Assembly: GCA_913055645.1 (NCBI GenBank)
Contig: CAJXLC010000002.1
Coordinates: forward strand, 1 to 64,000
From: an uncultured Pseudomonadota bacterium
GTDB lineage: Bacteria > Pseudomonadota > Zetaproteobacteria > Mariprofundales > Mariprofundaceae
DNA length: 64,000 bases
Direction: 5' to 3'
Shown: piece after piece, positions 1 through 64,000 of the stretch
Layout: each line of letters begins with the position of its first letter
Position numbering within the stretch: position 1 is the stretch's first letter
Notes under the pieces: generated by a model
What the model saw: the letters and a program-made list of their open reading frames with translations, nothing else
Told to the model about the DNA's origin: nothing
Database searches by the model: none
Translations under genes and position numbers: made by a program

Positions 1-891
1 ATGAGGACAATAATTCCTGCGATTGGGATTGTTGTGCGTCAAAAGCGATCATTGCAAATGACTAGCATTGTAGTTTGGCCAAACTTTGAACTGGATCGAT
101 ATCCGTCGATGTGGGTTGTCGGGGACACTCGTGTTAGCTTCGCCAACGGAAGCCCCATATTGGAGGGTGCCGCCAAGATTCTTGGTCTGCCGCTTGTCTG
201 TCGTGAACCCGATCAGAGCGGTTTTTTTTCAAAAGCGTATTTCGAACACTCATTTGGCTATTGCTTTGCAGGTAGCACGCTGATGGGGCAAAACTCTTAC
301 CTCAGTTTAGTGCCACTGCTCAGCAATTTGGTCTCCGCCAATCATTATCTTCCATCAATGTCAGACGTGGCGAACTTCGCTCTGAAGTACATTAGAAAGA
401 CCTTTGACGAGTACAAGGAGCGTGTTGGGCCAAGCGCTATGTTTGAGGCCGCAATATTCGGTTGGTGTCACGTCAACAATCAACTTGAAATATGGCACTT
501 CCGTCCAGAACTTCAGAATGATGTTTATGAAATGTCTCTTGCCAGTCATGTAGACCCGCAATTTAAGGATTTCTTGTATCTAGGTGACGAGAAACAAGAA
601 GTGGAGCGACTGCTAAGAAATGCGTTTGATGAGATTGCTGCACCAGGCCGCCCACCTGAAAGGTCGCCTCGCCAAGTAGTGGATGAACTTATCGCAGACA
701 GAGGCCGAGCCTCTATTGGTGGGGATCAGCAACTTGCCATAGCCAACCAATTCGGGTTCCAACCGTATACGCTACTCCGGCCACGAGTTGTTGGGCAGCC
801 CCAAGCTTATATGAGTTATCTCGGCATGGAACTCAATCACGAAAACAACACAGTGGGTCAAGCCGTCGTCGGCGGGCCTGGAATGGCGTGA
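1..891 (+). CDS. Hypothetical protein, probable integron gene-cassette product
   Basis: I do not recognise this protein. It is about 296 residues if read from the ATG at the very edge of the window; a second Met at codon 20 (base 58) is an equally possible start, and the true start may lie to the left. No signal peptide, membrane segment or known catalytic motif stands out. The C-terminal half has a Pro/Arg-rich stretch (about residues 212-222) and the end is Gly-rich. The stop codon is eight bases from an integron attC site, which is how cassette genes are arranged, so this is most likely a captured cassette gene. Its codons look more GC-rich than the downstream genes, consistent with transfer, although composition was not computed. 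No function can be given. Confidence 0.6.
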   Translation: MRTIIPAIGIVVRQKRSLQMTSIVVWPNFELDRYPSMWVVGDTRVSFANGSPILEGAAKILGLPLVCREPDQSGFFSKAYFEHSFGYCFAGSTLMGQNSYLSLVPLLSNLVSANHYLPSMSDVANFALKYIRKTFDEYKERVGPSAMFEAAIFGWCHVNNQLEIWHFRPELQNDVYEMSLASHVDPQFKDFLYLGDEKQEVERLLRNAFDEIAAPGRPPERSPRQVVDELIADRGRASIGGDQQLAIANQFGFQPYTLLRPRVVGQPQAYMSYLGMELNHENNTVGQAVVGGPGMA

Positions 892-899
892 GTGTTGAC

Positions 900-957
900 G
901 CACAACAAGTCGCTCAAGCCGACGCAATAACCGCGCGGCTTAGCTTAAACGTTATGC
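900..957 (+). other. Integron attC recombination site (59-base element)
   Basis: Right after the first gene there is a complete attC layout. The outer R'' box is GCACAAC (900-906) and the outer R' box is GTTATGC (951-957), complementary except for one base. Between them, CTCAAGCCG and CGGCTTAGCTTAAAC form the imperfect inner arms, with an offset as in known attC sites. It closely resembles, from memory, the attC of aadA-type cassettes. Orientation places the cassette gene upstream, so an integrase and any further cassettes would be to the left of the window. No second attC was found in 957-2260. Confidence 0.8.
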
Positions 958-1032
958 CTCTAGATAAAATGAATAAAAATGGTATCAGGCTTTCATAACT
1001 TGATATTGGTGATTCAAAGAAATCGACACGCC

Positions 1033-1060
1033 TTGAACAATTGACAATATATTGTACAAT
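1033..1060 (+). promoter_or_regulatory. Promoter/operator of the YefM-YoeB-like module
   Basis: A TTGAAC (1033-1038) and TACAAT (1055-1060) pair with 16-base spacing makes a plausible sigma-70 promoter. The -10 region sits inside the perfect palindrome ATTGTACAAT (1051-1060), and an ATTGACAAT half-copy lies just upstream. YefM-family antitoxins bind operators with a TGTACA core, so autoregulation fits well. Confidence 0.6.
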
Positions 1061-1080
1061 TCATCTGTAGAGGTGCTGTG

Positions 1081-1341
1081 ATGCATAATATTAGTTACTC
1101 AGAAGCGAGAAATAGTCTTAAAACTTTATGTGATGAAGTCCGCGAAAGTCATGAGCCTGCTTTGATTACACGCAAGGGCGGCGATGTGGTATTGGTGGGT
1201 TCTGAAGACTGGGAATCTATTCAGGAGACACTGCACTTGATGGATGTGAAGGGAGCAGTTGAGCGTATTGATTCGGCATCTGATTACCAAGAGCTTCATG
1301 GCGATGATGTGGAGTCTTTAAAAGCTGCCATTGATGCTTAA
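1081..1341 (+). CDS. YefM/Phd-family antitoxin
   Basis: An 86-residue protein with the Phd/YefM pattern: an N-terminal DNA-binding fold starting with a YSEARN-type motif, then ALITRKGGDVVLVGSEDW near residues 34-53, then an acidic, flexible C-terminal tail that in this family wraps the toxin. It should neutralise the downstream YoeB-like RNase and repress its own promoter. The ATG at 1081 is preferred over the in-frame GTG at 1078 because GAGG at 1070-1073 is spaced properly for it. The end overlaps the toxin start, as is usual for these pairs. The pair sits just downstream of an attC site, a common place for toxin-antitoxin modules, but it is not itself flanked by a recognisable attC on the right. 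Confidence 0.85.
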   Translation: MHNISYSEARNSLKTLCDEVRESHEPALITRKGGDVVLVGSEDWESIQETLHLMDVKGAVERIDSASDYQELHGDDVESLKAAIDA

Positions 1342-1600
1342 ACCCTGCTTGTCAAAACAAGCGCGCCAACAAATTGCAAAATTATCCCGAAGTAATCCCA
1401 AACTGTTGGATGATGTGCTTGCTGGCATTGCCAAGCTGATACATGAACCTTTTTCTGGCTTACATCGTCCCAAGGCTTTGGTGGGTACACTCAAAGGGTT
1501 TTGGTCAATCCGTATCAATCAAAAAGATCGATTGGTGTATAAAGTCGAAGAAAATAAATTGCTGATTGCCTCAGTTGAAGGGCATTACGACGATCATTAG
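1334..1600 (+). CDS. YoeB/Txe-family mRNA-interferase toxin
   Basis: An 88-residue basic protein matching the Txe/YoeB family, whose members cleave mRNA at the ribosomal A site. The family core GFWSIRI..KDRLVY is present near residues 55-72, and the conserved His-Tyr of the catalytic C-terminus appears as GHY, here followed by three extra residues (DDH). The ATG at 1334 overlaps the antitoxin stop by 8 bases, implying translational coupling. It converges on the RelE-type toxin gene on the other strand, with 74 bases between the stops. The N-terminal part is less similar to E. coli YoeB, but the C-terminal half is convincing. Confidence 0.82.
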   Translation: MLKPCLSKQARQQIAKLSRSNPKLLDDVLAGIAKLIHEPFSGLHRPKALVGTLKGFWSIRINQKDRLVYKVEENKLLIASVEGHYDDH

Positions 1601-1674
1601 AATGATGACGATACCCCGCTCTTCAGGCAGGAAATTCAGGGGAAATTTACTATTTAACACCCGTATATTGATGT

Positions 1675-1935
1675 TTAACGATGATAAACATCTCGTCTAT
1701 GCCCTACTTTGACAACCTCAATCATCAGAATCTCATCATCAATTTGATATAAAATCCGATAATTACCTTGGCGAATACGATATTTTTCATCGCCACTTAA
1801 TTTTTCAGATTGAGGTGGCATAGGATTATCAGCCAAAGATTCAATTTTATCTAAAATTCGCAATACATCTTTTTTGGGAATCTTGCGTAAATCTTTGCGA
1901 ACAGAGGCTTTGAACTGGATATTATATCGTGCCAT
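1675..1935 (-). CDS. RelE/ParE-superfamily toxin
   Basis: An 86-residue basic protein of the RelE/ParE fold. The marks are an N-terminal Lys/Arg-rich helix, the central GDEKYRIRQGNYRILYQID segment and a C-terminal VVKVGHRRDVYHR, with the Arg/His residues typical of RelE-type ribosome-dependent RNases. It lies downstream of, and overlaps by 14 bases, a ribbon-helix-helix antitoxin gene, the standard antitoxin-first order. Whether it acts like RelE (mRNA cleavage) or ParE (gyrase) cannot be settled from sequence alone; the GHRRDVY ending favours RelE. Confidence 0.85.
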   Translation of the reverse strand: MARYNIQFKASVRKDLRKIPKKDVLRILDKIESLADNPMPPQSEKLSGDEKYRIRQGNYRILYQIDDEILMIEVVKVGHRRDVYHR

Positions 1936-2158
1936 CTGACTTTAAGGCTTTAAGCATTGCCTCATAACTCAACGTTGTCTCTGCCTCACGAACTTGGAAT
2001 GCTTCCAAATCTTGTTGGTCCTCCATAAATGTGCGTTTCACAGCTTCATTCACCAAATCAGAAATAGAACGATGCGTTTCTGCCGCTTTTAAGCGCAAAG
2101 TTTTATGAATATTTTCCTCTAAATAAACGGTTGAACGTTTTGTTGTCGCCTGTTGCAT
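1922..2158 (-). CDS. Ribbon-helix-helix antitoxin of RelE-type toxin
   Basis: A 79-residue protein. Its first half is a ribbon-helix-helix domain: a STVYLEE beta-strand, then helices through SISDLVNEAVKR. The remainder is an acidic toxin-binding tail. It should bind the RelE-like toxin and repress their shared promoter. I chose ATG 2158 rather than the in-frame GTG at 2170, because GAGG lies a suitable distance upstream and the protein then starts directly before the fold. The palindromic sequence at 2181-2202 is the likely operator. Confidence 0.83.
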   Translation of the reverse strand: MQQATTKRSTVYLEENIHKTLRLKAAETHRSISDLVNEAVKRTFMEDQQDLEAFQVREAETTLSYEAMLKALKSDGTI

Positions 2159-2180
2159 AACACACCTCACTAAAACACAT

Positions 2181-2207
2181 TAACGTTATAACGCTATAAC
2201 GTCAACG
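2181..2207 (-). promoter_or_regulatory. Operator/promoter of the RHH-RelE module
   Basis: Overlapping palindromes lie just upstream of the antitoxin: TAACGTTA (2181-2188), CGTTATAACG (2184-2193), and the 8-base inverted repeat ACGTTATA / TATAACGT (2183-2190 and 2195-2202) around a 4-base spacer. Such short staggered repeats are typical ribbon-helix-helix binding sites. Read on the minus strand, TTGACG (2207-2202) makes a good -35 box at the edge of the operator; the -10 is less clear. Confidence 0.6.
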
Positions 2208-2258
2208 CACATCACTTTCTTGGTTTGTCGAAATGACTGGGCGTTACCTGTTTTAGGG

Positions 2259-2654
2259 TTAAGCGCTATTACGCATAAAATCAGCAACACCATACAAAGC
2301 TTCCATCAATTCATCACGCAGTTCATTGTCCTCTACAGTATCATCAAGTGCATGTTTCATGCATAACATCCACTGATCGCGGGCTGATTCATCAATCTTG
2401 AAAGGCATATGTCGCATGCGAAGGCGAGGGTGCCCAAACTTTTCAATAAAAAGCGATGGCCCACCCATCCAGCCAGAGAGAAACATAAACAGCTTATCTT
2501 CCGCACTTTTCAAATTGCTTGCATGCATATCACGAACGACTTTTGCCTCGGAAAGTTCATCCATGTGAAAGTAAAAGCGTTGCACCAAGTGGCGGAGTTT
2601 ATCTTCACCACCAATGCGTTCATATAAAGTTCGGGTATCTTTTTTGATTAACAT
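2259..2654 (-). CDS. Group II truncated hemoglobin (GlbO type)
   Basis: A 131-residue truncated globin (2/2 fold), a soluble heme protein binding O2/NO. The family marks are YERIGGEDKLRHLVQRFYFHMD at the N-terminus (YERIGG opening and the B-helix Phe/Tyr region), a GHPRLRMRHMPF segment with the proximal His, and a DQWMLCM stretch with the G8 Trp characteristic of group II. Length is normal. An AGGG box lies 7 bases before ATG 2654. It is monocistronic and diverges from the small (2Fe-2S) gene. A role in oxygen sensing or NO detoxification would suit a microaerophile, but that is inference. Confidence 0.88.
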   Translation of the reverse strand: MLIKKDTRTLYERIGGEDKLRHLVQRFYFHMDELSEAKVVRDMHASNLKSAEDKLFMFLSGWMGGPSLFIEKFGHPRLRMRHMPFKIDESARDQWMLCMKHALDDTVEDNELRDELMEALYGVADFMRNSA

Positions 2655-2814
2655 GGGCGAACCCTATGCAATCATCAGCATGAGAAAAGCTGCTATTGTA
2701 TCTTGCAGCGATGCTCACTGAATCAAGTTTAAAATCATCATGTAAATAAAAAGTTGGCAGCGTATGTTTGTTTTGCCAATGTTCTGGCTAAAACTCATTC
2801 ACAAGGATAACACA

Positions 2815-3057
2815 ATGCCTACGCAAGAAGATTCAAATCAACAACCCGAAATAGAAATCTGCTTTGGCCCTGAATGTGGTGAGGGTGGCGGATACAAACT
2901 CGCAAAAGATCTTGCCGATATTGGTATTAAGACTGTTATTGGTGATTGCCGCAATCAATGCCCTAATGCGTGTTTGGCATATGTGGATAATAAAATGGTG
3001 GTGAACGCGACCATTGAACGCGTACAGGCGAAAATCAACGAACTTCAATGCAAATAA
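2815..3057 (+). CDS. Small (2Fe-2S) thioredoxin-like ferredoxin-domain protein
   Basis: An 80-residue soluble protein with five cysteines: C16 and C21 in CFGPEC, then C45, C49 and C53 in CRNQCPNAC. The two pairs, the second CxxxC spaced, resemble thioredoxin-fold (2Fe-2S) ferredoxins and the related NuoE-like domains, although the first pair is closer together than in typical members. The ATG at 2815 is preferred because AAGGA sits 7 bases upstream; a longer reading frame from 2764 adds a hydrophobic-looking but unsupported extension. Electron transfer or metal binding is likely; the partner is unknown. A terminator follows directly. Confidence 0.6.
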   Translation: MPTQEDSNQQPEIEICFGPECGEGGGYKLAKDLADIGIKTVIGDCRNQCPNACLAYVDNKMVVNATIERVQAKINELQCK

Positions 3058-3090
3058 AAAAAGGGGAGCTTTCGCCCCCCTCTTTTTTAC
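3058..3090. terminator. Bidirectional rho-independent terminator
   Basis: A stem of AGGGGAGC paired with GCCCCCCT (one mismatch) around a TTTC loop, flanked by an A-run on the left and a T-run (TCTTTTTT) on the right. It can stop the (2Fe-2S) gene on the plus strand and the cysN transcript on the minus strand. Confidence 0.8.
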
Positions 3091-3114
3091 AAAACAGCTA
3101 CTTCCAGAAGGCTG

Positions 3115-4395
3115 TTAAACAATCATACCTGCACCAACTGTATTGTTGGTAAAACTATCAATGATGATAAAGCTACCTGTGGTGCGATTATCGGCATATT
3201 TATCATAATGTAATGGTTGCTGTAATTTAAACGATACTGAACCAATCTCATTCATTGCCAGTTCATCAGCCTCATCCTGCGCTAGTGTATGAATATCTGT
3301 TTTGAAATTAATATCCGAAACCATCGCTTTAATTTGGTTGGTCGCATGCTTAATGATATATTTATTTCGGTTTTCCAACGGCTCATCACCAATCCAACAA
3401 ACATTGGCAGTTAATGCTTTGGTGTCCGAATCTTCCTGACCCGCATGCATCAACATATCACCACGAGAAACATCAATTTCATCGTTCAACGTAATCGTAA
3501 CACTCTGTGGTGCAAAAGCTTCTTGCAGGTTGCCATCAAAGGTAACAATTTCTTTGACTGTAGAAGTCTTGCCGGATGGTTTGACCACAATTTCATCACC
3601 CACTTTCACAGTGCCCGATGCAATGGTGCCCATAAAACCACGGTAATCTGGCAAATCGGCTGTTTGTGGGCGATTTAATAGTTGTACAGGCATACGGAAT
3701 GGTTTTTCATCCAAATCATCCAATACAGACATGGATTCAAGTGTTTCGAGTAATGTGTCGCCCTTATACCAGTCCATATTATCGCCACGAACCGATACCA
3801 TATCCCCCGTCAAAGCAGACATCGGAATACAAATTAAATCTTTCACACCCTGCTTGGCACAATATTCAGCCATGTCAGCCTTAATTTTTTCATAGGCTGC
3901 CTCATCATGGTCAACCAAATCCATCTTATTCACGGCCACAATCAAATGAGGAATGCCTAGAAGCCCCAAAATATGGGTATGACGTTTGGTTTGTGCCAAT
4001 ACGCCATGACGTGCATCAATCAAAATAATCGCTGCATTGGCAGTGGACGAACCCGTCACCATATTACGTGTGTACTGCTCATGCCCTGGGCAGTCTGCCA
4101 TAATAAACTTACGCTTAGGCGTTGCAAAATAGCGATATGCCACATCAATGGTGATACCTTGTTCGCGTTCTGCTGCTAGACCATCTGTTAACATTGCTAA
4201 ATCAATTTCAGCTGCAGATGAAACTTTATCAGCTCTTTTCTTTTTACGCACAGCCATCAATTGATCTTCAAATGCGCCTTTGGTATCAACAAGAAGGCGA
4301 CCAATCAAGGTGGATTTTCCATCATCAACACTGCCCACTGTCACCAAGCGCAGTAGTTCGATTTCTTTTGTTAGTTCAAAATTAAATTCAGTCAT
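3115..4395 (-). CDS. cysN: Sulfate adenylyltransferase subunit 1 (GTPase)
   Basis: The 426-residue GTPase subunit of ATP sulfurylase. With CysD it makes adenosine 5'-phosphosulfate (APS) from sulfate and ATP, driven by GTP hydrolysis. The GTPase motifs are G1 GSVDDGKST (residues 21-29), G3 DCPGHEQYT and G4 NKMD, followed by EF-Tu-like beta-barrel domains. There is no fused APS kinase (CysC), in line with the APS-type reductase encoded upstream. It is the last gene of the long minus-strand sulfur block, 57 bases after cysD, and a terminator follows. The first six residues (MTEFNF) are identical to the start of the sulfite reductase in the same block. Confidence 0.95.
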   Translation of the reverse strand: MTEFNFELTKEIELLRLVTVGSVDDGKSTLIGRLLVDTKGAFEDQLMAVRKKKRADKVSSAAEIDLAMLTDGLAAEREQGITIDVAYRYFATPKRKFIMADCPGHEQYTRNMVTGSSTANAAIILIDARHGVLAQTKRHTHILGLLGIPHLIVAVNKMDLVDHDEAAYEKIKADMAEYCAKQGVKDLICIPMSALTGDMVSVRGDNMDWYKGDTLLETLESMSVLDDLDEKPFRMPVQLLNRPQTADLPDYRGFMGTIASGTVKVGDEIVVKPSGKTSTVKEIVTFDGNLQEAFAPQSVTITLNDEIDVSRGDMLMHAGQEDSDTKALTANVCWIGDEPLENRNKYIIKHATNQIKAMVSDINFKTDIHTLAQDEADELAMNEIGSVSFKLQQPLHYDKYADNRTTGSFIIIDSFTNNTVGAGMIV

Positions 4396-4452
4396 ATTTA
4401 TTACCTATAAACACTTAAAATGATTCAAATTGCTTCGCATATGCATTATTTT

Positions 4453-5361
4453 CTAGAAGTATCCTTCTTTCTTCTTATCTTCCATCGAATTACTGCCATG
4501 ATCAATAATACGCGTTTCACGCTCTGATCGACGTGCCGCAGCAGCTTCAATCACAATTTCATCCATATTGCTTGCATCAGAGCGCACTGCGCCTGTGCAT
4601 GGGCTACAACCCAAGGTGCGGAACCGAGACATAATCATCTTAGGCTCTTCGCCTTCAAGCAATTGACCCTTATTCTCTTCATAATATGGAATAAGCATAT
4701 TCCCACGTTCAATCATGGGGCGTTCTTTGGCGAAATATAGCGGTACAATCGGAATTTCCTCTTCACGAATGTATGACCAAATATCCATTTCCGTCCAATT
4801 TGAAATCGGAAATACACGTACCGACTCGCCATCATGAATACGACCGTTATAAATATTCCATAGTTCAGGACGTTGATTCTTCGGATCCCACTGCCCAAAT
4901 TCATCACGCATGGAAAATACACGCTCTTTGGCACGTGAACGCTCTTCATCACGACGCGCGCCACCAAAAGCAGCATCATAACCACCTTCTTCCAAGGCAT
5001 CTAAAAGTCCTGTCGTTTTCAATGCGCCACAGCAACGCGCCACACCAAACTCTTTGGGGTTCATTCCCTTTTCAATGGCACTTTCATTGCGTCTCACAAT
5101 CAAATCAGCACCAATTTCTTCACAAAACGCATCACGAAAGTCATACATTTCTTTAAATTTAAAGCCTGTATCCACATGCAATAGTGAAAAAGGTAAGGGT
5201 GCAGGGTAAAACGCTTTGCGTGCAAGATGAACAAGCACACTCGAATCCTTACCCACAGAATACAACATCACAGGATTGCGAAATTCTGCCACCACTTCAC
5301 GAATAATGTGAATGGATTCAGCTTCCAATGCTTTAAGTTGTGTTAATTTATGTTCTGACAT
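4453..5361 (-). CDS. cysD: Sulfate adenylyltransferase subunit 2
   Basis: The catalytic PP-loop ATPase subunit of ATP sulfurylase, about 302 residues. It adenylylates sulfate to APS in complex with CysN. The PP-loop is SVGKDSS near residue 38, and the family stretches [29 protein letters not shown] and LGCSPCTGA are all present. The AGGAG box suits the second ATG (5361) better than the first (5367), which is only 3 bases away. The gene follows cysH by 6 to 12 bases, so the two are surely co-transcribed. Confidence 0.95.
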
Positions 5362-5373
5362 TTTCATAGACTC

Positions 5374-6096
5374 CTAAATTCCATCACCCGATTCACATTC
5401 ACCCTTAGGGGCTTTAAGTGAACTCACATGCAGACCGCACTCTGCCAACGTATCTTGGTTTTCCCACCACCAACGACCAGCGCGTGGGTCTTCACCCATA
5501 CTAATTGCCCGCGTACATGGCTCGCAACCAATGGATACATAAAATTCATCATGTAATGTATTGTATGGCAAATCATGCTCACGAATATATGCCCATACAT
5601 CTTTTTCTGTCCAATTGCGCATCGGGTTATACTTTTTCAAACCATACACAGGATCATCTTCTACAGGTGCAATTTCAGCACGGTTTGTCGCTTGATCTTT
5701 GCGTCGTCCGGTAATCCACGCTTCCATACCATGCAGGGCCTTTTCTAAAGGCTTCACCTTACGAATTTGACAACATAGTTTGCGATTTTCCACAGATTTA
5801 AGGAATAAATTCACACCATGCTCATGCACCATATTCTGCACAGCTTTTGAGTCTGGAAACAGTATATCAAGCACATTGCCATAACGTTCGCGTATCGCAT
5901 CCATCAACGCATAGGTCGCTTGCGGCAAACGCCCTGTATCCAATGTTACAATCCGAATATTTAAGTGATTGCGACAAATCAAATCAATCAACACCATACC
6001 CTGTGAACCCAAGCTACATGAATAAACCAACTTATCTCCATGCTTGGCTTTGGCTTCCCGTAATAGTGATACAGCTTCATCAATCAAAAGCTTCAT
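5374..6096 (-). CDS. cysH: Adenylyl-sulfate (APS) reductase, [4Fe-4S] type
   Basis: A 240-residue thioredoxin-dependent reductase turning APS into sulfite. The substrate type is shown by the paired cysteines CCQIRKVKPL and GCEPC, ligands of the [4Fe-4S] cluster present in APS reductases and absent in PAPS reductases. The catalytic ECGLH motif is near the C-terminus, followed by about 20 extra residues. The PP-loop-like region is SLGSQGM. The ATG at 6096 is chosen: GGAGG lies 4 bases upstream and the ATG overlaps the stop of the radical SAM-permease gene (ATGA), giving coupled translation. An APS-specific enzyme means no CysC/PAPS step is needed. Confidence 0.93.
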   Translation of the reverse strand: MKLLIDEAVSLLREAKAKHGDKLVYSCSLGSQGMVLIDLICRNHLNIRIVTLDTGRLPQATYALMDAIRERYGNVLDILFPDSKAVQNMVHEHGVNLFLKSVENRKLCCQIRKVKPLEKALHGMEAWITGRRKDQATNRAEIAPVEDDPVYGLKKYNPMRNWTEKDVWAYIREHDLPYNTLHDEFYVSIGCEPCTRAISMGEDPRAGRWWWENQDTLAECGLHVSSLKAPKGECESGDGI

Positions 6097-8726
6097 TGAA
6101 CCTCCAGTAATGATAATCCAACCACTGGCCACCAGTACGTAGAGACCAACATAAACAATAAAAATGCAGCGACAGATAGCAGTGCACCATAGCGCAGCAT
6201 GCTACCGCTATTTAAATAACCACTGGCATAAATCATAGCATTCGGCGGCGTACTCATAGGTAACATAAATGCAAAACCCGCCACAATACCAATCGTTAAA
6301 GCAACACTTACAGGATCAAGACCCGCAGACATACCAATCGGCATGGCAATTGGCAATACAATCGCCACAGCAGCTGCATTACTCACGCCTTCTGTAAAAA
6401 ATAGGGTCATCAATACCAATAGTGCTATCAATGACAAACCCATCACATCGCCTGGAATCAAATTATGCGCCAGCCATACTGCCGCACCTGTATCAGATAA
6501 TGCCTTACCAATCGCAATCGCACCGCCATACATCAGCACCACACTCCATGATACATGCTGCTCAATCGCCTTCCATGCCACCAAACGCAATGCAAACATC
6601 ACAACAACAGCAATCAAAGAAATACTTGCCAATGTATTGGCATGCCCAGCCAACATCCATGCCAACACCGTGAAACACATTAATACTGCCATCAACCAGC
6701 CTTTTACCCCAAGTCCACCCAATTCAAGTCGTCGCTGGGCAAAACGATGGCGTACAGCTTGTAAATCCAAGGTCACAAATGAAGTCATACGCAACAATAA
6801 ATACAACGCAACGGATAACACGCCAATCACCAATGGCAATGCCGCTAATGTCCATTGTAAAAATGAGAACGTATGCCCTGTAAGTTCAGCGCTCAAAGCA
6901 AGTGCCAAAGGCCCACGAGCGCCGCCAAGCAATGTCGTTACGCCACCAATAATCGCACCCCACGCTAGAGCAAAAAAGATAGCTTGCGCATAAGCGTGGC
7001 CTTTTTTCAAACCCAAACTTCGCACAATTTCCCAAGCAATCGGCAAAAATAATGCTGCCACAGCATGCTCTGGCATCACACATGCCATCAAAGCAGGAAG
7101 CAATAACATCGCACATAAAAGTTGTTTTGGGCTATGTGCAATACGATCTAGCATACCCAATGCCACTCGCTCGGATAAACCACTTTGCATCACACCAGCA
7201 ACCAACATAAAAGCACCGAGAATAAAAAACACCGCAGGATTGCCAAATAAGGCAAATACGTCCGAGGCTGACATGACCCCAAGCATGGGTAACAAAGCCA
7301 TACCTAATAAAGATGTCACCGCCAGAGGTAGTAATTGCGTGACCCACAATATCAAACATAACAAGAAAATAAGTAATGCCTGCCAACCTTCTGAACTTAA
7401 ACCTTCAGGCACATCGGAAACAGTTCCAATGGCAAATACCATCACAACCACCAACATAGCCACAAATGGTGCGGCCTGTGCCGCTAATAGGCGGTGGAAA
7501 GGTCTATCATCAGTTTTTTCACCTTTGCCAACACGCACATGCCTGCGCAAACCATCCAACCAACCACCCCAGTGTCTACCAAAAGATGAAGTCACCCAAC
7601 GTTCAGAGATGGCGGGTTGATTGCCATCTAGCACGCGACTTTCCATGGGTGTTAATACACGTCCCATATCACGCAAACGATGCGTAGGAAGCCCCGATGT
7701 TTCCAATAAATGATATTGCAACAACAATGCATTTTCTACATCATCCAAAGCTGGGATTTTCACATCCTGTAACGGTGTGCCTGGTAGAGGTCGAAATGGA
7801 ATCACCAAAGGTACAATACCTTTATCCACCAATGCTTTCAGCCCATCCAATGTTGATTGCAAAGGTTCCAACCCAACAATCAAATGGCTTACAACAGCAC
7901 CGGCTCTAAATACTTTATTCGCATGCTCCAGCGCATGCCAAATAGCTTCTTGTCCACCTTGACTCTCTTTACCCGGACAAATTTCCTCAAAACGTTTGTT
8001 ATCAAACACTTCCAAGTTGCAAATAAAAATGTCCAAGCCTGCTGCATACAACGCATCAATCACACTCACATCTTTTGGCGCAACTGTTTCCAAAGCAATT
8101 TGTCTATGACCCAAATGCCTTCTAAGTAGAGCAATCACAGGAATTAAGCGTGATAAACCTACATCATCATTGGGAGTGAAACCATTGTACAAATAGACTG
8201 TATCCACTTCGCGTTCTTCCAATGCTGCCAGTACAACTTCAACCAACTCCAAGGCATCACGCAAGGGCGGTTCTTCCGCATTTAACATTGAATCGAATTG
8301 GCAATAAGCACACGCTTGGTCTGGTTTTGCAAAAAAACCACAGCCCATAAATGGCTGTAAAATTAACAACCTATCATGCAAGGAAGCAAAGCTTCCCATG
8401 CGCGAACCTTTACGCGTCAACTTGCTATAAAAGGCTGGTGCTTCAACCAATTCAACGGTTTCTGACTCTCCACCACATGTCATAACCGCCTTGCCATCAT
8501 CCTCAAGCTGCAAAGAAAAACCACTGGCTTCGGTATAAGGCTGACCCACAGGTACAGAACAAAAATGTCCACTGGGCAAACGCACATCCAATGTTGATTC
8601 TGCACTGTTGGATTGCGCCAACCAGCGTGAACTATCAGGCAATCCATCCGGCAATGCCAAACCACGACTTACCAAAGAAAGCTTGGTACGCCCTGGGTTG
8701 GAAAAAGGATGGAGGTCGTCAGTCAT
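6093..8726 (-). CDS. Fusion protein: radical SAM domain + SLC13/DASS sodium:anion permease
   Basis: An 877-residue two-part protein. Residues about 1-400 look like a radical SAM enzyme. Three cysteines, C129, C139 and C142 (CGFFAKPDQACAYC), are spaced x9 and x2 rather than the usual CxxxCxxC, and the surrounding barrel-like stretches (VYLYNGFTP, QIALETVAPKD, ICNLEVFD, VIPFRPLPGTP) fit the fold. Residues about 410-877 form an SLC13/DASS sodium:sulfate/dicarboxylate symporter with roughly 11-12 membrane segments; the second-half signature TEGVSNAAAVAIVLP and the C-terminal MSTPPNAMIYASG are clear. It lies between the sulfite reductase (stop and start abut) and cysH (4-base overlap), so sulfate uptake is the obvious job for the permease half. 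The enzyme half has no evident role in sulfate reduction. No frameshift or stop lies in the join. Domain identity is fairly sure, function inferred. Confidence 0.85.
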   Translation of the reverse strand: MTDDLHPFSNPGRTKLSLVSRGLALPDGLPDSSRWLAQSNSAESTLDVRLPSGHFCSVPVGQPYTEASGFSLQLEDDGKAVMTCGGESETVELVEAPAFYSKLTRKGSRMGSFASLHDRLLILQPFMGCGFFAKPDQACAYCQFDSMLNAEEPPLRDALELVEVVLAALEEREVDTVYLYNGFTPNDDVGLSRLIPVIALLRRHLGHRQIALETVAPKDVSVIDALYAAGLDIFICNLEVFDNKRFEEICPGKESQGGQEAIWHALEHANKVFRAGAVVSHLIVGLEPLQSTLDGLKALVDKGIVPLVIPFRPLPGTPLQDVKIPALDDVENALLLQYHLLETSGLPTHRLRDMGRVLTPMESRVLDGNQPAISERWVTSSFGRHWGGWLDGLRRHVRVGKGEKTDDRPFHRLLAAQAAPFVAMLVVVMVFAIGTVSDVPEGLSSEGWQALLIFLLCLILWVTQLLPLAVTSLLGMALLPMLGVMSASDVFALFGNPAVFFILGAFMLVAGVMQSGLSERVALGMLDRIAHSPKQLLCAMLLLPALMACVMPEHAVAALFLPIAWEIVRSLGLKKGHAYAQAIFFALAWGAIIGGVTTLLGGARGPLALALSAELTGHTFSFLQWTLAALPLVIGVLSVALYLLLRMTSFVTLDLQAVRHRFAQRRLELGGLGVKGWLMAVLMCFTVLAWMLAGHANTLASISLIAVVVMFALRLVAWKAIEQHVSWSVVLMYGGAIAIGKALSDTGAAVWLAHNLIPGDVMGLSLIALLVLMTLFFTEGVSNAAAVAIVLPIAMPIGMSAGLDPVSVALTIGIVAGFAFMLPMSTPPNAMIYASGYLNSGSMLRYGALLSVAAFLLFMLVSTYWWPVVGLSLLEVQ

Positions 8727-11090
8727 TTAGATTTGAGAAATCTTCTCGACCACAATGCGCCACTGTGTATCAGATAGTTTCTCTTTCACATGTACTTTTT
8801 GACCTTGCTCTTCCAACGATAGCGGCACATTCTCAATCGGAGCGCCATCATCAAGGATGACTTCCAATTGCGAACCAATTGCCATGGTTGATAACTTAAT
8901 TTTGGTTTTCACAAAGTTCATTGGACATGCCACACCTGATAAATCCAAGCTTACTACATCTGAGGAAGATTCAGCTTCAACCGTTTCCTCTACCGTTTTT
9001 TCTACAGTTTCTTCTACCATGTCACCGGCATCAGACACCGCTGCAAAACGTTTGTCTGCCAAAGCAACCCAAGCACCTTGTACATCTTTAAGCTTGGTCA
9101 CACCTGCCGCTGGATTAGCCAAATCAATGCTCATCAATGCGCCTTGCACAGCATGAAAATGCTTCATGACTTCTGCATCACTACCCGCATGAGTCATGAA
9201 CAAAGCAAACACCTCTGAATCGTCTTCAGGTGCTTCACCATACGCTACCAAGAATGCTCTCGCTGTCGAAATCGCAGACCTACGCAAAGCTGATTGAGCC
9301 TCTGCCCAAAACATTGCATCAACGTGCGCACGTGCAATCAATAATTCATATTCAGCTTCAGAAATAAGCGCATCAGACATACTCAATACAGCACCTGCAC
9401 ACTCACCCTTCTTATTACCTTTGGTATTAAAGGCTTCGTTCTCATTCCAGTCATAAATAAGGCCTTCAACTTCACCAGCATCAGCCTTAAATGGAGCAAG
9501 AATTTCGGATAACCCTTCTTTACCCAAACGCCCAGCCCAGTCATGCATGGTTTCAGTGTCTTTACGCCCATTTTTATATGCATTTAACACTGCAATGCCT
9601 GCTTCTGGTGCATGTTTGGCTGGCACCCACTCTGAAGCAAATGCAAATGGCTGACCTGCAACACCAGAGCCACCCACATGCAATTGATAATGAGGCACAG
9701 GCTGACCCGCAACCTTCTTCGCCATGCCATGGAAACCCAAATCCGCAATATGATGACGACCACAAGAATGCTGACATCCCGATGCTTTCACCGTGATACC
9801 TGCCAATGTGCTATCTTGTTTCAAATCAACCATCATAGGCTGTAAAGCCTCAGCCAAACCACGACTGGAAGTAATACCCAAGCGGCATGTTTCGGTGCCA
9901 GGGCAAGCCGTAATATCAGAGATACCACGCGCAAATGATGTAGGAATACCTGCGTTACCAAGCATTTCCACCACATCGTCCACTTTATCTTCATGCACAC
10001 CAACAATAATCAAACCTTGCTCGGTGGTTACGCGCAATGCTTTGGTTTCGCCCAAACGCGCAGCCTCGGCTACAGCACGGCATTGTATTGGTGTTAAATC
10101 ACCACGAAATACGTTTAAAAGAATCGATTTCTTGCCATCATGCTGGTCAACAATACCAGACTCATTAAACGGCATAGCATCACTCGGTTCTCTCCAATTC
10201 GCTTCTGCATAACCAGTATCTGCTTGATGCGTTGATTCAATCACAGCACGTTGTTTTTTGTATTCTTCAATGAACCCTTCAGCGCCCAATTTTTGCATCA
10301 CATATTTCATGCGGGCACGAGCGCGACGTTTGCGATCAGAGAATTTGAAGTGAATGCGCATCAATGCCTCACCCACCAGTAAAACTTCTGATTCTTCAAT
10401 AAATTCTTCCAATAAAATTGCAGGTACAGGCTGCGAAGATAAACCACCCGCTGCCCAAACCTTAAAACCAGCCTTACCATCTTTATGTGTGGCAATAAAA
10501 CCAATATCGTGCATACCACTCAAGCCGCAATCGGTATCACAACCAGAAAAAGTGACTTTAAATTTGCGTGGAAACTGCTGAGCCAAGGGGTGACGTAAAA
10601 AATACTCTGCAAATTTACGCGCATGCACACTCACATCGGCATGCTCTGCTGGACACTGACCTGCTAAGAAACAACTTGTAACATTGCGCACGGTATTACC
10701 ACAGGCTTCACGTGAGGTTAAGCCTGCACCATCCATTTTTCTCAAAAATGGCACAACATCATCAAGGGCGACAAAATTCACCTGAATATCCTGGCGCGTC
10801 GTAATATGCACTACTTTTGCAGGCGTTTCAGTCAACGTACCATCAGTTGGTAAACAGCCACCATAGCTTTCCGCACAATCACCCAATACTTCCAGTTGTT
10901 CAGGTGTTAAATTACCACCAGGAAGCTTGCATCGAATCATCTGCACGCCTTCCTGACGCTGACCATACACACCCATCTGCAAACGAAATGGTGTAAAGCG
11001 CTCTTCTGGCATGATTCCCGCTTTAAAAGCCTGATAACCAGCTTCAAATTCATCCACGTCTGCTGTTTCTGTAAAATTAAATTCTGTCAT
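8727..11090 (-). CDS. Siroheme sulfite (nitrite/sulfite) reductase with C-terminal TusA domain
   Basis: A 787-residue cytoplasmic reductase that should make sulfide from sulfite. Two nitrite/sulfite reductase repeats occupy about residues 30-260 and 310-520. The second carries the siroheme/[4Fe-4S] ligands C396-x5-C402 and C439-x3-C443 (ACPGTETC, SGCQHSC). The first repeat keeps an equivalent set, C140-x5-C146 and C184-x3-C188, lost in most monomeric enzymes. A helical region (about 570-690, possibly HEPN-like), an acidic Glu/Val linker (691-708) and a TusA-like sulfur-carrier domain (711-787, active Cys722 in ACPMN) follow. The electron donor is not apparent; no flavoprotein subunit (CysJ) is encoded nearby, so ferredoxin is likely. 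It stands just before the radical SAM-permease gene with no gap. A dissimilatory role is unlikely given the assimilatory neighbours. Confidence 0.88.
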   Translation of the reverse strand: MTEFNFTETADVDEFEAGYQAFKAGIMPEERFTPFRLQMGVYGQRQEGVQMIRCKLPGGNLTPEQLEVLGDCAESYGGCLPTDGTLTETPAKVVHITTRQDIQVNFVALDDVVPFLRKMDGAGLTSREACGNTVRNVTSCFLAGQCPAEHADVSVHARKFAEYFLRHPLAQQFPRKFKVTFSGCDTDCGLSGMHDIGFIATHKDGKAGFKVWAAGGLSSQPVPAILLEEFIEESEVLLVGEALMRIHFKFSDRKRRARARMKYVMQKLGAEGFIEEYKKQRAVIESTHQADTGYAEANWREPSDAMPFNESGIVDQHDGKKSILLNVFRGDLTPIQCRAVAEAARLGETKALRVTTEQGLIIVGVHEDKVDDVVEMLGNAGIPTSFARGISDITACPGTETCRLGITSSRGLAEALQPMMVDLKQDSTLAGITVKASGCQHSCGRHHIADLGFHGMAKKVAGQPVPHYQLHVGGSGVAGQPFAFASEWVPAKHAPEAGIAVLNAYKNGRKDTETMHDWAGRLGKEGLSEILAPFKADAGEVEGLIYDWNENEAFNTKGNKKGECAGAVLSMSDALISEAEYELLIARAHVDAMFWAEAQSALRRSAISTARAFLVAYGEAPEDDSEVFALFMTHAGSDAEVMKHFHAVQGALMSIDLANPAAGVTKLKDVQGAWVALADKRFAAVSDAGDMVEETVEKTVEETVEAESSSDVVSLDLSGVACPMNFVKTKIKLSTMAIGSQLEVILDDGAPIENVPLSLEEQGQKVHVKEKLSDTQWRIVVEKISQI

Positions 11091-11186
11091 ATTTTCTCCG
11101 TGCAGAATAAGGAATAGGTGATGCTCTACCTCAATCCAAATCCCACTCTTATCAATTCAGATATAAGTAGCTGTTCAGGTTGCTTA

Positions 11187-11271
11187 TGCTTTGTTCGAGT
11201 GCAAGGCAAGAAAGCGAAGCTTACTTTACTGTAAGTGAGCATTTCTTAACGCAGCTATCGGACAAAGCAGG
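11187..11271 (+). repeat. 85-nt structured dispersed repeat, copy A
   Basis: An intergenic element between the E1-enzyme gene and the sulfite reductase gene. The outer arms TGCTTTGTTCGA (11187-11198) and TCGGACAAAGCA (11258-11269) pair with one mismatch. Inside are a short hairpin (GCTTAC ... GTAAGTGAGC) and a conserved TTAACGCAGCTATC. The inner part nearly matches 51129-51213, but the arms differ. It lies in the 194-base gap and might also separate transcripts of the sulfur block. Confidence 0.7.
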
Positions 11272-11284
11272 AGTGAGCTAACAG

Positions 11285-12109
11285 TTACGACTCACCGAAC
11301 TTTAATTCGCACGCCTGTTCGTATGTCACCAAATCAGTAATCGTTGGATTATCACCACACAGTGGACAGCTTGGATCTTTACGTAATTTCAACTTCTTCC
11401 ATTCCATACGCAGCGCATCAAAGACCATCAACCTACCTGACAACGAATCACCTATACCCAACAATTCTTTCACAGCTTCCACAGCCTGAATCGTTCCTAC
11501 AGCACCAGCCAAAGCACCCAAAATACCTGCTTCCGAACATGATGGCACCAAACCAGCAGGTGGTGGTTCTGGATACAAACAACGGTAACAAGGGCCTTCT
11601 TTATGCACATGCGGCTTGTAGGTTGCTACTTGCCCTTCAAAGCGGAACATGGCACCTGAAATCAATGGCTTTTTCTCAAAATAACATGCGTCATTCACTA
11701 AGAAACGAGTTGGAAAATTGTCACAACCATCAATAATCAAATCATATTCACGAACAATCTCACGAATATTGTCTTCAGTTACAAAGTAGTTATACGTATT
11801 CACTTTCACATCAGGGTTTAGCTCTTGCATAGTCTGCTTGGCAGATTCCACTTTTGGCAAACCAATACGACTTTGATTATGAATAATCTGACGTTGCAAA
11901 TTCGATGAATCCACCACATCCGCATCGGCAATACCAATGGTTCCAACGCCAGCTGCTGCCAAATAATACGCCACAGGCGAACCCAAACCGCCTGCACCAA
12001 TCATGAATACTTTCGCATTCAAGAGCTTTGATTGCCCTTCTGCGCCCACTTCAGGTAAAATAATATGGCGTGAGTAACGCTCAATCTGTTCTTCTGTAAA
12101 ATCAATCAT
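11285..12109 (-). CDS. MoeB/ThiF-family adenylyltransferase (E1-like)
   Basis: A 274-residue E1-like enzyme that adenylylates the C-terminal glycine of a MoaD/ThiS-type carrier. Motifs: nucleotide loop GAGGLGSP near residue 39, SNLQRQ, the CDNFPTR segment with the catalytic Asp region, and two zinc CxxC pairs, CYRC (about residue 178) and CPLC (about 250). There is no C-terminal rhodanese domain, so sulfur must come from another donor, possibly the TusA domain of the neighbouring sulfite reductase. The neighbours (ubiquitin-like carrier, cysK, thrC, NIL protein) point to sulfur carriage for amino-acid synthesis rather than molybdopterin or thiamine. Called moeB in many genomes; the specific role here is inferred. 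Confidence 0.88.
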   Translation of the reverse strand: MIDFTEEQIERYSRHIILPEVGAEGQSKLLNAKVFMIGAGGLGSPVAYYLAAAGVGTIGIADADVVDSSNLQRQIIHNQSRIGLPKVESAKQTMQELNPDVKVNTYNYFVTEDNIREIVREYDLIIDGCDNFPTRFLVNDACYFEKKPLISGAMFRFEGQVATYKPHVHKEGPCYRCLYPEPPPAGLVPSCSEAGILGALAGAVGTIQAVEAVKELLGIGDSLSGRLMVFDALRMEWKKLKLRKDPSCPLCGDNPTITDLVTYEQACELKFGES

Positions 12110-12126
12110 GTTTTAACCTCAATATC

Positions 12127-12199
12127 ACCACAGAGAAGCACAGAGGCACAGAGAAAAACTTTATAAATAGCTCTTTCGTGCTTCGTGGCTTCGTGGTTA
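12127..12199. repeat. CACAGAG / CTTCGTG heptamer repeat
   Basis: Between cysK and the E1-enzyme gene lie three copies of CACAGAG (12129-12135, 12139-12145, 12147-12153), an AT-rich middle, then TTTCGTG, CTTCGTG and CTTCGTG (12174-12195). The two sides are partly complementary (with a wobble and a mismatch per heptamer), so a long imperfect hairpin is possible. I recall similar CACAGAG/CACGAAG intergenic sequences in unrelated bacteria; their role is unknown to me. Confidence 0.75.
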
Positions 12200-12204
12200 A
12201 AAAA

Positions 12205-13137
12205 CTAAACTTCAATACCTTTAAATAAATCCGTAGACATATAACGCTCTGCCATAGAAGGCAAGATGACGACAATACGTTTGCCTTTCATCTCTGCTTT
12301 TGCTGCCACATTTAAAGCGGCACACACCGCCGCACCTGAAGAAATGCCGCCTGGAATACCTTCTTCATCTGCCAAACGCTGTGCCATGGCAAAGGCATTA
12401 TCATTGGAAACCTTTTCTACACCATCGATGATGTCGACATTTAGATTTTTCGGTATAAAACCAGCACCAATACCTTGAATTTTATGGGGCCCAGGCTCGC
12501 CACCCGATAAAATCGGTGAATCCGTAGGCTCTACTGCAAAAGCTTTAAAATCGGCATTGCGTGATTTTAGGACTTCTGAAATACCTGTAATCGTACCACC
12601 AGTACCCACGCCAGCCACCAAAGCATCCACCTTGCCATCACAATCAGTCCAAATTTCTTCGGCGGTTGTTTGACGGTGAATTTCAGGGTTAGCAGGGTTT
12701 TCAAATTGCTGTGGCATAAATCCACCTTCAGTCTTCTCAACCAATTCAGTTGCTTTAGCAATCGCTCCCTTCATACCCAATTCAGCAGGTGTCAATACAA
12801 GTTCAGCACCCAAAAGCTTAAGCAACTTACGGCGCTCCAAACTCATCGACTCAGGCATGGTAAGAATACAACGATAACCTTTCGCACGTGCAACAAATGC
12901 CAAGGCAATACCAGTATTCCCCGAGGTTGGCTCAATAATCACACCACCTTCTTTGAGAGAGCCATCGGCTTCAGCAGCGTTAATCATAGCATTACCGATA
13001 CGATCTTTGACGGAGTTGAGTGGATTATAAAACTCACATTTCACAAGAATTTCAGCATCCAAATCCGCGCCAATACGATTCAAACGAATCAGCGGTGTGT
13101 GTCCAATAGTTTCTGAAGCATTATTATAAATAGCCAT
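12205..13137 (-). CDS. cysK: Cysteine synthase (O-acetylserine sulfhydrylase)
   Basis: A 310-residue PLP enzyme of fold type II making cysteine from O-acetylserine and sulfide (or a protein thiocarboxylate in CysM-like members). The PLP lysine lies in NSVKDRIG near residue 44. The substrate loop TSGNTG and the phosphate-binding GTGGT are present. Length and sequence fit CysK; a lid change as in CysM from mycobacteria was not obvious. It follows the NIL gene by one base, so the two are co-translated or at least co-transcribed. Confidence 0.93.
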
Positions 13138-13138
13138 A

Positions 13139-13381
13139 TCAGCCCTCGATTACGTTTTGTTCAATGGGTTCGACATGCACACCATCCTGTGCTTCCAACC
13201 ACTTTACCGATGCTTCCACAACATCTCTACTACCTTCAATCTCAAGTCCAACCAGTCCCATACCTTCTTTTACTGCAGCAGTACGGATATTGGTGACAAC
13301 ATCAAATTCTTTTGCCAATTTCCAAATAACTGGCTCGGTCACTGCACCTTGATCAAAATTCAAATAAACACGTAATTTCAT
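13139..13381 (-). CDS. NIL-domain protein
   Basis: An 80-residue single-domain protein of the NIL family, an ACT-like ferredoxin-fold domain otherwise found at the C-terminus of the methionine importer ATPase MetN and in some ferredoxins. The typical strand/helix order shows in [29 protein letters not shown] and [10 protein letters not shown]. There are no cysteines, so it is not an Fe-S protein. In MetN this domain binds methionine to inhibit transport. Here, in a SAM-riboswitch block, a sensor of methionine or a helper for the sulfur carrier is possible but unproven. It sits between the carrier gene and cysK. Confidence 0.8.
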
Positions 13382-13404
13382 ATTGAGCTCCTTAGAAAAT
13401 AAAT

Positions 13405-13512
13405 TGATTGTTCGAGAGCAAAGCTTGGTGAATTTGAGAAGCGTAGCGTATTAAAAATAAGCACACATAAACATCGCCAAATTCACCGTAACACAGCTAT
13501 CGGACCAACAGG
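13405..13512. repeat. Structured intergenic element, diverged copy C
   Basis: The gap between the NIL gene and the carrier gene holds a 10-base perfect inverted repeat, GGTGAATTTG (13427-13436) and CAAATTCACC (13478-13487). It is followed by GTAACACAGCTATCGGACCAACAGG, given here as GTAACACAGC plus TATCGGACCAACAGG, closely matching the right end of the 85-nt elements at 11187 and 51129. The left part, with GATTGTTCGAGAG, is more diverged. Probably the same family with a replaced stem. Confidence 0.5.
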
Positions 13513-13791
13513 TTATTTTCCACCTGCGATTGCAGGCACGATAGATACTTCATCCCCATCTTTCAATTCAGTGTCACGACCGTTTAGAAAACGAACGTCT
13601 TCATCATTCAAATAAACATTTACAAAACGACGAATTTCGCCACTTTCATCACACAAACGTTCTTTCAAGCCAGCATGTGCTGCTTCAAGATTATCAATCA
13701 TTGCGCCAATGGTTGCACCCTCAATGGATACTTCATCAGCACCAGCGGTTAGTTTACGCAAAGGGGTTGGAATACGTACAGTTACAGTCAT
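13513..13791 (-). CDS. MoaD/ThiS-like sulfur-carrier protein ending in GGK
   Basis: A 92-residue beta-grasp protein of the MoaD/ThiS/CysO type. The fold shows in VTVRIPTPLRKLTAG, NVYLNDEDVRFL, the DGDEVSIVPAIAGG end and the family length. In these carriers the terminal Gly-Gly is adenylylated by an E1 (here the MoeB-like protein) and turned into a thiocarboxylate that hands sulfur to a PLP enzyme. Here Gly90-Gly91 is followed by Lys92, so the tail would have to be trimmed first, as known for the related HcyS and QbsE carriers; no peptidase is encoded next to it. Its neighbours thrC, NIL and cysK suggest a role in cysteine or homocysteine synthesis. Confidence 0.88.
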   Translation of the reverse strand: MTVTVRIPTPLRKLTAGADEVSIEGATIGAMIDNLEAAHAGLKERLCDESGEIRRFVNVYLNDEDVRFLNGRDTELKDGDEVSIVPAIAGGK

Positions 13792-13824
13792 TTTATTCTC
13801 CTATCTACTCTCTATATTTTTATC

Positions 13825-15075
13825 TTAGTTTGATGCAACGCCATCGGCTTCTGCCAATACGTCAAATTCTTTTAAGGATGCACTAATCACGCGCGGCTTA
13901 CTCACTTCATTAATCACAGCTTCTTGAGTTTTCAAACCATTACCCGTAATACACAATACTATCGACTCATCACGTGGAATTTTACCCGATTCAATCAGTT
14001 TCTTAGCACAACCCAAGGTTACACCACCTGCTGTTTCTGCAAAGATACCTTCGGTTTCAGCCAGTAATTTCATCGCAGCAATCACTTCTTCATCGGATAC
14101 ATCTTCTGCATAGCCGCCCGATTCTTTCATAACGCGATTGGCATAAAAACCATCGGCTGGATTACCAATCGCCAAAGATTTGGCAATGGTATCAGCTTTC
14201 ACAGGATGAATCATATCGGTATCATCTTTCACTGATTTCGCAATCGGGGAGCAACCTGTCGCCTGTGCACCATAAACGGCTGTTTGATTATCTTCAATCA
14301 AGCCAAGCTTAATAAATTCCTTGATGGATTTATCCACTTTCGTACACAATGAACCAGAAGCCATCGGCACGACCACATGCTTCGGTGCTTTCCAGCCTAA
14401 CTGCTCCATCATTTCATAACCCAGTGATTTCGACCCTTCAGCATAGAATGGACGCACATTCACATTCACAAAGGCCCAACCATATTTACCCGCTATTTCG
14501 GAGCACAAGCGATTAACGTCATCATACTGACCTTTGATACCGATCATATTGGTGCCGAAAATACCTGCGCCCAATACTTTCCCTTGCTCCAAATCCTCTG
14601 GAATAAACACATACGATTCCAAGCCAGCTGCCGCCGCATTGGCAGCCACAGAACCTGCAAGGTTACCTGTTGATGCACATGCCACTGTTTTAAAACCAAA
14701 TTCAACCGCTTTGGATAATGCCACAGAAACCACACGATCCTTAAACGACAACGTCGGATAACAAACCGAATCATTCTTAATATATAATTCTTTCACACCC
14801 AAAGCTTCAGCAAGACGATCAGCACGAATCAACGGCGTAAAGCCATTGTTTGCACCAACTTTAGGCTCACCATCAATGGGCAATAATTCTTTATAACGCC
14901 ACATGTTTTGTGGGCGCGATTCAATCAATTCACGGGTCAACTTACCTTCAAGTTTTTCGTAATCGTAGACCACTTCCAATGGACCAAAACAAAACTCACA
15001 AACGTGTGTGGGCTGAATATCATATTCTTGACCACACTCACGACATTTCAAGGCACGAACAATGCTTTCACTCAT
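13825..15075 (-). CDS. thrC: Threonine synthase
   Basis: A 416-residue PLP enzyme of the threonine synthase family, normally converting O-phosphohomoserine to threonine. An N-terminal zinc-ribbon-like segment (CRECGQEY ... HVCEFC) precedes the catalytic fold; the PLP lysine is in LSFKDRVV near residue 111, with the family ASTGNLAGS loop. GGAG stands 9 bases before ATG 15075. It is the first gene after a SAM-I riboswitch and terminator, unusual for a threonine gene. The family also uses phosphohomoserine, the branch point to methionine, so a sulfur-transfer activity is imaginable; ordinary threonine synthesis remains the default reading. Confidence 0.88.
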   Translation of the reverse strand: MSESIVRALKCRECGQEYDIQPTHVCEFCFGPLEVVYDYEKLEGKLTRELIESRPQNMWRYKELLPIDGEPKVGANNGFTPLIRADRLAEALGVKELYIKNDSVCYPTLSFKDRVVSVALSKAVEFGFKTVACASTGNLAGSVAANAAAAGLESYVFIPEDLEQGKVLGAGIFGTNMIGIKGQYDDVNRLCSEIAGKYGWAFVNVNVRPFYAEGSKSLGYEMMEQLGWKAPKHVVVPMASGSLCTKVDKSIKEFIKLGLIEDNQTAVYGAQATGCSPIAKSVKDDTDMIHPVKADTIAKSLAIGNPADGFYANRVMKESGGYAEDVSDEEVIAAMKLLAETEGIFAETAGGVTLGCAKKLIESGKIPRDESIVLCITGNGLKTQEAVINEVSKPRVISASLKEFDVLAEADGVASN

Positions 15076-15130
15076 GTTTCTTCACTCCAATTTCAAACTC
15101 AATAGCAAACTGTTACTGAAACCCATAAAC

Positions 15131-15160
15131 AAAAAAACCTCCGCGAGATAAGCAGAGGTT
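15131..15160 (-). terminator. Riboswitch-controlled intrinsic terminator
   Basis: On the minus strand, AACCTC pairs perfectly with GAGGTT around a short loop and is followed by a run of seven T's (15137-15131). It stands between the SAM-I aptamer and thrC, the position of an expression platform. Premature stop at high SAM is the likely outcome. Confidence 0.8.
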
Positions 15161-15203
15161 GAAAAGAAAGACGTTACATAATGAACGATTATAACTCATC
15201 AAC

Positions 15204-15341
15204 CCGACCATCATCGCTCTCGGTACAAAACCGAGCAGGCGTTGGCACCATTCTCTACATGTAAAACATTCGTTTAACCTGTAGTCGGTTGCCGCAGTTT
15301 CATAAGGCCTGTAACCCTCCACTGCTCTGGATAAAAATCGG
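15204..15341 (-). ncRNA. SAM-I (S-box) riboswitch aptamer
   Basis: Read on the minus strand, the aptamer shows the SAM-I core in order: TTATCCAGAGCAGTGGAGGG, then AGGCCTTATGAAAC, GCGGCAACC, GGTGCCAA, CCTGCTCGG and a P4 hairpin (CTCGG / CCGAG) ending AGCGATGA. The closing P1 stem is CCGATTTTTATC (15341-15330) with GATGATGGTCGG (15215-15204), 12 pairs with one mismatch. It lies 129 bases upstream of thrC, with a terminator between. SAM binding should stop transcription of the sulfur block. Confidence 0.93.
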
Positions 15342-15362
15342 ATCCAATAATATGTGTGCCGC

Positions 15363-15390
15363 ATTATTCGCACATGAACAAGAATTGCAA
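15363..15390 (-). promoter_or_regulatory. Candidate promoter of the SAM-riboswitch transcript
   Basis: On the minus strand, TTGCAA (15390-15385) and AATAAT (15368-15363) are 16 bases apart and lie just upstream of the aptamer, so transcription would start about 15 bases before P1. This is a moderate match to the sigma-70 consensus and a logical position. The remainder of the 15076-15501 gap, beyond riboswitch and terminator, shows nothing else clear. Confidence 0.45.
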
Positions 15391-15501
15391 GATAATTAAA
15401 TTTAATTTCAGTGTAAGCGGATATATATCACTATACTAATATCTGCGAATTATTAGAGTGCGCACTTGATAATCATACCATCCGCATACAAGGAGTTACA
15501 A

Positions 15502-16317
15502 ATGAACGGAGTGAATATAAACGACCTATTAAATGACTATGTTATTCCATGGGGCATCAACATCTCTATGGCTATAGCGATTTTTGTCATTGGGCGCATC
15601 GTTGCTGGCATTGTTGTTAACCTTGTAAACAAGCTACTGATAAAATCTGGTACGGATTCAATGTTGGTGAACTTTATATGCTCCATCATTAAATCTGTTT
15701 TGATGCTGTTTATTGTTATTGCAGCACTGAATCAATTGGGCGTAGATACCACATCATTTATTGCATTGATTGGTGCAGCAGGCTTGGCAATCGGTTTATC
15801 ACTGCAAAGCACATTACAAAATTTTGCTGCAGGTGTGATGTTGATTCTATTCAAACCTTTCAAACTTGGTGATTTTGTTGAAGCTGGTGGCAGCTCAGGC
15901 GTTGTTGAAAAAATCAACATCTTCAACACTATCATGCGTACTGGCGATAACCGTGAGATTATTGTTCCAAACAGTTCGATTTATGGTGGCACCATCACCA
16001 ACAACTCAGCACGTGATACACGCCGAATTGACATGGTTTTTGGCATTGGTTACGACGATGATATTCGCAAAGCAAAAGAACTTCTCAATGATATTCTAGC
16101 AAATGACGAACGCATTCTAAAAGACCCTAAACCATTGGTCGCAGTTGCAGAGCTGGCAGATTCAAGTGTAAACTTTAATGTACGTCCTTGGGTGAAAAGT
16201 GGCGATTACTGGGGTGTTTTATTTGATATTACTGAGAAAGTTAAGCTTACTTTTGATGAGCACAACATCTCAATTCCATACCCACAAATGGATCTTCACC
16301 TCAACAAGCAAGAATAA
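15502..16317 (+). CDS. mscS: Small-conductance mechanosensitive channel MscS
   Basis: A 271-residue inner-membrane channel that opens under membrane tension to release solutes on osmotic downshock. There are three N-terminal membrane segments; the pore-lining third one is the Gly/Ala-rich ALIGAAGLAIGLSLQSTLQNFAAGV, which I give by its start ALIGAAGLAIGLSL. The family sequence PFKLGDFVEAGG and VPNSSIYGG in the beta domain follow. ATG 15502 has AGGAG 6 bases upstream; a longer frame from 15466 lacks this. Length is close to E. coli MscS (286). It is transcribed alone, divergent from the thrC block. Confidence 0.93.
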   Translation: MNGVNINDLLNDYVIPWGINISMAIAIFVIGRIVAGIVVNLVNKLLIKSGTDSMLVNFICSIIKSVLMLFIVIAALNQLGVDTTSFIALIGAAGLAIGLSLQSTLQNFAAGVMLILFKPFKLGDFVEAGGSSGVVEKINIFNTIMRTGDNREIIVPNSSIYGGTITNNSARDTRRIDMVFGIGYDDDIRKAKELLNDILANDERILKDPKPLVAVAELADSSVNFNVRPWVKSGDYWGVLFDITEKVKLTFDEHNISIPYPQMDLHLNKQE

Positions 16318-16330
16318 TAAACAGGCCATA

Positions 16331-17947
16331 TTAACCTTCCCGAAAAGCATGCGTCATTGGGTAACGACGGTCACGACCAAAAGCACGTTTAGTGATTTTT
16401 ACACCTGGTGGCGCTTGCCTACGTTTATACTCTGAGTTTTGTAGCATGCGCACCACACGCAACACTTCGGCACGATCAAACCCCTGTTTTACAATATCAT
16501 CCACACTCAACCGCTCTTCAATGGTCGCCTGTAAAATTGCATCCAGCACATCATAATCAGGCAACGAATCGGAATCTTTTTGATCAGGTGCTAACTCGGC
16601 AGATGGCGGTTTATCAATGGTGTTTTGCGGAACAACTTCGCCATCACGGTTTATATAATTCGCAAGCGCGAACACCTGAGTTTTATACACATCTTTAATT
16701 ACTGCAAAACCACCCGCCATATCACCATAAAGCGTGGCATAACCCACTGCCATTTCTGATTTATTGCCTGTAGTAAGAAGCATTCGCCCTGTTTTGTTGG
16801 AAATCGCCATCAGCAACACACCACGAATACGCGCCTGAATATTTTCTTCGGTCACATCAGGTACCGACTTACCCCACTGCGCAAAAGTATCTGCCAAAGT
16901 TTTGTCCATGACTGCAACACCATCGGCAATCGGTAAGGTAATCGACTCAATGCCCAAGTTATCCACCAAGGCATGTGCATCGTCCAAAGAATGATTACTG
17001 GAATATTTCGACGGCAACAATACGCCCAACACATTTTCAGCACCCAATGCTTGTACTGCAATCGCTGCTACTACAGCAGAATCAATGCCGCCAGACAAAC
17101 CAATCACCACCTGCGAACAACGATTACGCCGCACATAATCACGCATACCCATGACCAAGGCATGATTTAATTGGGTCATCATATCAGGTAATTTAGCTAC
17201 ACCTAATTTAGAACTACCAGCATCCCATAACACTGTTTTTTCTTCAAACATCGGCGCACGCAAACATAACTCGCCCTGCGCAGTAACAACATGTGAACCA
17301 CCATCAAAAACCACTTCATCCTGACCACCCACTGGATTCACGTAAATCAATGGGGCATCAAATTGCTTAGCTCTACGCTGCGTAAGTGTTTCACGCTCTG
17401 CTTGTTTTCCCCAATGGAAGGGTGAAGCATTCAAATTTAACCACAATTCACAATCATATGCAGCCTGCTCTTCAGCCAAGCTTTCTTGCCACAAGTCCTC
17501 ACAAATCCCAATGCCCACCTGTCTACCATTCACTGTGAAAATTGAGCTGCCTGTACCAGGAGAAAAATACCGCCGTTCATCAAACACGCCATAGTTGGGA
17601 AGAAACTTTTTGTCATAAATACCGATTATTTCACCTGACTGACACAACACAGCTGAATTTTTCAATATTCTTTCATCTCGACGCGGCGAGCCAAACACAC
17701 AACATACAGCGCCCGATGCTTGCACAATCTCATGCATAGCATCTTCAACAGCCTGCATAAATGCAGGGCGCAACAATAAATCTTCAGGTGGATAACCTGT
17801 TACCGCTAACTCTGGAAACACCACCATATCGCACGCTTGCGACTCAGCATCGACCATGATGCTTTTCATCATCGCTACATTGCCTGATACATCACCCACA
17901 CGCGGCGCACATTGTGCCAACATGATTTTCATCGCTTGCAACTTCAT
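16331..17947 (-). CDS. nadE: Glutamine-dependent NAD+ synthetase
   Basis: A 538-residue cytoplasmic enzyme performing the last step of NAD+ synthesis from nicotinic acid adenine dinucleotide. The N-terminal amidase domain (about 1-250, carbon-nitrogen hydrolase family) shows VFPELAVTGYPPEDLL and GICEDLW with the catalytic Cys. The C-terminal synthetase domain has the PP-loop LSGGIDSAVVA near residue 285 and the KPPSAEL stretch. Its start (ATG 17947) overlaps the queA stop and has GGTGG upstream, so translation is coupled to queA. Confidence 0.94.
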   Translation of the reverse strand: MKLQAMKIMLAQCAPRVGDVSGNVAMMKSIMVDAESQACDMVVFPELAVTGYPPEDLLLRPAFMQAVEDAMHEIVQASGAVCCVFGSPRRDERILKNSAVLCQSGEIIGIYDKKFLPNYGVFDERRYFSPGTGSSIFTVNGRQVGIGICEDLWQESLAEEQAAYDCELWLNLNASPFHWGKQAERETLTQRRAKQFDAPLIYVNPVGGQDEVVFDGGSHVVTAQGELCLRAPMFEEKTVLWDAGSSKLGVAKLPDMMTQLNHALVMGMRDYVRRNRCSQVVIGLSGGIDSAVVAAIAVQALGAENVLGVLLPSKYSSNHSLDDAHALVDNLGIESITLPIADGVAVMDKTLADTFAQWGKSVPDVTEENIQARIRGVLLMAISNKTGRMLLTTGNKSEMAVGYATLYGDMAGGFAVIKDVYKTQVFALANYINRDGEVVPQNTIDKPPSAELAPDQKDSDSLPDYDVLDAILQATIEERLSVDDIVKQGFDRAEVLRVVRMLQNSEYKRRQAPPGVKITKRAFGRDRRYPMTHAFREG

Positions 17948-18969
17948 GATTCCACCTTTGTCACAAACATCGCATCCCCATACGAATAAAAACGATACGC
18001 CTTTTCAATCGCATAATCATAAGCTTTTAAGACTTTTTCTTTACCTGCCAATGCCGATACCAACATCAACAATGTCGATTGCGGTAAATGAAAGTTGGTT
18101 AGCAGCGCATCTACCATTTGGAATCTATAACCTGGATAAATAAAAATATCCGTTCTCCCTGCCCCAGCCTGCAAGACACCATCCTTACTTGCCGCTTCCA
18201 GTGTTCTTAAGCTCGTTGTGCCCACAGCTACAATACGTCGCCCTTCAGACTTTGCCTGATTAATGTTTTTTGCTGCGCTTTCAGAAACCACATAAGCCTC
18301 TTCATGCATTGTGTGGGCATGCACATCATCCACCTGTACAGGCTGAAATGTTCCTGGCCCAACATGCAAGGTAATATGCACAAAAATAGCACCTGCTTTC
18401 TCCATATCTGTCATCAATTCCGGCGTTAAATGCAAACCTGCTGTTGGGGCAGCCACTGCACCATCATGGGTCGCAAATACTGTTTGGTAACGCTTTTTAT
18501 CTTCTTCCGAATCAGGGCGATCAATATACGGTGGCAATGGCATGTGTCCATGAGACTCAATGGCTTTAGCTACATCTTCTGCCACAAGTTTCACTTCCAC
18601 ACACTTACCATCACGCAATAAAATTTCGGCATAAAAGTCATCCGAAAAAAGAACTTGGTCACCTTCTTTTAATGGCTTATTGGCTTTACCCCATGCCGTC
18701 CATACATCAGCAGTCCCTGTAGGCTCCAGCAATAAAACTTCCACTTTACCACCACTGGGTTTCTGTCCCAAAAGACGCGCAGGAATCACCCGTGTATCAT
18801 TAACAACCCATACATCACCAGCTTGAACCAAACTAGGTAAATCGGAAATATCACCATCTTCAAAACTTTCATTATCCCAACGCAATAAACGCGAAGCATC
18901 ACGTTCTTCTAAAGGTCGTTTAGCAATCAATTGCTCAGGAAGTTTAAAATCAAAATCACTCGTTCGCAT
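17944..18969 (-). CDS. queA: S-adenosylmethionine:tRNA ribosyltransferase-isomerase
   Basis: A 341-residue enzyme that uses SAM to build epoxyqueuosine on tRNA at G34. The N-terminal FDFKLPEQLIAKRPLEERDASRLL (start MRTSDFDF), the VNDTRVIPARLLG segment, APTAGLHLT and HLPQSTLLMLVSA are family hallmarks, quoted here as short pieces. Length is normal. It overlaps nadE by 4 bases. Other queuosine genes are not in the window. Confidence 0.95.
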   Translation of the reverse strand: MRTSDFDFKLPEQLIAKRPLEERDASRLLRWDNESFEDGDISDLPSLVQAGDVWVVNDTRVIPARLLGQKPSGGKVEVLLLEPTGTADVWTAWGKANKPLKEGDQVLFSDDFYAEILLRDGKCVEVKLVAEDVAKAIESHGHMPLPPYIDRPDSEEDKKRYQTVFATHDGAVAAPTAGLHLTPELMTDMEKAGAIFVHITLHVGPGTFQPVQVDDVHAHTMHEEAYVVSESAAKNINQAKSEGRRIVAVGTTSLRTLEAASKDGVLQAGAGRTDIFIYPGYRFQMVDALLTNFHLPQSTLLMLVSALAGKEKVLKAYDYAIEKAYRFYSYGDAMFVTKVES

Positions 18970-19039
18970 AGCTGCAAACTCTAGGAGTATGTCAGACTTA
19001 GTCTACCGCAATAAAAAAACACATCATTCTTGTAAGGGG

Positions 19040-20644
19040 TTATTGAATATCATGTATTGTTGTATCGGTCTCCTGCTCCCAAACAGAATATAACTGAATA
19101 GGGCTTTCAATACCCTTAAGTTCACAAGGAGGTAGCTGTTCATATTTAGGCTTCACCTTCATTTTATGATAGGTTGATGCTGAAATAATAGTTTGATTGG
19201 CTCCTGCTACGCCCGTTAAACGTGATGCAATGTTCACAGCATCTCCAATACATGTATATTGCATAGCCTGATTTGAGCCAATAACCCCCACAACTACTTC
19301 TCCTGTGTTAATACCAATACCAATTTCAATTGCCTTTTTACCTTGTTGTTTACGCTCTTTATTAAACAATTTCAGTGCGCCATGCATATGAAATGCACAC
19401 CGAACAGCACGGTCTTCAGGAAGTTCCACATCAGTAATCGCATCAAAGAGAACCATGACTTCATCACCAATAAATTTATCCACCGTCCCACCATATTGGA
19501 ACACAATATTTACAATCAATTCAAAATACTCATTGAGCATTTCAACCACATCTGTGGCAGGAGCTTTATGCGACATCTGGGTAAAACCACGAATATCTGC
19601 GAAAAGAATCGTAGCCTCTTTATTTTCACCACCCTTCTTCTCCAGCTTAATTTCACCTTTAGCGATTTTTTGTATCACACTCGGCGGTAGCAAACGCTCC
19701 AACTGCGCCTTATCTTTAGCTTCTTGCTCAACGGAACGTAACAAACGCGTATTGGCAACAACCGTTGCTACATGTGATGAAAGACTGGTAATAAGTTGCA
19801 AATCTTTACGTGTAAAGACCATCGCAGATTTTTGGCTATCCAAATGAATTACACCATAAAAATTATCCCCATAAATAATAGGCGCACATAAAATAGAGTG
19901 TAATCCTTGTACGAGGATTGATTCCGAACCAGAAAAGCGTTCATCTGAGCTTACATCAGCAATAAACAGCGAGGAACAAGTTTTTTGTACTTCCCGAAGA
20001 ATGGAGTCCGATATAGACATATGTTTTTGGATACCTGTCATGACTTTAATCGTTACAGGAATGAGTTTGTCTGTCTCTGAGTCCAATAATAAAATAGCGC
20101 ATCTGTCCGCTGGAAAAACATCCAATAATTTCCCTGCAATATTATTAATAATATTATTTAAATCGCGTTTGATGCCAACATATTGAAACATCTCATTGCC
20201 CAAGCGAAGTTTTTCATAGTCCCCTCGCCAGTCCATATCATCGGCAATCAGGTGCGCTGGTGTAAACGCATTTTCTTCACCAATTTTAATACGCTCTTGA
20301 ATAGCTTTATTTGATATGGGGATACTGGCAATACGAACCAAACCCGCTGGCGTAGTATCCAAATGATCTTCAATGAAAGTTAATGTTGTTTTACCAACAC
20401 GGATGACATCGCCATTGCTCAGAAACTTTTTTGTGATGCGAACATCTTTTACATACGAGCCATTACTGCTATTCAAGTCTTTATAAACATAACCATGCTC
20501 GGTTTCCGTAATTTCACTATGGTACCTAGAAGCATTAGGGTCATGTAGGCAAATATCATTTGCCAGCACGCGACCAATCGTGGTGCTCTTGCCCAGTTCA
20601 ATTTCCCAGTCTTCTTCTTTACTATGAATAACTAGCTGTGGCAT
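19040..20644 (-). CDS. FHA-GAF-class III adenylate cyclase
   Basis: A 534-residue soluble signalling enzyme. Order: an N-terminal FHA phosphothreonine-binding domain (about 20-90, GRVLANDICLHDP and SSNGSYV), a linker, a GAF sensor (about 155-300), a short helical connector, and a class III nucleotide cyclase (about 340-520). Catalytic residues are in place: metal Asp350 (LFADIRGF) and Asp394 (GDEVM), Lys390 for adenine choice, Asn471 and Arg475 (NIASR). cAMP is thus the expected product. It stands alone, not in an operon, and the signal it reads is unknown. No kinase is adjacent to provide the FHA ligand. Confidence 0.88.
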   Translation of the reverse strand: MPQLVIHSKEEDWEIELGKSTTIGRVLANDICLHDPNASRYHSEITETEHGYVYKDLNSSNGSYVKDVRITKKFLSNGDVIRVGKTTLTFIEDHLDTTPAGLVRIASIPISNKAIQERIKIGEENAFTPAHLIADDMDWRGDYEKLRLGNEMFQYVGIKRDLNNIINNIAGKLLDVFPADRCAILLLDSETDKLIPVTIKVMTGIQKHMSISDSILREVQKTCSSLFIADVSSDERFSGSESILVQGLHSILCAPIIYGDNFYGVIHLDSQKSAMVFTRKDLQLITSLSSHVATVVANTRLLRSVEQEAKDKAQLERLLPPSVIQKIAKGEIKLEKKGGENKEATILFADIRGFTQMSHKAPATDVVEMLNEYFELIVNIVFQYGGTVDKFIGDEVMVLFDAITDVELPEDRAVRCAFHMHGALKLFNKERKQQGKKAIEIGIGINTGEVVVGVIGSNQAMQYTCIGDAVNIASRLTGVAGANQTIISASTYHKMKVKPKYEQLPPCELKGIESPIQLYSVWEQETDTTIHDIQ

Positions 20645-20827
20645 TTTAATTCAAATACCGTGGCACATAGCTCATCATTACACCGCCCCAAAAATCATTC
20701 TCTGTGAAACCATCATAGATAAGGTTACAGCATCTTTGCAAAAGTGCAAAGAAAATCAATAATTTATATTATTTATATAATCTTAATATAAATCAGATAA
20801 CCATTATTTCATAAATTTAAAAACGAC

Positions 20828-21493
20828 TTATATAGTTTTTACACCTTCAGGCGTACCCATCAGCACCACATCCGCACGTTGATGTGCAAAAACACCATTG
20901 GTGACAACACCAGGCACTTCATTCAAATCATTTTCTAATGCCAAGGCATTGGTAATTTTCAAACCAAATACATCCACAATAATATTACCATTATCGGTAA
21001 TAAAACCTTCACGAACTTTGGCTTCACCGCCCAATTTATTGGCAATACCCATCACCAAAGATTCCGCCATAGGAATCACTTCAATAGGCAAAGGAAATGC
21101 ACCCAAATAATCCACCTGCTTGGTACCATCCACGATGCAAACAAACTTATCCGATGCTGCTGCAACAATTTTTTCTCGAGTTAACGCACCACCACCACCT
21201 TTGGTCAGACATTTTTCAGGGTCAAATTCATCGGCACCATCAATATAAACAGAAAGGCTATCCACCTGTTGCAAGGCATCATTTAATTCCAAAACGGCTA
21301 CACCATGACCACGCAGGCGTTCTGCTGTCGCTTCGGAACTGGCAACCGTTCCTTTGATTTTATCTTTCATCGTTGCCAAAGCATCAATAAACATATTGGC
21401 AGTCGAGCCTGTTCCTACGCCAACAATACTGCCTTCAACTACATATGCTAACGCCGCCTCAGCAACTTTTTGTTTCATTTCATCCTGTGTCAT
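20828..21493 (-). CDS. rpiA: Ribose-5-phosphate isomerase A
   Basis: A 221-residue pentose-phosphate enzyme interconverting ribose 5-phosphate and ribulose 5-phosphate. Family motifs include [27 protein letters not shown] and [11 protein letters not shown]. The ATG at 21493 has GGAGG 5 bases upstream; a longer frame upstream is not supported. The 183-base gap behind it (20645-20827) is AT-rich, with a perfect hairpin CTTTGCA/TGCAAAG at 20734-20751 but no U-run. Confidence 0.95.
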
Positions 21494-21607
21494 GCAACCC
21501 TCCAATATCCCACATATATCAATGTTTGCCGCAGTATAACGCAAATATATATATTTCACATCCACACACTTTAATGCGCATGGATGGTTTCATGTTATTA
21601 TTCTGCC

Positions 21608-22294
21608 ATGTCCAATATAAATGCTGACCACATAATGAGCCTATTTTTCTTACTAGGACTTGCCCAGCTGATGTGGATATCTGTCATCTTTGCCAAACGC
21701 GGTGTTGCGCCTGAATTGATATGGCAAAGCAATATGCCACTGTTTGCCATTTGGGTATTCATGTGGCCTGTTTACACGCAAACCATGTGGTTATGGTTCC
21801 CCATAGGAATTTTCACCATTATTGCCTTATTCAGCCACATCAGAAAACCGTATTTTTGGCAATACATCCATAGCATTTGGGGCGGTTTCTTAGAAGAAAA
21901 ACGTAGCTTACCTTGGTCTATGTTATCGTTCACACTCAGCCTTGCCATTGCCGTTGTTTTTTTCCAAAGCATCCCTGAATTTGGTTTTGGTCTGGCATTA
22001 ACCGCTTGTCTTGCATTTCCACTTGCTGAGCTTCTTGATCGCATAGGTCATATGCAACTTGGTTTTTTATTGCACCCCCAACAAACCCTGCTTGGGCATA
22101 TTGGGCTCATCATTGCTAGCGCATTTTTATGTGGCTGGAGTGTTCATTTGTATCATGGTGTCAATTGGCAACAGTTACTCATTGCCACATTTATTGCAGG
22201 CATGGCAGCATCATTATGTCGCGCACTATTGCCACGCAATTGGAATCAACCAGCCGCCATACTAACTATGGGCTGGATACTCTGGCTGTTGTAG
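21608..22294 (+). CDS. Polytopic membrane protein of unknown function
   Basis: About 228 residues, with roughly six to seven hydrophobic segments. I do not recognise it with certainty. The second half (FPLAELLDRIGHMQLGFLL, given in part, then TLLGHIGLIIASAFLCGW) has a faint resemblance to the CTP-dependent lipid/phytol kinase and phosphatidate cytidylyltransferase membrane family in layout (Asp, then Gly-rich helix), but key motifs are weak. ATG 21608 is preferred over 21584; no clear Shine-Dalgarno is seen for either. It ends 9 bases before nadC, so it likely opens the nadC-birA-coaX operon. Confidence 0.6.
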   Translation: MSNINADHIMSLFFLLGLAQLMWISVIFAKRGVAPELIWQSNMPLFAIWVFMWPVYTQTMWLWFPIGIFTIIALFSHIRKPYFWQYIHSIWGGFLEEKRSLPWSMLSFTLSLAIAVVFFQSIPEFGFGLALTACLAFPLAELLDRIGHMQLGFLLHPQQTLLGHIGLIIASAFLCGWSVHLYHGVNWQQLLIATFIAGMAASLCRALLPRNWNQPAAILTMGWILWLL

Positions 22295-22303
22295 GCTTGC
22301 CGC

Positions 22304-23161
22304 ATGTCGTATATTCAAACATTGATTGACCTTGCACTTACCGAAGATGCTGCTTATGAAGATCATACTGCTTTAGCCACTGTACTAGAGTTACAGCGCG
22401 GTACTGCCCGTATCATAGCCAAAGCTGATGGTGTGTTATCAGGCTGTACGATTGCCCAGCAAGTGTTTAAAACCTTAGACAATAACATTCAGCAACAGTG
22501 GCATAAACATGATGCAGATAGGGTAAAGACTGGCGATGTGGTTGTAGAATTGACTGGTAACTTGCGCCATTTACTTGCCGCCGAACGCACAGCCCTCAAT
22601 TTTATACAACACCTATCAGGTATTGCCACTGCCACCCAAGCTTTTGTAGCTGCGGTGCAAGATACCAACTGCGCCATTGCCGACACACGAAAAACCACGC
22701 CTGGGCTTCGCCTTTTGGAAAAACAAGCCGTGATTCATGGTGGCGGCATCAACCATCGTATGGACTTAGCAAGCGGCATGCTGATCAAAGAAAATCATAT
22801 CGAAGCCAGCGGTTCCATTAGCGAAGCCATCAATGCTTGTTTTAAGCATAATGAAGATGTTTGGGTTGAAATAGAATGTGAAAACTTAGCACAAGTCAAA
22901 GAAGCCATCGCATTATGCCCTGACATTATTTTATTGGATAATATGACGCCTTCACAAGTAAGTGAAGCACGTTCAATCGTTCCTAACTCCATTTTACTCG
23001 AAGCATCGGGAAATATTGGACTACACAATGCCCTTGATTATGCGCAAACAGGCATCAATCGCATTGCCATTGGTGCGATTACCCATTCTGCGCCCGCCTT
23101 GGATCTTTCCATGCTGATTCAACCACTCAACTTCGAACACGCCGCCAATGATGAAGCCTGA
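22304..23161 (+). CDS. nadC: Nicotinate-nucleotide pyrophosphorylase (carboxylating)
   Basis: A 285-residue enzyme converting quinolinate and PRPP to nicotinate mononucleotide in NAD synthesis. The signature parts are TEDAAYEDHT, the ADTRKTTPGLRLLEK loop, HRMDLASGMLIKENHI and the ILLDNMTP / LLEASGNI strands of the barrel. Length is normal. It overlaps birA by 14 bases. With nadE also in the window, two NAD-pathway genes are present, though in separate operons. Confidence 0.95.
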   Translation: MSYIQTLIDLALTEDAAYEDHTALATVLELQRGTARIIAKADGVLSGCTIAQQVFKTLDNNIQQQWHKHDADRVKTGDVVVELTGNLRHLLAAERTALNFIQHLSGIATATQAFVAAVQDTNCAIADTRKTTPGLRLLEKQAVIHGGGINHRMDLASGMLIKENHIEASGSISEAINACFKHNEDVWVEIECENLAQVKEAIALCPDIILLDNMTPSQVSEARSIVPNSILLEASGNIGLHNALDYAQTGINRIAIGAITHSAPALDLSMLIQPLNFEHAANDEA

Positions 23162-24131
23162 AACACGTCAGCATATCCTTAGCCGACTTAGTAACGCTTC
23201 AAAAGCAGTCTCAGGTGATGTGTTAGCCCAAGAGTTGGGCATCTCACGCGCGGCGATTTGGAAACATATCAACATGTTACGCAAACAAGGTGCCGATATT
23301 CAATCCCATGCAGGGCAAGGCTATCAACTTTGCAGTGATTTTTTTAATGCTACTACATTACAAACACAATGCCTTGAACATCATTGCATTGGCAAAGATA
23401 TTCAACATTTTGACAGCCTTGATTCCAGCAACCGTGAAGCCATGCGACAAGCTGAATCAGGCACAAAAGAAGGCACTGTTATTTTTACAGATAAACAAAG
23501 TGCAGGCAGAGGAAGGCTAGGTCGCATATGGCATACCACGGGTGATGCCCTTGCGTTCAGCATTATTCTGCGTCCCCCTTTATCACCTGAACAAGTACCC
23601 CAACTTTCCCTGCTCACTGCCGTTGCCCTACAACAGGCTTTATCCCAATACTGCAACAATATCCGCATCAAGTGGCCCAATGATTTACTTATCAATGGTG
23701 CAAAAGTATCAGGTATTTTAACCGAGATGCGTGCGGAACCAGGCTTGGTGCATGCTGTTATTGTTGGTATTGGCATCAATATCAAGGCACCAAAACAGGG
23801 TTGGCCGAATGATATTTCACAAACTGTAACGGATCTTCAAAGCCACCATGAGCTGCCTATATCACGTCTACAATGTGCGACTTCTGTACTAAAAAGCATG
23901 GATCAATGGTACAACACCTATCTCAAAGATGGCTTCGCCCCTATTCGCAATGCATGGTGGCAGGCTCATGCCGCATCAGGTCAACAGGTTCGTGTTCATG
24001 ATGGTAAATCATATATCGAAGGTATTGCGCAAGCACTCGATGACGATGGAGCATTACTACTCGCCACACAACATGGAACCGAACGCATTATCGCAGGAGA
24101 GTTGGAATTACTGGAGACGCAGACAACATGA
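23148..24131 (+). CDS. birA: Bifunctional biotin-protein ligase / biotin operon repressor
   Basis: A 327-residue protein. The N-terminal winged helix-turn-helix (about 5-65, LAQELGISRAAIWKHINMLR) marks it as a repressor-type BirA. The ligase domain has the biotin/ATP loop SAGRGRLGRIWH near residue 120, then KWPNDLLING and the small C-terminal SH3-like domain. It attaches biotin to acetyl-CoA carboxylase and should repress biotin genes when bio-AMP is bound; no bio gene is in the window. Two ATGs (23148, 23151) are possible. It overlaps coaX by 4 bases. Confidence 0.93.
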   Translation: MMKPETRQHILSRLSNASKAVSGDVLAQELGISRAAIWKHINMLRKQGADIQSHAGQGYQLCSDFFNATTLQTQCLEHHCIGKDIQHFDSLDSSNREAMRQAESGTKEGTVIFTDKQSAGRGRLGRIWHTTGDALAFSIILRPPLSPEQVPQLSLLTAVALQQALSQYCNNIRIKWPNDLLINGAKVSGILTEMRAEPGLVHAVIVGIGINIKAPKQGWPNDISQTVTDLQSHHELPISRLQCATSVLKSMDQWYNTYLKDGFAPIRNAWWQAHAASGQQVRVHDGKSYIEGIAQALDDDGALLLATQHGTERIIAGELELLETQTT

Positions 24132-24910
24132 GCAATATACTTTGCATTGATGTTGGTAACACCCAAATTGTTTTCGGTCTTTACCAAGATAACCAACTCA
24201 CCTGCCACTGGCGTTTATCCAGTAGCTCACATGCCACCAGCGATGAATTAAGCTGGCAATTAAATGGCATGTTTACCCAATTTAATCATGATCCAAAAGC
24301 TATGGATGGCATTATGATTGCCAGCGTCGTTCCTCATCTTGATGGCGTATTGCGAGAGGCGTGCGTACAAACATGTGCCTGCCCAACTGCCTTTATCTGC
24401 GACCCTGATGTAAAAACGGGCATGGCTGTGGATTATAAAAATCCACGTGAAGTGGGGGCGGATCGCATTGCCAATGCTATTGCTGCACGCGAATCTTATG
24501 GTAGCCCAGTCATTGTCTTGGATTGCGGTACTGCCACCACATTCGACTTGATTAATAAGCAAGGTCATTATGCTGGCGGTCTTATTATTCCAGGCATGGA
24601 CATTGCACTAACAGCCCTATGCCAACGTGCCGCCAAATTACCCGAAGTTTCTGTCACAGCTACAGAAACACTCATTGGTCGCGATACCATTAGCAGCATG
24701 CAAGCTGGCAGCTATTGGGCAGCAGTCGATGGTTTATCGGGTATCATCAAACGACTGCACGCACTCGATGCATACCGTGATGCGCCGATTATTGCCACAG
24801 GTGGTCTGGCAGAACGAATTTATGATGACATGCCTGACATCACCACATTAGAACCGCATTTAACACTGAATGGTCTACATATTCTTGCCCAGCGTCATTT
24901 CATATCATGA
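24128..24910 (+). CDS. coaX: Type III pantothenate kinase
   Basis: A 260-residue ASKHA-fold kinase performing the first step of coenzyme A synthesis. The DVGNTQIVFGLY N-terminus, the GADRIANAIAA stretch, DCGTATTFD and PGMDIALTAL are diagnostic of CoaX (not the CoaA type). It overlaps birA and the next gene by 4 bases on each side; birA-coaX coupling is common in proteobacteria. Confidence 0.95.
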   Translation: MSNILCIDVGNTQIVFGLYQDNQLTCHWRLSSSSHATSDELSWQLNGMFTQFNHDPKAMDGIMIASVVPHLDGVLREACVQTCACPTAFICDPDVKTGMAVDYKNPREVGADRIANAIAARESYGSPVIVLDCGTATTFDLINKQGHYAGGLIIPGMDIALTALCQRAAKLPEVSVTATETLIGRDTISSMQAGSYWAAVDGLSGIIKRLHALDAYRDAPIIATGGLAERIYDDMPDITTLEPHLTLNGLHILAQRHFIS

Positions 24911-25560
24911 AACGCCTGTTTATGTTCATCTTTATTGCTGCAGCTATCAGTTTTACATGGCTGGCATGGAATCCGCCTAACGTACAACATCATTTAACGC
25001 GAATTCATATGCAAATTCCCGATATTCAATCACTGGATGCGGGACCTTGGCGTATCATGACGCGCCGGATGATTTCCAAGCAAGCTGTTGAAGGCATGAG
25101 AACCCGATTGTTGGAAGCTGGTTTTCATCCTGAACTCATTCAAAAACGAGAGCCTGTCGAGTTACATGCTTTTGATGACCCACGCATATTCAAAACACAA
25201 TCCGAAGCAGGAAAAGTCAAAGCCAAATGGCGCGCTATGGGCGTTGAGGCTGATGTGCTGCATCATCTAACCAAAGATGATGAAAAAGTTTTTAAAGTCG
25301 GGCTGGGTCGATTTTATATGTCCGAGTATGCAGAAGCCATGCAAGAGCAGCTTAAAAGAAGTAAACAACCTTATAACTATGAACGTCGCACCGTCAGTAT
25401 TCCTAGCTATCACTTCATCTTTCCAGCTATGACCAAGGGTGAAGCAGAAATTTTATGGAAGCGTCTACAAAACATGGGTATCGCTGACCCAGTGATTATG
25501 CAACAGAGCGAATTTGAAAATCTTTATCCTAATAAATCGGCAAAGCGATCAAATAAATAA
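24907..25560 (+). CDS. Membrane-anchored SPOR-like protein
   Basis: A 217-residue protein with one N-terminal hydrophobic segment (about residues 4-22) acting as signal anchor, the rest periplasmic and basic. It has two SPOR-like repeats, one around 45-100 (GPWRIMTRRMISKQAVEGMR and an FKTQSEAGKVKAKWRAMG helix, both cut short here) and one around 115-210 (FKVGLGRFYMSEYAEAMQE). SPOR domains bind peptidoglycan at the division site; the match is by pattern and not strong. It is coupled to coaX by a 4-base overlap. Its last 37 bases overlap the 3' end of carA on the other strand. Confidence 0.6.
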   Translation: MKRLFMFIFIAAAISFTWLAWNPPNVQHHLTRIHMQIPDIQSLDAGPWRIMTRRMISKQAVEGMRTRLLEAGFHPELIQKREPVELHAFDDPRIFKTQSEAGKVKAKWRAMGVEADVLHHLTKDDEKVFKVGLGRFYMSEYAEAMQEQLKRSKQPYNYERRTVSIPSYHFIFPAMTKGEAEILWKRLQNMGIADPVIMQQSEFENLYPNKSAKRSNK

Positions 25561-26642
25561 TCTGCATCTTGTGGCCCAGGACTAGCCTCAGGATGATATT
25601 GCACAGAAAAAATCGGTTTACCTTTCACACATAAACCTTCAACCGTACCATCAAACAACGAGCGATGGGTGATCTCAACATGCTCTGGCACTGCATCATC
25701 AGCCACTGCAAAACCATGATTTTGACTGGTTATTTCAATTTTTCCTGTGGTTTCATCTTTGACAGGGTGATTGCCACCACGATGTCCGAATTTTAATTTA
25801 AACGTCTGTAGACCCAAAGCTTGTGATAATAACTGATGACCCATGCAAATGCCAAAGATAGGTGTATCACCATCCATCAATTCACGAATCGTATCTACCG
25901 CATAATCCACTGCCGCTGGATCGCCAGGACCATTGGACAAAAAGATACCATCTGGATTCATTGCCAATACTTCTTTCGCAGAAGTCTGTGCAGGAACAAT
26001 TGATACATTCAAACCACGATCTGCCAACTTCCGAAAAATATTTTTCTTACAGCCAAAATCAAAGGCAACTACATGCTTTTTCATGACTGGTTGTTGATAA
26101 GCTGCTGTATCAATATCGTAAGTTCCCTGCTGCCATGTCGATACAACATCACAACTCACTTGTCCTACCAAATCACGCCCTTCCAAACCTTTCCAAGCTT
26201 TGGCTTTTGCCACGGCTTCTTCTTCAGACATACCATCAGATGCAATCACGCCATCCTGCGCACCATAATCACGCAGGTGGCGCACCAATGCCCGTGTATC
26301 AATATCCGCAATACCCACAACAGACTTGGACTTTAACCAAGTTTCCAAGTCTTGTTCGGCACGATAATTCGAAGTTTCCCGAGCAGGCGCACGCACAATC
26401 AAACCACGCACAGCCACATCATCGGATTCCATATCCTGCGCATTCACGCCGACATTACCAATATGTGGGTATGTAAATGTCATGATTTGATCAGTATATG
26501 ATGGGTCAGTTAAAATTTCTTGATAGCCAGTGAGTGATGTATTAAAACACACCTCACCAACGGTATTGCCCATCGCTCCAAATGCCACGCCTCGAAAAAT
26601 GCGGCCATCTGCCAACGCTAGAATTGCCTGTGTTTCACTCAT
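25524..26642 (-). CDS. carA: Carbamoyl-phosphate synthase small subunit
   Basis: A 372-residue glutamine amidotransferase subunit supplying ammonia to CarB for pyrimidine and arginine synthesis. N-terminal CarA fold (LADGRIFRGVAFG, TGYQEILTDPSY), then class I amidotransferase with FLSNGPGDP, the nucleophile Cys in GICMGHQLL, and the His/Glu of HPEASPGP. ATG 26642 is chosen: CGAGG lies 9 bases upstream. carB is not next to it, unlike the usual carAB pair; the gene converges with the SPOR-like gene and overlaps it by 37 bases. Confidence 0.94.
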   Translation of the reverse strand: MSETQAILALADGRIFRGVAFGAMGNTVGEVCFNTSLTGYQEILTDPSYTDQIMTFTYPHIGNVGVNAQDMESDDVAVRGLIVRAPARETSNYRAEQDLETWLKSKSVVGIADIDTRALVRHLRDYGAQDGVIASDGMSEEEAVAKAKAWKGLEGRDLVGQVSCDVVSTWQQGTYDIDTAAYQQPVMKKHVVAFDFGCKKNIFRKLADRGLNVSIVPAQTSAKEVLAMNPDGIFLSNGPGDPAAVDYAVDTIRELMDGDTPIFGICMGHQLLSQALGLQTFKLKFGHRGGNHPVKDETTGKIEITSQNHGFAVADDAVPEHVEITHRSLFDGTVEGLCVKGKPIFSVQYHPEASPGPQDADYLFDRFADLLG

Positions 26643-26728
26643 GCGCATATACCTCGGGAAAAGACTCGGCGAAGGGTATGAAAAACACCAAGAAAAGTCG
26701 AGCAAACATTATAATCTAACCCGCAATT

Positions 26729-26750
26729 GTTCGTAAGCACAGCTACGAAC
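26729..26750. repeat. Short palindrome, possible remnant of the 85-nt repeat
   Basis: GTTCGTA (26729-26735) and TACGAAC (26744-26750) are perfectly complementary around the loop AGCACAGC. The loop and right arm recall the CACAGCTA...CG right end of the dispersed repeats, as if the middle had been lost. It lies in the carA-yeiH gap, upstream of carA. Confidence 0.4.
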
Positions 26751-26819
26751 GTATTCTTCAAAACCCGTTGTCAATAAAGCTTCTGCGCAATCATCACAAC
26801 GATTTATGAATCATGCGCG

Positions 26820-27842
26820 CTAAATCAATAAAGATACCACAATGTATCCGCCCAGTATGAGCCAAATAAATAATACCATGGCAAGAATAAAAGGCTTGAT
26901 ACCCACACCTTTGAGTTTATCAAGGCTGGTTTCCATTCCCAATGCTGTCATTGCCATGGTTAATAAAAACTGGTCAATATGCTGTAGTATCACAACCCAT
27001 GATTCAGGCAGTACATGTAAAGAATTAAATCCAACAACAACCAAAAAACCTAAGGCGAACCAAGGTATCGTTAATGTCGTCTTTGAGTCCTTCGATTCAC
27101 AACTACCATATTTTGCCCACCACCAACCCACAAACAATAGTGCAGGAACAAGCAACATCACACGGGTCATCTTTACAATCACGGCATCATTACACACAGT
27201 TTGACTTATATCACTTGCCGCACCCACAACCTGCGCCACTTCGTGGACGGTTGCGCCGATATAAATACCCCAGCCGTGCGCATCAAGGTTCAATATGCCC
27301 AATTGATAAACAAAGGGATAAATCAGCATCGCTAGCGTGCCAAATACTACAACAGTTGCGACAGCAGAGGCTGTTTGATGACCTTTGGCTTCCATCACTG
27401 GCTCAAAAGCCAAAATAGCAGCCGCACCACAAATTGCACTACCAGCCCCAGTCAACATGGTCGTCTGTTTGTCCATACCCAACACACGTACACCCACAAC
27501 ATAAGCTATGAGAAGTGTACTCGATACCACTATACTTGCAGCAGCAAAGCCAACCCATCCAATCATCGCGACTTCTTGTAATGTGATATAAAAACCATAC
27601 AAAATAACAGCTAAACGAAGAATTCTTCTCGCCGTAAAACTGATGCCTGGCAACCACGCTTCTGGCATACGATGATGCAAGGTATTGGCATAGAAAATAC
27701 CTAGCACAATACCAATAATAAGCGGGCTGATGCCCCATTGATGTACCCATTGCCACTGGCTTATTTGCGTGGCTGCTAGCGCAAACAGGGTAACAAATAA
27801 AATACCATTACTCGTATCGGCACGTTTTTCCTTACAAAACAT
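26820..27842 (-). CDS. yeiH: YeiH-family putative sulfate exporter
   Basis: About 340 residues with around ten membrane segments, matching the YeiH/conserved hypothetical 698 family. Typical parts are LIIGIVLGIFYAN, LRLAVILYGF, LTGAGSAICGAAAI, GATVHEVAQVVGAA and the closing FILAMVLFIWLILGGY. Annotated elsewhere as putative sulfate exporter, with substrates poorly proven. The ATG at 27842 is better than 27857 since GGAGAAG precedes it. It is divergent from a LysR regulator as in yeiE-yeiH pairs, which likely controls it. Confidence 0.87.
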   Translation of the reverse strand: MFCKEKRADTSNGILFVTLFALAATQISQWQWVHQWGISPLIIGIVLGIFYANTLHHRMPEAWLPGISFTARRILRLAVILYGFYITLQEVAMIGWVGFAAASIVVSSTLLIAYVVGVRVLGMDKQTTMLTGAGSAICGAAAILAFEPVMEAKGHQTASAVATVVVFGTLAMLIYPFVYQLGILNLDAHGWGIYIGATVHEVAQVVGAASDISQTVCNDAVIVKMTRVMLLVPALLFVGWWWAKYGSCESKDSKTTLTIPWFALGFLVVVGFNSLHVLPESWVVILQHIDQFLLTMAMTALGMETSLDKLKGVGIKPFILAMVLFIWLILGGYIVVSLLI

Positions 27843-27890
27843 AGATCTTCTCCACATACATATGGGGAGACAACCTATGTGCTCATATTA

Positions 27891-27926
27891 TAATGAATAA
27901 TAATGATTTATAATGATTTACATCAT
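27891..27926. promoter_or_regulatory. Shared control region of yeiH and the LysR gene with 10-bp repeats
   Basis: Three tandem decamers, TAATGAATAA, TAATGATTTA and TAATGATTTA (27891-27920), run with 10-base period, so each repeat faces the same side of the helix. The last overlaps the inverted repeat ATGAT-N4-ATCAT (27913-27926), a T-N11-A type LysR box. Autoregulation and control of yeiH are likely. Confidence 0.55.
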
Positions 27927-27947
27927 ATATGGTGATATATTTTCGGC

Positions 27948-28844
27948 ATGCGTATTCACCCCGATCATCTTGCAAGTTTTGTTGCCTTGGTTCAAACAGG
28001 TAGCGTTAGTGCTGCAGCCAAAAAGCGATTCTTAACACAACCCGCTATTTCCAACCAATTAAAACGATTACAAGAAGCCATAGGCATGGATCTCTATCGA
28101 AGACAAGGGCGCGGAGTTCAACTCACGGGTATTGGCGAAGCGTTTTATATTCATACTCTAAAAGTTCAGCAATCAATGCATGATTTAAACAGTTTTGCGG
28201 ATGAATTACATGATTTGCAAGCTGGACGCATTTACCTATCAGCAAGTCAAACCATTGCAGGCTCTCTTTTACCCGCTGCGTTGGTTTCTTTTCATCAACG
28301 ATATCCAAAGATTGAAGTATTCGTCGATAGTGTGAACAGCCAACAAGTATTCGAAAGCATGGAACACCATGATTTGGGTTTGGTGGAAAGCCCATTGCCC
28401 TCTAGTGTTCCTGAATGCTGCACTGTCAAACACCTTGGTGAAGATAAGATTGTCACTGTGATGCCTATCAATCATCCGCTTACGGCATATTCATCCATTG
28501 AATTGGCACAACTTGAAAATTATCCTTTGATTTGGCGAGAACAAGGTTCAGGTACACGCGATATCCTTGAGCGAGCATGGCGGACAACGATTGGAAAGCC
28601 TCCCCGCATTCAACTGTGTTTGGGTGGTGTCTCCGCCGTTCTTGAGTCTGTACGGCAAGGCTTGGGCATTGGTATGGTATCACAGTTTTGCTTGCCAACA
28701 GGCGAATCTATGTTGACCACGCGCCCACTTCACCCACAATTATTACGCCCTATGAGCTTATTACAGCCTAGCCATGCTTCTCCACTGGCAAAAAAACTGA
28801 TTGATTTTCTCATACCGTATTTACGTTCACGATTAAAGCAATAG
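27948..28844 (+). CDS. LysR-family transcriptional regulator (YeiE/CbbR-like)
   Basis: A 298-residue regulator with the winged helix-turn-helix at about residues 5-65 (FVALVQTGSVSAAAKK, TQPAISNQLKRL) and a periplasmic-binding-like effector domain (about 90-290). It lies back to back with yeiH, 105 bases apart, the arrangement of yeiE-yeiH, so control of yeiH is the likely task. The effector is unknown; YeiE responds to sulfite in some enterics, and a link to the sulfur genes of this window is speculative. Confidence 0.87.
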   Translation: MRIHPDHLASFVALVQTGSVSAAAKKRFLTQPAISNQLKRLQEAIGMDLYRRQGRGVQLTGIGEAFYIHTLKVQQSMHDLNSFADELHDLQAGRIYLSASQTIAGSLLPAALVSFHQRYPKIEVFVDSVNSQQVFESMEHHDLGLVESPLPSSVPECCTVKHLGEDKIVTVMPINHPLTAYSSIELAQLENYPLIWREQGSGTRDILERAWRTTIGKPPRIQLCLGGVSAVLESVRQGLGIGMVSQFCLPTGESMLTTRPLHPQLLRPMSLLQPSHASPLAKKLIDFLIPYLRSRLKQ

Positions 28845-28874
28845 TACTGTAATAATATGTATGAATCAGGTGGT

Positions 28875-29360
28875 CTAATCTCTAAAGTTGGTGAAATTTA
28901 ACGGTCTATCCACATCCATGCCACGTACCAATGCCATAGCAGCCTGTAAATCATCCCGTTTTTTACCTGTCACACGAACTTGTTCACCTTGAATCGCCGC
29001 TTGTACTTTCATTTTTTCTTGTTTGATATGCTTCACTATTTTTTTCGCAGTTTCTTTATCCACGCCTTGTTTAATCGTCACTAATTGGCGGCGTGTATCA
29101 CCACTGGCATTTTCCATATCGCCATATTCCAATGATTTCGCTTCTAATTTACGTCGTACCATCTTGGCGCGTAAAATTTCAGCCACTGTGTTTAAATTGT
29201 TTACATCATCACCCACCAGCGTGATCTTTCCGTCATCCAATTCAATACTGGCTTTGCTATGCTTAAAATCATAACGCGTGGCGATTTCTTTTTTCACCTG
29301 ATTTACCGCATTATCCATTTCCTGCATATCCATTTCACATACAATATCAAAACTTGGCAT
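28875..29360 (-). CDS. yajQ: YajQ-family nucleotide-binding protein
   Basis: A 161-residue protein of the YajQ family (two RRM-like folds), binders of cyclic di-GMP or GTP. The MPSFDIVCEMDMQEMDNAV start, RYDFKHSKA, and DDLQAAMALVRG are diagnostic. The ATG 29360 shares one base with the stop (TGATG) of the gene upstream, giving coupled translation. Longer start at 29375 is not needed. Function in cells is regulatory and incompletely known. Confidence 0.92.
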   Translation of the reverse strand: MPSFDIVCEMDMQEMDNAVNQVKKEIATRYDFKHSKASIELDDGKITLVGDDVNNLNTVAEILRAKMVRRKLEAKSLEYGDMENASGDTRRQLVTIKQGVDKETAKKIVKHIKQEKMKVQAAIQGEQVRVTGKKRDDLQAAMALVRGMDVDRPLNFTNFRD

Positions 29361-29647
29361 CAACCCATCTCCCAACCGATTCTACAATTTTTACACACAA
29401 ACCCTTCACCTGCTTCAAATGTCACATGTCGCTGACATTTTGGGCATGACAACTCTCGCAAACAGCGTTTATTTAACACCACAAACACTGCAATAGCTAG
29501 CAACACACCACCTGATATCATATACCACATCAAATCTTCTTTCCATATTGCCAAAGCAATCGTCGCAACAAGCACAACGGCATCAACCATAGCAATCGTT
29601 GAAAATGTCATCAAAAATGGATTATTGGGAAATACTCTATGCTTCAC
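29360..29647 (-). CDS. Small membrane protein with C-terminal zinc ribbon
   Basis: A 95-residue protein with two hydrophobic segments (about 14-35 and 42-60) and a cytoplasmic zinc ribbon formed by CPKC (about residue 68) and CKNC (about 85), each CxxC. I do not recognise a specific family. It is coupled to yajQ through a TGATG junction, so the two are expressed together; whether they interact is unknown. Confidence 0.7.
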   Translation of the reverse strand: MKHRVFPNNPFLMTFSTIAMVDAVVLVATIALAIWKEDLMWYMISGGVLLAIAVFVVLNKRCLRELSCPKCQRHVTFEAGEGFVCKNCRIGWEMG

Positions 29648-29843
29648 GATTACTCCTTTTTTTTCAGGAACCTATTAATAATCAGATAAATGAACAACAA
29701 TTCTTTCAAAGTTCTCCAAATAATACAGCCATTGAGGCTACCGCACGAAATGGTTAGAATTTGTCAACAGTTGTCATAATACACAAATGAATTTAGAATC
29801 CATCATTACCACACTAGGCACGGTGAAAAAGAGGCGAGTTCCC

Positions 29844-30245
29844 ATGAATAAAGTGATTAAGGTTCTAACTATTGATGATGAGGATACTGTACAAAGCATT
29901 CTTGCCGCATTCTTAAATCGTTATTTGGGTGATAAAGGTATGCAAAGCGAGCTTAAAACGCTGAGTGACCCTGTACAAGGACTCTTTGAATTAAGTACCA
30001 ACGGTGAACAATATTCACTTATCCTTCTTGATGTGCGTCTGCCTAAATTAACTGGTGATGAAATTTACAATAGCCTCATTCATGTAAACCCTAATTTATT
30101 GGATCGAGTACTATTTGTGACAGGCTACCCAGATGATTTAACAGAGCGTTTTCCAGATAAGTCACTGAATATTCTTCAAAAACCATTTCGGTATCAGAGT
30201 TTTACAGAGCAACTCTCTAAAATTCTCAATTTTGACGAAAAGTAA
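29844..30245 (+). CDS. Single-domain response regulator
   Basis: A 133-residue receiver domain with no output domain. Acidic pocket: DDE near the N-terminus, phospho-acceptor Asp in LILLDVRLP, the conserved Thr in FVTGY, and Lys in LQKPFR. It would relay or sink phosphate from a histidine kinase, none of which is nearby. The start is uncertain: Met 29844 (MNKVIKVL) gives a normal receiver length, and Met 29787 adds 19 residues with no ribosome site. Confidence 0.85.
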   Translation: MNKVIKVLTIDDEDTVQSILAAFLNRYLGDKGMQSELKTLSDPVQGLFELSTNGEQYSLILLDVRLPKLTGDEIYNSLIHVNPNLLDRVLFVTGYPDDLTERFPDKSLNILQKPFRYQSFTEQLSKILNFDEK

Positions 30246-30298
30246 GCCTACACGCTTCATCACATCAGTTTTCTCACTATAAAAGCGAATATTTAACT

Positions 30299-30853
30299 GT
30301 GCAAACATTACGCCCCTGGTCCACTAAACTACCCGAACGCAACTGGGCAATGGGTATTGCTGTGGTGTGTTTCAGTATTCTCATCGCTCTGCCTTTTTTG
30401 CCAGATGAAAAAAGTCATGTTATAGAAAAAAAACACGCCGATGCGACCTCTACAAGCCACCAAGTGGCAGTTTCAAGCATACAAAAAGATTCGTCTACAA
30501 AAAAAAGTATCTCAAAACCAGTCGCATTACATGCCAAACAGGTTATTAAAAAAAATATAACCCCTGTAAAAGCTCATCCTAAATCAATACAAAAACCTCA
30601 GAAAAATACTGTCTCTATTTCAGCACAAGCCTACTTTATTCAAGTCGGAGCATTTCAAGATAAAAAACATGCACAAAACTTGCAAAAAAGGCTCATAAAA
30701 AAGCATTGGGCATCTATCATACAAAAGAAGAAATCTTTGTATGCTGTGCAGATTGGACCTTACAAAAATAAAGAGAAAGCCAGCCGTATTAAAAAACAAC
30801 TTTCTGATAAAGAAAAAATGAGCGGGTTTGTCACCCATCATGCCTACCCATAA
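30299..30853 (+). CDS. SPOR-domain inner-membrane protein
   Basis: A 184-residue protein from a GTG start: a short cytoplasmic tail, one membrane segment (about 17-36), a Lys/Thr/Ser-rich low-complexity linker (about 40-105), and a C-terminal SPOR domain (about 108-180; AYFIQVGAFQDKKHAQNLQ, YAVQIGPYKNKEKA). SPOR domains bind denuded glycan strands at the septum, so a division or cell-wall role is likely. It overlaps folK by 14 bases. Confidence 0.85.
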   Translation: MQTLRPWSTKLPERNWAMGIAVVCFSILIALPFLPDEKSHVIEKKHADATSTSHQVAVSSIQKDSSTKKSISKPVALHAKQVIKKNITPVKAHPKSIQKPQKNTVSISAQAYFIQVGAFQDKKHAQNLQKRLIKKHWASIIQKKKSLYAVQIGPYKNKEKASRIKKQLSDKEKMSGFVTHHAYP

Positions 30854-31361
30854 AAAAACAGCCCCAAGCCACGCGTGGATTGCCTTCGGTGGTAACCAAG
30901 GTGATGTTCGCAATGCTTTCAAATCCGCTCGAAAAAACATCGCTGAACACCCTGACTGCAAGCTATTGCATTCATCATTACTCTATCAAACCCCGCCACT
31001 TGGCCCTGCTGGTCAAGCCGATTATCTCAATGCCGTAGTTGCCATTAGCACCTATCTCGAACCTTTAAATTTATTGGCTATCTTACAAGATATTGAACGC
31101 ATACATGGTCGCATTCGACATGAACATTGGGGCCCTCGCACATTGGATTTGGATATACTTGCTTATGATGACCTTCATTTACAAAGTCATACACTCACCC
31201 TTCCTCATAGCCAGTTGCATCTAAGGCAGTTTGTACTTAAACCTCTATGTGACATGAATCCCCAGTGGTTACACCCATCAATAAAGAAAAACGCCAGCGA
31301 GCTTCTGCAATCCTTACTTGATTCGGGCGAAGAACCACTAGAGAGTGGTTCACCATGGTAA
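30840..31361 (+). CDS. folK: 2-amino-4-hydroxy-6-hydroxymethyldihydropteridine pyrophosphokinase
   Basis: A 173-residue folate-pathway kinase. Motifs: AFGGNQGDVRNAF near the start, QDIERIHGRIRHEHWGPRTLDLDIL, shown in part, which includes the family signature RxxRxGPRTLDLDIL. I prefer ATG 30840; an earlier TTG (30828) would add four residues. It overlaps both neighbours, so the SPOR-folK-kinase genes are one operon. Confidence 0.93.
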   Translation: MPTHKKTAPSHAWIAFGGNQGDVRNAFKSARKNIAEHPDCKLLHSSLLYQTPPLGPAGQADYLNAVVAISTYLEPLNLLAILQDIERIHGRIRHEHWGPRTLDLDILAYDDLHLQSHTLTLPHSQLHLRQFVLKPLCDMNPQWLHPSIKKNASELLQSLLDSGEEPLESGSPW

Positions 31362-32011
31362 TTCAAAAACCCTTAGATCAATGCCATATCGCCATTGAAG
31401 GTGCCATTGGTGTTGGTAAAACAACACTTACGCATAAGCTTGCAGAGCGGTTTAATGCCAGTACCTTGCTTGAAGATGTGGATGACAACCCTTTTATTGA
31501 GTTCTTTTACCAAGATCCAAGCCGTCATGCTATGTCCGTACAATTATCCTTTTTATTTTCCCGCTTAAAACAGTGGCAAAGCTTACAACAACCCAACCTT
31601 TTCACACGTGGACTTATCAGCGACTACATTTTTGCCAAAGATCGATTATTCGCCAATATCAACCTATCAGATGAAGAACTAACTTTATATGATCAAGTTG
31701 CAAACCTTGCCTGCATTGATATTGCCAAGCCTGATTTGGTCATTTATCTACAATCCAATCCTGATGTTGTTATGCAGCGTATTCGACAACGAAATTTGCG
31801 AATTGAACATGGTTTATCAGAGGCTTATCTCCGTGAAGTGATGGCGGCTTACGACCAATTCTTTTTTCGTTATCAAGATTCGCCTTTATTGGTTGTACAA
31901 ACAGACCATCTAAACTTTTCTTCCCGTGATGAAGATGTTGATGCGCTACTTATGCGCATTCAAAATATGCGCTCCAATACAGAGTTTTGGGCTGAATGTG
32001 TTAGCTCTTAA
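31355..32011 (+). CDS. Deoxynucleoside kinase (dGK/dCK family)
   Basis: A 218-residue P-loop kinase of the deoxynucleoside kinase family. The P-loop EGAIGVGKTT is near residue 16. The SDYIFAKDRLFA segment and the lid region with RIRQRNLRIEHG follow. It would phosphorylate deoxynucleosides for salvage; the preferred base is not deducible. A folK-adjacent kinase of this type is common in proteobacteria. It overlaps folK by 7 bases. Confidence 0.87.
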   Translation: MVIQKPLDQCHIAIEGAIGVGKTTLTHKLAERFNASTLLEDVDDNPFIEFFYQDPSRHAMSVQLSFLFSRLKQWQSLQQPNLFTRGLISDYIFAKDRLFANINLSDEELTLYDQVANLACIDIAKPDLVIYLQSNPDVVMQRIRQRNLRIEHGLSEAYLREVMAAYDQFFFRYQDSPLLVVQTDHLNFSSRDEDVDALLMRIQNMRSNTEFWAECVSS

Positions 32012-32039
32012 TGTCCACCAAACACTTATATATCAGTGC

Positions 32040-32090
32040 TTGATAGAGAGTGTTTTTCTCACTTAATACATGTAAGATAGCGCTCTATCA
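32040..32090 (+). promoter_or_regulatory. Candidate promoter and operator of the hemerythrin gene
   Basis: TTGATA (32040-32045) and TAATAC (32064-32069), 18 bases apart, resemble a promoter. An 8-base inverted repeat, TGATAGAG (32041-32048) and CTCTATCA (32083-32090), brackets it. It may be a regulator site or form a 5' hairpin near the strong AGGAGG at 32095-32100. Confidence 0.4.
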
Positions 32091-32106
32091 GTCAGGAGGT
32101 TTTTTT

Positions 32107-32502
32107 ATGCCTATCGTATGGAAAGAGGAATACAATACCGGTGAGCCAGAGGTTGATAAACAGCATAAAGTTTTATTCAAATACCTTGAAGACTTAGAAT
32201 CACACATGCAGTTGGGTGATATCAACGACCGCTATATCAAAATGCTACTTGATAATTTGGGTCTTTTTACACGTAGTCATTTTTGTTATGAAGAAATCTG
32301 TATGCGCCGTGTAAAGTGCCCTGTTGCTGCTCAAAACAAAGAATATCATACTAAATTACTTGCCGCCTATACACGCTATTGTGAGCGTTTTGAGGTTGAA
32401 GGTACCAGTGATGATCTTATACAAAAGCTACATGACTTTTTAGAAAGCTGGTTGATTAATCATATTCTAAAAATTGATACACAATTACGCTCTTGCATGT
32501 AA
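32107..32502 (+). CDS. Hemerythrin-like protein with one changed iron ligand
   Basis: A 131-residue bacteriohemerythrin-like four-helix protein, normally binding O2 at a di-iron centre. Ligands present: His20, His58, Glu62 (HFCYE), His81, His119 and Asp124. The first His of the usual HxxxH on the third helix is Asn77 (NKEYH), so one of seven ligands is missing. This could alter or abolish O2 binding. The start is sure, with AGGAGG 6 bases upstream. It appears monocistronic, with an own promoter region. Confidence 0.88.
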   Translation: MPIVWKEEYNTGEPEVDKQHKVLFKYLEDLESHMQLGDINDRYIKMLLDNLGLFTRSHFCYEEICMRRVKCPVAAQNKEYHTKLLAAYTRYCERFEVEGTSDDLIQKLHDFLESWLINHILKIDTQLRSCM

Positions 32503-32539
32503 CCCATTCATTTTGTGATTAAAAAATACCCACGCGCAT

Positions 32540-32803
32540 TTATGCATTAGGGCTATGATACACTCTCCAAATACCCCAAGCATTAATAGTAATCCATGAA
32601 ATTTCCAGAAACATAAATCCCAAATTATGATAAATAAGCGCAACAAAAAACAATGCCACACCCCCCAATAAACTCAGTGAAAAATATAACAGTTTTTTAT
32701 GAGGCTTCGATACTGTTAAATAATAAGCAATCAGTATCACCACTGAACCCAACAAACTCAGCAACTGCTCGGGTGATGTTAAATTCCAAGAATAACTATC
32801 CAT
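32540..32803 (-). CDS. Small membrane protein, CBU_0592-like
   Basis: An 87-residue protein with three hydrophobic helices. The pattern ([14 protein letters not shown], a SLLGGVALF loop helix, and [16 protein letters not shown]) resembles the CBU_0592-like domain of unknown function. It overlaps the patatin gene upstream by 8 bases. No function is known. Confidence 0.6.
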
Positions 32804-33704
32804 GCAGCAAGCCTATCAGTTTCGGCATTTGTTCCAATGCAGCCTGACGGCCGCGCTCAATTTCTTGCTCTGGATTGGAGAAATCATTCCACTGCGTAAA
32901 GCCCACCAACGGCTCTATCAATACATCCGCAAACTCTTTTTTAGACTGGCGTAAATACAATGCTTTGATACGTGTTGACCAATCCAACATACCAATCACA
33001 TTCGTAGGCTCATCATCTTCACTCGGTCTTGCCCCCACATTTACTGCCACAACAAACTGCTCAGGTTTAGCAATCATCTGCGCTTCTTTGGCAGGTAATT
33101 CACTTGCCAAACCACCATCCACATAACGCTCTCCATTCATCTTTAAAGGATTAAAAATACCAGGAATTGCCATGCTTGCTGCAATAGAACACGCCAAATT
33201 ACCCTTTGAAAATATATGACATTCACCACATGGAAATGTTACAGCCGTAAGGTGCAAAGGTATTTGCGCATCTGAAAAATCACGTCCTTCACACAGAATT
33301 TTTGCCATTTCAACCAAATAATTCACATCAGCAACAGCAATACCTGTCGCAGCACGAGTAAACCACACCGATTGCCGGGCTGCCGCTCCCAACCTCGCCA
33401 GCCAAGTGTTATCTTTATCCGAAGCATCACCCAATTCTGGTATTTTTAATTGCCCAAAATCATCTGATTCCAAAAAACTTATAACTCGCGCCTGTAGTTT
33501 ATCTGCATCAGGTTCAAGCGCATACATACTGCCAAATAATGCGCCGATACTGGTTCCCACAATTGCATCGGGTCTTAAGCCATGTTCTTCTAAAACTTGT
33601 AATACACCCAAATGCGCCAGACCTCTTCCGCCACCACCACCCAGAGCAAGCACAAAACCATGTGGCTCTTTTTTAACAGGTAACCATCGTCTCCACCAAG
33701 TCAT
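32796..33704 (-). CDS. Patatin-like phospholipase (RssA/YchK type)
   Basis: A 302-residue soluble lipid acyl hydrolase. The oxyanion loop [12 protein letters not shown] near residue 21, the nucleophile motif GTSIGALFG (Ser of GxSxG), and the catalytic Asp in [11 protein letters not shown] are all present. It most resembles the RssA-type subfamily; the substrate is unknown. The start overlaps the glnD stop (ATGA). Confidence 0.88.
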
Positions 33705-36289
33705 ATTTCCTCCGGCAAACAGGCTTCCTCCTTCAGCTTAGCACAAAGAAGGCTTACTTCTTCAGTCGTCAAACACGATGCATGCTTACCTTCAATAAAA
33801 AACACATCCACCACACGCTCGCCAAAGGATGTAATTGCGGCTCCTCTTAATGAAAATCCAGACTCATCGATAATCCATGCTAAACGCGCCAGTAATGCAG
33901 GCTGTTCAGAAGCTGTGACTTCAATCGCAGTTTGATGCGTTGATGCCAATGCTAATTCGCGAACACAAACAGGAACTAGTCGCATAAGCACACTTATTTT
34001 TGCTTGTGGAACGGCTGCTATTTCATGTTTTTCACAACCTTCTTGCAACACGCTCTCAAGCCGCCTTTTTAATCGCGATAAATCAGAAGCAATACTTAAC
34101 GCCTCACCATCCATATTTTGCACATGAAAAACATCCAAAATACGACCATCTTTCAAATCAAATGCCTGTGCTGCCAAAACATTAATATGACCTACCGCCA
34201 TCGCCGTGGTTAATGCTGCAAATAAACTTGGCTGCTCCTTTGCCACCACCATCACAACCGTTTCACAACCAACCTTATCAACATATAAGGCTACGCCATC
34301 ACCTACACCCAAACCCGCCAACATCTGCCCTAAGGGATAGAGTTGTCGAGGCGGAAAATGCATCACACAACGCCAAGGAAGATTCTCAAACACCTCTTTT
34401 AAATTCATCTTCTCCGAAGCATCTGCACGAGCCAAGCAGCTTTCTATACGTGTCTTCATACGCTCTGATAAGCGCTCTTGTAAGACTTCTTGTTTCTCGC
34501 CACCTCGCATCAAAGAGCTGGCTGTTGCATGATATAACTCACTTAACAAACCGCCTTTCCAATCATTCCAAACATTTGGTCCTACGGCCGCAATATCTGC
34601 CACAGTTAGTAAAAACAAATAATTCAAACGTTCGATATCCACCACTTTTTCAGCAAACATCTCAATCACATCGTCATCCGACAAATCAAAGCGTTGCGAT
34701 GTGACAGCCATACTTAAATGTTTACGTACCAACCAAGAAACCAATTCTGTTGCATCGCGATTTAGACCTATTTTTTGGCAAAATTCATGAGCGAGAACTT
34801 CACCATTTTCCGAATGATCACCTGGCATGCCTTTGGCAATATCATGAAAAATTAGCGCTAAATAAAGTAGCTCAGGGCGACTTATTTGATGAAATATTTG
34901 ATGCGCCAGAGGCAAGCGCGTGTCATGCTGACCATGAAAGAAATTTCGAGCCTCACCCACCGCACGCAGCGTATGTTCATCCACAGTATAAGCATGATAA
35001 CGATTAAACTGCCCCAAACCGACCACATCTCTAAAACGCGGAATAAAACGCCCCAAAATACCCGTATCATTCATCATTTTTAATGCCGATGCGACATTAC
35101 GCCTATCTCTTAATATTTGTAAGAATGCGGCATGTGCTTCTGGATTTGCCCGAAAAGCATCATCAATTAGCATTACATCAGCACGAATTTGGCGCAACGC
35201 AGCACTGGATAAGTGTCGATGTCCCAATTGAGAAATGTGAAAAATGCGCAATAAACGCAAAGGGTCTTGCTGAAATACCTGAGTATTTTGAATGCCCACA
35301 CGTTGCCCTTCAAGGGTAAAACCATCATCAATATTACGTTCAAACGAAAAATACTGTGGGTTTAACAACTCTTGAAAATGCATGGTTAACAAACTTGTTA
35401 CACGCGCAATACGTCCTGCATGGCGAAAGTAGTCTTTCATAAACAATTCAACAGAAGGGCGATGTTCATCAGCAACATAACCCATACGCTCGGCAAGCAT
35501 GGCCTGTTGCTCAAAACCTAGCCTATCCGTTGGGCGTTTCATGATTAAATGCAGCGCTGCTCTACAGCGCCATAGAAAATCTTGTGCTGTGCATAAATGT
35601 TCAAATTCTACCGAAGATAGAGCATTCAAGCTTACCAAATCATCTTCACAATCCGTGCCATACCATGCTTTTGCCATCCAAAATACGGATTGCACATCAC
35701 GCAATCCGCCTTTGCCTTCTTTCAGGTCTGGCTCCATCAAAAAAGCTGTGTCACCCGTATGTTTATGACGTGTTTCAAGTTCCAAAAGCTTGGCTTCAAC
35801 AAAAGCTTTGCGTTTACTTCTGAAAAATCTAGCCAACTTATCCTGCATTGCCTGAAAATATTGCCCTTCACCATCAATCAACCGTACTTCCAAAGCTGCC
35901 GTTGCTGAATTCCAGTCTTCTTTCACATGCAGCAATGTCTCTTTAACTGAGCGTACTGCATGACCAATCTTCGCCCCCAAATCCCACAAAGCATATAAAA
36001 ATGCCTCTAATTCTTGTCCGCATGCATCATCCATTTCATCATCAACAAGAAACCAAATATCCCAATCCGATTGTGGTGCTAATTCACCACGCCCATAACC
36101 GCCCACTGCGACCAAATCAACAAACCTTGACGCATGTGGCGCTTTTTCTTGCCATAATTGCACCAATAACTCATCCACGCGCACACACATATCGCGCATC
36201 ATGATTTCACCCGACACCCCAGCATCCAACTGTTCGCCCACCGTATCGTACAATGCCTGCAACGGACTTTCTTTCTTTTGGTTTGCCAC
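33701..36289 (-). CDS. glnD: PII uridylyltransferase / uridylyl-removing enzyme
   Basis: An 862-residue nitrogen sensor that modifies PII protein according to glutamine. Domains in order: nucleotidyltransferase (about 40-250; [18 protein letters not shown]), PII-UTase helical domain, HD phosphohydrolase (about 440-560; [12 protein letters not shown]), then two ACT domains (about 690-860) that read glutamine. Normal length. It is followed by the patatin gene and preceded, with no gap, by mutS. Confidence 0.94.
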
Positions 36290-38881
36290 CTATGCCTCCA
36301 AATCCTTCTTCAACTCATCCAACAGCTTCAATGCATCCATGGGTCTTAATTGCTCAATACTCACCGCTTGCAATGAGGCTTCCAAGGCTCTTAAGCGATT
36401 CATTTCAGATTCCTGACGGCGGCGCTCTGCCTCAGCAAACAAACCCAACTGCGCCTTATCCTTACCATCATCCAATGCCGCAGCGTGCTCCAAACGGTAC
36501 AAATGCTCGCGAGCCCTTTTCACCACAGCAGGTGGCAAACCCGCCAATTGTGCGACTGCCACGCCATACGATTGATCCGCAGCATCTTCCACCACTTTAT
36601 GCATGAAAATGACTTGTCCATTCCACTCACGCACAGTCACAGAAGCATTAAATGCTTGCTCATATTCCTCAGGCAAATCGGTTAATTCATGATAATGCGT
36701 GGCAAATAAACTCAATACACCACTGGCAGCAATCAACTGCTCGGCAACCGCCCAAGCAATCGCCAAACCATCCCATGTGCTTGTTCCACGACCAATTTCA
36801 TCAACAATAACCAATGAACGCGGCTCAAGTTGATTTAAAATCGTTGCTGTTTCCATCATCTCGACCATAAATGTCGAACGCCCACTCGCCAGTTCATCAC
36901 CTGCACCGACACGGGTAAATAAACGTGTTGTTAAAGGAATACGTGCCTCATCAGCAGGCACAAAACATCCCGTATGCGATAACCAAACAATCCATGCTAC
37001 CTGCCGCATATAAGTTGATTTACCACCCATATTCGGGCCAGTTAACAACATAAATCGCCGTGATTTCGTATGCATATGCGTATCATTGGCGACAAAATTC
37101 TCATCACGTAAACATTGCTCAACCACAGGGTGGCGACCACCCTCAATTTTTAATTGCTGACCAGCATGCACATCAGGTCGAACATAACGATATTCAAATG
37201 CGATATGTGCAAAACACGCCAATACATCCAAACTCGCCACAGATGCGGCTGCCGCCTGAATAGCTCCTGCATCAGCAGCAATAGACTGACGCAGCGTTTC
37301 AACGAGCTCGGCTTCACGCGTTAATGCAGCATCTTTTGCGCCCAGTATTTCTGATTCAAAGCTGTGCAACTCATCAGTGATAAATCGCTCCGCATTCACC
37401 AAAGTTTGCTTACGCACATATTCAGGCGGTGCGCTGGCAGCTTGCACCTTGGATATTTCAATAAAATAACCAAATACTTTATTGTATTTCACCCGTAAGT
37501 TTTGCAGGCCTGTGCGCTCACGTTCTTTGGCTTCATAGGCTTTCAACCAATCTCCCGCATCTTTTGCCAAACCGCGCAACCTATCCAATTCCGCATCAAA
37601 GCCTTGCTGAATCACCGCGCCACCATGAAACATTGCGGGCGGTGTGTGTTCAATGCTTACATCCAGTGTTGCTGCCAAATCATGCAAGCCTAGTAATGCG
37701 GGCTTTATCTCTGCAAACAAACCTTCCCTATCACCCAGTGATGCGAACAAGCTTGGTAAAGCCAACATCGAATCAGCCAAACCTCGAAAGTCACGTGGTG
37801 CAGCCCTGCTTAACACCACCCGTGTCAACATACGTTCCATATCCCGAATATGTTTCAAGCCATCACGTAAATCTTGTCGCGCATCCATATCATCCAAGAG
37901 GCTTTGTACCGCATCTTGACGCTTAGAAATCAATGCCACATCAAGTGATGGATAATCAACCCATTCGCGCAACAAACGCGCCCCCATCGGCGTATTGGTT
38001 TTATCCAACACATGCATAACACCTGCTTTTACATCACCATTTAATGAGGCATATACTTCCAAATTACGCCGCGAGCGCGCATCAATTTGCATGCCAATGG
38101 CTTGTTCTTTGAATATGGGTAATTGCAAATGTGACAGCTCACATTTTTGTGTTTGTTCCAAATAAACCAACACCGCGCCCACTGCCGCAGCCGCCAAAGG
38201 GTGAGCACTCAAATTCAGAGCATCTGAATCGCTTACACCAAAGCGTTGCAGCAATTGCTCTTGCACCACCTCAATGGAAAAGCTCCAATCACCAGGCCGA
38301 TAAATTTGATAATCAGACAGACTATCATCCTTGCTGTGCAGCAATACTTCCGCTGGATGCAACACCGCTAAGGTTTCATCCAAATAGGCATCACCCTGTC
38401 CCTGCAATAATTTCCAAATGCCGGAAGCCAAATCAAGAGAGGCAATGCCCCAAGTATCGGATTTGCGATACACCGCCAATAAGGGTGCAGCCTGCTCTTG
38501 CGGTAGCAGTTCTGATTCTGTGATGGTGCCAGGGGTTACCACACGCACCACTTCACGGCGCACAGGTCCTTTTTTACCATCAGGTGCTTCCATTTGATCG
38601 CAAATTGCCACACGTTTGCCAGCCGCTACCAGTTTCGCCAAATAATTTTCTGCTTGATGCCAAGGCACACCACACATCGGAATATCTGAACCATTAGCCT
38701 TGCCGCGTTTGGTTAGAGCAATGTCCAACACCTTCGATGCTTCAACCGCATCCTCAAAAAACATCTCATAAAAATCGCCCATACGATAAAAAAGAAGACA
38801 ATCGGCATATTCAGCTTTAATGCTTAAATACTGTTGCATCATAGGTGTATGCTTGGATAAATCGGGTAAAGACTTGGACAT
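36290..38881 (-). CDS. mutS: DNA mismatch repair protein MutS
   Basis: An 863-residue mismatch-recognition ATPase. The mismatch-binding FYRMGDFYEMF with the Phe-x-Glu core is near residue 35. The Walker A is TGPNMGGKSTYMRQ (about 610), followed by DEIGRGTSTWDG and the helix-turn-helix. The ATG 38881 is used; the frame also opens with TTG at 38887. The stop directly abuts glnD's start. Structured, G-rich DNA lies upstream. Confidence 0.95.
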   Translation of the reverse strand: MSKSLPDLSKHTPMMQQYLSIKAEYADCLLFYRMGDFYEMFFEDAVEASKVLDIALTKRGKANGSDIPMCGVPWHQAENYLAKLVAAGKRVAICDQMEAPDGKKGPVRREVVRVVTPGTITESELLPQEQAAPLLAVYRKSDTWGIASLDLASGIWKLLQGQGDAYLDETLAVLHPAEVLLHSKDDSLSDYQIYRPGDWSFSIEVVQEQLLQRFGVSDSDALNLSAHPLAAAAVGAVLVYLEQTQKCELSHLQLPIFKEQAIGMQIDARSRRNLEVYASLNGDVKAGVMHVLDKTNTPMGARLLREWVDYPSLDVALISKRQDAVQSLLDDMDARQDLRDGLKHIRDMERMLTRVVLSRAAPRDFRGLADSMLALPSLFASLGDREGLFAEIKPALLGLHDLAATLDVSIEHTPPAMFHGGAVIQQGFDAELDRLRGLAKDAGDWLKAYEAKERERTGLQNLRVKYNKVFGYFIEISKVQAASAPPEYVRKQTLVNAERFITDELHSFESEILGAKDAALTREAELVETLRQSIAADAGAIQAAAASVASLDVLACFAHIAFEYRYVRPDVHAGQQLKIEGGRHPVVEQCLRDENFVANDTHMHTKSRRFMLLTGPNMGGKSTYMRQVAWIVWLSHTGCFVPADEARIPLTTRLFTRVGAGDELASGRSTFMVEMMETATILNQLEPRSLVIVDEIGRGTSTWDGLAIAWAVAEQLIAASGVLSLFATHYHELTDLPEEYEQAFNASVTVREWNGQVIFMHKVVEDAADQSYGVAVAQLAGLPPAVVKRAREHLYRLEHAAALDDGKDKAQLGLFAEAERRRQESEMNRLRALEASLQAVSIEQLRPMDALKLLDELKKDLEA

Positions 38882-38909
38882 GGGCAAAGGTTAGCAGGTC
38901 GGGTAAAAG

Positions 38910-38926
38910 GTTTCATCGAATGAAAC
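38910..38926. repeat. Perfect hairpin upstream of mutS
   Basis: GTTTCAT and ATGAAAC (7 bp) around CGA. It lies 29 bases before the mutS ATG, so it would be in the mutS leader or act as an operator. Confidence 0.5.
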
Positions 38927-38934
38927 ATTAAGTC

Positions 38935-38981
38935 GACCTAGGAGCATGCAGGGAGGGGGGGGGAAGTATGCTCACTAGGTC
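38935..38981. repeat. Hairpin with G-run loop in the mutS-rnhB gap
   Basis: Arms GACCTAGGAGCAT and ATGCTCACTAGGTC pair nearly fully around GGGAGGGGGGGGG (38951-38963). A further small hairpin, GGGG/CCCC around AATAAA, follows at 38994-39007. The G-run is a likely slippage tract and could be an assembly weak point. It sits downstream of rnhB (minus strand) and upstream of mutS. Confidence 0.6.
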
Positions 38982-39096
38982 AACAAACTGTATGGGGAAT
39001 AAACCCCTATAAACCTTATATCGCAGATTATATTAGATAACTTTAGCACAATAACGTGATAATGCCTATGCATGCCAAAGTAAGGCTACTAAACTG

Positions 39097-39660
39097 CTAT
39101 GACCTTGCGTACTTCTTTACAGGCGCAAAGTCCATCCTATGAATCGGACAAGGACCATGTTCTCGCAATGCATCCATATGCACTTTGGTGCCATAACCTT
39201 TATGTTTGGCGAACTGATATTTTGGGTATTTATAATCCAAATAGCGCATCAACCTGTCCCGCACGACCTTGGCAACAATCGAAGCCGCCGCAATTTCCTG
39301 CACCAAATCATCACCGCCAATCACTGCTGACACTGGGTACGCCATATCTGGCACACGGTTGCCATCGACCACTACCTCAGATGGCGCAACAGCCAAGCTT
39401 TCCACACAGCGGCGCATGGACAACATGGTTGCATGTAAAATATTCAGGCGTTCAATATCCTCAGTCGTACCCTGTGCCACGGCATAAGCCACAGCATGTT
39501 TACGAATATGATGATATTGTTTGATGCGTTTTTTCTCAGATACGCGTTTGGAATCACGGTATTTCCCCAACATCGGATCATCAGGCGATAAAATCACCGC
39601 CGCAGTGACCACTGGTCCTGCCAAAGGCCCGCGCCCGACCTCATCAACGCCTGCTAACAT
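39097..39660 (-). CDS. rnhB: Ribonuclease HII
   Basis: A 187-residue endonuclease cleaving RNA in RNA-DNA hybrids and misincorporated ribonucleotides. The DEVGRGPLAGPV start holds the catalytic Asp-Glu pair, and the SKRVSEKKR loop and KHKGYGTKVHMDAL follow. Normal length. It abuts the SPFH gene, with only adjacent stop and start codons. Confidence 0.95.
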   Translation of the reverse strand: MLAGVDEVGRGPLAGPVVTAAVILSPDDPMLGKYRDSKRVSEKKRIKQYHHIRKHAVAYAVAQGTTEDIERLNILHATMLSMRRCVESLAVAPSEVVVDGNRVPDMAYPVSAVIGGDDLVQEIAAASIVAKVVRDRLMRYLDYKYPKYQFAKHKGYGTKVHMDALREHGPCPIHRMDFAPVKKYARS

Positions 39661-40641
39661 TTATTTCCCCTGAAACAGTTCTTTAATGCCACCAATCGCA
39701 CCCAGTGTTGCTGTGGCATCAACTGGCATAAAGACTGTTTTATCACCTTCGCCTGCTGCACCAATAGTGTTTAAGGTGTCCAAATAACGAATCGCAATCA
39801 AATACTGGCTAAAACCTTGTTCGCCCAACACTTCTTTAAGCTTATCCAGTGCTGACTTTTCACCATCTGCTTCAAGAATACGTGCTGTACGATTACCCTC
39901 TGCTACTAAAATCGCAGCCTGTTTTTCGCCCTCAGCTTTTAAAATATCGGATTGGCGCGAACCTTCTGCTTCAAGAATTGCAGCACGTTTATCACGCTCT
40001 GCACGCATTTGTTTTTCCATCGCAGCTTGCACTTCTTGCGGCACTAGTAAATCTTGAACTTCCACACGTTTTACTTTGGCTCCCCAATCATCGGCAGCTT
40101 CATCCAGACTAATTTGCAAGCGTGTATTAATATCTTCACGTGAGGATAAGGTTTTATCCAATTCCATCTCACCCACCAAGCTACGCAAGGTTGTTTGCCC
40201 CAATTTTTCAATGGCATTGGGAAGATTCGAAATACGATACACCGCATCATGGGGATTGGTTATTTCGATGTACAACAAGGCATTGATTTGAATGCTGACA
40301 TTATCACGGGTAATCACCGTTTGTGATGGAAAATCCAGCACCGTTTCACGAATATCAATACGCGCCATACTTTGTAATCGTGAATACGATGAATCACCGC
40401 TATCGCCCAATAAACGTCCTAAGGCACCGCTAGCAGATGGACTTTTCCAAATAAATTCACGTGGCTGATCCAAAAAGGGTACAATGAAGTTAATCCCTGG
40501 CATCAAGGTACGATTATAATTCCCCAAACGCTCAATCACCATACGTTCGGAATTACGAATCACCACAAGACCTTTGTAAATAAGGACAACAACCAATACT
40601 GCAGCTCCAATCATTACCATTAACATATCCATAACTATCAC
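39661..40641 (-). CDS. SPFH/band-7 membrane protein (paraslipin type)
   Basis: A 326-residue stomatin-like protein. One N-terminal membrane segment (about 8-26), then the band-7 domain (RNSERMVIERLGNYNRTL, given in part, and FPSQTVITRDNVSIQ) and a coiled-coil region (about 200-270) rich in ILEAEG/ILKAEG-type repeats. Family members make membrane microdomain scaffolds. Its 4-base overlap with nfeD is the classic SPFH-NfeD pair; it is close to YbbK/QmcA. Confidence 0.9.
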   Translation of the reverse strand: MIVMDMLMVMIGAAVLVVVLIYKGLVVIRNSERMVIERLGNYNRTLMPGINFIVPFLDQPREFIWKSPSASGALGRLLGDSGDSSYSRLQSMARIDIRETVLDFPSQTVITRDNVSIQINALLYIEITNPHDAVYRISNLPNAIEKLGQTTLRSLVGEMELDKTLSSREDINTRLQISLDEAADDWGAKVKRVEVQDLLVPQEVQAAMEKQMRAERDKRAAILEAEGSRQSDILKAEGEKQAAILVAEGNRTARILEADGEKSALDKLKEVLGEQGFSQYLIAIRYLDTLNTIGAAGEGDKTVFMPVDATATLGAIGGIKELFQGK

Positions 40642-41090
40642 ACCTCGCCTTTTTTTGTATCTTCTTTTTCAATAAATAATGTGCTGCCATCCACATGTTT
40701 AATCTGTGCATACTCTCCAACTTCAAATACACCTTCGGATTCAGCTGCCCATGACACACCCTTATACATCACCCTGCCACGCGGTGATACACGTTCAAGC
40801 ACCTTAACACGCTTACCTTCCATATACGCAATATCATCAGGCACTTCTTTTGTTTCAGGAGAACGAAGAAAACGCATAAGAACGGCCACAACCATTGTTG
40901 CAATAGCAAATACAAACCATTGTGCGGTTATTGAAAGGTCTACCATGGCCGAAGCCAAACCAGCGACTGCCGCGCCACCTGCAACAGCCAATAAATAATA
41001 AGAGCCGAGTAATAATAGTTCAATAATTGCAATCACAATCGCAGCAATCAACCAGACATGCCAAATTTCCAAACCCAACGATTCAAACAT
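40638..41090 (-). CDS. NfeD-family membrane protein
   Basis: A 150-residue partner of the SPFH protein: three to four hydrophobic segments and a C-terminal OB-fold domain (about 85-140; GKRVKVLERVSPRGRV). This is the short, protease-less NfeD1b form. ATG 41090 has GGAGG 4 bases upstream. An earlier frame start (41159) is not supported. The pair forms an operon with rnhB downstream. Confidence 0.88.
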   Translation of the reverse strand: MFESLGLEIWHVWLIAAIVIAIIELLLLGSYYLLAVAGGAAVAGLASAMVDLSITAQWFVFAIATMVVAVLMRFLRSPETKEVPDDIAYMEGKRVKVLERVSPRGRVMYKGVSWAAESEGVFEVGEYAQIKHVDGSTLFIEKEDTKKGEV

Positions 41091-41212
41091 ACAGCCTCCT
41101 TTCATTATGATAATTGATAATATGGACACAAGCATAACGACAAGCAAGGAGGAAAACATTACCTATGCTTAACTCAGACGAGCTCTTTCGATGCTTTCCT
41201 ACATATAAAATG

Positions 41213-41245
41213 AATAATGAATATAATTCATTTGCATTCATTATT
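41213..41245. promoter_or_regulatory. TetR-type operator
   Basis: A perfect 10-bp inverted repeat, AATAATGAAT (41213-41222) and ATTCATTATT (41236-41245), contains a second palindrome ATGAAT-ATA-ATTCAT (41217-41231). It ends 22 bases before the regulator start. Autorepression by the TetR protein is expected. Confidence 0.7.
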
Positions 41246-41267
41246 TACTCACTTACATTTCGATTCA

Positions 41268-41870
41268 ATGAATACACAAAAAAATATCTTACAAGCAGCC
41301 ACCAAACGATTCGCTGACTATGGTTATCGTAAAACCAGCATGTCTGAAATCGCCGCTGATGCTGATATGAGTGTTGGTAATTTATATCGCCACTTCAAAA
41401 ACAAGGAAACTCTACTACTGACTTGTTTGGAGCATTCCATGCAGAGCAAGCTGGATGCGGGCATACAGGCTGCCGAGCAGTGTGACAATGCCGTTGAAGC
41501 AATCGAAACATTCTTTTTGGCACGCTTACGTATTGGACATGCCCAATTCACAGGCACACGTCACCTTTATGATTTAATGGAGATTATTCACCTTCAACAT
41601 CAAGATGTGTTGTTAAGCTATGAGACAAAGCTGATTCAAGCTCTAGCAAATATTCTTGAACGTGGCGTACAGCAGCAAACATTTAAAACCATGAATACAC
41701 AACAAACCGCCTATGATATACATCAAGCTATGATGCGCTATAATCATCCTGTCTCACTGAAAAATAACCCATTAAAACTATTGGAAGAGGATTTAAAACG
41801 CTTACTACAACTTTTTTATCAAGGCATGCATAAACCAACCATTACACTAGGAGAAGCCAATGAGTCTTAA
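41268..41870 (+). CDS. TetR-family transcriptional regulator
   Basis: A 200-residue repressor. The N-terminal helix-turn-helix (about 5-55; YRKTSMSEIAADADMSVGN and LYRHFKNKETLL) is a clear TetR_N match. The ligand-binding C-terminal part is variable. ATG 41268 gives the normal start; the frame continues further 5' but across the operator. It overlaps the peroxiredoxin gene by 11 bases, so it is first in the operon it presumably controls. Confidence 0.9.
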   Translation: MNTQKNILQAATKRFADYGYRKTSMSEIAADADMSVGNLYRHFKNKETLLLTCLEHSMQSKLDAGIQAAEQCDNAVEAIETFFLARLRIGHAQFTGTRHLYDLMEIIHLQHQDVLLSYETKLIQALANILERGVQQQTFKTMNTQQTAYDIHQAMMRYNHPVSLKNNPLKLLEEDLKRLLQLFYQGMHKPTITLGEANES

Positions 41871-42501
41871 AGTTGATATTCAAGCAATGCAACAACAAAT
41901 GCTGCCATCTATTCCCAAAGAAGCATTGGCGACCATGCAACAAGCCACACAAGATTTAATCGATAGCCATATTGCCGAGCAAGCCAAACACATAGATCAA
42001 CGGGCTCCCAATTTCACACTCAGCAATACAAAGAACGAACATTTTACACTGAGTAAGCAGCTAAAACATGGTTCTGTCGTGCTTAATTTTTATCGTGGTC
42101 GTTGGTGTCCTTATTGCCAATTAGAACTGCATGCCTTGCATAAAATCATGCCCAGCATTCATGAACTTGGCGCTCAGTTGGTCAGTATTTGCCCCAATAC
42201 ACACGAGCAATCAAGCCAATTCATGCAAGAAAATCCATTTGATTTTGACATCCTAATAGATCAAGATAATCACGTTGCCAAACAGTTCAACTTGGTTTTC
42301 AAACTCGGAGATGACCTACAAGCTATTTACCAACAATTTGGTATTGATTTACCCGATTATGATGGCAATGACCGCTATGAGCTACCCATTCCCGCCACCT
42401 ATATCATTAACCCGCAAGGCATCATTACCCACAGTTTTATCAACCCTGATTACACCCAGCGTATGGAGCCTGAAGCTATTCTACAAGCCCTACAAAGTTA
42501 A
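41860..42501 (+). CDS. Peroxiredoxin-like AhpC/TSA protein
   Basis: A 213-residue thioredoxin-fold protein of the peroxiredoxin-like subgroup. The active site is WCPYC (CxxC) near residue 83, following NFYRGRW. The N-terminal 50 residues are helical. It likely reduces peroxides or organic electrophiles with thiol donors. The gene starts inside the TetR gene and precedes an Old Yellow Enzyme, hinting at an electrophile/oxidant response. Confidence 0.85.
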   Translation: MSLKVDIQAMQQQMLPSIPKEALATMQQATQDLIDSHIAEQAKHIDQRAPNFTLSNTKNEHFTLSKQLKHGSVVLNFYRGRWCPYCQLELHALHKIMPSIHELGAQLVSICPNTHEQSSQFMQENPFDFDILIDQDNHVAKQFNLVFKLGDDLQAIYQQFGIDLPDYDGNDRYELPIPATYIINPQGIITHSFINPDYTQRMEPEAILQALQS

Positions 42502-42527
42502 AATAAATCTCGTATTACAAGGAATAT

Positions 42528-43601
42528 ATGAAATATTTATTATCGCCCATCACTATAGACTCAACAACGTACCCCAATCGCTTGGTCATGGCACCTATGA
42601 CACGTAACCGTGCCCCAGAAGGTATACCAACCGCATTAATGGCTAAATACTATGGTCAACGTGCATCTGCTGGGCTTATCATTACTGAAGGTGCCCAAAT
42701 ATCCCAACAAGCTGTGGGCTACCCAGCGACACCAGGCATTTACAGTGATGCTCATATCGCAGGTTGGCAATCTGTCACCCAAGCCGTTCATCAAAAAGGT
42801 GGACATATTTTTTGCCAACTTTGGCATTGTGGTCGTGTCTCACACCCAGATTATCATGAAGGCAATCTTCCTGTCGCACCATCTGCTGTTCAACCTCAAG
42901 GGCAAGCGTTTACTTATGAAGGTCTCAAAGATTTTGTAACACCACGTGCGCTGAAATTAGAGGAAATTCCACAGATCATCGAGCAATACCGCCATGCTGC
43001 AGCCTGTGCAATACAAGCAGGTTTTGACGGCATTGAAATTCATGCTGCTAACGGCTATTTACTTGATCAATTCTTACGTTCTGGAAGCAATAACCGCGAC
43101 GATATTTACGGTGGTTCTATTGAAAATCGCGCACGTTTACTGCAAGAAGTATGCGCAGCCGTATGCAATGAAATTGGTGCAAAGAATGTCGGCGTTCGCA
43201 TTTCACCAGTGAACACTTTTAACGATATGCATGATGCTAATCCCCAAAGCTTATTTAATCATGTTGCCAACATGCTATCACCGATGGGAATAAACTATTT
43301 ACATGTCGTCGAAGTAGATATGACTGGAAATACAGACACAAGTGTCGATATGCAGCAAATACACCAGCATTTTAATGGTCACTATATTGCCAATGGAAGT
43401 TATACAAAAGAGAGTGGTGATAACACTATTGCAGCGGGCGATGCCGATATGGTAGCTTATGGCATTCCATACCTCGCCAACCCTGATTTGGTCGAACGTT
43501 TTCAAAAAAATAGCCCGCTCAACGAAGCAGATCAATCCACATTTTATGGCGGCGATGAGCATGGCTATACAGACTACCCAACTTTAAAGGAAAACACATG
43601 A
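42528..43601 (+). CDS. Old Yellow Enzyme-family ene-reductase
   Basis: A 357-residue FMN-dependent TIM-barrel enzyme reducing activated C=C or nitro groups. Typical parts are LVMAPMTRNRAPEGIPT near residue 20, QLWHCGRVSHP, the IHAANGYLLDQFL active-site motif (His-x-x-Asn), DDIYGGSIENRARL and VAYGIPYLANPDL. Closest to the NemA/XenB class. AAGGA precedes ATG 42528. Its stop overlaps the next start (ATGA). Confidence 0.92.
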   Translation: MKYLLSPITIDSTTYPNRLVMAPMTRNRAPEGIPTALMAKYYGQRASAGLIITEGAQISQQAVGYPATPGIYSDAHIAGWQSVTQAVHQKGGHIFCQLWHCGRVSHPDYHEGNLPVAPSAVQPQGQAFTYEGLKDFVTPRALKLEEIPQIIEQYRHAAACAIQAGFDGIEIHAANGYLLDQFLRSGSNNRDDIYGGSIENRARLLQEVCAAVCNEIGAKNVGVRISPVNTFNDMHDANPQSLFNHVANMLSPMGINYLHVVEVDMTGNTDTSVDMQQIHQHFNGHYIANGSYTKESGDNTIAAGDADMVAYGIPYLANPDLVERFQKNSPLNEADQSTFYGGDEHGYTDYPTLKENT

Positions 43602-44407
43602 AACTTATAAAACAAACACTATGGATTACGCTAACCGTCCTAACAGTCGGACTCGGCATCAATGTGCCCGCATTCGCCGATCCAACAGGTCTTGAAATCA
43701 TGCAGGCAGTGGATAACCGTGAAGATGGCGATACGTTACAACAAAATATCCATCAAATTTTGATCGACCGAAATGGTAATAAACGTAAACGGCATATGAT
43801 TAGTTTTCGCAAAGACTATGGAAAAGATAGTAAAACCATCGTATTTTTTGCCGAGCCAGCCAATATCCGCGATACTGCCTTACTTACCTTTGATTATGAT
43901 GACCCCAACACCGATGATGATCAGTGGCTGTATTTACCTGCATTGAAAAAAGTGCGCCGTATTTCTTCCTCAGATCGTGGCGACTATTTTATGGGTACAG
44001 ACTTCACTTTTGAGGATATGAAACAAACACCCGAGCTACAAGATTACCACTGGAAACTATTGGGCAGTGAAAAAATCCGTGGCTTTGATTGCTGGAAAGT
44101 CGAAGGTATTCCCGCATCCAATGATGTAGCACGTGAATTGGGTTATTCACGCCTTGTACAATGGATTCGCAAAGATAACAACTTCACGATTCAAGCATAC
44201 TATTGGGATCAAGCAGGACGTGAATTAAAACACCTAGAAATCCCCAATTTAACACAAATAAAAGGTATTTGGTCTGCGACAAGCGTTGAAATGATGAATA
44301 TCCAGAACAACCATCAAACACGTCTTGAATTTTCTGAAAAATTATACAATGCCAACTTGAAAGACCGTATGTTTACACAACGTACACTCAAACGCGGCCA
44401 CCGTTAA
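43598..44407 (+). CDS. Outer-membrane lipoprotein-sorting-like (LolA-like) periplasmic protein
   Basis: A 269-residue protein with a signal peptide (cleavage near AFADP, residue 28). The mature protein fits the LolA-like beta fold: HMISFRKDYGKDSKTIVFF, DDQWLYLPALKKVRRISS (given partly) and GYSRLVQWIRKDN. It shuttles a lipid-like substrate across the periplasm in the standard LolA-MMPL-DUF1302 trio of which it is the first member here. Substrate unknown. Confidence 0.83.
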   Translation: MKLIKQTLWITLTVLTVGLGINVPAFADPTGLEIMQAVDNREDGDTLQQNIHQILIDRNGNKRKRHMISFRKDYGKDSKTIVFFAEPANIRDTALLTFDYDDPNTDDDQWLYLPALKKVRRISSSDRGDYFMGTDFTFEDMKQTPELQDYHWKLLGSEKIRGFDCWKVEGIPASNDVARELGYSRLVQWIRKDNNFTIQAYYWDQAGRELKHLEIPNLTQIKGIWSATSVEMMNIQNNHQTRLEFSEKLYNANLKDRMFTQRTLKRGHR

Positions 44408-44416
44408 GGAATTACT

Positions 44417-46699
44417 ATGTCATCTATCTTCTCATTTATTGTTCGCCGTGCTTGGTGGATACTCATACTCATTGCGCTGATTACAGGTGGTTTTGTATCA
44501 CAACTTTCTTCCTTGAAAATGGAAACCAATATTGAAAACATGCTACCCAAAAGCATGGATGCCTATACCAATAAGAAAAAACTCGAAAAAGTATTTTCTT
44601 CAGCAGATATGGTGGTGGTCGGCATTACCAATTATCATAATCCACAAGGCATTTATAATCCTCACACTTTGCAACTCATTGATGAGCTTACGCAATGGAT
44701 GAAGCAACATAAAGAATTTCAAACCTTGGCATTGGCTGACTTGATGAGCCTATCCACCATTAAAGATATTCGCGGCACAGCCGACGGCATGGAAGTTGAA
44801 CAGTTTATGGAACGTCCAGCATCCAGTCCTGAAGATATGACACGACTCAAAGAGCGACTCATTGATAATGGATTATACATGGGTTCAATCGTCAGCAATG
44901 ATGGCAAAGGCACACTGATTGTTGTGCGCCCAAGCTCAGAATATGTCGGACATTACCATGATATTTACAAACTCATCAAAAACAAAGTTGATGAGATTAA
45001 TGCGCGTGGTGGTGAAGAGTCCATACTCATTACAGGTCGCCCTATCGTAGAAGGCGTATTTGGTGTTTATATGCCACAGGATATGCAAAAAATGCAACCT
45101 ATCATCTTGGCATTGCTCGCATTATTATTATTTCTCTCATTTCGTAATATTCGTGGCGTACTCATTCCATTGGCCGTGGTTATTTTATCCGAGCTTTGGA
45201 TGCTGGGAACCATGGCGGCAGCGGGCATTCCCATTTACACAGTTACCACCCTTCTACCTGTGCTTATTCTTGCTATTGGTATTGCTGATTCGGTGCATTT
45301 ACTAACCCATATTCGCACCGAAGCGGGACGTGATACAAGCTCCGACAAATTCACAGCCATCGTTCGCGCTATGCAAGCTATGTGGTCACCCATTCTTATG
45401 ACAACATTAACCACCGCCGTAGGCTTTTTATCCATGCTAACATCTCAATTACTACCCATGAGATTTTTCGGTATTTTTGCCGCAGTTGGTATTATCTACG
45501 CATTTATCATTACCATTTTATTTATTCCAGCCATTGAAGCGCTACTTCCAAACCGCGAGAAATCCTTAGATAAACTCGCATTCACTGGTTATATCCAATG
45601 GATGACAAGACTCACGCTCACTAACCCTAAAAAAATCCTAGCAGCCTTTAGCATATTATTTTTACTATCCGCAATTGGGCTATCACAATTACATGTCAAT
45701 TCATCACTGGTCTCAGAATTTCGCCCTTCTGACCCCATTCGCCAAGCAGATGATACACTCAATAAGCATTTTGCGGGTACAAACTCGTTGGATGTCATGG
45801 TGGATTCAGGCAAACAAGATGGCGTGCTCGAACCAACCTTTTTATCAGGTTTGGCAAAATTACAACATCGTGTTGAACAAGAAGCTGTTGTTGGTGATTC
45901 ATCCTCCATCGCTGAAATACTGGCAGAAATGAATAAAGTGATGCATGCCGGCAATCAAAAATATCATGTGCCTCCTGATTCTTCCGAACTTGCAGCGCAA
46001 TATTTATTACTCTATTCCTTTTCTGGAGCACCCGACGATTTTGCCTCCTTTATCACCTCAGATTATCGCCAAGCACATATACGCATCCAAATGAAAAATG
46101 ATAGCAGTGCTGATGCGGGTAAGATTATTGCTTTAATTAGGGCCAATGCACCCCAATGGTTTCCCAGTGACAAGATTGAGTTTGCAGGCACAGCATATAC
46201 CAGCACCACCTTTTCGGATTTAGTCATTACTGGGCAAATACAATCCTTACTACTCGCACTAAGTTTGATATTTATTTTATGCCTATTGATGTTCCGCAAC
46301 CTTAAAGATGCCGCACTATCCATGCTTCCTGTCTCACTGGCTGTGATTGTGATTTATGGGGTTATGGGTTTATTTGGCATTGCATTGGAAATAGGAACCG
46401 CCGTTACAGGATCTATGGCGCTGGGTATCGGTATTGATTTCGCTATTCACTATCTCTATCGCTATCGTTTTTACAATATAGAAAAGAGCTCGCATGCAGA
46501 AGTTGTTACCGCTTGCAATGAAGACACTGGACGCGCTATTGCCTTTAATGCACTGGTGGTGATTGGTGGTTTTTTAGTGTTGCTCACTGCCAATCTTTAT
46601 CCACAAGTAAAATTGGGGGCATTGGTAGCATCTTCCATGCTCATTTGTTATCTCGCTACCTGTTATTTATTCCCAATACTGCTGAAAAATGAAAAATAA
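44417..46699 (+). CDS. MMPL/RND-family exporter
   Basis: A 760-residue inner-membrane transporter with two six-helix halves and a periplasmic loop in each. The first half has GIADSVHLLTHIRTE, the second LGIGIDFAIHYLYRYR, each with the conserved charged residues of RND proton relays in helix 4. The family exports lipids, sterols/hopanoids or similar hydrophobic molecules. It is preceded by the LolA-like gene and overlaps the barrel gene by 11 bases. Confidence 0.9.
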   Translation: MSSIFSFIVRRAWWILILIALITGGFVSQLSSLKMETNIENMLPKSMDAYTNKKKLEKVFSSADMVVVGITNYHNPQGIYNPHTLQLIDELTQWMKQHKEFQTLALADLMSLSTIKDIRGTADGMEVEQFMERPASSPEDMTRLKERLIDNGLYMGSIVSNDGKGTLIVVRPSSEYVGHYHDIYKLIKNKVDEINARGGEESILITGRPIVEGVFGVYMPQDMQKMQPIILALLALLLFLSFRNIRGVLIPLAVVILSELWMLGTMAAAGIPIYTVTTLLPVLILAIGIADSVHLLTHIRTEAGRDTSSDKFTAIVRAMQAMWSPILMTTLTTAVGFLSMLTSQLLPMRFFGIFAAVGIIYAFIITILFIPAIEALLPNREKSLDKLAFTGYIQWMTRLTLTNPKKILAAFSILFLLSAIGLSQLHVNSSLVSEFRPSDPIRQADDTLNKHFAGTNSLDVMVDSGKQDGVLEPTFLSGLAKLQHRVEQEAVVGDSSSIAEILAEMNKVMHAGNQKYHVPPDSSELAAQYLLLYSFSGAPDDFASFITSDYRQAHIRIQMKNDSSADAGKIIALIRANAPQWFPSDKIEFAGTAYTSTTFSDLVITGQIQSLLLALSLIFILCLLMFRNLKDAALSMLPVSLAVIVIYGVMGLFGIALEIGTAVTGSMALGIGIDFAIHYLYRYRFYNIEKSSHAEVVTACNEDTGRAIAFNALVVIGGFLVLLTANLYPQVKLGALVASSMLICYLATCYLFPILLKNEK

Positions 46700-47975
46700 A
46701 CGCCTTGCCATACTCTTGTTTGGCTTTGTTTTTAGTACACCAAGCCAAGCGCTTGAATGGTCTATGCACGGCAGCGTAAAAAATGAATCTGCTTATTTTA
46801 TCAGTGGTGAAAAGCGTTGGGATAAGATTCAGAATCGATTAGAACTAAAGCCTGAAGCAGTCTTGGGAAATGGCTGGGAATTCCGTAGCCGCGCCCTGCT
46901 TTGGTATGATGCAGCAATGGATATTCAGGCTAGCCGTTTCCCTGATTTAACCAACAGCATCAAGCAACATTATCGTACTGCCACGAAACTAAAAGAAGCT
47001 TATCTGATGTATGAAGGTAATGCCTTTGATTTACGCTTGGGAGAACAACAAATCATCTGGGGAAAAACCGATGGTTTGCGTTTGTTGGATATTATCAATC
47101 CGCTTGATTTACGCGAATTCATCCTCGATGATTTTCTTGACTCACGCATTGGTTTGGTTGCCGCACGTCTCAATTACTATCCAGACCCAGATACCGAACA
47201 AGAAATTGAATTTGTTGTTATTCCTGATCCCGAATCAACCGAAACAGCTCCCAAAAATTCACGTTGGGCATTCCATACCACTACGCCACCCGCAGGCTTT
47301 CGCGTTCAAACACTGCCCGATGAGCTATTAAATTGGTCTATCAAAAATGTCGAATATGGCGCAGCATGGCGCAACAATATTGACGGTTGGGATGTCTCGC
47401 TTAATTATTTTTATAGCTGGAATGGCACGCCCAATGCGTTCCGTCAATTATCCCCTGGCATCATTACATTACAACTCAAACGCCTACGCATGCATACTAT
47501 TGGCGGTAGCTTTTCCAATGCCTTTGGCGCATGGGTTGTGCGTGGCGAGTTAACAACCAATTTACAAGAGGGCATCAATGCCAATGGTTCCACCTTCGCT
47601 GATAGTGTGCAGCGCAAAACAACCATCAATGCTGCCTTAGGTGCTGAATGGACAGGTCATAACTGGACTATTAGCCCACAATTTTTCATTCGTCACATTC
47701 GAAACTGGAATAATCAGCTTTTAGAACCACAAAATTCAGGTTTTTGGACACTGCGCATCGCCACTGATTTTATGCACGAAAAACTCAAGCCTGAAATGCT
47801 TTTCTTAGCAGATTGGTCGGCAGGTGGATGGCTAGCACGACCCAAAATAGCTTACGACTGGTCAGATAATATTACCTCTAATCTCAATGCTGATATTTTT
47901 GGTGGTTCACGCGGTTTTCTAGGACAATTTAATCAAAATGACCGTGTTGGTTTCGATGTAACGTATAGTTTTTAA
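46689..47975 (+). CDS. DUF1302-type outer-membrane beta-barrel
   Basis: A 428-residue protein with a signal peptide (cleavage near QALE, residue 22), many alternating beta strands and a terminal Phe, as for barrels. The LGEQQIIWGKTDGLRLLDII signature of DUF1302 (given in part) is around residue 118. It likely forms the outer-membrane end of an export route with the MMPL protein. It is the last gene of the TetR operon; no clear terminator is seen before the convergent def gene. Confidence 0.83.
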   Translation: MKNKRLAILLFGFVFSTPSQALEWSMHGSVKNESAYFISGEKRWDKIQNRLELKPEAVLGNGWEFRSRALLWYDAAMDIQASRFPDLTNSIKQHYRTATKLKEAYLMYEGNAFDLRLGEQQIIWGKTDGLRLLDIINPLDLREFILDDFLDSRIGLVAARLNYYPDPDTEQEIEFVVIPDPESTETAPKNSRWAFHTTTPPAGFRVQTLPDELLNWSIKNVEYGAAWRNNIDGWDVSLNYFYSWNGTPNAFRQLSPGIITLQLKRLRMHTIGGSFSNAFGAWVVRGELTTNLQEGINANGSTFADSVQRKTTINAALGAEWTGHNWTISPQFFIRHIRNWNNQLLEPQNSGFWTLRIATDFMHEKLKPEMLFLADWSAGGWLARPKIAYDWSDNITSNLNADIFGGSRGFLGQFNQNDRVGFDVTYSF

Positions 47976-47982
47976 CAATGCA

Positions 47983-48468
47983 TCACATACGGCGCACAAG
48001 ATCATGCACAGAAAGCACGCGATCAATAAACAACACGCCATCCAAATGATCCAACTCATGCTGAATCACCCGCGCTTCAAAACCAGTCGCTGCTAACTCA
48101 TGGTATTCACCTGATATATCTTGATAACGCACAGTTACTTTTTTTGAACGCTGCACTGTGGCAACCCATTCTGGCACAGATAAACATCCTTCACGCCCCA
48201 AAGCTTTACCCGATTGATAAATAATTTCTGGATTCACCATCAGTAAACGACCGTGATTTTTGCATGGATGCAATCCCAAAGAACAATCCACAATAACCAC
48301 GCGCAGCAACTCACCGAGTTGCGGTGCTGCAATGCCTACGCCGCCAGGACCCTGTTCCATCGAAGTCTGCATAGCTTCAAGCAATGTTTTTAACGCCAAA
48401 TCAAAAACTTCTACAGGTTTTGATATTTGCCTTAGGCGTGCGTCAGGGAGGGTTAAAATTTCGTTCAA
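47983..48468 (-). CDS. def: Peptide deformylase
   Basis: A 161-residue metalloenzyme removing N-formyl from new proteins. The three active-site motifs are GVGIAAPQ, EGCLSV and QHELDHL, complete. The last gene of the isc operon (minus strand), 17 bases after the gcvR-like gene. It is not paired with fmt, so another def may exist elsewhere. Confidence 0.95.
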   Translation of the reverse strand: MNEILTLPDARLRQISKPVEVFDLALKTLLEAMQTSMEQGPGGVGIAAPQLGELLRVVIVDCSLGLHPCKNHGRLLMVNPEIIYQSGKALGREGCLSVPEWVATVQRSKKVTVRYQDISGEYHELAATGFEARVIQHELDHLDGVLFIDRVLSVHDLVRRM

Positions 48469-48485
48469 TATCTTGCACCCATCAC

Positions 48486-49019
48486 TTACAGAACACCACC
48501 TTCCAACACATGCACTTGAATATCCACACCCAATGCTTTCGAGCTCTTAAACAAAGCATTCTGCATGGCTTCGGTATGTTTGCCACTCACAACTTCCAAT
48601 GCCATCATATACATATCGCCCTGCTCACTTTCTCGCGCTTGTGTCGAAACATCAACAATAGGCACATCCAAAGAAGCCAAAACATCGGACACTGCATGCA
48701 CAATACCGGGTTTATCTGCACCTGAAACGGTAATCACACAGTCAGGCTCTAACGGCACATGGCTTACTTCATCTTCCGATAATTGCTGTGACTGAACCGT
48801 TAAACCAGTGCGCTGTTCAAGCTCTGCCAAAGAGGCTTTTAACTCACCAAAACTGCTATTTGCATCCAAATTCACAATCAACATCATGGTAAAACGACCA
48901 CGCAAAGCAGTCATAGATGAATCCTCAATATTGGCATGAATATTCAACAAAGATTCAGCCACATCGCGCACAATTCCCGTACGTTCATGACCTGAAATAG
49001 ATAATAAAATATGCATCAT
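48486..49019 (-). CDS. GcvR-like tandem ACT-domain regulator
   Basis: A 177-residue protein with two ACT domains (about 2-75 and 87-165). The opening HILLSISGHERTGIVRDV and the second ITVSGADKPGIVHAVSDVLA are characteristic of GcvR/ACT regulators, which bind glycine or other amino acids. Start 49019 is favoured by AGGGG upstream; longer frames overlap iscA. Its place in an Fe-S operon is unusual and unexplained. Confidence 0.82.
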   Translation of the reverse strand: MMHILLSISGHERTGIVRDVAESLLNIHANIEDSSMTALRGRFTMMLIVNLDANSSFGELKASLAELEQRTGLTVQSQQLSEDEVSHVPLEPDCVITVSGADKPGIVHAVSDVLASLDVPIVDVSTQARESEQGDMYMMALEVVSGKHTEAMQNALFKSSKALGVDIQVHVLEGGVL

Positions 49020-49051
49020 TCCTACCCCTCTAACACAAATGGTGTGACAGT

Positions 49052-49384
49052 TTAGATAGTGAAGGAAACCCCACAGCCACACTCACCTTTCTTATTCGGA
49101 TTATGATATACAAAAGCTGATGACAGAACATCTTTTTGGTAATCAATCTGCAAACCTGCCAATGCCTTGGTATACGAATCTTTATCCACATACAAAGAAA
49201 AGCCGTCAAATTCACGCACCAAATCGTCATCAAGCGGCTCATCAGCATAATCCATCACATACTCAAGCCCAGAACAACCTGCCTCACGCACCGATAAATG
49301 CACTGCCTTTTTATCTGCATGAAGCAGTGAGTTTTTCAACTGTTCACAGGCGGCATCACTCAAAGAAATATCAATATCACTCAT
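49052..49384 (-). CDS. iscA: IscA/HesB-family Fe-S cluster carrier
   Basis: A 110-residue A-type carrier with the three cluster cysteines: the first in GCSGLEY (Cys37) and a C-terminal CGCG pair. It accepts clusters and hands them to targets. It follows iscS by 9 bases. IscA or ErpA type cannot be separated by eye; IscU, HscA/B and Fdx are not present in this operon, so the operon is reduced compared with E. coli isc. Confidence 0.88.
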   Translation of the reverse strand: MSDIDISLSDAACEQLKNSLLHADKKAVHLSVREAGCSGLEYVMDYADEPLDDDLVREFDGFSLYVDKDSYTKALAGLQIDYQKDVLSSAFVYHNPNKKGECGCGVSFTI

Positions 49385-49393
49385 ACCACGCTC

Positions 49394-50521
49394 CTAAAGA
49401 CCAGCCATATGTTTTAACAAACTACGAATGCGCACCAACTCATCTACCAATGCTTCCGCATCACTAGCCGTATGTTCAACACCAAAACTCACCCGTAAAC
49501 TACTGCGTGCAGCTCTATCATTCACACCCATGGCTTGCAGCACATGCGAAGGCTCGCGTTTACCCGATGAACAAGCAGAGCCCGATGCCACCGCAAAACC
49601 AGCTAAATCCAGTTGCATCAAAAGCGTTTCACCATCCATACCAGGCACAGTAAACATGCTGGTATTTGCCACTCGCTCAACATCTGAGCCATGAATCGTT
49701 ACATCAGGCATACTCGCCAGTATTTTTTTTTCAAAACCATCACGTACAACTTGCGTATCCGCATAATGCAATACGCCCAAGGCTGCCGCAAAACCCGCAA
49801 CACCAGGGACATTTTCTGTTCCTGAACGACGACCGCGCTCCTGACCACCGCCCAATGCCCAAGTTTCAAGCTGAGAGCCACGACGTACTGCCAATACACC
49901 CACACCTTTGGGTCCACCAATTTTATGGGCTGAAAAAGATATAAAGTCCGCACTCAGTGCGCTGACATCCACAGATGTTTTTCCCAATGCCTGCACAGCA
50001 TCCACCAATACTGGAATCGAACTTTTTTTACATACTTCTACCACATGCTGTACGGGTTGAATGACACCACTCTCATTATTCGCCCACATCATACATGCCA
50101 TCACTGTACGCTCATCAAGTTGCGCACAAAAAGTATCTGCATCCATTTGCCCATTTTTCTGAGGGCGCACCAAACACAACTCATGCCCCAAACGCTCGCA
50201 CCAATAGGTGATAGTTTGTAATACGGAAGGATGCTCAATGGCTGAAACGACAACCTTGCCTTTTTTTGCAGCCGACAAACAACCAAAAATCGCCATATTG
50301 TTGGCTTCTGTACCGCCCGATGTAAATACCAAGCAGCCTGACTCAACATTCAAATAGCGTGCTATTTTATCACGTGCATCATCCAAAACACGGCGTGCCG
50401 ATCTGCCAGCCCAGTGCATGCTGGATGGGTTTCCAGATGCATGCGTCGCTGCATCATGCATTGCCTCTAAGGCTACATCTAAGGTTGGACACGTTGCATT
50501 ATAATCAAGATACCTTTGCAA
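49394..50521 (-). CDS. iscS: Cysteine desulfurase (NifS/IscS type)
   Basis: A 375-residue PLP enzyme that takes sulfur from cysteine for Fe-S clusters and tRNA thiolation. The YLDYNATCP start, SGGTEANNMA, the PLP-lysine motif SAHKIGGPKG and the persulfide Cys in SGSACSSGKREP are present. It is somewhat shorter than E. coli IscS (404). It begins 17 bases inside iscR, so the two are strictly coupled. Confidence 0.93.
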   Translation of the reverse strand: MQRYLDYNATCPTLDVALEAMHDAATHASGNPSSMHWAGRSARRVLDDARDKIARYLNVESGCLVFTSGGTEANNMAIFGCLSAAKKGKVVVSAIEHPSVLQTITYWCERLGHELCLVRPQKNGQMDADTFCAQLDERTVMACMMWANNESGVIQPVQHVVEVCKKSSIPVLVDAVQALGKTSVDVSALSADFISFSAHKIGGPKGVGVLAVRRGSQLETWALGGGQERGRRSGTENVPGVAGFAAALGVLHYADTQVVRDGFEKKILASMPDVTIHGSDVERVANTSMFTVPGMDGETLLMQLDLAGFAVASGSACSSGKREPSHVLQAMGVNDRAARSSLRVSFGVEHTASDAEALVDELVRIRSLLKHMAGL

Positions 50522-50996
50522 TTTTTTGTTCCATGCGTACTTCAGTCACAATATCTTCAACTGGTTTTAATTCTAAATTATTCAAATCCACTTCTTTCTG
50601 ACACACCATTTCAATGCTTACTGCATCCAGAAACCGATAAATATGTTTGCCCATCGCATCCCATAACTCATGGGTATCACAGCGTTTTCCACGATGACAT
50701 CCACGCACTGCATTTTCACACAATGTCGTACGAATAGGTTCATTGACAGCTTGTATCACATTTGCAATCGTAATTTCACTTGCAGGGCGTGCCAAAAAGT
50801 ATCCGCCGCCAGGACCGCGAACGGAACGAACCAAGCCACCCGCCCGCAAAGAACGAAATAATTGTTCTAAGTATGATAGGGAAATAAATTGTCTCTCAGA
50901 AATAGCCGCAAGCGTAACAGGCTTACCTTCTTTACCATGATTGTTGATATCAACTATCGCTGATACACCATAGCGTCCTTTACTTGTTAATCGCAT
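50505..50996 (-). CDS. iscR: Fe-S cluster-sensing Rrf2 regulator IscR
   Basis: A 163-residue winged-helix repressor. The DNA-binding part (about 1-80) has MRLTSKGRYGVSAI and RSVRGPGGGYFLAR. The [2Fe-2S] ligands are C93, C100, C106 and His109 (C-x6-C-x5-C-x2-H), near the IscR pattern. ATG 50996 is preceded by GAGGAG. It heads the operon iscS-iscA-gcvR-def and should repress it when clusters are plentiful; a type-1 operator stands upstream. Confidence 0.93.
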   Translation of the reverse strand: MRLTSKGRYGVSAIVDINNHGKEGKPVTLAAISERQFISLSYLEQLFRSLRAGGLVRSVRGPGGGYFLARPASEITIANVIQAVNEPIRTTLCENAVRGCHRGKRCDTHELWDAMGKHIYRFLDAVSIEMVCQKEVDLNNLELKPVEDIVTEVRMEQKIAKVS

Positions 50997-51047
50997 CACA
51001 TTCTCCTCATTCATGATGAATATCCACATGAAAAAGTCGGATATTAT

Positions 51048-51072
51048 AAATCTGATTGTTTTAGTCAAGTAT
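51048..51072 (-). promoter_or_regulatory. IscR type-1 operator overlapping the isc promoter
   Basis: On the minus strand, ATACTTGACT then AAAAC then AATCAGATTT matches the IscR type-1 consensus. The left half is perfect, the right half 7 of 10, and the 5-base spacer is correct. TTGACT inside it is the -35 box and TAATAT, 16 bases on, the -10 of the iscR promoter. Cluster-bound IscR would block RNA polymerase here. Confidence 0.75.
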
Positions 51073-51128
51073 TTTGCAATTTATACTCATCAACAATAAA
51101 AAATAGATTTGACTGTTCATATTTCGGC

Positions 51129-51213
51129 ATATTTTTCTGATAGAAATAGGAAAAAAGAGCAGCTTACTAGACTGTAAGTGAGCATTTTTTTAACACAGCT
51201 ATCAGGAAAATAG
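51129..51213 (+). repeat. 85-nt structured dispersed repeat, copy B
   Basis: In the iscR-argC gap. Outer arms ATATTTTTCTGATAG (51129-51143) and CTATCAGGAAAATAG (51199-51213) pair at 13 of 15 positions. The inner CAGCTTACTAGACTGTAAGTG, here given as CAGCTTACTA plus GACTGTAAGTG, then AGCATTT and TTAACACAGCTATC, nearly equals the copy at 11187-11271. The length is the same (85), while the arms are different in sequence but still paired. Confidence 0.7.
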
Positions 51214-51281
51214 GTGGTGATCTGAATAGTTATACACAATTCATATTGGTAAACATGGCAATATATTTGTAGGCTTTTGGC

Positions 51282-52313
51282 ATGAATATCAATGTCGCTA
51301 TCCTTGGATCTACTGGTTATACAGGTGCGGAACTCATCCGCCTTATCGAAAACCATCCCCATTTTAACATCACCCACTTGGGCGCACATTCTCAAGCGGG
51401 TAAAAAAGTCAGTGACATATTGCCTGGCGTTGCCAGTAGTATTGGCAATCAAACACTGGCTGCTGCTGATGCTAAACTGGATGACGATATACAACTTGTT
51501 TTTACTGCCCTGCCGCATGGTGCAGCAGCGGAAAGTGTTAAAAAAGCCTTGGATAGTGGCAAGAAAGTTGTCGATTTATCTGCTGATTTCCGTCATCAAT
51601 CCAGCGATATCTATCAACAAGCCTATGGGGTCACCCACCCACACCCTGAATTATTAACGCAGACTATTTATGGGTTGAGTGAATGGGCACGTGATGATAT
51701 TCGTCATGCCCAGCTGGTTGCCAATCCTGGTTGTTATCCAACTTCTACCTTGTTACCACTAATCCCATTATTGCAAGCTGATGCCCTTGATGATTCCCCT
51801 ATCATCGTCGATTCAAAATCTGGCACATCTGGTGCTGGGCGTTCTGCCAAAACAGGGTTATTATATTGCGAAATAAATGAAGGTTTAAGTGCCTATGGTC
51901 TACCTCGCCACCGTCATGCTTGGGAAATGGAAGAATGGGCGCAAGGCTTTGGTAAACAAGACGTTCGCATTCGTTTTGTGCCTCATATTATCCCTATGAC
52001 ACGTGGTATGTTAAGCACACTTCACCTGACAGGCTCAAACACCAACACATGGCATGATCTATTATCTCAAGCTTATGCCAACGAAGACTTCGTCCGCATA
52101 TTGCCACTGGGCACACTACCTTCCACTAAATCAGTCACTGGCAGTAACCGTTGTGATATAGGTATCTGTATGTTAAGTGAAACCGAAGCTGTGGTTGTGA
52201 GTTGTATTGATAACCTACTCAAAGGCGCATCTGGTCAAGCACTGCAAAATGCCAATATTATGTTTAATTTTAAAGAGTCTGTTGGACTTTCTTTGCATGC
52301 ACAGTGGCCATAA
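51282..52313 (+). CDS. argC: N-acetyl-gamma-glutamyl-phosphate reductase
   Basis: A 343-residue enzyme of arginine synthesis reducing N-acetyl-glutamyl phosphate with NADPH. The nucleotide motif GSTGYTGAEL and the active-site GCYPTST (Cys) are clear, followed by PHIIPMTRGM. Type 1 length. First gene of a plus-strand operon with the bactofilin genes, an order seen in many gammaproteobacteria. Confidence 0.94.
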   Translation: MNINVAILGSTGYTGAELIRLIENHPHFNITHLGAHSQAGKKVSDILPGVASSIGNQTLAAADAKLDDDIQLVFTALPHGAAAESVKKALDSGKKVVDLSADFRHQSSDIYQQAYGVTHPHPELLTQTIYGLSEWARDDIRHAQLVANPGCYPTSTLLPLIPLLQADALDDSPIIVDSKSGTSGAGRSAKTGLLYCEINEGLSAYGLPRHRHAWEMEEWAQGFGKQDVRIRFVPHIIPMTRGMLSTLHLTGSNTNTWHDLLSQAYANEDFVRILPLGTLPSTKSVTGSNRCDIGICMLSETEAVVVSCIDNLLKGASGQALQNANIMFNFKESVGLSLHAQWP

Positions 52314-52316
52314 ATC

Positions 52317-53054
52317 GTGAAAAAATTATCGCTAATGCAGCGTATACGCAGAGCTGTTTTCAAACCAAAACAAATCATGGTCATGGATGCTGATAGTAGA
52401 AAAGCGGCTAAAAATTGGTCTATTCGCCCCATTACATTAGGGCTTATTCCTCTTTCACTTATTATCATAGGGGCACTGGCTGGCAACTACTATCTGCCTA
52501 ATAAGTCCACACCCAGCATCCTTCCTCAACATATACAACTGCAAAAGAAATTTGACCATTTGCATGATCAACTGGCCACATCTGAAGCCAATAATGAAGT
52601 AAAACAAGCCCAAATCCTTAGCTTAAAAGATATTATCAACCAACAACAAATCACCATTGATAAAACCAAGCAGCGTTTACATGTCTTTGAAAGTATTTTG
52701 GAAGCACGTAAACATCGCGGCACAAAACTTTTAAAAGCTTCCATCAAGCCTACAAATTCAGAGTCATTCACCTTCTCTATCACATTGGTGAAAGGTGGTA
52801 ACTATCCACGCCGTTTACGTGGTTCGATACGTTTTATCACACAGGATAAGCAGGGTGAAAACGTTCATTTGCTTTTCAAAGGCGCACAAAGCACGTTGCC
52901 ATTTCGGATAGAAACTCATATCTTCTTGCAAGGTCAACTATACTGGCCTGAAGGCACTGTCATACCTGAACATGTGGATAGTATCATCGCCATAGTATCA
53001 GACTCAAAAGGCAAAGAATTAACACGAGAAAAGTGTACATTTGAGGATTTTTAA
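52317..53054 (+). CDS. Membrane protein, DUF6776-like
   Basis: A 245-residue protein from a GTG start: one membrane segment (about 40-60), a coiled-coil region (about 75-130) and a C-terminal beta-rich domain (about 140-240). Its place between argC and a bactofilin gene, plus the layout, resembles DUF6776 proteins of other proteobacteria. A link to the bactofilin scaffold and cell shape is possible but unproven. Confidence 0.65.
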   Translation: MKKLSLMQRIRRAVFKPKQIMVMDADSRKAAKNWSIRPITLGLIPLSLIIIGALAGNYYLPNKSTPSILPQHIQLQKKFDHLHDQLATSEANNEVKQAQILSLKDIINQQQITIDKTKQRLHVFESILEARKHRGTKLLKASIKPTNSESFTFSITLVKGGNYPRRLRGSIRFITQDKQGENVHLLFKGAQSTLPFRIETHIFLQGQLYWPEGTVIPEHVDSIIAIVSDSKGKELTREKCTFEDF

Positions 53055-53058
53055 ACAT

Positions 53059-53511
53059 ATGTTACGAAAACGCGACAATACCACAGCTACAATCAGCAAT
53101 GATAACCAACAAATTGACACACTGATTGGCGCACATTCCGTCATCACTGGCGAGCTATCTTTTGAAGGTGCTGTACGCATTGATGGACGCTTTGAAGGCA
53201 ATATTCACTCTTCCAAAGGTGGTACACTCATCGTGAGTGAGGGTGCTAAGATTTTTGGTGAGGTTGATGTACCTAGCCTTGTTTTACATGGTATGATTGA
53301 AGGAAATGTACGTGCTAGCGACAGCCTAAAACTTGGTGGAACAGGTCGCTTAAATGGTGATCTTGAATACAGTGTGATGACTTTGGCAGAAGGCTCAGCC
53401 ATCAACGGTCGTTGTAGCCGTATTACAGATAAAGCAGACGATACAAACAAAGCTACCCCCAAAACAAGCAAAGCAATCGCTAAAAACACCCCTGATTTAA
53501 AAGAAATATGA
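53059..53511 (+). CDS. Bactofilin (polymer-forming cytoskeletal protein)
   Basis: About 150 residues. The central bactofilin domain (about 28-120) is a right-handed beta-helix with GxV/I-type repeats: LSFEGAVRIDGRFEGNI, GTLIVSEGAKIFGEV, GMIEGNVRASDSLKL. The tail is Lys/Thr-rich and flexible. ATG 53059 is the natural start; a TTG 18 bases earlier is possible. It would make cytoplasmic or membrane-bound scaffolds. Confidence 0.88.
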   Translation: MLRKRDNTTATISNDNQQIDTLIGAHSVITGELSFEGAVRIDGRFEGNIHSSKGGTLIVSEGAKIFGEVDVPSLVLHGMIEGNVRASDSLKLGGTGRLNGDLEYSVMTLAEGSAINGRCSRITDKADDTNKATPKTSKAIAKNTPDLKEI

Positions 53512-54020
53512 TTCGTCCTTACCTCCACTGGCAACCCGCGGTCGATGCGTCTGCATGGGTTGCTAATTCGGCTGAGGTTATGGGGCGTGTAGAAATAGGC
53601 GCAGATTCAAATATCTGGTACCAAAGCGTATTACGCGGAGACGTCCATGATATTTGTATTGGTGAGCGCTCTAATATTCAGGATCATTGCACATTACATA
53701 CCAGCCATGGTGTAAGCCCTTGTATTGTCGGTAATGATGTAACTGTTGGTCACCGTGTTATCTTGCATGGCTGTGAAATACAGGATTTTTGCTTGGTTGG
53801 CATGGGGTCGATTGTCATGGATCAAGCTATTTTGGAATCAGGCTGCCTATTGGCTGCGGGTTCATTGGTGGCTGAACGAAAAGTTCTTCGAAGTGGTTAT
53901 CTTTATGCAGGCTCACCTGCGCGTGAACGGCGCCCACTCACCGATGAAGAGAAAGAATTTTTAAAACATTCTGCTGAACATTACGTCAAACTATCAAAGA
54001 CTCACGCCAATAACGCATGA
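53508..54020 (+). CDS. Gamma-carbonic anhydrase-family protein
   Basis: A 170-residue left-handed beta-helix protein of the gamma-CA/YrdA/PaaY family. The zinc histidines are in DHCTLHT and VGHRVILHG, in the expected pattern. Whether it has CO2 hydration activity is not shown by sequence; many family members do not. Overlaps both neighbours by 4 bases. Confidence 0.87.
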   Translation: MIRPYLHWQPAVDASAWVANSAEVMGRVEIGADSNIWYQSVLRGDVHDICIGERSNIQDHCTLHTSHGVSPCIVGNDVTVGHRVILHGCEIQDFCLVGMGSIVMDQAILESGCLLAAGSLVAERKVLRSGYLYAGSPARERRPLTDEEKEFLKHSAEHYVKLSKTHANNA

Positions 54021-54985
54021 CATCTCAAGCTTACGCAGCCATTGATATTGGCTCCAATACCTTTCGTTTATTAATCGCCGAAAAGAACCCTGACAAACAC
54101 GCAACAACACCTTGGCGTATTATTGCGTATACCCATCGTATTATTCGACTTGGTGAAGGTTTGCATCAAAGTGGCAAACTCTGTGATGCCGCAATGCAGC
54201 GCGCGCTGACTGCTTTTCATGAGTTTTCAACACTACTAAAAGAGCATCACATAGAAGCTTCCCAATTATCCGCCGTAGCAACCGCTGCTATGCGAGATGC
54301 TGAGAATGGACAAACCTTTTGTCAGCAAGTTGAAAAAGAAACAGGTATTGACATTCACATCATTGATGGTGAGCAAGAAGCCAATAGCTCTCTGGCAGGA
54401 AGTTGCGCGGTCTTGCCAAAAAGTGTTCGAGATAATTTTCTTCTCTTTGATATTGGTGGAGGGAGCACCGAATTTGTTCGTGCAGAAAGCAGTAAGAATA
54501 TCGATGCTATAAGTAGAAAAATGGGTGTTGTACGCTTGGTTGAGACATATTTGCAAAGTGACCCACCCTCTGAACAAGATTATAAAGCCATGAAATCAGC
54601 CTGCCATCAACACCTCGATGTCGTTGAGCAATACTGGCAGAAGAAAAATGCTCAAATCGTAGCTCCCAAGTATTTGGTAGGTACGGCTGGCACAGTCACC
54701 ACACTTGCCGCCATTGATTTAGGGCTTATCAATTATGATGCAGATATTGTGAACAATCATCATATCTCAAAACAACGGTTTTTCGAGTTACGCGACCACA
54801 TGCTCGCGATGACACACCAAGAGAGACAAGCCATTCCTGCTATCGAGCAAGGACGTGCCGACCTAATGATTGCAGGTTTAGCTATTATCGAAAGTATATT
54901 CGAGCGTTGGGGCTATGCTGAAATGATTATTGTTGATGCAGGCTTACTTGAAGGGACTTGGCTAAATATTTCTAACAGCACATAA
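54017..54985 (+). CDS. Exopolyphosphatase / pppGpp phosphohydrolase family protein
   Basis: A 322-residue ASKHA-fold enzyme of the Ppx/GppA family. The AAIDIGSNTFRLLIAE start, VATAAMRDAENG, IDGEQEA, FDIGGGSTEF and GTAGTVTTLAAID are canonical. It is the short form, lacking the C-terminal HD-like domain of E. coli Ppx. Substrate may be polyphosphate or pppGpp. Last gene of the argC operon. Confidence 0.9.
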   Translation: MTSQAYAAIDIGSNTFRLLIAEKNPDKHATTPWRIIAYTHRIIRLGEGLHQSGKLCDAAMQRALTAFHEFSTLLKEHHIEASQLSAVATAAMRDAENGQTFCQQVEKETGIDIHIIDGEQEANSSLAGSCAVLPKSVRDNFLLFDIGGGSTEFVRAESSKNIDAISRKMGVVRLVETYLQSDPPSEQDYKAMKSACHQHLDVVEQYWQKKNAQIVAPKYLVGTAGTVTTLAAIDLGLINYDADIVNNHHISKQRFFELRDHMLAMTHQERQAIPAIEQGRADLMIAGLAIIESIFERWGYAEMIIVDAGLLEGTWLNISNST

Positions 54986-54988
54986 GCA

Positions 54989-55609
54989 CTACGAAAAATA
55001 TTGGTCTGCTCGCATTTGCACATCATCCATAGTTTTCTGAAAAGCAATCAATGTTTCTGCATCATCTTCGCCTGCATATACAGGCTCACCAATCACAAAC
55101 ACACCACGTGTGAATGGTTTTGGAATATAAAATCTATCCCATGATTTGGCTCGCCACTGTCGTTTACTTGCATAACAAACCGCACGTAATGGTAACCCCG
55201 ACTTCTTTGCCAGTTGCACTGTTCCAGATTGCACAACCTCTACGGGACCTTTGGGTCCGTCGGGCGTAATACCCAGCGAATGGCCCTTTCTTGCCAAACG
55301 AATCATTTTCAAGAAAGCCCGTGCCCCGCCTTTTGTAGAAGAACCACGCGATGAATGTAGTCCCATCAATTCAACTGCATCTGCAATATATGCACCATCT
55401 CGATGATCTGAGATAAGCATAGAGCCATCCCAACCACGATAGGCATGCGGCATCATTAAAATACGCGCATGCCAAAAACTCAAAAGGTATGGATCACAAC
55501 CGCTTTGATACCGTTCCCCTACAAATTCCCAACGAATACTGTATCTGAGAAACATATGTATACAATAAATAAGCCTAGGTAAAAGCCATGCCAACAGTTT
55601 GTGTTTCAT
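54989..55609 (-). CDS. Lysophospholipid acyltransferase-family protein (DUF374)
   Basis: A 206-residue protein with an N-terminal hydrophobic region and the DUF374/LPLAT core: LLSFWHARILMMPHAYRGW, ISDHRDGAYIA, RGSSTKGGARA and ITPDGPKGPVEVVQSG. It likely transfers an acyl chain, possibly to lipid A precursors, as it is coupled to msbA by a 4-base overlap. The HxxxxD motif of classic acyltransferases is replaced by FWHAR-type residues, normal for DUF374. Confidence 0.85.
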   Translation of the reverse strand: MKHKLLAWLLPRLIYCIHMFLRYSIRWEFVGERYQSGCDPYLLSFWHARILMMPHAYRGWDGSMLISDHRDGAYIADAVELMGLHSSRGSSTKGGARAFLKMIRLARKGHSLGITPDGPKGPVEVVQSGTVQLAKKSGLPLRAVCYASKRQWRAKSWDRFYIPKPFTRGVFVIGEPVYAGEDDAETLIAFQKTMDDVQMRADQYFS

Positions 55610-57330
55610 GACAACTTAGACTCAAATTGCATATGGTACAGTTCAGCATACAAACCACCCTGCTCCAGTAACTCATCATGTCGACCCATTTGCGTAATTC
55701 CGCCATCATCCAACACAACAATACAATCGGCATGTCGAATCGTTGATAGGCGATGTGCAATCACCAGAACAGTACGACCTGCCATCAATCGATCAATCGC
55801 TTGCTGTACCAGCTGTTCTGATTCGGTATCCAAACTACTGGTTGCTTCATCCAAAATAAGAATAGGTGCATCTTTTAACAAGGCTCTAGCCAAGGATAAA
55901 CGTTGACGTTGCCCCCCTGAAAGAATCACGCCGCGCTCACCCACCATGGTCTCATAACCTTGCGGAAGTTTCATAATAAACTCATGGGCATTGGCTGCTT
56001 TAGCAATTGTCTCCACCCGTTCACGGTCAATTGCCTCATGACCATAAGCAATATTATTTAACACCGTATCATTAAATAAAATAACATCCTGAGTCACCAA
56101 TGCTATTTGCTGACGCAATGACTGCTGCGTTAATTCACGCACATCAAAACCATCCAACAAAACACGACCATCAGTCACATCCATAAAACGAGGCACCAAA
56201 TTTGCCAAGGAGCTTTTCCCTGCACCACTGCGCCCCACCAAAGCCACCACCTGCCCAGCTTTCACTTCGAGGTTAATATTCGAGAGTACAGACTTGTCCA
56301 TACCTGCATAACGCAAACCTACTGACTCAAAAGAAATCGCATGTTGAAAGTCACTTAATACTTTTGCATTAGGTACATCGGACACAATAATTTTTTCATC
56401 CAAAATATCAAAAATACGTTCTGCCGCTGCCAGACCTTGTTGGATTTGATTATTCGCACCAGATAAACGTTTTACAGGTTCATAAAGCATAATCACAGCT
56501 GCCAAAAATGACATCAATGTACCAGCCGTCGCCTCACCAGCAGCAACACGCAAACCACCATAAAACAGTACACCTGCAATACCAAAACCTGCTACCAGTT
56601 CCATGATAGGAAATGACATCGCATTGACACGAAATACCCGCATTTGATGTTTCATAAAACCACCAATCAAGTCAGTAAAACGCTTGCGCTCGTAACCTTC
56701 CATACCAAAGGCTTTTACGACTCGAATCCCACCCACCGTTTCCTCAACCAAACTGGACATCTCGCCCATCACAACCTGACCATCATAGGTTGCTGATCGC
56801 ATTTTTCGTCCAAAGCGTAAAATAGGGTAAACAATGACTGGAAACACAGCCATTGCAATCAGAGCAAGTAACCAATCCTGATAAAAAATTACACCAATCA
56901 GAAAAATAATCGTCATACTATCACGCATCAATGCTGTCACGGATGTACTCACAGCAGATTGTACCAAGGTGACATCGTAACTAATTCTCGCCAATAACTC
57001 GCCAGTTTTCCGATGTGCGAAGAAGTTCAAAGACTGTATCGTTAAACGGCTATAAATTTGATTGCGCAAATCATAAATGACTCGTTGCCCAATCCAGCCC
57101 ATCAAATAAGCCTGGCCAAAATAAGCAGCACCTTTAATTATATACAAGACAATCACAGCAACTGGAATATAGTAAATATATTGCGTTTTTCCTGTTAACG
57201 CTTGATCCAAGGCTGGCTGTAATAACCATGCCATACCTGCTGTCGTCGCGGCAAGCACGACCATGCACGCCATCGCCACACCCAAACGCCCAATATAAGG
57301 TCTTAAAAATTCTAATAATCGTTTATACAA
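55606..57330 (-). CDS. msbA: Lipid A export ABC transporter
   Basis: A 574-residue half-transporter. Six membrane segments (about 1-310), then the ATPase domain with Walker A GRSGAGKSS, signature LSGGQRQR, Walker B ILILDEATSSLD and the switch His of VIAHRLS. Length and first residues fit MsbA. It flips lipid A-core across the inner membrane. Operon with the acyltransferase supports this. Confidence 0.92.
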   Translation of the reverse strand: MYKRLLEFLRPYIGRLGVAMACMVVLAATTAGMAWLLQPALDQALTGKTQYIYYIPVAVIVLYIIKGAAYFGQAYLMGWIGQRVIYDLRNQIYSRLTIQSLNFFAHRKTGELLARISYDVTLVQSAVSTSVTALMRDSMTIIFLIGVIFYQDWLLALIAMAVFPVIVYPILRFGRKMRSATYDGQVVMGEMSSLVEETVGGIRVVKAFGMEGYERKRFTDLIGGFMKHQMRVFRVNAMSFPIMELVAGFGIAGVLFYGGLRVAAGEATAGTLMSFLAAVIMLYEPVKRLSGANNQIQQGLAAAERIFDILDEKIIVSDVPNAKVLSDFQHAISFESVGLRYAGMDKSVLSNINLEVKAGQVVALVGRSGAGKSSLANLVPRFMDVTDGRVLLDGFDVRELTQQSLRQQIALVTQDVILFNDTVLNNIAYGHEAIDRERVETIAKAANAHEFIMKLPQGYETMVGERGVILSGGQRQRLSLARALLKDAPILILDEATSSLDTESEQLVQQAIDRLMAGRTVLVIAHRLSTIRHADCIVVLDDGGITQMGRHDELLEQGGLYAELYHMQFESKLS

Positions 57331-57357
57331 TGTGATCTATTCCTAAAAAAACTAAAT

Positions 57358-58539
57358 CTATGATGATGGCACCATGGCTGATGAATCTAACAGACCCATA
57401 CGACGGAAGAAGTTTCTAGTTGCTTCATACAATGCTGTTGCCAAACGTGTCTGGTGTTTACTACTCCTCATTTTACGTTCCTGTTTAGGGTTAGAGATGA
57501 AATTCATCTCCACCAAAACACTCGGTATTTCCAACGCTGTCAATACCACAAAACGCGCACGCTTCGGTGTTTTATACTTAATTTTTCCCACTTTTTTCAT
57601 TTGCAACAGCATGTTTTCGGCCAGCAACTGCGAACTATTCAAGCTATCACGTTTCGCCATATCACCCAAAATATTGCGTACCATTGGATCATTCACTTTT
57701 TGGCTTAACATCACACCACCAATTTCATCCGCAGCATTTTCCTTGGCTGCCAAGGCTACCGCAACTCTATCTGGTGTTGCCCCACGTTCAGCCAATGTAT
57801 ACGCACTTGCACCTTGCACCGAACGTGTTTTTACTGCATCAGCATGAATACTAATCATCAAATCAGCCCCAGCTTTACGAGCCAATCGCACACGCTTTCT
57901 CAAAGGTACAAAATAATCTCCTTTACGGGTAAGCACTGCCCGCATACCAGGTTCTTTGTTGATAAGCGCTGCTAATTTTTTTGCTACGCGTATCGTAAAA
58001 TCTTTTTCTTTCAGTCCATTGCGTCCAATGGCTCCAGGGTCTTCTCCACCATGACCTGCATCCACAGCAACCACAATGTCATGCTGTGATTTTTTTACAG
58101 CCACTTTTTTTACTTGTGTCACTGACTTTGACTCTTTGCGAATTAAATCAACCACCAGGCGGTGTGGTTTACCTTGCATAGGTTTTAATAAAAATGAGCG
58201 TAAACCAATATTTTTTTTCTGAATATCCAAAACAATGCGTAAAACACCTTTTTTAGGCTCTCCGTAACGCACTGTCTTAACCACTGGGTCAGGCAATACC
58301 AATGCTGTTACTTTTCGAATCTTTGCATGTTTCATATCAATCACTACACGTTCTGGAGCGTGTAAACGAAATACCTCATAATCAATGTTTCGGCTCAAAT
58401 CAAATACAACGCGCGTATGATCAGGTGCTGTCCATAAACGAACATCACGCACCTCTGCAGCTTCTGCCAGGGGAGCATAAAGACAGAACAAACAAACAAA
58501 ACTAAACAGCCTTAGTATAAAATATCCAGAACCTTTCAT
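57358..58539 (-). CDS. N-acetylmuramoyl-L-alanine amidase with AMIN domain
   Basis: A 393-residue periplasmic zinc amidase (AmiB/AmiC type). Signal peptide (cleavage near AEAAEV, about 28), AMIN domain (about 30-140) for septal targeting, then Amidase_3 (about 155-380). Zinc ligands sit in DAGHGGEDPG, SIHADA and VEMNFISN. It splits daughter-cell peptidoglycan. No LysM domain follows. It overlaps the polymerase gene by 4 bases. Confidence 0.92.
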   Translation of the reverse strand: MKGSGYFILRLFSFVCLFCLYAPLAEAAEVRDVRLWTAPDHTRVVFDLSRNIDYEVFRLHAPERVVIDMKHAKIRKVTALVLPDPVVKTVRYGEPKKGVLRIVLDIQKKNIGLRSFLLKPMQGKPHRLVVDLIRKESKSVTQVKKVAVKKSQHDIVVAVDAGHGGEDPGAIGRNGLKEKDFTIRVAKKLAALINKEPGMRAVLTRKGDYFVPLRKRVRLARKAGADLMISIHADAVKTRSVQGASAYTLAERGATPDRVAVALAAKENAADEIGGVMLSQKVNDPMVRNILGDMAKRDSLNSSQLLAENMLLQMKKVGKIKYKTPKRARFVVLTALEIPSVLVEMNFISNPKQERKMRSSKHQTRLATALYEATRNFFRRMGLLDSSAMVPSS

Positions 58540-59972
58540 CGTATCAATACTTGCTCGCTTACATCACTTTGCAAGGAATTCTGTTTGTTTTCCTTTGCAA
58601 CACGTTCGCGTTCTAGAAACAATGCCGCCATCAATAGTCCAATCAGAATCATAAAGGGCTCCATAATTCGGATGATAATAAAGGTATTCGCACCAACTGC
58701 ATGCACCAATAACCCTGCAAATCCACAAATTGCCCCCAATGACGCTCCTTTAAGCATGGGATCTTTTATTTCATCATAACATTGCCGCAACAACACCCAT
58801 ACCCGCCGCAAAAACCATAAAAATAGAAATAAACCAAACATGCCCGTTTCTAACAATACACGCGGGTACTGAGCATCCAAAAATGGTCCGCCAGTTACAC
58901 CAACACCCACCAAAGGATGTTCGGGAAAGTATTTCGTTAACACACTTTCCCATGATTTTAAGCGTTCAGTTGTCGAGGTATCAATTTTCAGCCCTCCAAC
59001 AGACAACTGTCCTTGTTGCTTCGTCTGATTAAATGTAAACATCACCCTATCAATAACGTTTTGAGGCAATACAAACGGTAACAACACCATGCCCACCAAA
59101 CAGCTTGCAATTAATAACCGTTTATTTTGAGATAAGAAAATAAAAACTAATATCACAACAGAAAATGATAAATAAGAACTGCGCGACTCAGTAAAAGCCA
59201 AAGGCACTAAAATAATTCCCATTGAAAATAATAACAAATACCAACGTCTACCTTTTCCAGCATGCAAAAACATTCCCAAAACCACCGAAAACATAAGAAC
59301 AAGATAACCACCGAAAGTATTCGGTTCACCTAATTCGCCTTCAAATGGTGCTGATACACGTGCTCCAGATGGAATCTGAGCAATACCAGCCAAACTTGCT
59401 AATACGCACGTTATCAACATGATCAAAAGATAACGTTTGATGGTATCTTCATCATGCAAATGGTTAATAATCATATAAAAAAGAACGAAGTATTCTAAAT
59501 ATTTGATAATAAAAAAGAAGCCATATCCACCCACTCGCCCTGCAAACATCCCTATGATTGTTGCAAACAATGCAGCAAGCCAATACCACGCAATAGGTTG
59601 ATTAATCGGCGTTTCACGAATCACTCCCAGCTCTTTAAAAATAGCCATGCGAAACATCCATGTCACGCATACCAAGGTAAGTAAAATATCATCCAAACGT
59701 AATGTAATACCACGTGATTCTGTGGTATTGACCATACCACTTGCCAGTTGAGCCTCCGTGGCTCCGCCAAATGTTAATTCTGGAGACAATAGCGTTGATA
59801 AAATCAACAAATATAGCGTCAGTTCAATACTACTAAAAGCCACCACTATCATCATCAAACCACCAAGCAATGCGATGGGACCACGAATCAAATCTGGCGC
59901 CAACACATAAGCAGCATACAATAGTAAAATAGTAAGCACCAAAGTCAGCATCACAGCTGGTGGAAAGGGCAC
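58536..59972 (-). CDS. O-antigen ligase/polymerase-like membrane protein
   Basis: A 478-residue protein with about 11-12 membrane helices. The long periplasmic loop (about 300-370) and the O-antigen-ligase motif around SYLSFSVVI and HPLVGVG GV (loop Gly/His) fit the Wzy_C superfamily. It likely polymerises or attaches the polysaccharide exported by the next genes. The start is a GTG at 59972 with a poor ribosome site; a little downstream ATG (59951) is an option. Confidence 0.82.
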   Translation of the reverse strand: MPFPPAVMLTLVLTILLLYAAYVLAPDLIRGPIALLGGLMMIVVAFSSIELTLYLLILSTLLSPELTFGGATEAQLASGMVNTTESRGITLRLDDILLTLVCVTWMFRMAIFKELGVIRETPINQPIAWYWLAALFATIIGMFAGRVGGYGFFFIIKYLEYFVLFYMIINHLHDEDTIKRYLLIMLITCVLASLAGIAQIPSGARVSAPFEGELGEPNTFGGYLVLMFSVVLGMFLHAGKGRRWYLLLFSMGIILVPLAFTESRSSYLSFSVVILVFIFLSQNKRLLIASCLVGMVLLPFVLPQNVIDRVMFTFNQTKQQGQLSVGGLKIDTSTTERLKSWESVLTKYFPEHPLVGVGVTGGPFLDAQYPRVLLETGMFGLFLFLWFLRRVWVLLRQCYDEIKDPMLKGASLGAICGFAGLLVHAVGANTFIIIRIMEPFMILIGLLMAALFLERERVAKENKQNSLQSDVSEQVLIR

Positions 59973-59989
59973 TCTTATTGTTTGATGAA

Positions 59990-60181
59990 TCAGGATCCAT
60001 TCCCCTGTTTACGCATCGTATCCATGGGTTGATAATTCGTATTATATGGCTCAGCAAATTGATCTGAACATGTACGCATCATCACCATGACCAACGCCAC
60101 CAATACACATAAGATAAATAAGCCAATCGCCTTATGTCTACGGCTTTTTCGCTGTTTTAAGCGATTAAGGTCGCGCTGCAC
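59990..60181 (-). CDS. Small single-pass membrane protein
   Basis: A 63-residue protein from a GTG start with a strong AAGGAG 7 bases upstream, so it is very likely translated. A basic N-terminus (RLKQRKSRRHK), one membrane helix (about 18-36) and a polar tail with one Cys. No family was recognised. It lies in the polysaccharide operon between the Wzc-like and polymerase genes. Confidence 0.6.
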   Translation of the reverse strand: MQRDLNRLKQRKSRRHKAIGLFILCVLVALVMVMMRTCSDQFAEPYNTNYQPMDTMRKQGNGS

Positions 60182-60185
60182 TTAA

Positions 60186-62468
60186 TCACTCCTTGCCAAA
60201 ACGATCAGTGACAAGCTTCCAAGTATCTTCCAAATATTTTTTAGCTGCACTTAAATTTAACTCAAACCAAGTTTTCCGCTGCATTTCATTTTCGCCATAA
60301 GCATAAGCATAATGCTGATCCATTTTATAATTACTATAATCTGGAGAAAGATCACCACGCACACCATTTAATGCTACGCCAATCACCCGTCCACCAACAT
60401 TTTCAATATTCGCCTTCACCCGTTTTAAAGCTCCGCGCACCACCGAACCAATATGATATACCAGTAAAACCCCATCCACCTTAGAAGCAATGACCGTTGC
60501 ATCGGCAGTATGCAATAAAGGCGGCATATCCAAAATCACCATATCATATTCTTCACGCGCCTCATCTAAGATGCCGCTCATCAATGGCGAACCTAATAAA
60601 TCAGGAGGGTTTGCATTTACTTGACCACAGGTAAGCACATCCAGTTGATCAAGCCCAGGCGTCATCAAAGCCTGATCAATACCCATATCACCCAGCATTA
60701 CATCCGAAAAACGACTTACCGCATCTTGCCAATGCTGTTGCCCTAGCAAAACCTCACCCAAACCTGGAGCGCGTTTGAGGCCAAACGTATGGTGTTGCAT
60801 GGGTTTACGCATATCTGCATCAATCAATAATACACGTGCGCCCTGTTGAGCAACGACCACACTAAGGTTGGCTGCAATCGTACTTTTACCCTCTTTCACA
60901 GTTGAACTGGTTACCAAAATAACACGATGCTCGCCAGCCTGTGAAAATAATAAATTGGTACGCAAACTACGGTAAGCTTCCGCAACCGTAGAAGGAGGTG
61001 AAAAGTGACTCACCAAACGTAGTTGCCGCTCCAATGCTGACCCACTGGTCTCCAACCCTTCCTCACCTGAGAACAATTCTATACCCTCTTCATGAGATAA
61101 ATGTGGTACAAAACCAATCACAGGCACTTCTAAGAAATGTTCTACTTCTTCAATCGTACCCACAGATGTATCCATGGTTTCTAAAACAAGTGCAATAATC
61201 AAACCCAGCACCAAGCCCAAGATTAAACCAGCCATACCTGTTTGCGACACTTTAACTGGATTAATACGCACACGAGAAAGCATCGCGGGCCTTACCAATG
61301 AGACTTCTTGAACCTTCTCCGACTCCTTAATCAAAACTTCCTGATATTTTTTCTCCAGCAAACCAAACAACTCTTCATTACTGGTTACGGAACGTTGCAA
61401 ACGTTGCAATTCCAAAGCTTGCTCTGGAACTCCCTGATATTTACGCTTTGCGCTATTTATACTTCCTTGTATATCTTGGATGCGGCGTTGCGTTAAGGTC
61501 ACCTGTTTGGCTAGCTCATCCACCATACTACTCAAAATATCCTCAGCCTGTTGCCTTAATTCCTTAATCTGAGGATGTGCATCAGTATAGTTGGTTGAAA
61601 GTTCCGTACGTTTTAATGCCATTTCAACAAGACGTTTGTTTAACTCATCAAAATAAGCACCAACGTTTCCAGGTACTGAAACAGCCTTATAGTCCCAGCC
61701 ACCACGCTGCACACGTTTACGCAACTCTTTCAAAGTGAACTGCAAATCACTTAAATGCGCTATGGCTTGTCGATATTCTTGCTGTAAATCTGCAACAATT
61801 TTAGCAACTGCTTCAGAACTATTATTGGAAGATAAGTGATTCTTTTCTCGATAATCTCTAACCCTTTCCTCTGCCTTTTTTAAACGATCACCAACAACAA
61901 CCAATTGTTGCTGAATAAATTTCTTCGCTTCAAATACTTTTTTATTTTTTTCTTCTATATTAAATGTCTGAAACTCATCGGCTACAGCTTGCGCCAAATC
62001 TTTGGCATAATTGGCATTTCCAGATACAACCGAAATATTAATAATACCCGTATCACCATCTTGCTCAGCGTCCACACTATCTTTCAAATCCAAAACTACA
62101 TCAACGTAATCAGGGTTTGCTCGAATCTCCTCGCTAGTTAATGCGGGAGGAATCAACGCCAAATGTTGTGCCACACGCTCCATCAATGCGTAGGATTGAA
62201 TCAAAGCCAACTGTGTTGTCATATCATTGAATGAACGCGAGCTCCCCCCGCGCATAAAAAATTCAGCAATATCCAAAGAAGGCTCAATTTTAATGGATGA
62301 TGTAGAGCTATATAATGCAGGCGGCTGATTCGCCCAAGTAAACAATGCACTAAAAAGACCGATAGACACGGCACAAAATACAATAATCCAACGTCTACGA
62401 AGAATAACCTGCCAGTATTCTTCAAGGTTAAGCTCATAACCACTCATGCTTGCTGATGCTTGGCTCAT
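60186..62468 (-). CDS. Wzc-type polysaccharide co-polymerase/tyrosine autokinase
   Basis: A 760-residue protein. Wzz-type N-terminal domain, membrane helices at about 27-45 and 411-430, and a long periplasmic coiled coil (about 165-385). The cytoplasmic BY-kinase has Walker A SSTVKEGKST (521-530), A' LLIDAD (547-552) and B VILDMPP (644-650). A Tyr cluster is near the end (Y711, Y714, Y720, Y722, Y724). It controls polymer length and export. Coupled to the Wza-like gene by a 4-base overlap. Confidence 0.92.
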   Translation of the reverse strand: MSQASASMSGYELNLEEYWQVILRRRWIIVFCAVSIGLFSALFTWANQPPALYSSTSSIKIEPSLDIAEFFMRGGSSRSFNDMTTQLALIQSYALMERVAQHLALIPPALTSEEIRANPDYVDVVLDLKDSVDAEQDGDTGIINISVVSGNANYAKDLAQAVADEFQTFNIEEKNKKVFEAKKFIQQQLVVVGDRLKKAEERVRDYREKNHLSSNNSSEAVAKIVADLQQEYRQAIAHLSDLQFTLKELRKRVQRGGWDYKAVSVPGNVGAYFDELNKRLVEMALKRTELSTNYTDAHPQIKELRQQAEDILSSMVDELAKQVTLTQRRIQDIQGSINSAKRKYQGVPEQALELQRLQRSVTSNEELFGLLEKKYQEVLIKESEKVQEVSLVRPAMLSRVRINPVKVSQTGMAGLILGLVLGLIIALVLETMDTSVGTIEEVEHFLEVPVIGFVPHLSHEEGIELFSGEEGLETSGSALERQLRLVSHFSPPSTVAEAYRSLRTNLLFSQAGEHRVILVTSSTVKEGKSTIAANLSVVVAQQGARVLLIDADMRKPMQHHTFGLKRAPGLGEVLLGQQHWQDAVSRFSDVMLGDMGIDQALMTPGLDQLDVLTCGQVNANPPDLLGSPLMSGILDEAREEYDMVILDMPPLLHTADATVIASKVDGVLLVYHIGSVVRGALKRVKANIENVGGRVIGVALNGVRGDLSPDYSNYKMDQHYAYAYGENEMQRKTWFELNLSAAKKYLEDTWKLVTDRFGKE

Positions 62469-64000
62469 TTCGTTAGCGTCCTAGATAACGCCTGAATTGT
62501 ATAGTATTTTGACACTAAATTTACTGGCGCTGTCAAAGCATTAAATGTTGGCATCATGTCAGCAATCCATTGATTCCAATTGGCAATTGGACGTTTTGGA
62601 ATAATCAGCATATCTTTATCCTGTAATGCAATATTCTGTGATAAATCACCTTTTTCCATAAATCGTTTAAAGTCCACAGGTAAAATAAGTGGCACATCTC
62701 TACTGGCACGTAATACCCGAATATCTGGCCAGTAGGCATCTTTACCAAGCCCGCCACTTTTAGCCACTGCATCCAAGAAATTAATGTCTCCTGTAAATTC
62801 AACAATGCCTGGTTTTTGTACTTCCCCTAGCACATAAACTCTACGTTTAGACTGCGCCAATGATGGTACAAAAATAGTATCGCCATCATCCAATATAGCA
62901 TTTTCTTTCCAATCACCCTGCTTGATTGCTTTATCCAAGTTAAGCATGACAGTTTTACCATTGCGTAAAACCTGAACCTTGGTCAAATCAGCATCTTTAC
63001 TAGGACCACCCGCACGTGAGAGAAAGTTTACCAAACTCTCTTTACCTTTTAGAAAATATGTTCCTGGTCCTGTGGGTTGACGCGTAAGGTCTTGCACTTG
63101 ACCAAAAATGCTAACGGTCTTACTTCTAGCTTTAAGAACCAACACATCCACGCGAGGCTTACGCTCAAAACGCTCAAGAATCTTCGTAACTTTTTTATCC
63201 ACTTCACGTGGGGTTAACCCATTCACTTGTAACGCGGCTTGATAAGGCAAGGAAACAGTTCCATCTACCTGCACTGTCACCTTGTACTCGGTACTTTTAC
63301 CACCTAGCCAAAAAGTGAGTGATAACAAATCTCCTGCACCTATTTTGTAGCCAGCCACACCGTCAATTGTTTTAAACACCTTGTTTTCACTAAGATGAAA
63401 GAGATCATTTACTTCACCCCCAAGTTGCACATCTGGAAAACGCACACTCTTAACCTTATATGCCTGCACAAAAACCCGGCGGTTCAACTTCAAAGAAAGC
63501 GGGTCGGTTCCAACGGGTAAAGGATCATCAGCCCCTAGTACATGGATATGCGATGCTTTAACAGGTACGCCTTTTTCCTTTAGCCAAGCCACAACCGATT
63601 CAGCACGAGCCCTAGATAAAGCCCTATTGTTTGGATATAAATCTGAATGTATGGGGCGCACATCGGCACGTCCTTCAATCTCATAGTGTAACCCAGACAA
63701 ACTACCTAGACCCGCAGCCCAAGTCGTTAAACGCTGTAATGATTCTGCATTTAAATACGCTTTCCCAGAATCATAAAATAATGAAATTTTCTCACCAAGC
63801 TTACCACCTTGAAACGTCTTAACAGGCTCTGGGTCTGCCTTCAAACCCGACCATATCTCTACCCCACCATCAGCACGCACAGCTGCAATCGCGAGGCTCC
63901 CATCATTACGGACATCGCCCAAGTCTAATTCATGATAAATACCATAATCAGGAATCAACCTAGGCTTAGGCGTAAATTTTCCAGACAACCAATCCCACAC
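62465..64000 (-). CDS. Wza-type polysaccharide export protein with OmpA-like domain (5' end missing)
   Basis: At least 511 residues; the frame runs to the window edge, where a GTG happens to fall, so the N-terminus and any lipoprotein signal are likely beyond. An OmpA-like peptidoglycan-binding domain lies at about 73-180 of the visible part (EGRADVRPIH, YPNNRALSRARAES, LNRRVFV). Then come the Poly_export domain (about 210-300, AGDLLSLTFWLG) and two SLBB segments (about 300-450). Such exporters make the outer-membrane channel for polysaccharide. The OmpA fusion would also tie it to the cell wall. Neighbours are Wzc and the polymerase. Confidence 0.85.
   Translation of the reverse strand: MWDWLSGKFTPKPRLIPDYGIYHELDLGDVRNDGSLAIAAVRADGGVEIWSGLKADPEPVKTFQGGKLGEKISLFYDSGKAYLNAESLQRLTTWAAGLGSLSGLHYEIEGRADVRPIHSDLYPNNRALSRARAESVVAWLKEKGVPVKASHIHVLGADDPLPVGTDPLSLKLNRRVFVQAYKVKSVRFPDVQLGGEVNDLFHLSENKVFKTIDGVAGYKIGAGDLLSLTFWLGGKSTEYKVTVQVDGTVSLPYQAALQVNGLTPREVDKKVTKILERFERKPRVDVLVLKARSKTVSIFGQVQDLTRQPTGPGTYFLKGKESLVNFLSRAGGPSKDADLTKVQVLRNGKTVMLNLDKAIKQGDWKENAILDDGDTIFVPSLAQSKRRVYVLGEVQKPGIVEFTGDINFLDAVAKSGGLGKDAYWPDIRVLRASRDVPLILPVDFKRFMEKGDLSQNIALQDKDMLIIPKRPIANWNQWIADMMPTFNALTAPVNLVSKYYTIQALSRTLTK

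Follow-up and report, generated by a model that had tools for sequence, protein, structure and literature searches.

Some transporters carry a fused product-sensing domain, as MetN does with NIL and SulP with STAS. VcINDY, a DASS dicarboxylate transporter with SNT/SNT substrate motifs, has no enzymatic domain, and the N-terminus of DASS proteins such as VcINDY is cytosolic. Within the DASS/SLC13 family, bacterial sulfate transporters of the Rhodobacter capsulatus type serve assimilatory sulfate uptake and are known from assimilatory organisms (PMC5840216); no enzyme fusion has been reported for them. On the enzyme side, the closest described proteins are the NitD (MSMEG_0568) radical SAM proteins, which are encoded in the nitrilase/cyanide Nit1C cluster without a transporter and have been described as closest to the 'biotin synthase-related' COG2516 (PMC1199592). 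The locus analysed here, in a genome of the iron-oxidising Zetaproteobacteria (Mariprofundaceae), joins a relative of the latter to a DASS permease within a cys operon. The term 'window' denotes the whole stretch of DNA that was analysed, 64,000 nucleotides in length.

The cluster spans 15337 to 3056 of the minus strand, with the gene order thrC-thiS-NIL-cysM-moeB-cysI-(rSAM-DASS)-cysH-cysD-cysN, and the common strand and spacing of the genes point to one transcript for all of it. The features around the fusion gene are the following:

15208..15337, minus strand: SAM-I riboswitch (RF00162), operon leader, in the same place in 14 relatives
15136..15160, minus strand: terminator-like hairpin after the riboswitch
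13825..15075, minus strand: thrC-like PLP enzyme, the operon's first gene
13513..13791, minus strand: ThiS/SAMP1-like sulfur carrier, ending in AIAGGK
13139..13381, minus strand: NIL-domain protein, 80 aa
12205..13137, minus strand: cysteine synthase, cysK/cysM type
11285..12109, minus strand: moeB/thiF-like E1 enzyme
8727..11090, minus strand: cysI-like sulfite reductase with a C-terminal TusA domain
5374..6096, minus strand: cysH, thioredoxin-type APS reductase, its start at 6096 overlapping the fusion stop
4453..5367, minus strand: cysD
3115..4395, minus strand: cysN
3056..3087, minus strand: strong terminator-like hairpin after cysN, likely the end of the operon

The leader scores 72.2 bits against RF00162 (gathering threshold 44.4) and is the sole SAM-I riboswitch in the source genome. 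Wherever thrC is in view in relatives, the riboswitch lies upstream of it (6/6 and 8/8). G062, a genome from another family of the order, is an exception to this linkage of riboswitch and operon: the part that was read ahead of its cysI contains no thrC, and its riboswitch is found on a different contig. The operon holds an enzyme for every step from sulfate to cysteine, i.e. activation by CysDN, APS reduction by CysH, sulfite reductase (SiR) and cysteine formation. The genes for the ThiS/SAMP1-like carrier, the NIL protein, the cysteine synthase and MoeB stand in a row (11285-13791, minus strand), an arrangement that resembles a pathway for cysteine or homocysteine synthesis with a carrier protein. 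In relatives, DsrE2 and TusA genes lie between cysH and cysD (L049:10374-11123); in the window these two genes are adjacent (5367-5374) and the DsrE2/TusA pair is missing there.

The fusion itself comprises the following features:

6093..8726, minus strand: rSAM-DASS fusion protein, 877 aa
7527..8726, minus strand: radical SAM (rSAM) half, residues 1-400, variant_rSAM / NitD-like
8301..8342, minus strand: CX9CX2C motif (C129, C139, C142), predicted [4Fe-4S]/SAM site, invariant in 22 relatives and with the same spacing in NitD
7527..7592, minus strand: conserved amphipathic tail of the radical SAM half, residues 379-400, also present in split versions
6117..7463, minus strand: DASS/SLC13 permease half, residues 422-870
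7065..7073, minus strand: PEH (residues 552-554), replacing the first SNT motif of dicarboxylate DASS carriers
6375..6383, minus strand: SNA (residues 782-784), replacing the second SNT motif

A first-pass annotation had described a radical SAM enzyme and a sodium:anion symporter in one frame, placed between sulfite reductase and cysH with coupled junctions and carrying the above cysteine set, and all of this is borne out. The frame runs uninterrupted over 877 codons from 8726 to 6093, while the plus strand over the region is crowded with stops. At the 5' junction, the cysI TAA (8729-8727) directly abuts the fusion ATG at 8726; at the 3' junction, the fusion TGA (6095-6093) overlaps the cysH ATG (6096), with a GGAGG just upstream. 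Both halves exceed family cut-offs in Pfam and NCBIfam. For the radical SAM half these are Radical_SAM (PF04055; residues 137-286, 32.2 bits, cut-off 29.5) and variant_rSAM NF045502 (residues 62-330, 184 bits, cut-off 125), and for the permease half Na_sulph_symp (residues 422-870, 190 bits, cut-off 27) and DASS TIGR00785 (residues 439-866, 245.6 bits, cut-off 198.6). A PADLOC search for anti-phage systems gave no match. The full-length AlphaFold model is poor (pLDDT 52, 14 sequences), and the domain interface is poorly defined in the models.

By sequence, the N-terminal half is a member of the Radical SAM superfamily with its three cluster cysteines in a variant spacing. The CX9CX2C, PGK and PF.P..GTPL motifs are common to this half and to NitD of the same superfamily. 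A beta-4 Glu (E239), a beta-5 GLE and the beta-6 PF..P..GTPL are present as well, and these are mostly shared with NitD. At 25-29% identity NitD is a distant cousin, and with 94.7 bits the half falls well outside the NitD/MSMEG_0568 family TIGR04043 (cut-off 303.7). NitD also ends differently, with a C-terminal CGxCGAC motif that is absent from the fusion protein, in which the amphipathic tail is found instead. This tail has a hydrophobic moment of up to 0.69, is specific to the class and forms the C-terminus of the split radical SAM proteins. Two further cysteines, C236 and C250 (7977-8021, minus strand), are invariant in the class and not Cys in NitD; they are possible auxiliary-cluster or active-site residues. 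A distant relative of the half with a classic CX3CX2C motif was also seen beside terpene-cyclase-like and ATPase-like genes (L104:5539-6621, minus strand).

Comparison of the window with eight relatives gives a dN/dS of 0.035-0.15 for the radical SAM half, which in most pairs does not exceed that of the DASS half and is as low as that of the neighbouring cysI. Judged from these ratios, purifying selection on the half is strong. Since the cluster and SAM-binding motifs are intact in addition, the half is probably catalytically active, and knowledge of the family suggests that it binds a [4Fe-4S] cluster and SAM. Modelled alone, it reaches a pTM of 0.66, with a pLDDT below 50 in the Cys loop. 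The nearest solved fold to its barrel is HydE, followed by biotin synthase (BioB), lipoyl synthase (LipA) and PylB; the half differs from HydE, BioB and LipA by its CX9CX2C spacing, and despite the likeness in fold no sequence match was found among PDB sequences.

Sequence and fold both place the C-terminal half among the DASS proteins, with NaDC3, VcINDY and NaS1 as its fold neighbours. With PEH and SNA it lacks the two SNT motifs by which DASS dicarboxylate carriers are recognized. Outside the class, its closest relative (in genome G065) has the same PEH/SNA motifs and belongs to a cysH-cysI(TusA)-sat-DASS operon, in which no radical SAM gene is present. The sulfite reductase-TusA fusion is also seen in that genome (L043). 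The nearest other DASS proteins outside the class, of the xEH/SNG type, are encoded outside cys operons, several of them beside SulP and UspA-like genes as read from sequence; two loci (L109 and L119) have a type with GEH/SNG motifs beside UspA-like and SulP genes. Across eight genomes tested (seven Zetaproteobacterial ones and G065), no sulfate ABC permease scored over the cut-off, and SulP matches occurred in all eight. Based on family knowledge and operon context, the DASS half is most likely the sulfate importer.

Recurrence of the fusion beside cysH and cysDN in related genomes, proposed as a check in the first-pass annotation, is confirmed, and conservation throughout the class had escaped that annotation, as had the operon's leading riboswitch. 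The full fusion is found in about 50 related genomes at identities down to 60%, other families of the order included, and most loci keep the order moeB-cysI-(rSAM-DASS)-cysH-cysDN. A profile of the radical SAM half detects the gene in 73 of 78 Zetaproteobacteria genomes and in all 39 near-complete ones, nearly always fused to DASS; across the order, the NF045502 cut-off is exceeded in 70 of 77 genomes. Within the class the gene always lies beside the permease and never elsewhere. Separate, unlinked halves had been named as a sign that would speak against a genuine fusion. In six genomes the halves are indeed separate genes, yet they remain adjacent, in the same order and in the same operon, and in most cases they overlap or lie apart by a few bases. 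A midpoint-rooted tree was built from 38 proteins, five of the six split cases among them; in it, the split versions form one clade (support 93), corresponding to one change. The other family of the order included in this tree is fused. Within the limits of midpoint rooting, the likely history is therefore an ancestral fusion that broke apart once. Since one clade keeps the halves as separate proteins, their covalent attachment is dispensable.

The survey of the radical SAM half covered genomes of Pseudomonadota, plasmids and viral contigs. Among 399 genomes of the phylum, scores run to hundreds of bits and then fall to 61 for the next relatives, and 14 of the 15 that were fetched are NitD proteins in Nit1C clusters. 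The plasmid scan gave distant MSMEG_0568 proteins only, and two scans of viral contigs gave no relatives. A contig search with one query sequence found close relatives only, named public MAGs among them. A long DASS frame in genome G310 was considered as a second fusion and rejected, since the DASS is a typical one and the added length comes from a low-complexity extension of the frame ahead of it, which is not homologous.

The first-pass annotation knew of no role for such a protein and had missed the known family of the radical SAM half (variant_rSAM/NitD). No earlier description of a radical SAM-permease fusion was found in the open-access literature searched. Both halves belong to known families, and it is their union in one protein that appears to be undescribed. 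Together, the fusion and the riboswitch-led operon suggest that sulfate uptake and SAM chemistry are linked. The protein could be the sulfate-entry module of Zetaproteobacterial sulfur assimilation, i.e. a DASS sulfate permease bearing a catalytically competent radical SAM enzyme on its N-terminus, where the cytosolic location would suit an attached Fe-S/SAM enzyme. Because every step of the pathway has its enzyme and none needs radical chemistry, the target of the radical SAM half would be the permease itself, or a small ligand there, and not a pathway intermediate. Its activity would require two end products of sulfur assimilation, SAM and an Fe-S cluster. Uptake would thereby respond to sulfur status through the protein, in parallel with the RNA-level response of the riboswitch. 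Such a protein would be alike in working to MetN-NIL and SulP-STAS, the domains of which are not radical SAM enzymes. We tentatively prefer the reading that the half modifies or gates the permease and links uptake to SAM and Fe-S status. Its stricter form, in which the built-in enzyme post-translationally modifies or gates the transporter and the supply of SAM and Fe-S clusters sets sulfate uptake, is doubtful at present. Several points count against the preferred reading: the split clade does without a covalent link, the nearest family, NitD, works in a small-molecule pathway without a transporter, SulP is present and could also carry sulfate, and the Cys loop and the domain interface are poorly defined in the models.

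The main rival is that the half is an ordinary small-molecule enzyme of the BioB/HydE/LipA kind, merely placed at the permease, with the fusion fixing only co-expression or membrane placement. Perhaps it would then take part in sulfur-carrier or cofactor chemistry with TusA, ThiS and DsrE2 of the operon. We regard this as a serious possibility, though still short of probable. It agrees with the intact catalytic motifs, with fold neighbours whose substrates are small molecules or whose reaction is sulfur insertion, with the metabolic cluster of the NitD relatives, with the surrounding sulfur-relay genes (SiR-TusA, ThiS, MoeB, DsrE2 and TusA) and with a split clade that manages without fusion. 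However, this reading sits poorly with a gene that, throughout the class, is confined to the side of the permease, and the operon has no visible missing step and offers no obvious substrate.

It is unlikely that the permease imports an organosulfur compound, e.g. a sulfonate, which the radical SAM half degrades to sulfite or sulfide for the operon. Such salvage had been among the first suggestions for this protein, and DASS proteins do carry organic anions as well, enzyme and importer are parts of one molecule and sulfite reductase adjoins the fusion. However, the operon is a complete sulfate-to-cysteine one, in which CysD, CysN and CysH need sulfate and not the product of an organosulfur compound; the related PEH/SNA DASS in the sat-cysH-cysI operon manages without a radical SAM protein, and sulfate is plentiful in the sea. 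Slightly less likely still is a non-catalytic SAM/Fe-S sensor acting as an allosteric gate of the permease. The operon already senses SAM as its end product and the half is fused to a transporter, but the invariance of all cluster cysteines and a selection as strong as on an enzyme speak against it, and a separate protein suffices in one clade. An assembly or annotation artefact, or a chance frame, can be dismissed, because the same frame occurs in about 50 independent genomes, in the named public MAGs and in G018 and G048, whose genomes are single contigs.

The union of a radical SAM enzyme with a permease is conserved across a whole bacterial class and is usually led by a SAM riboswitch. If the enzyme does control or modify the permease, it would represent a novel mode of nutrient-uptake control. 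The variant_rSAM/NitD superfamily gains a member with a well-defined pathway, sulfate assimilation, and the chemistry of the superfamily thereby becomes testable.
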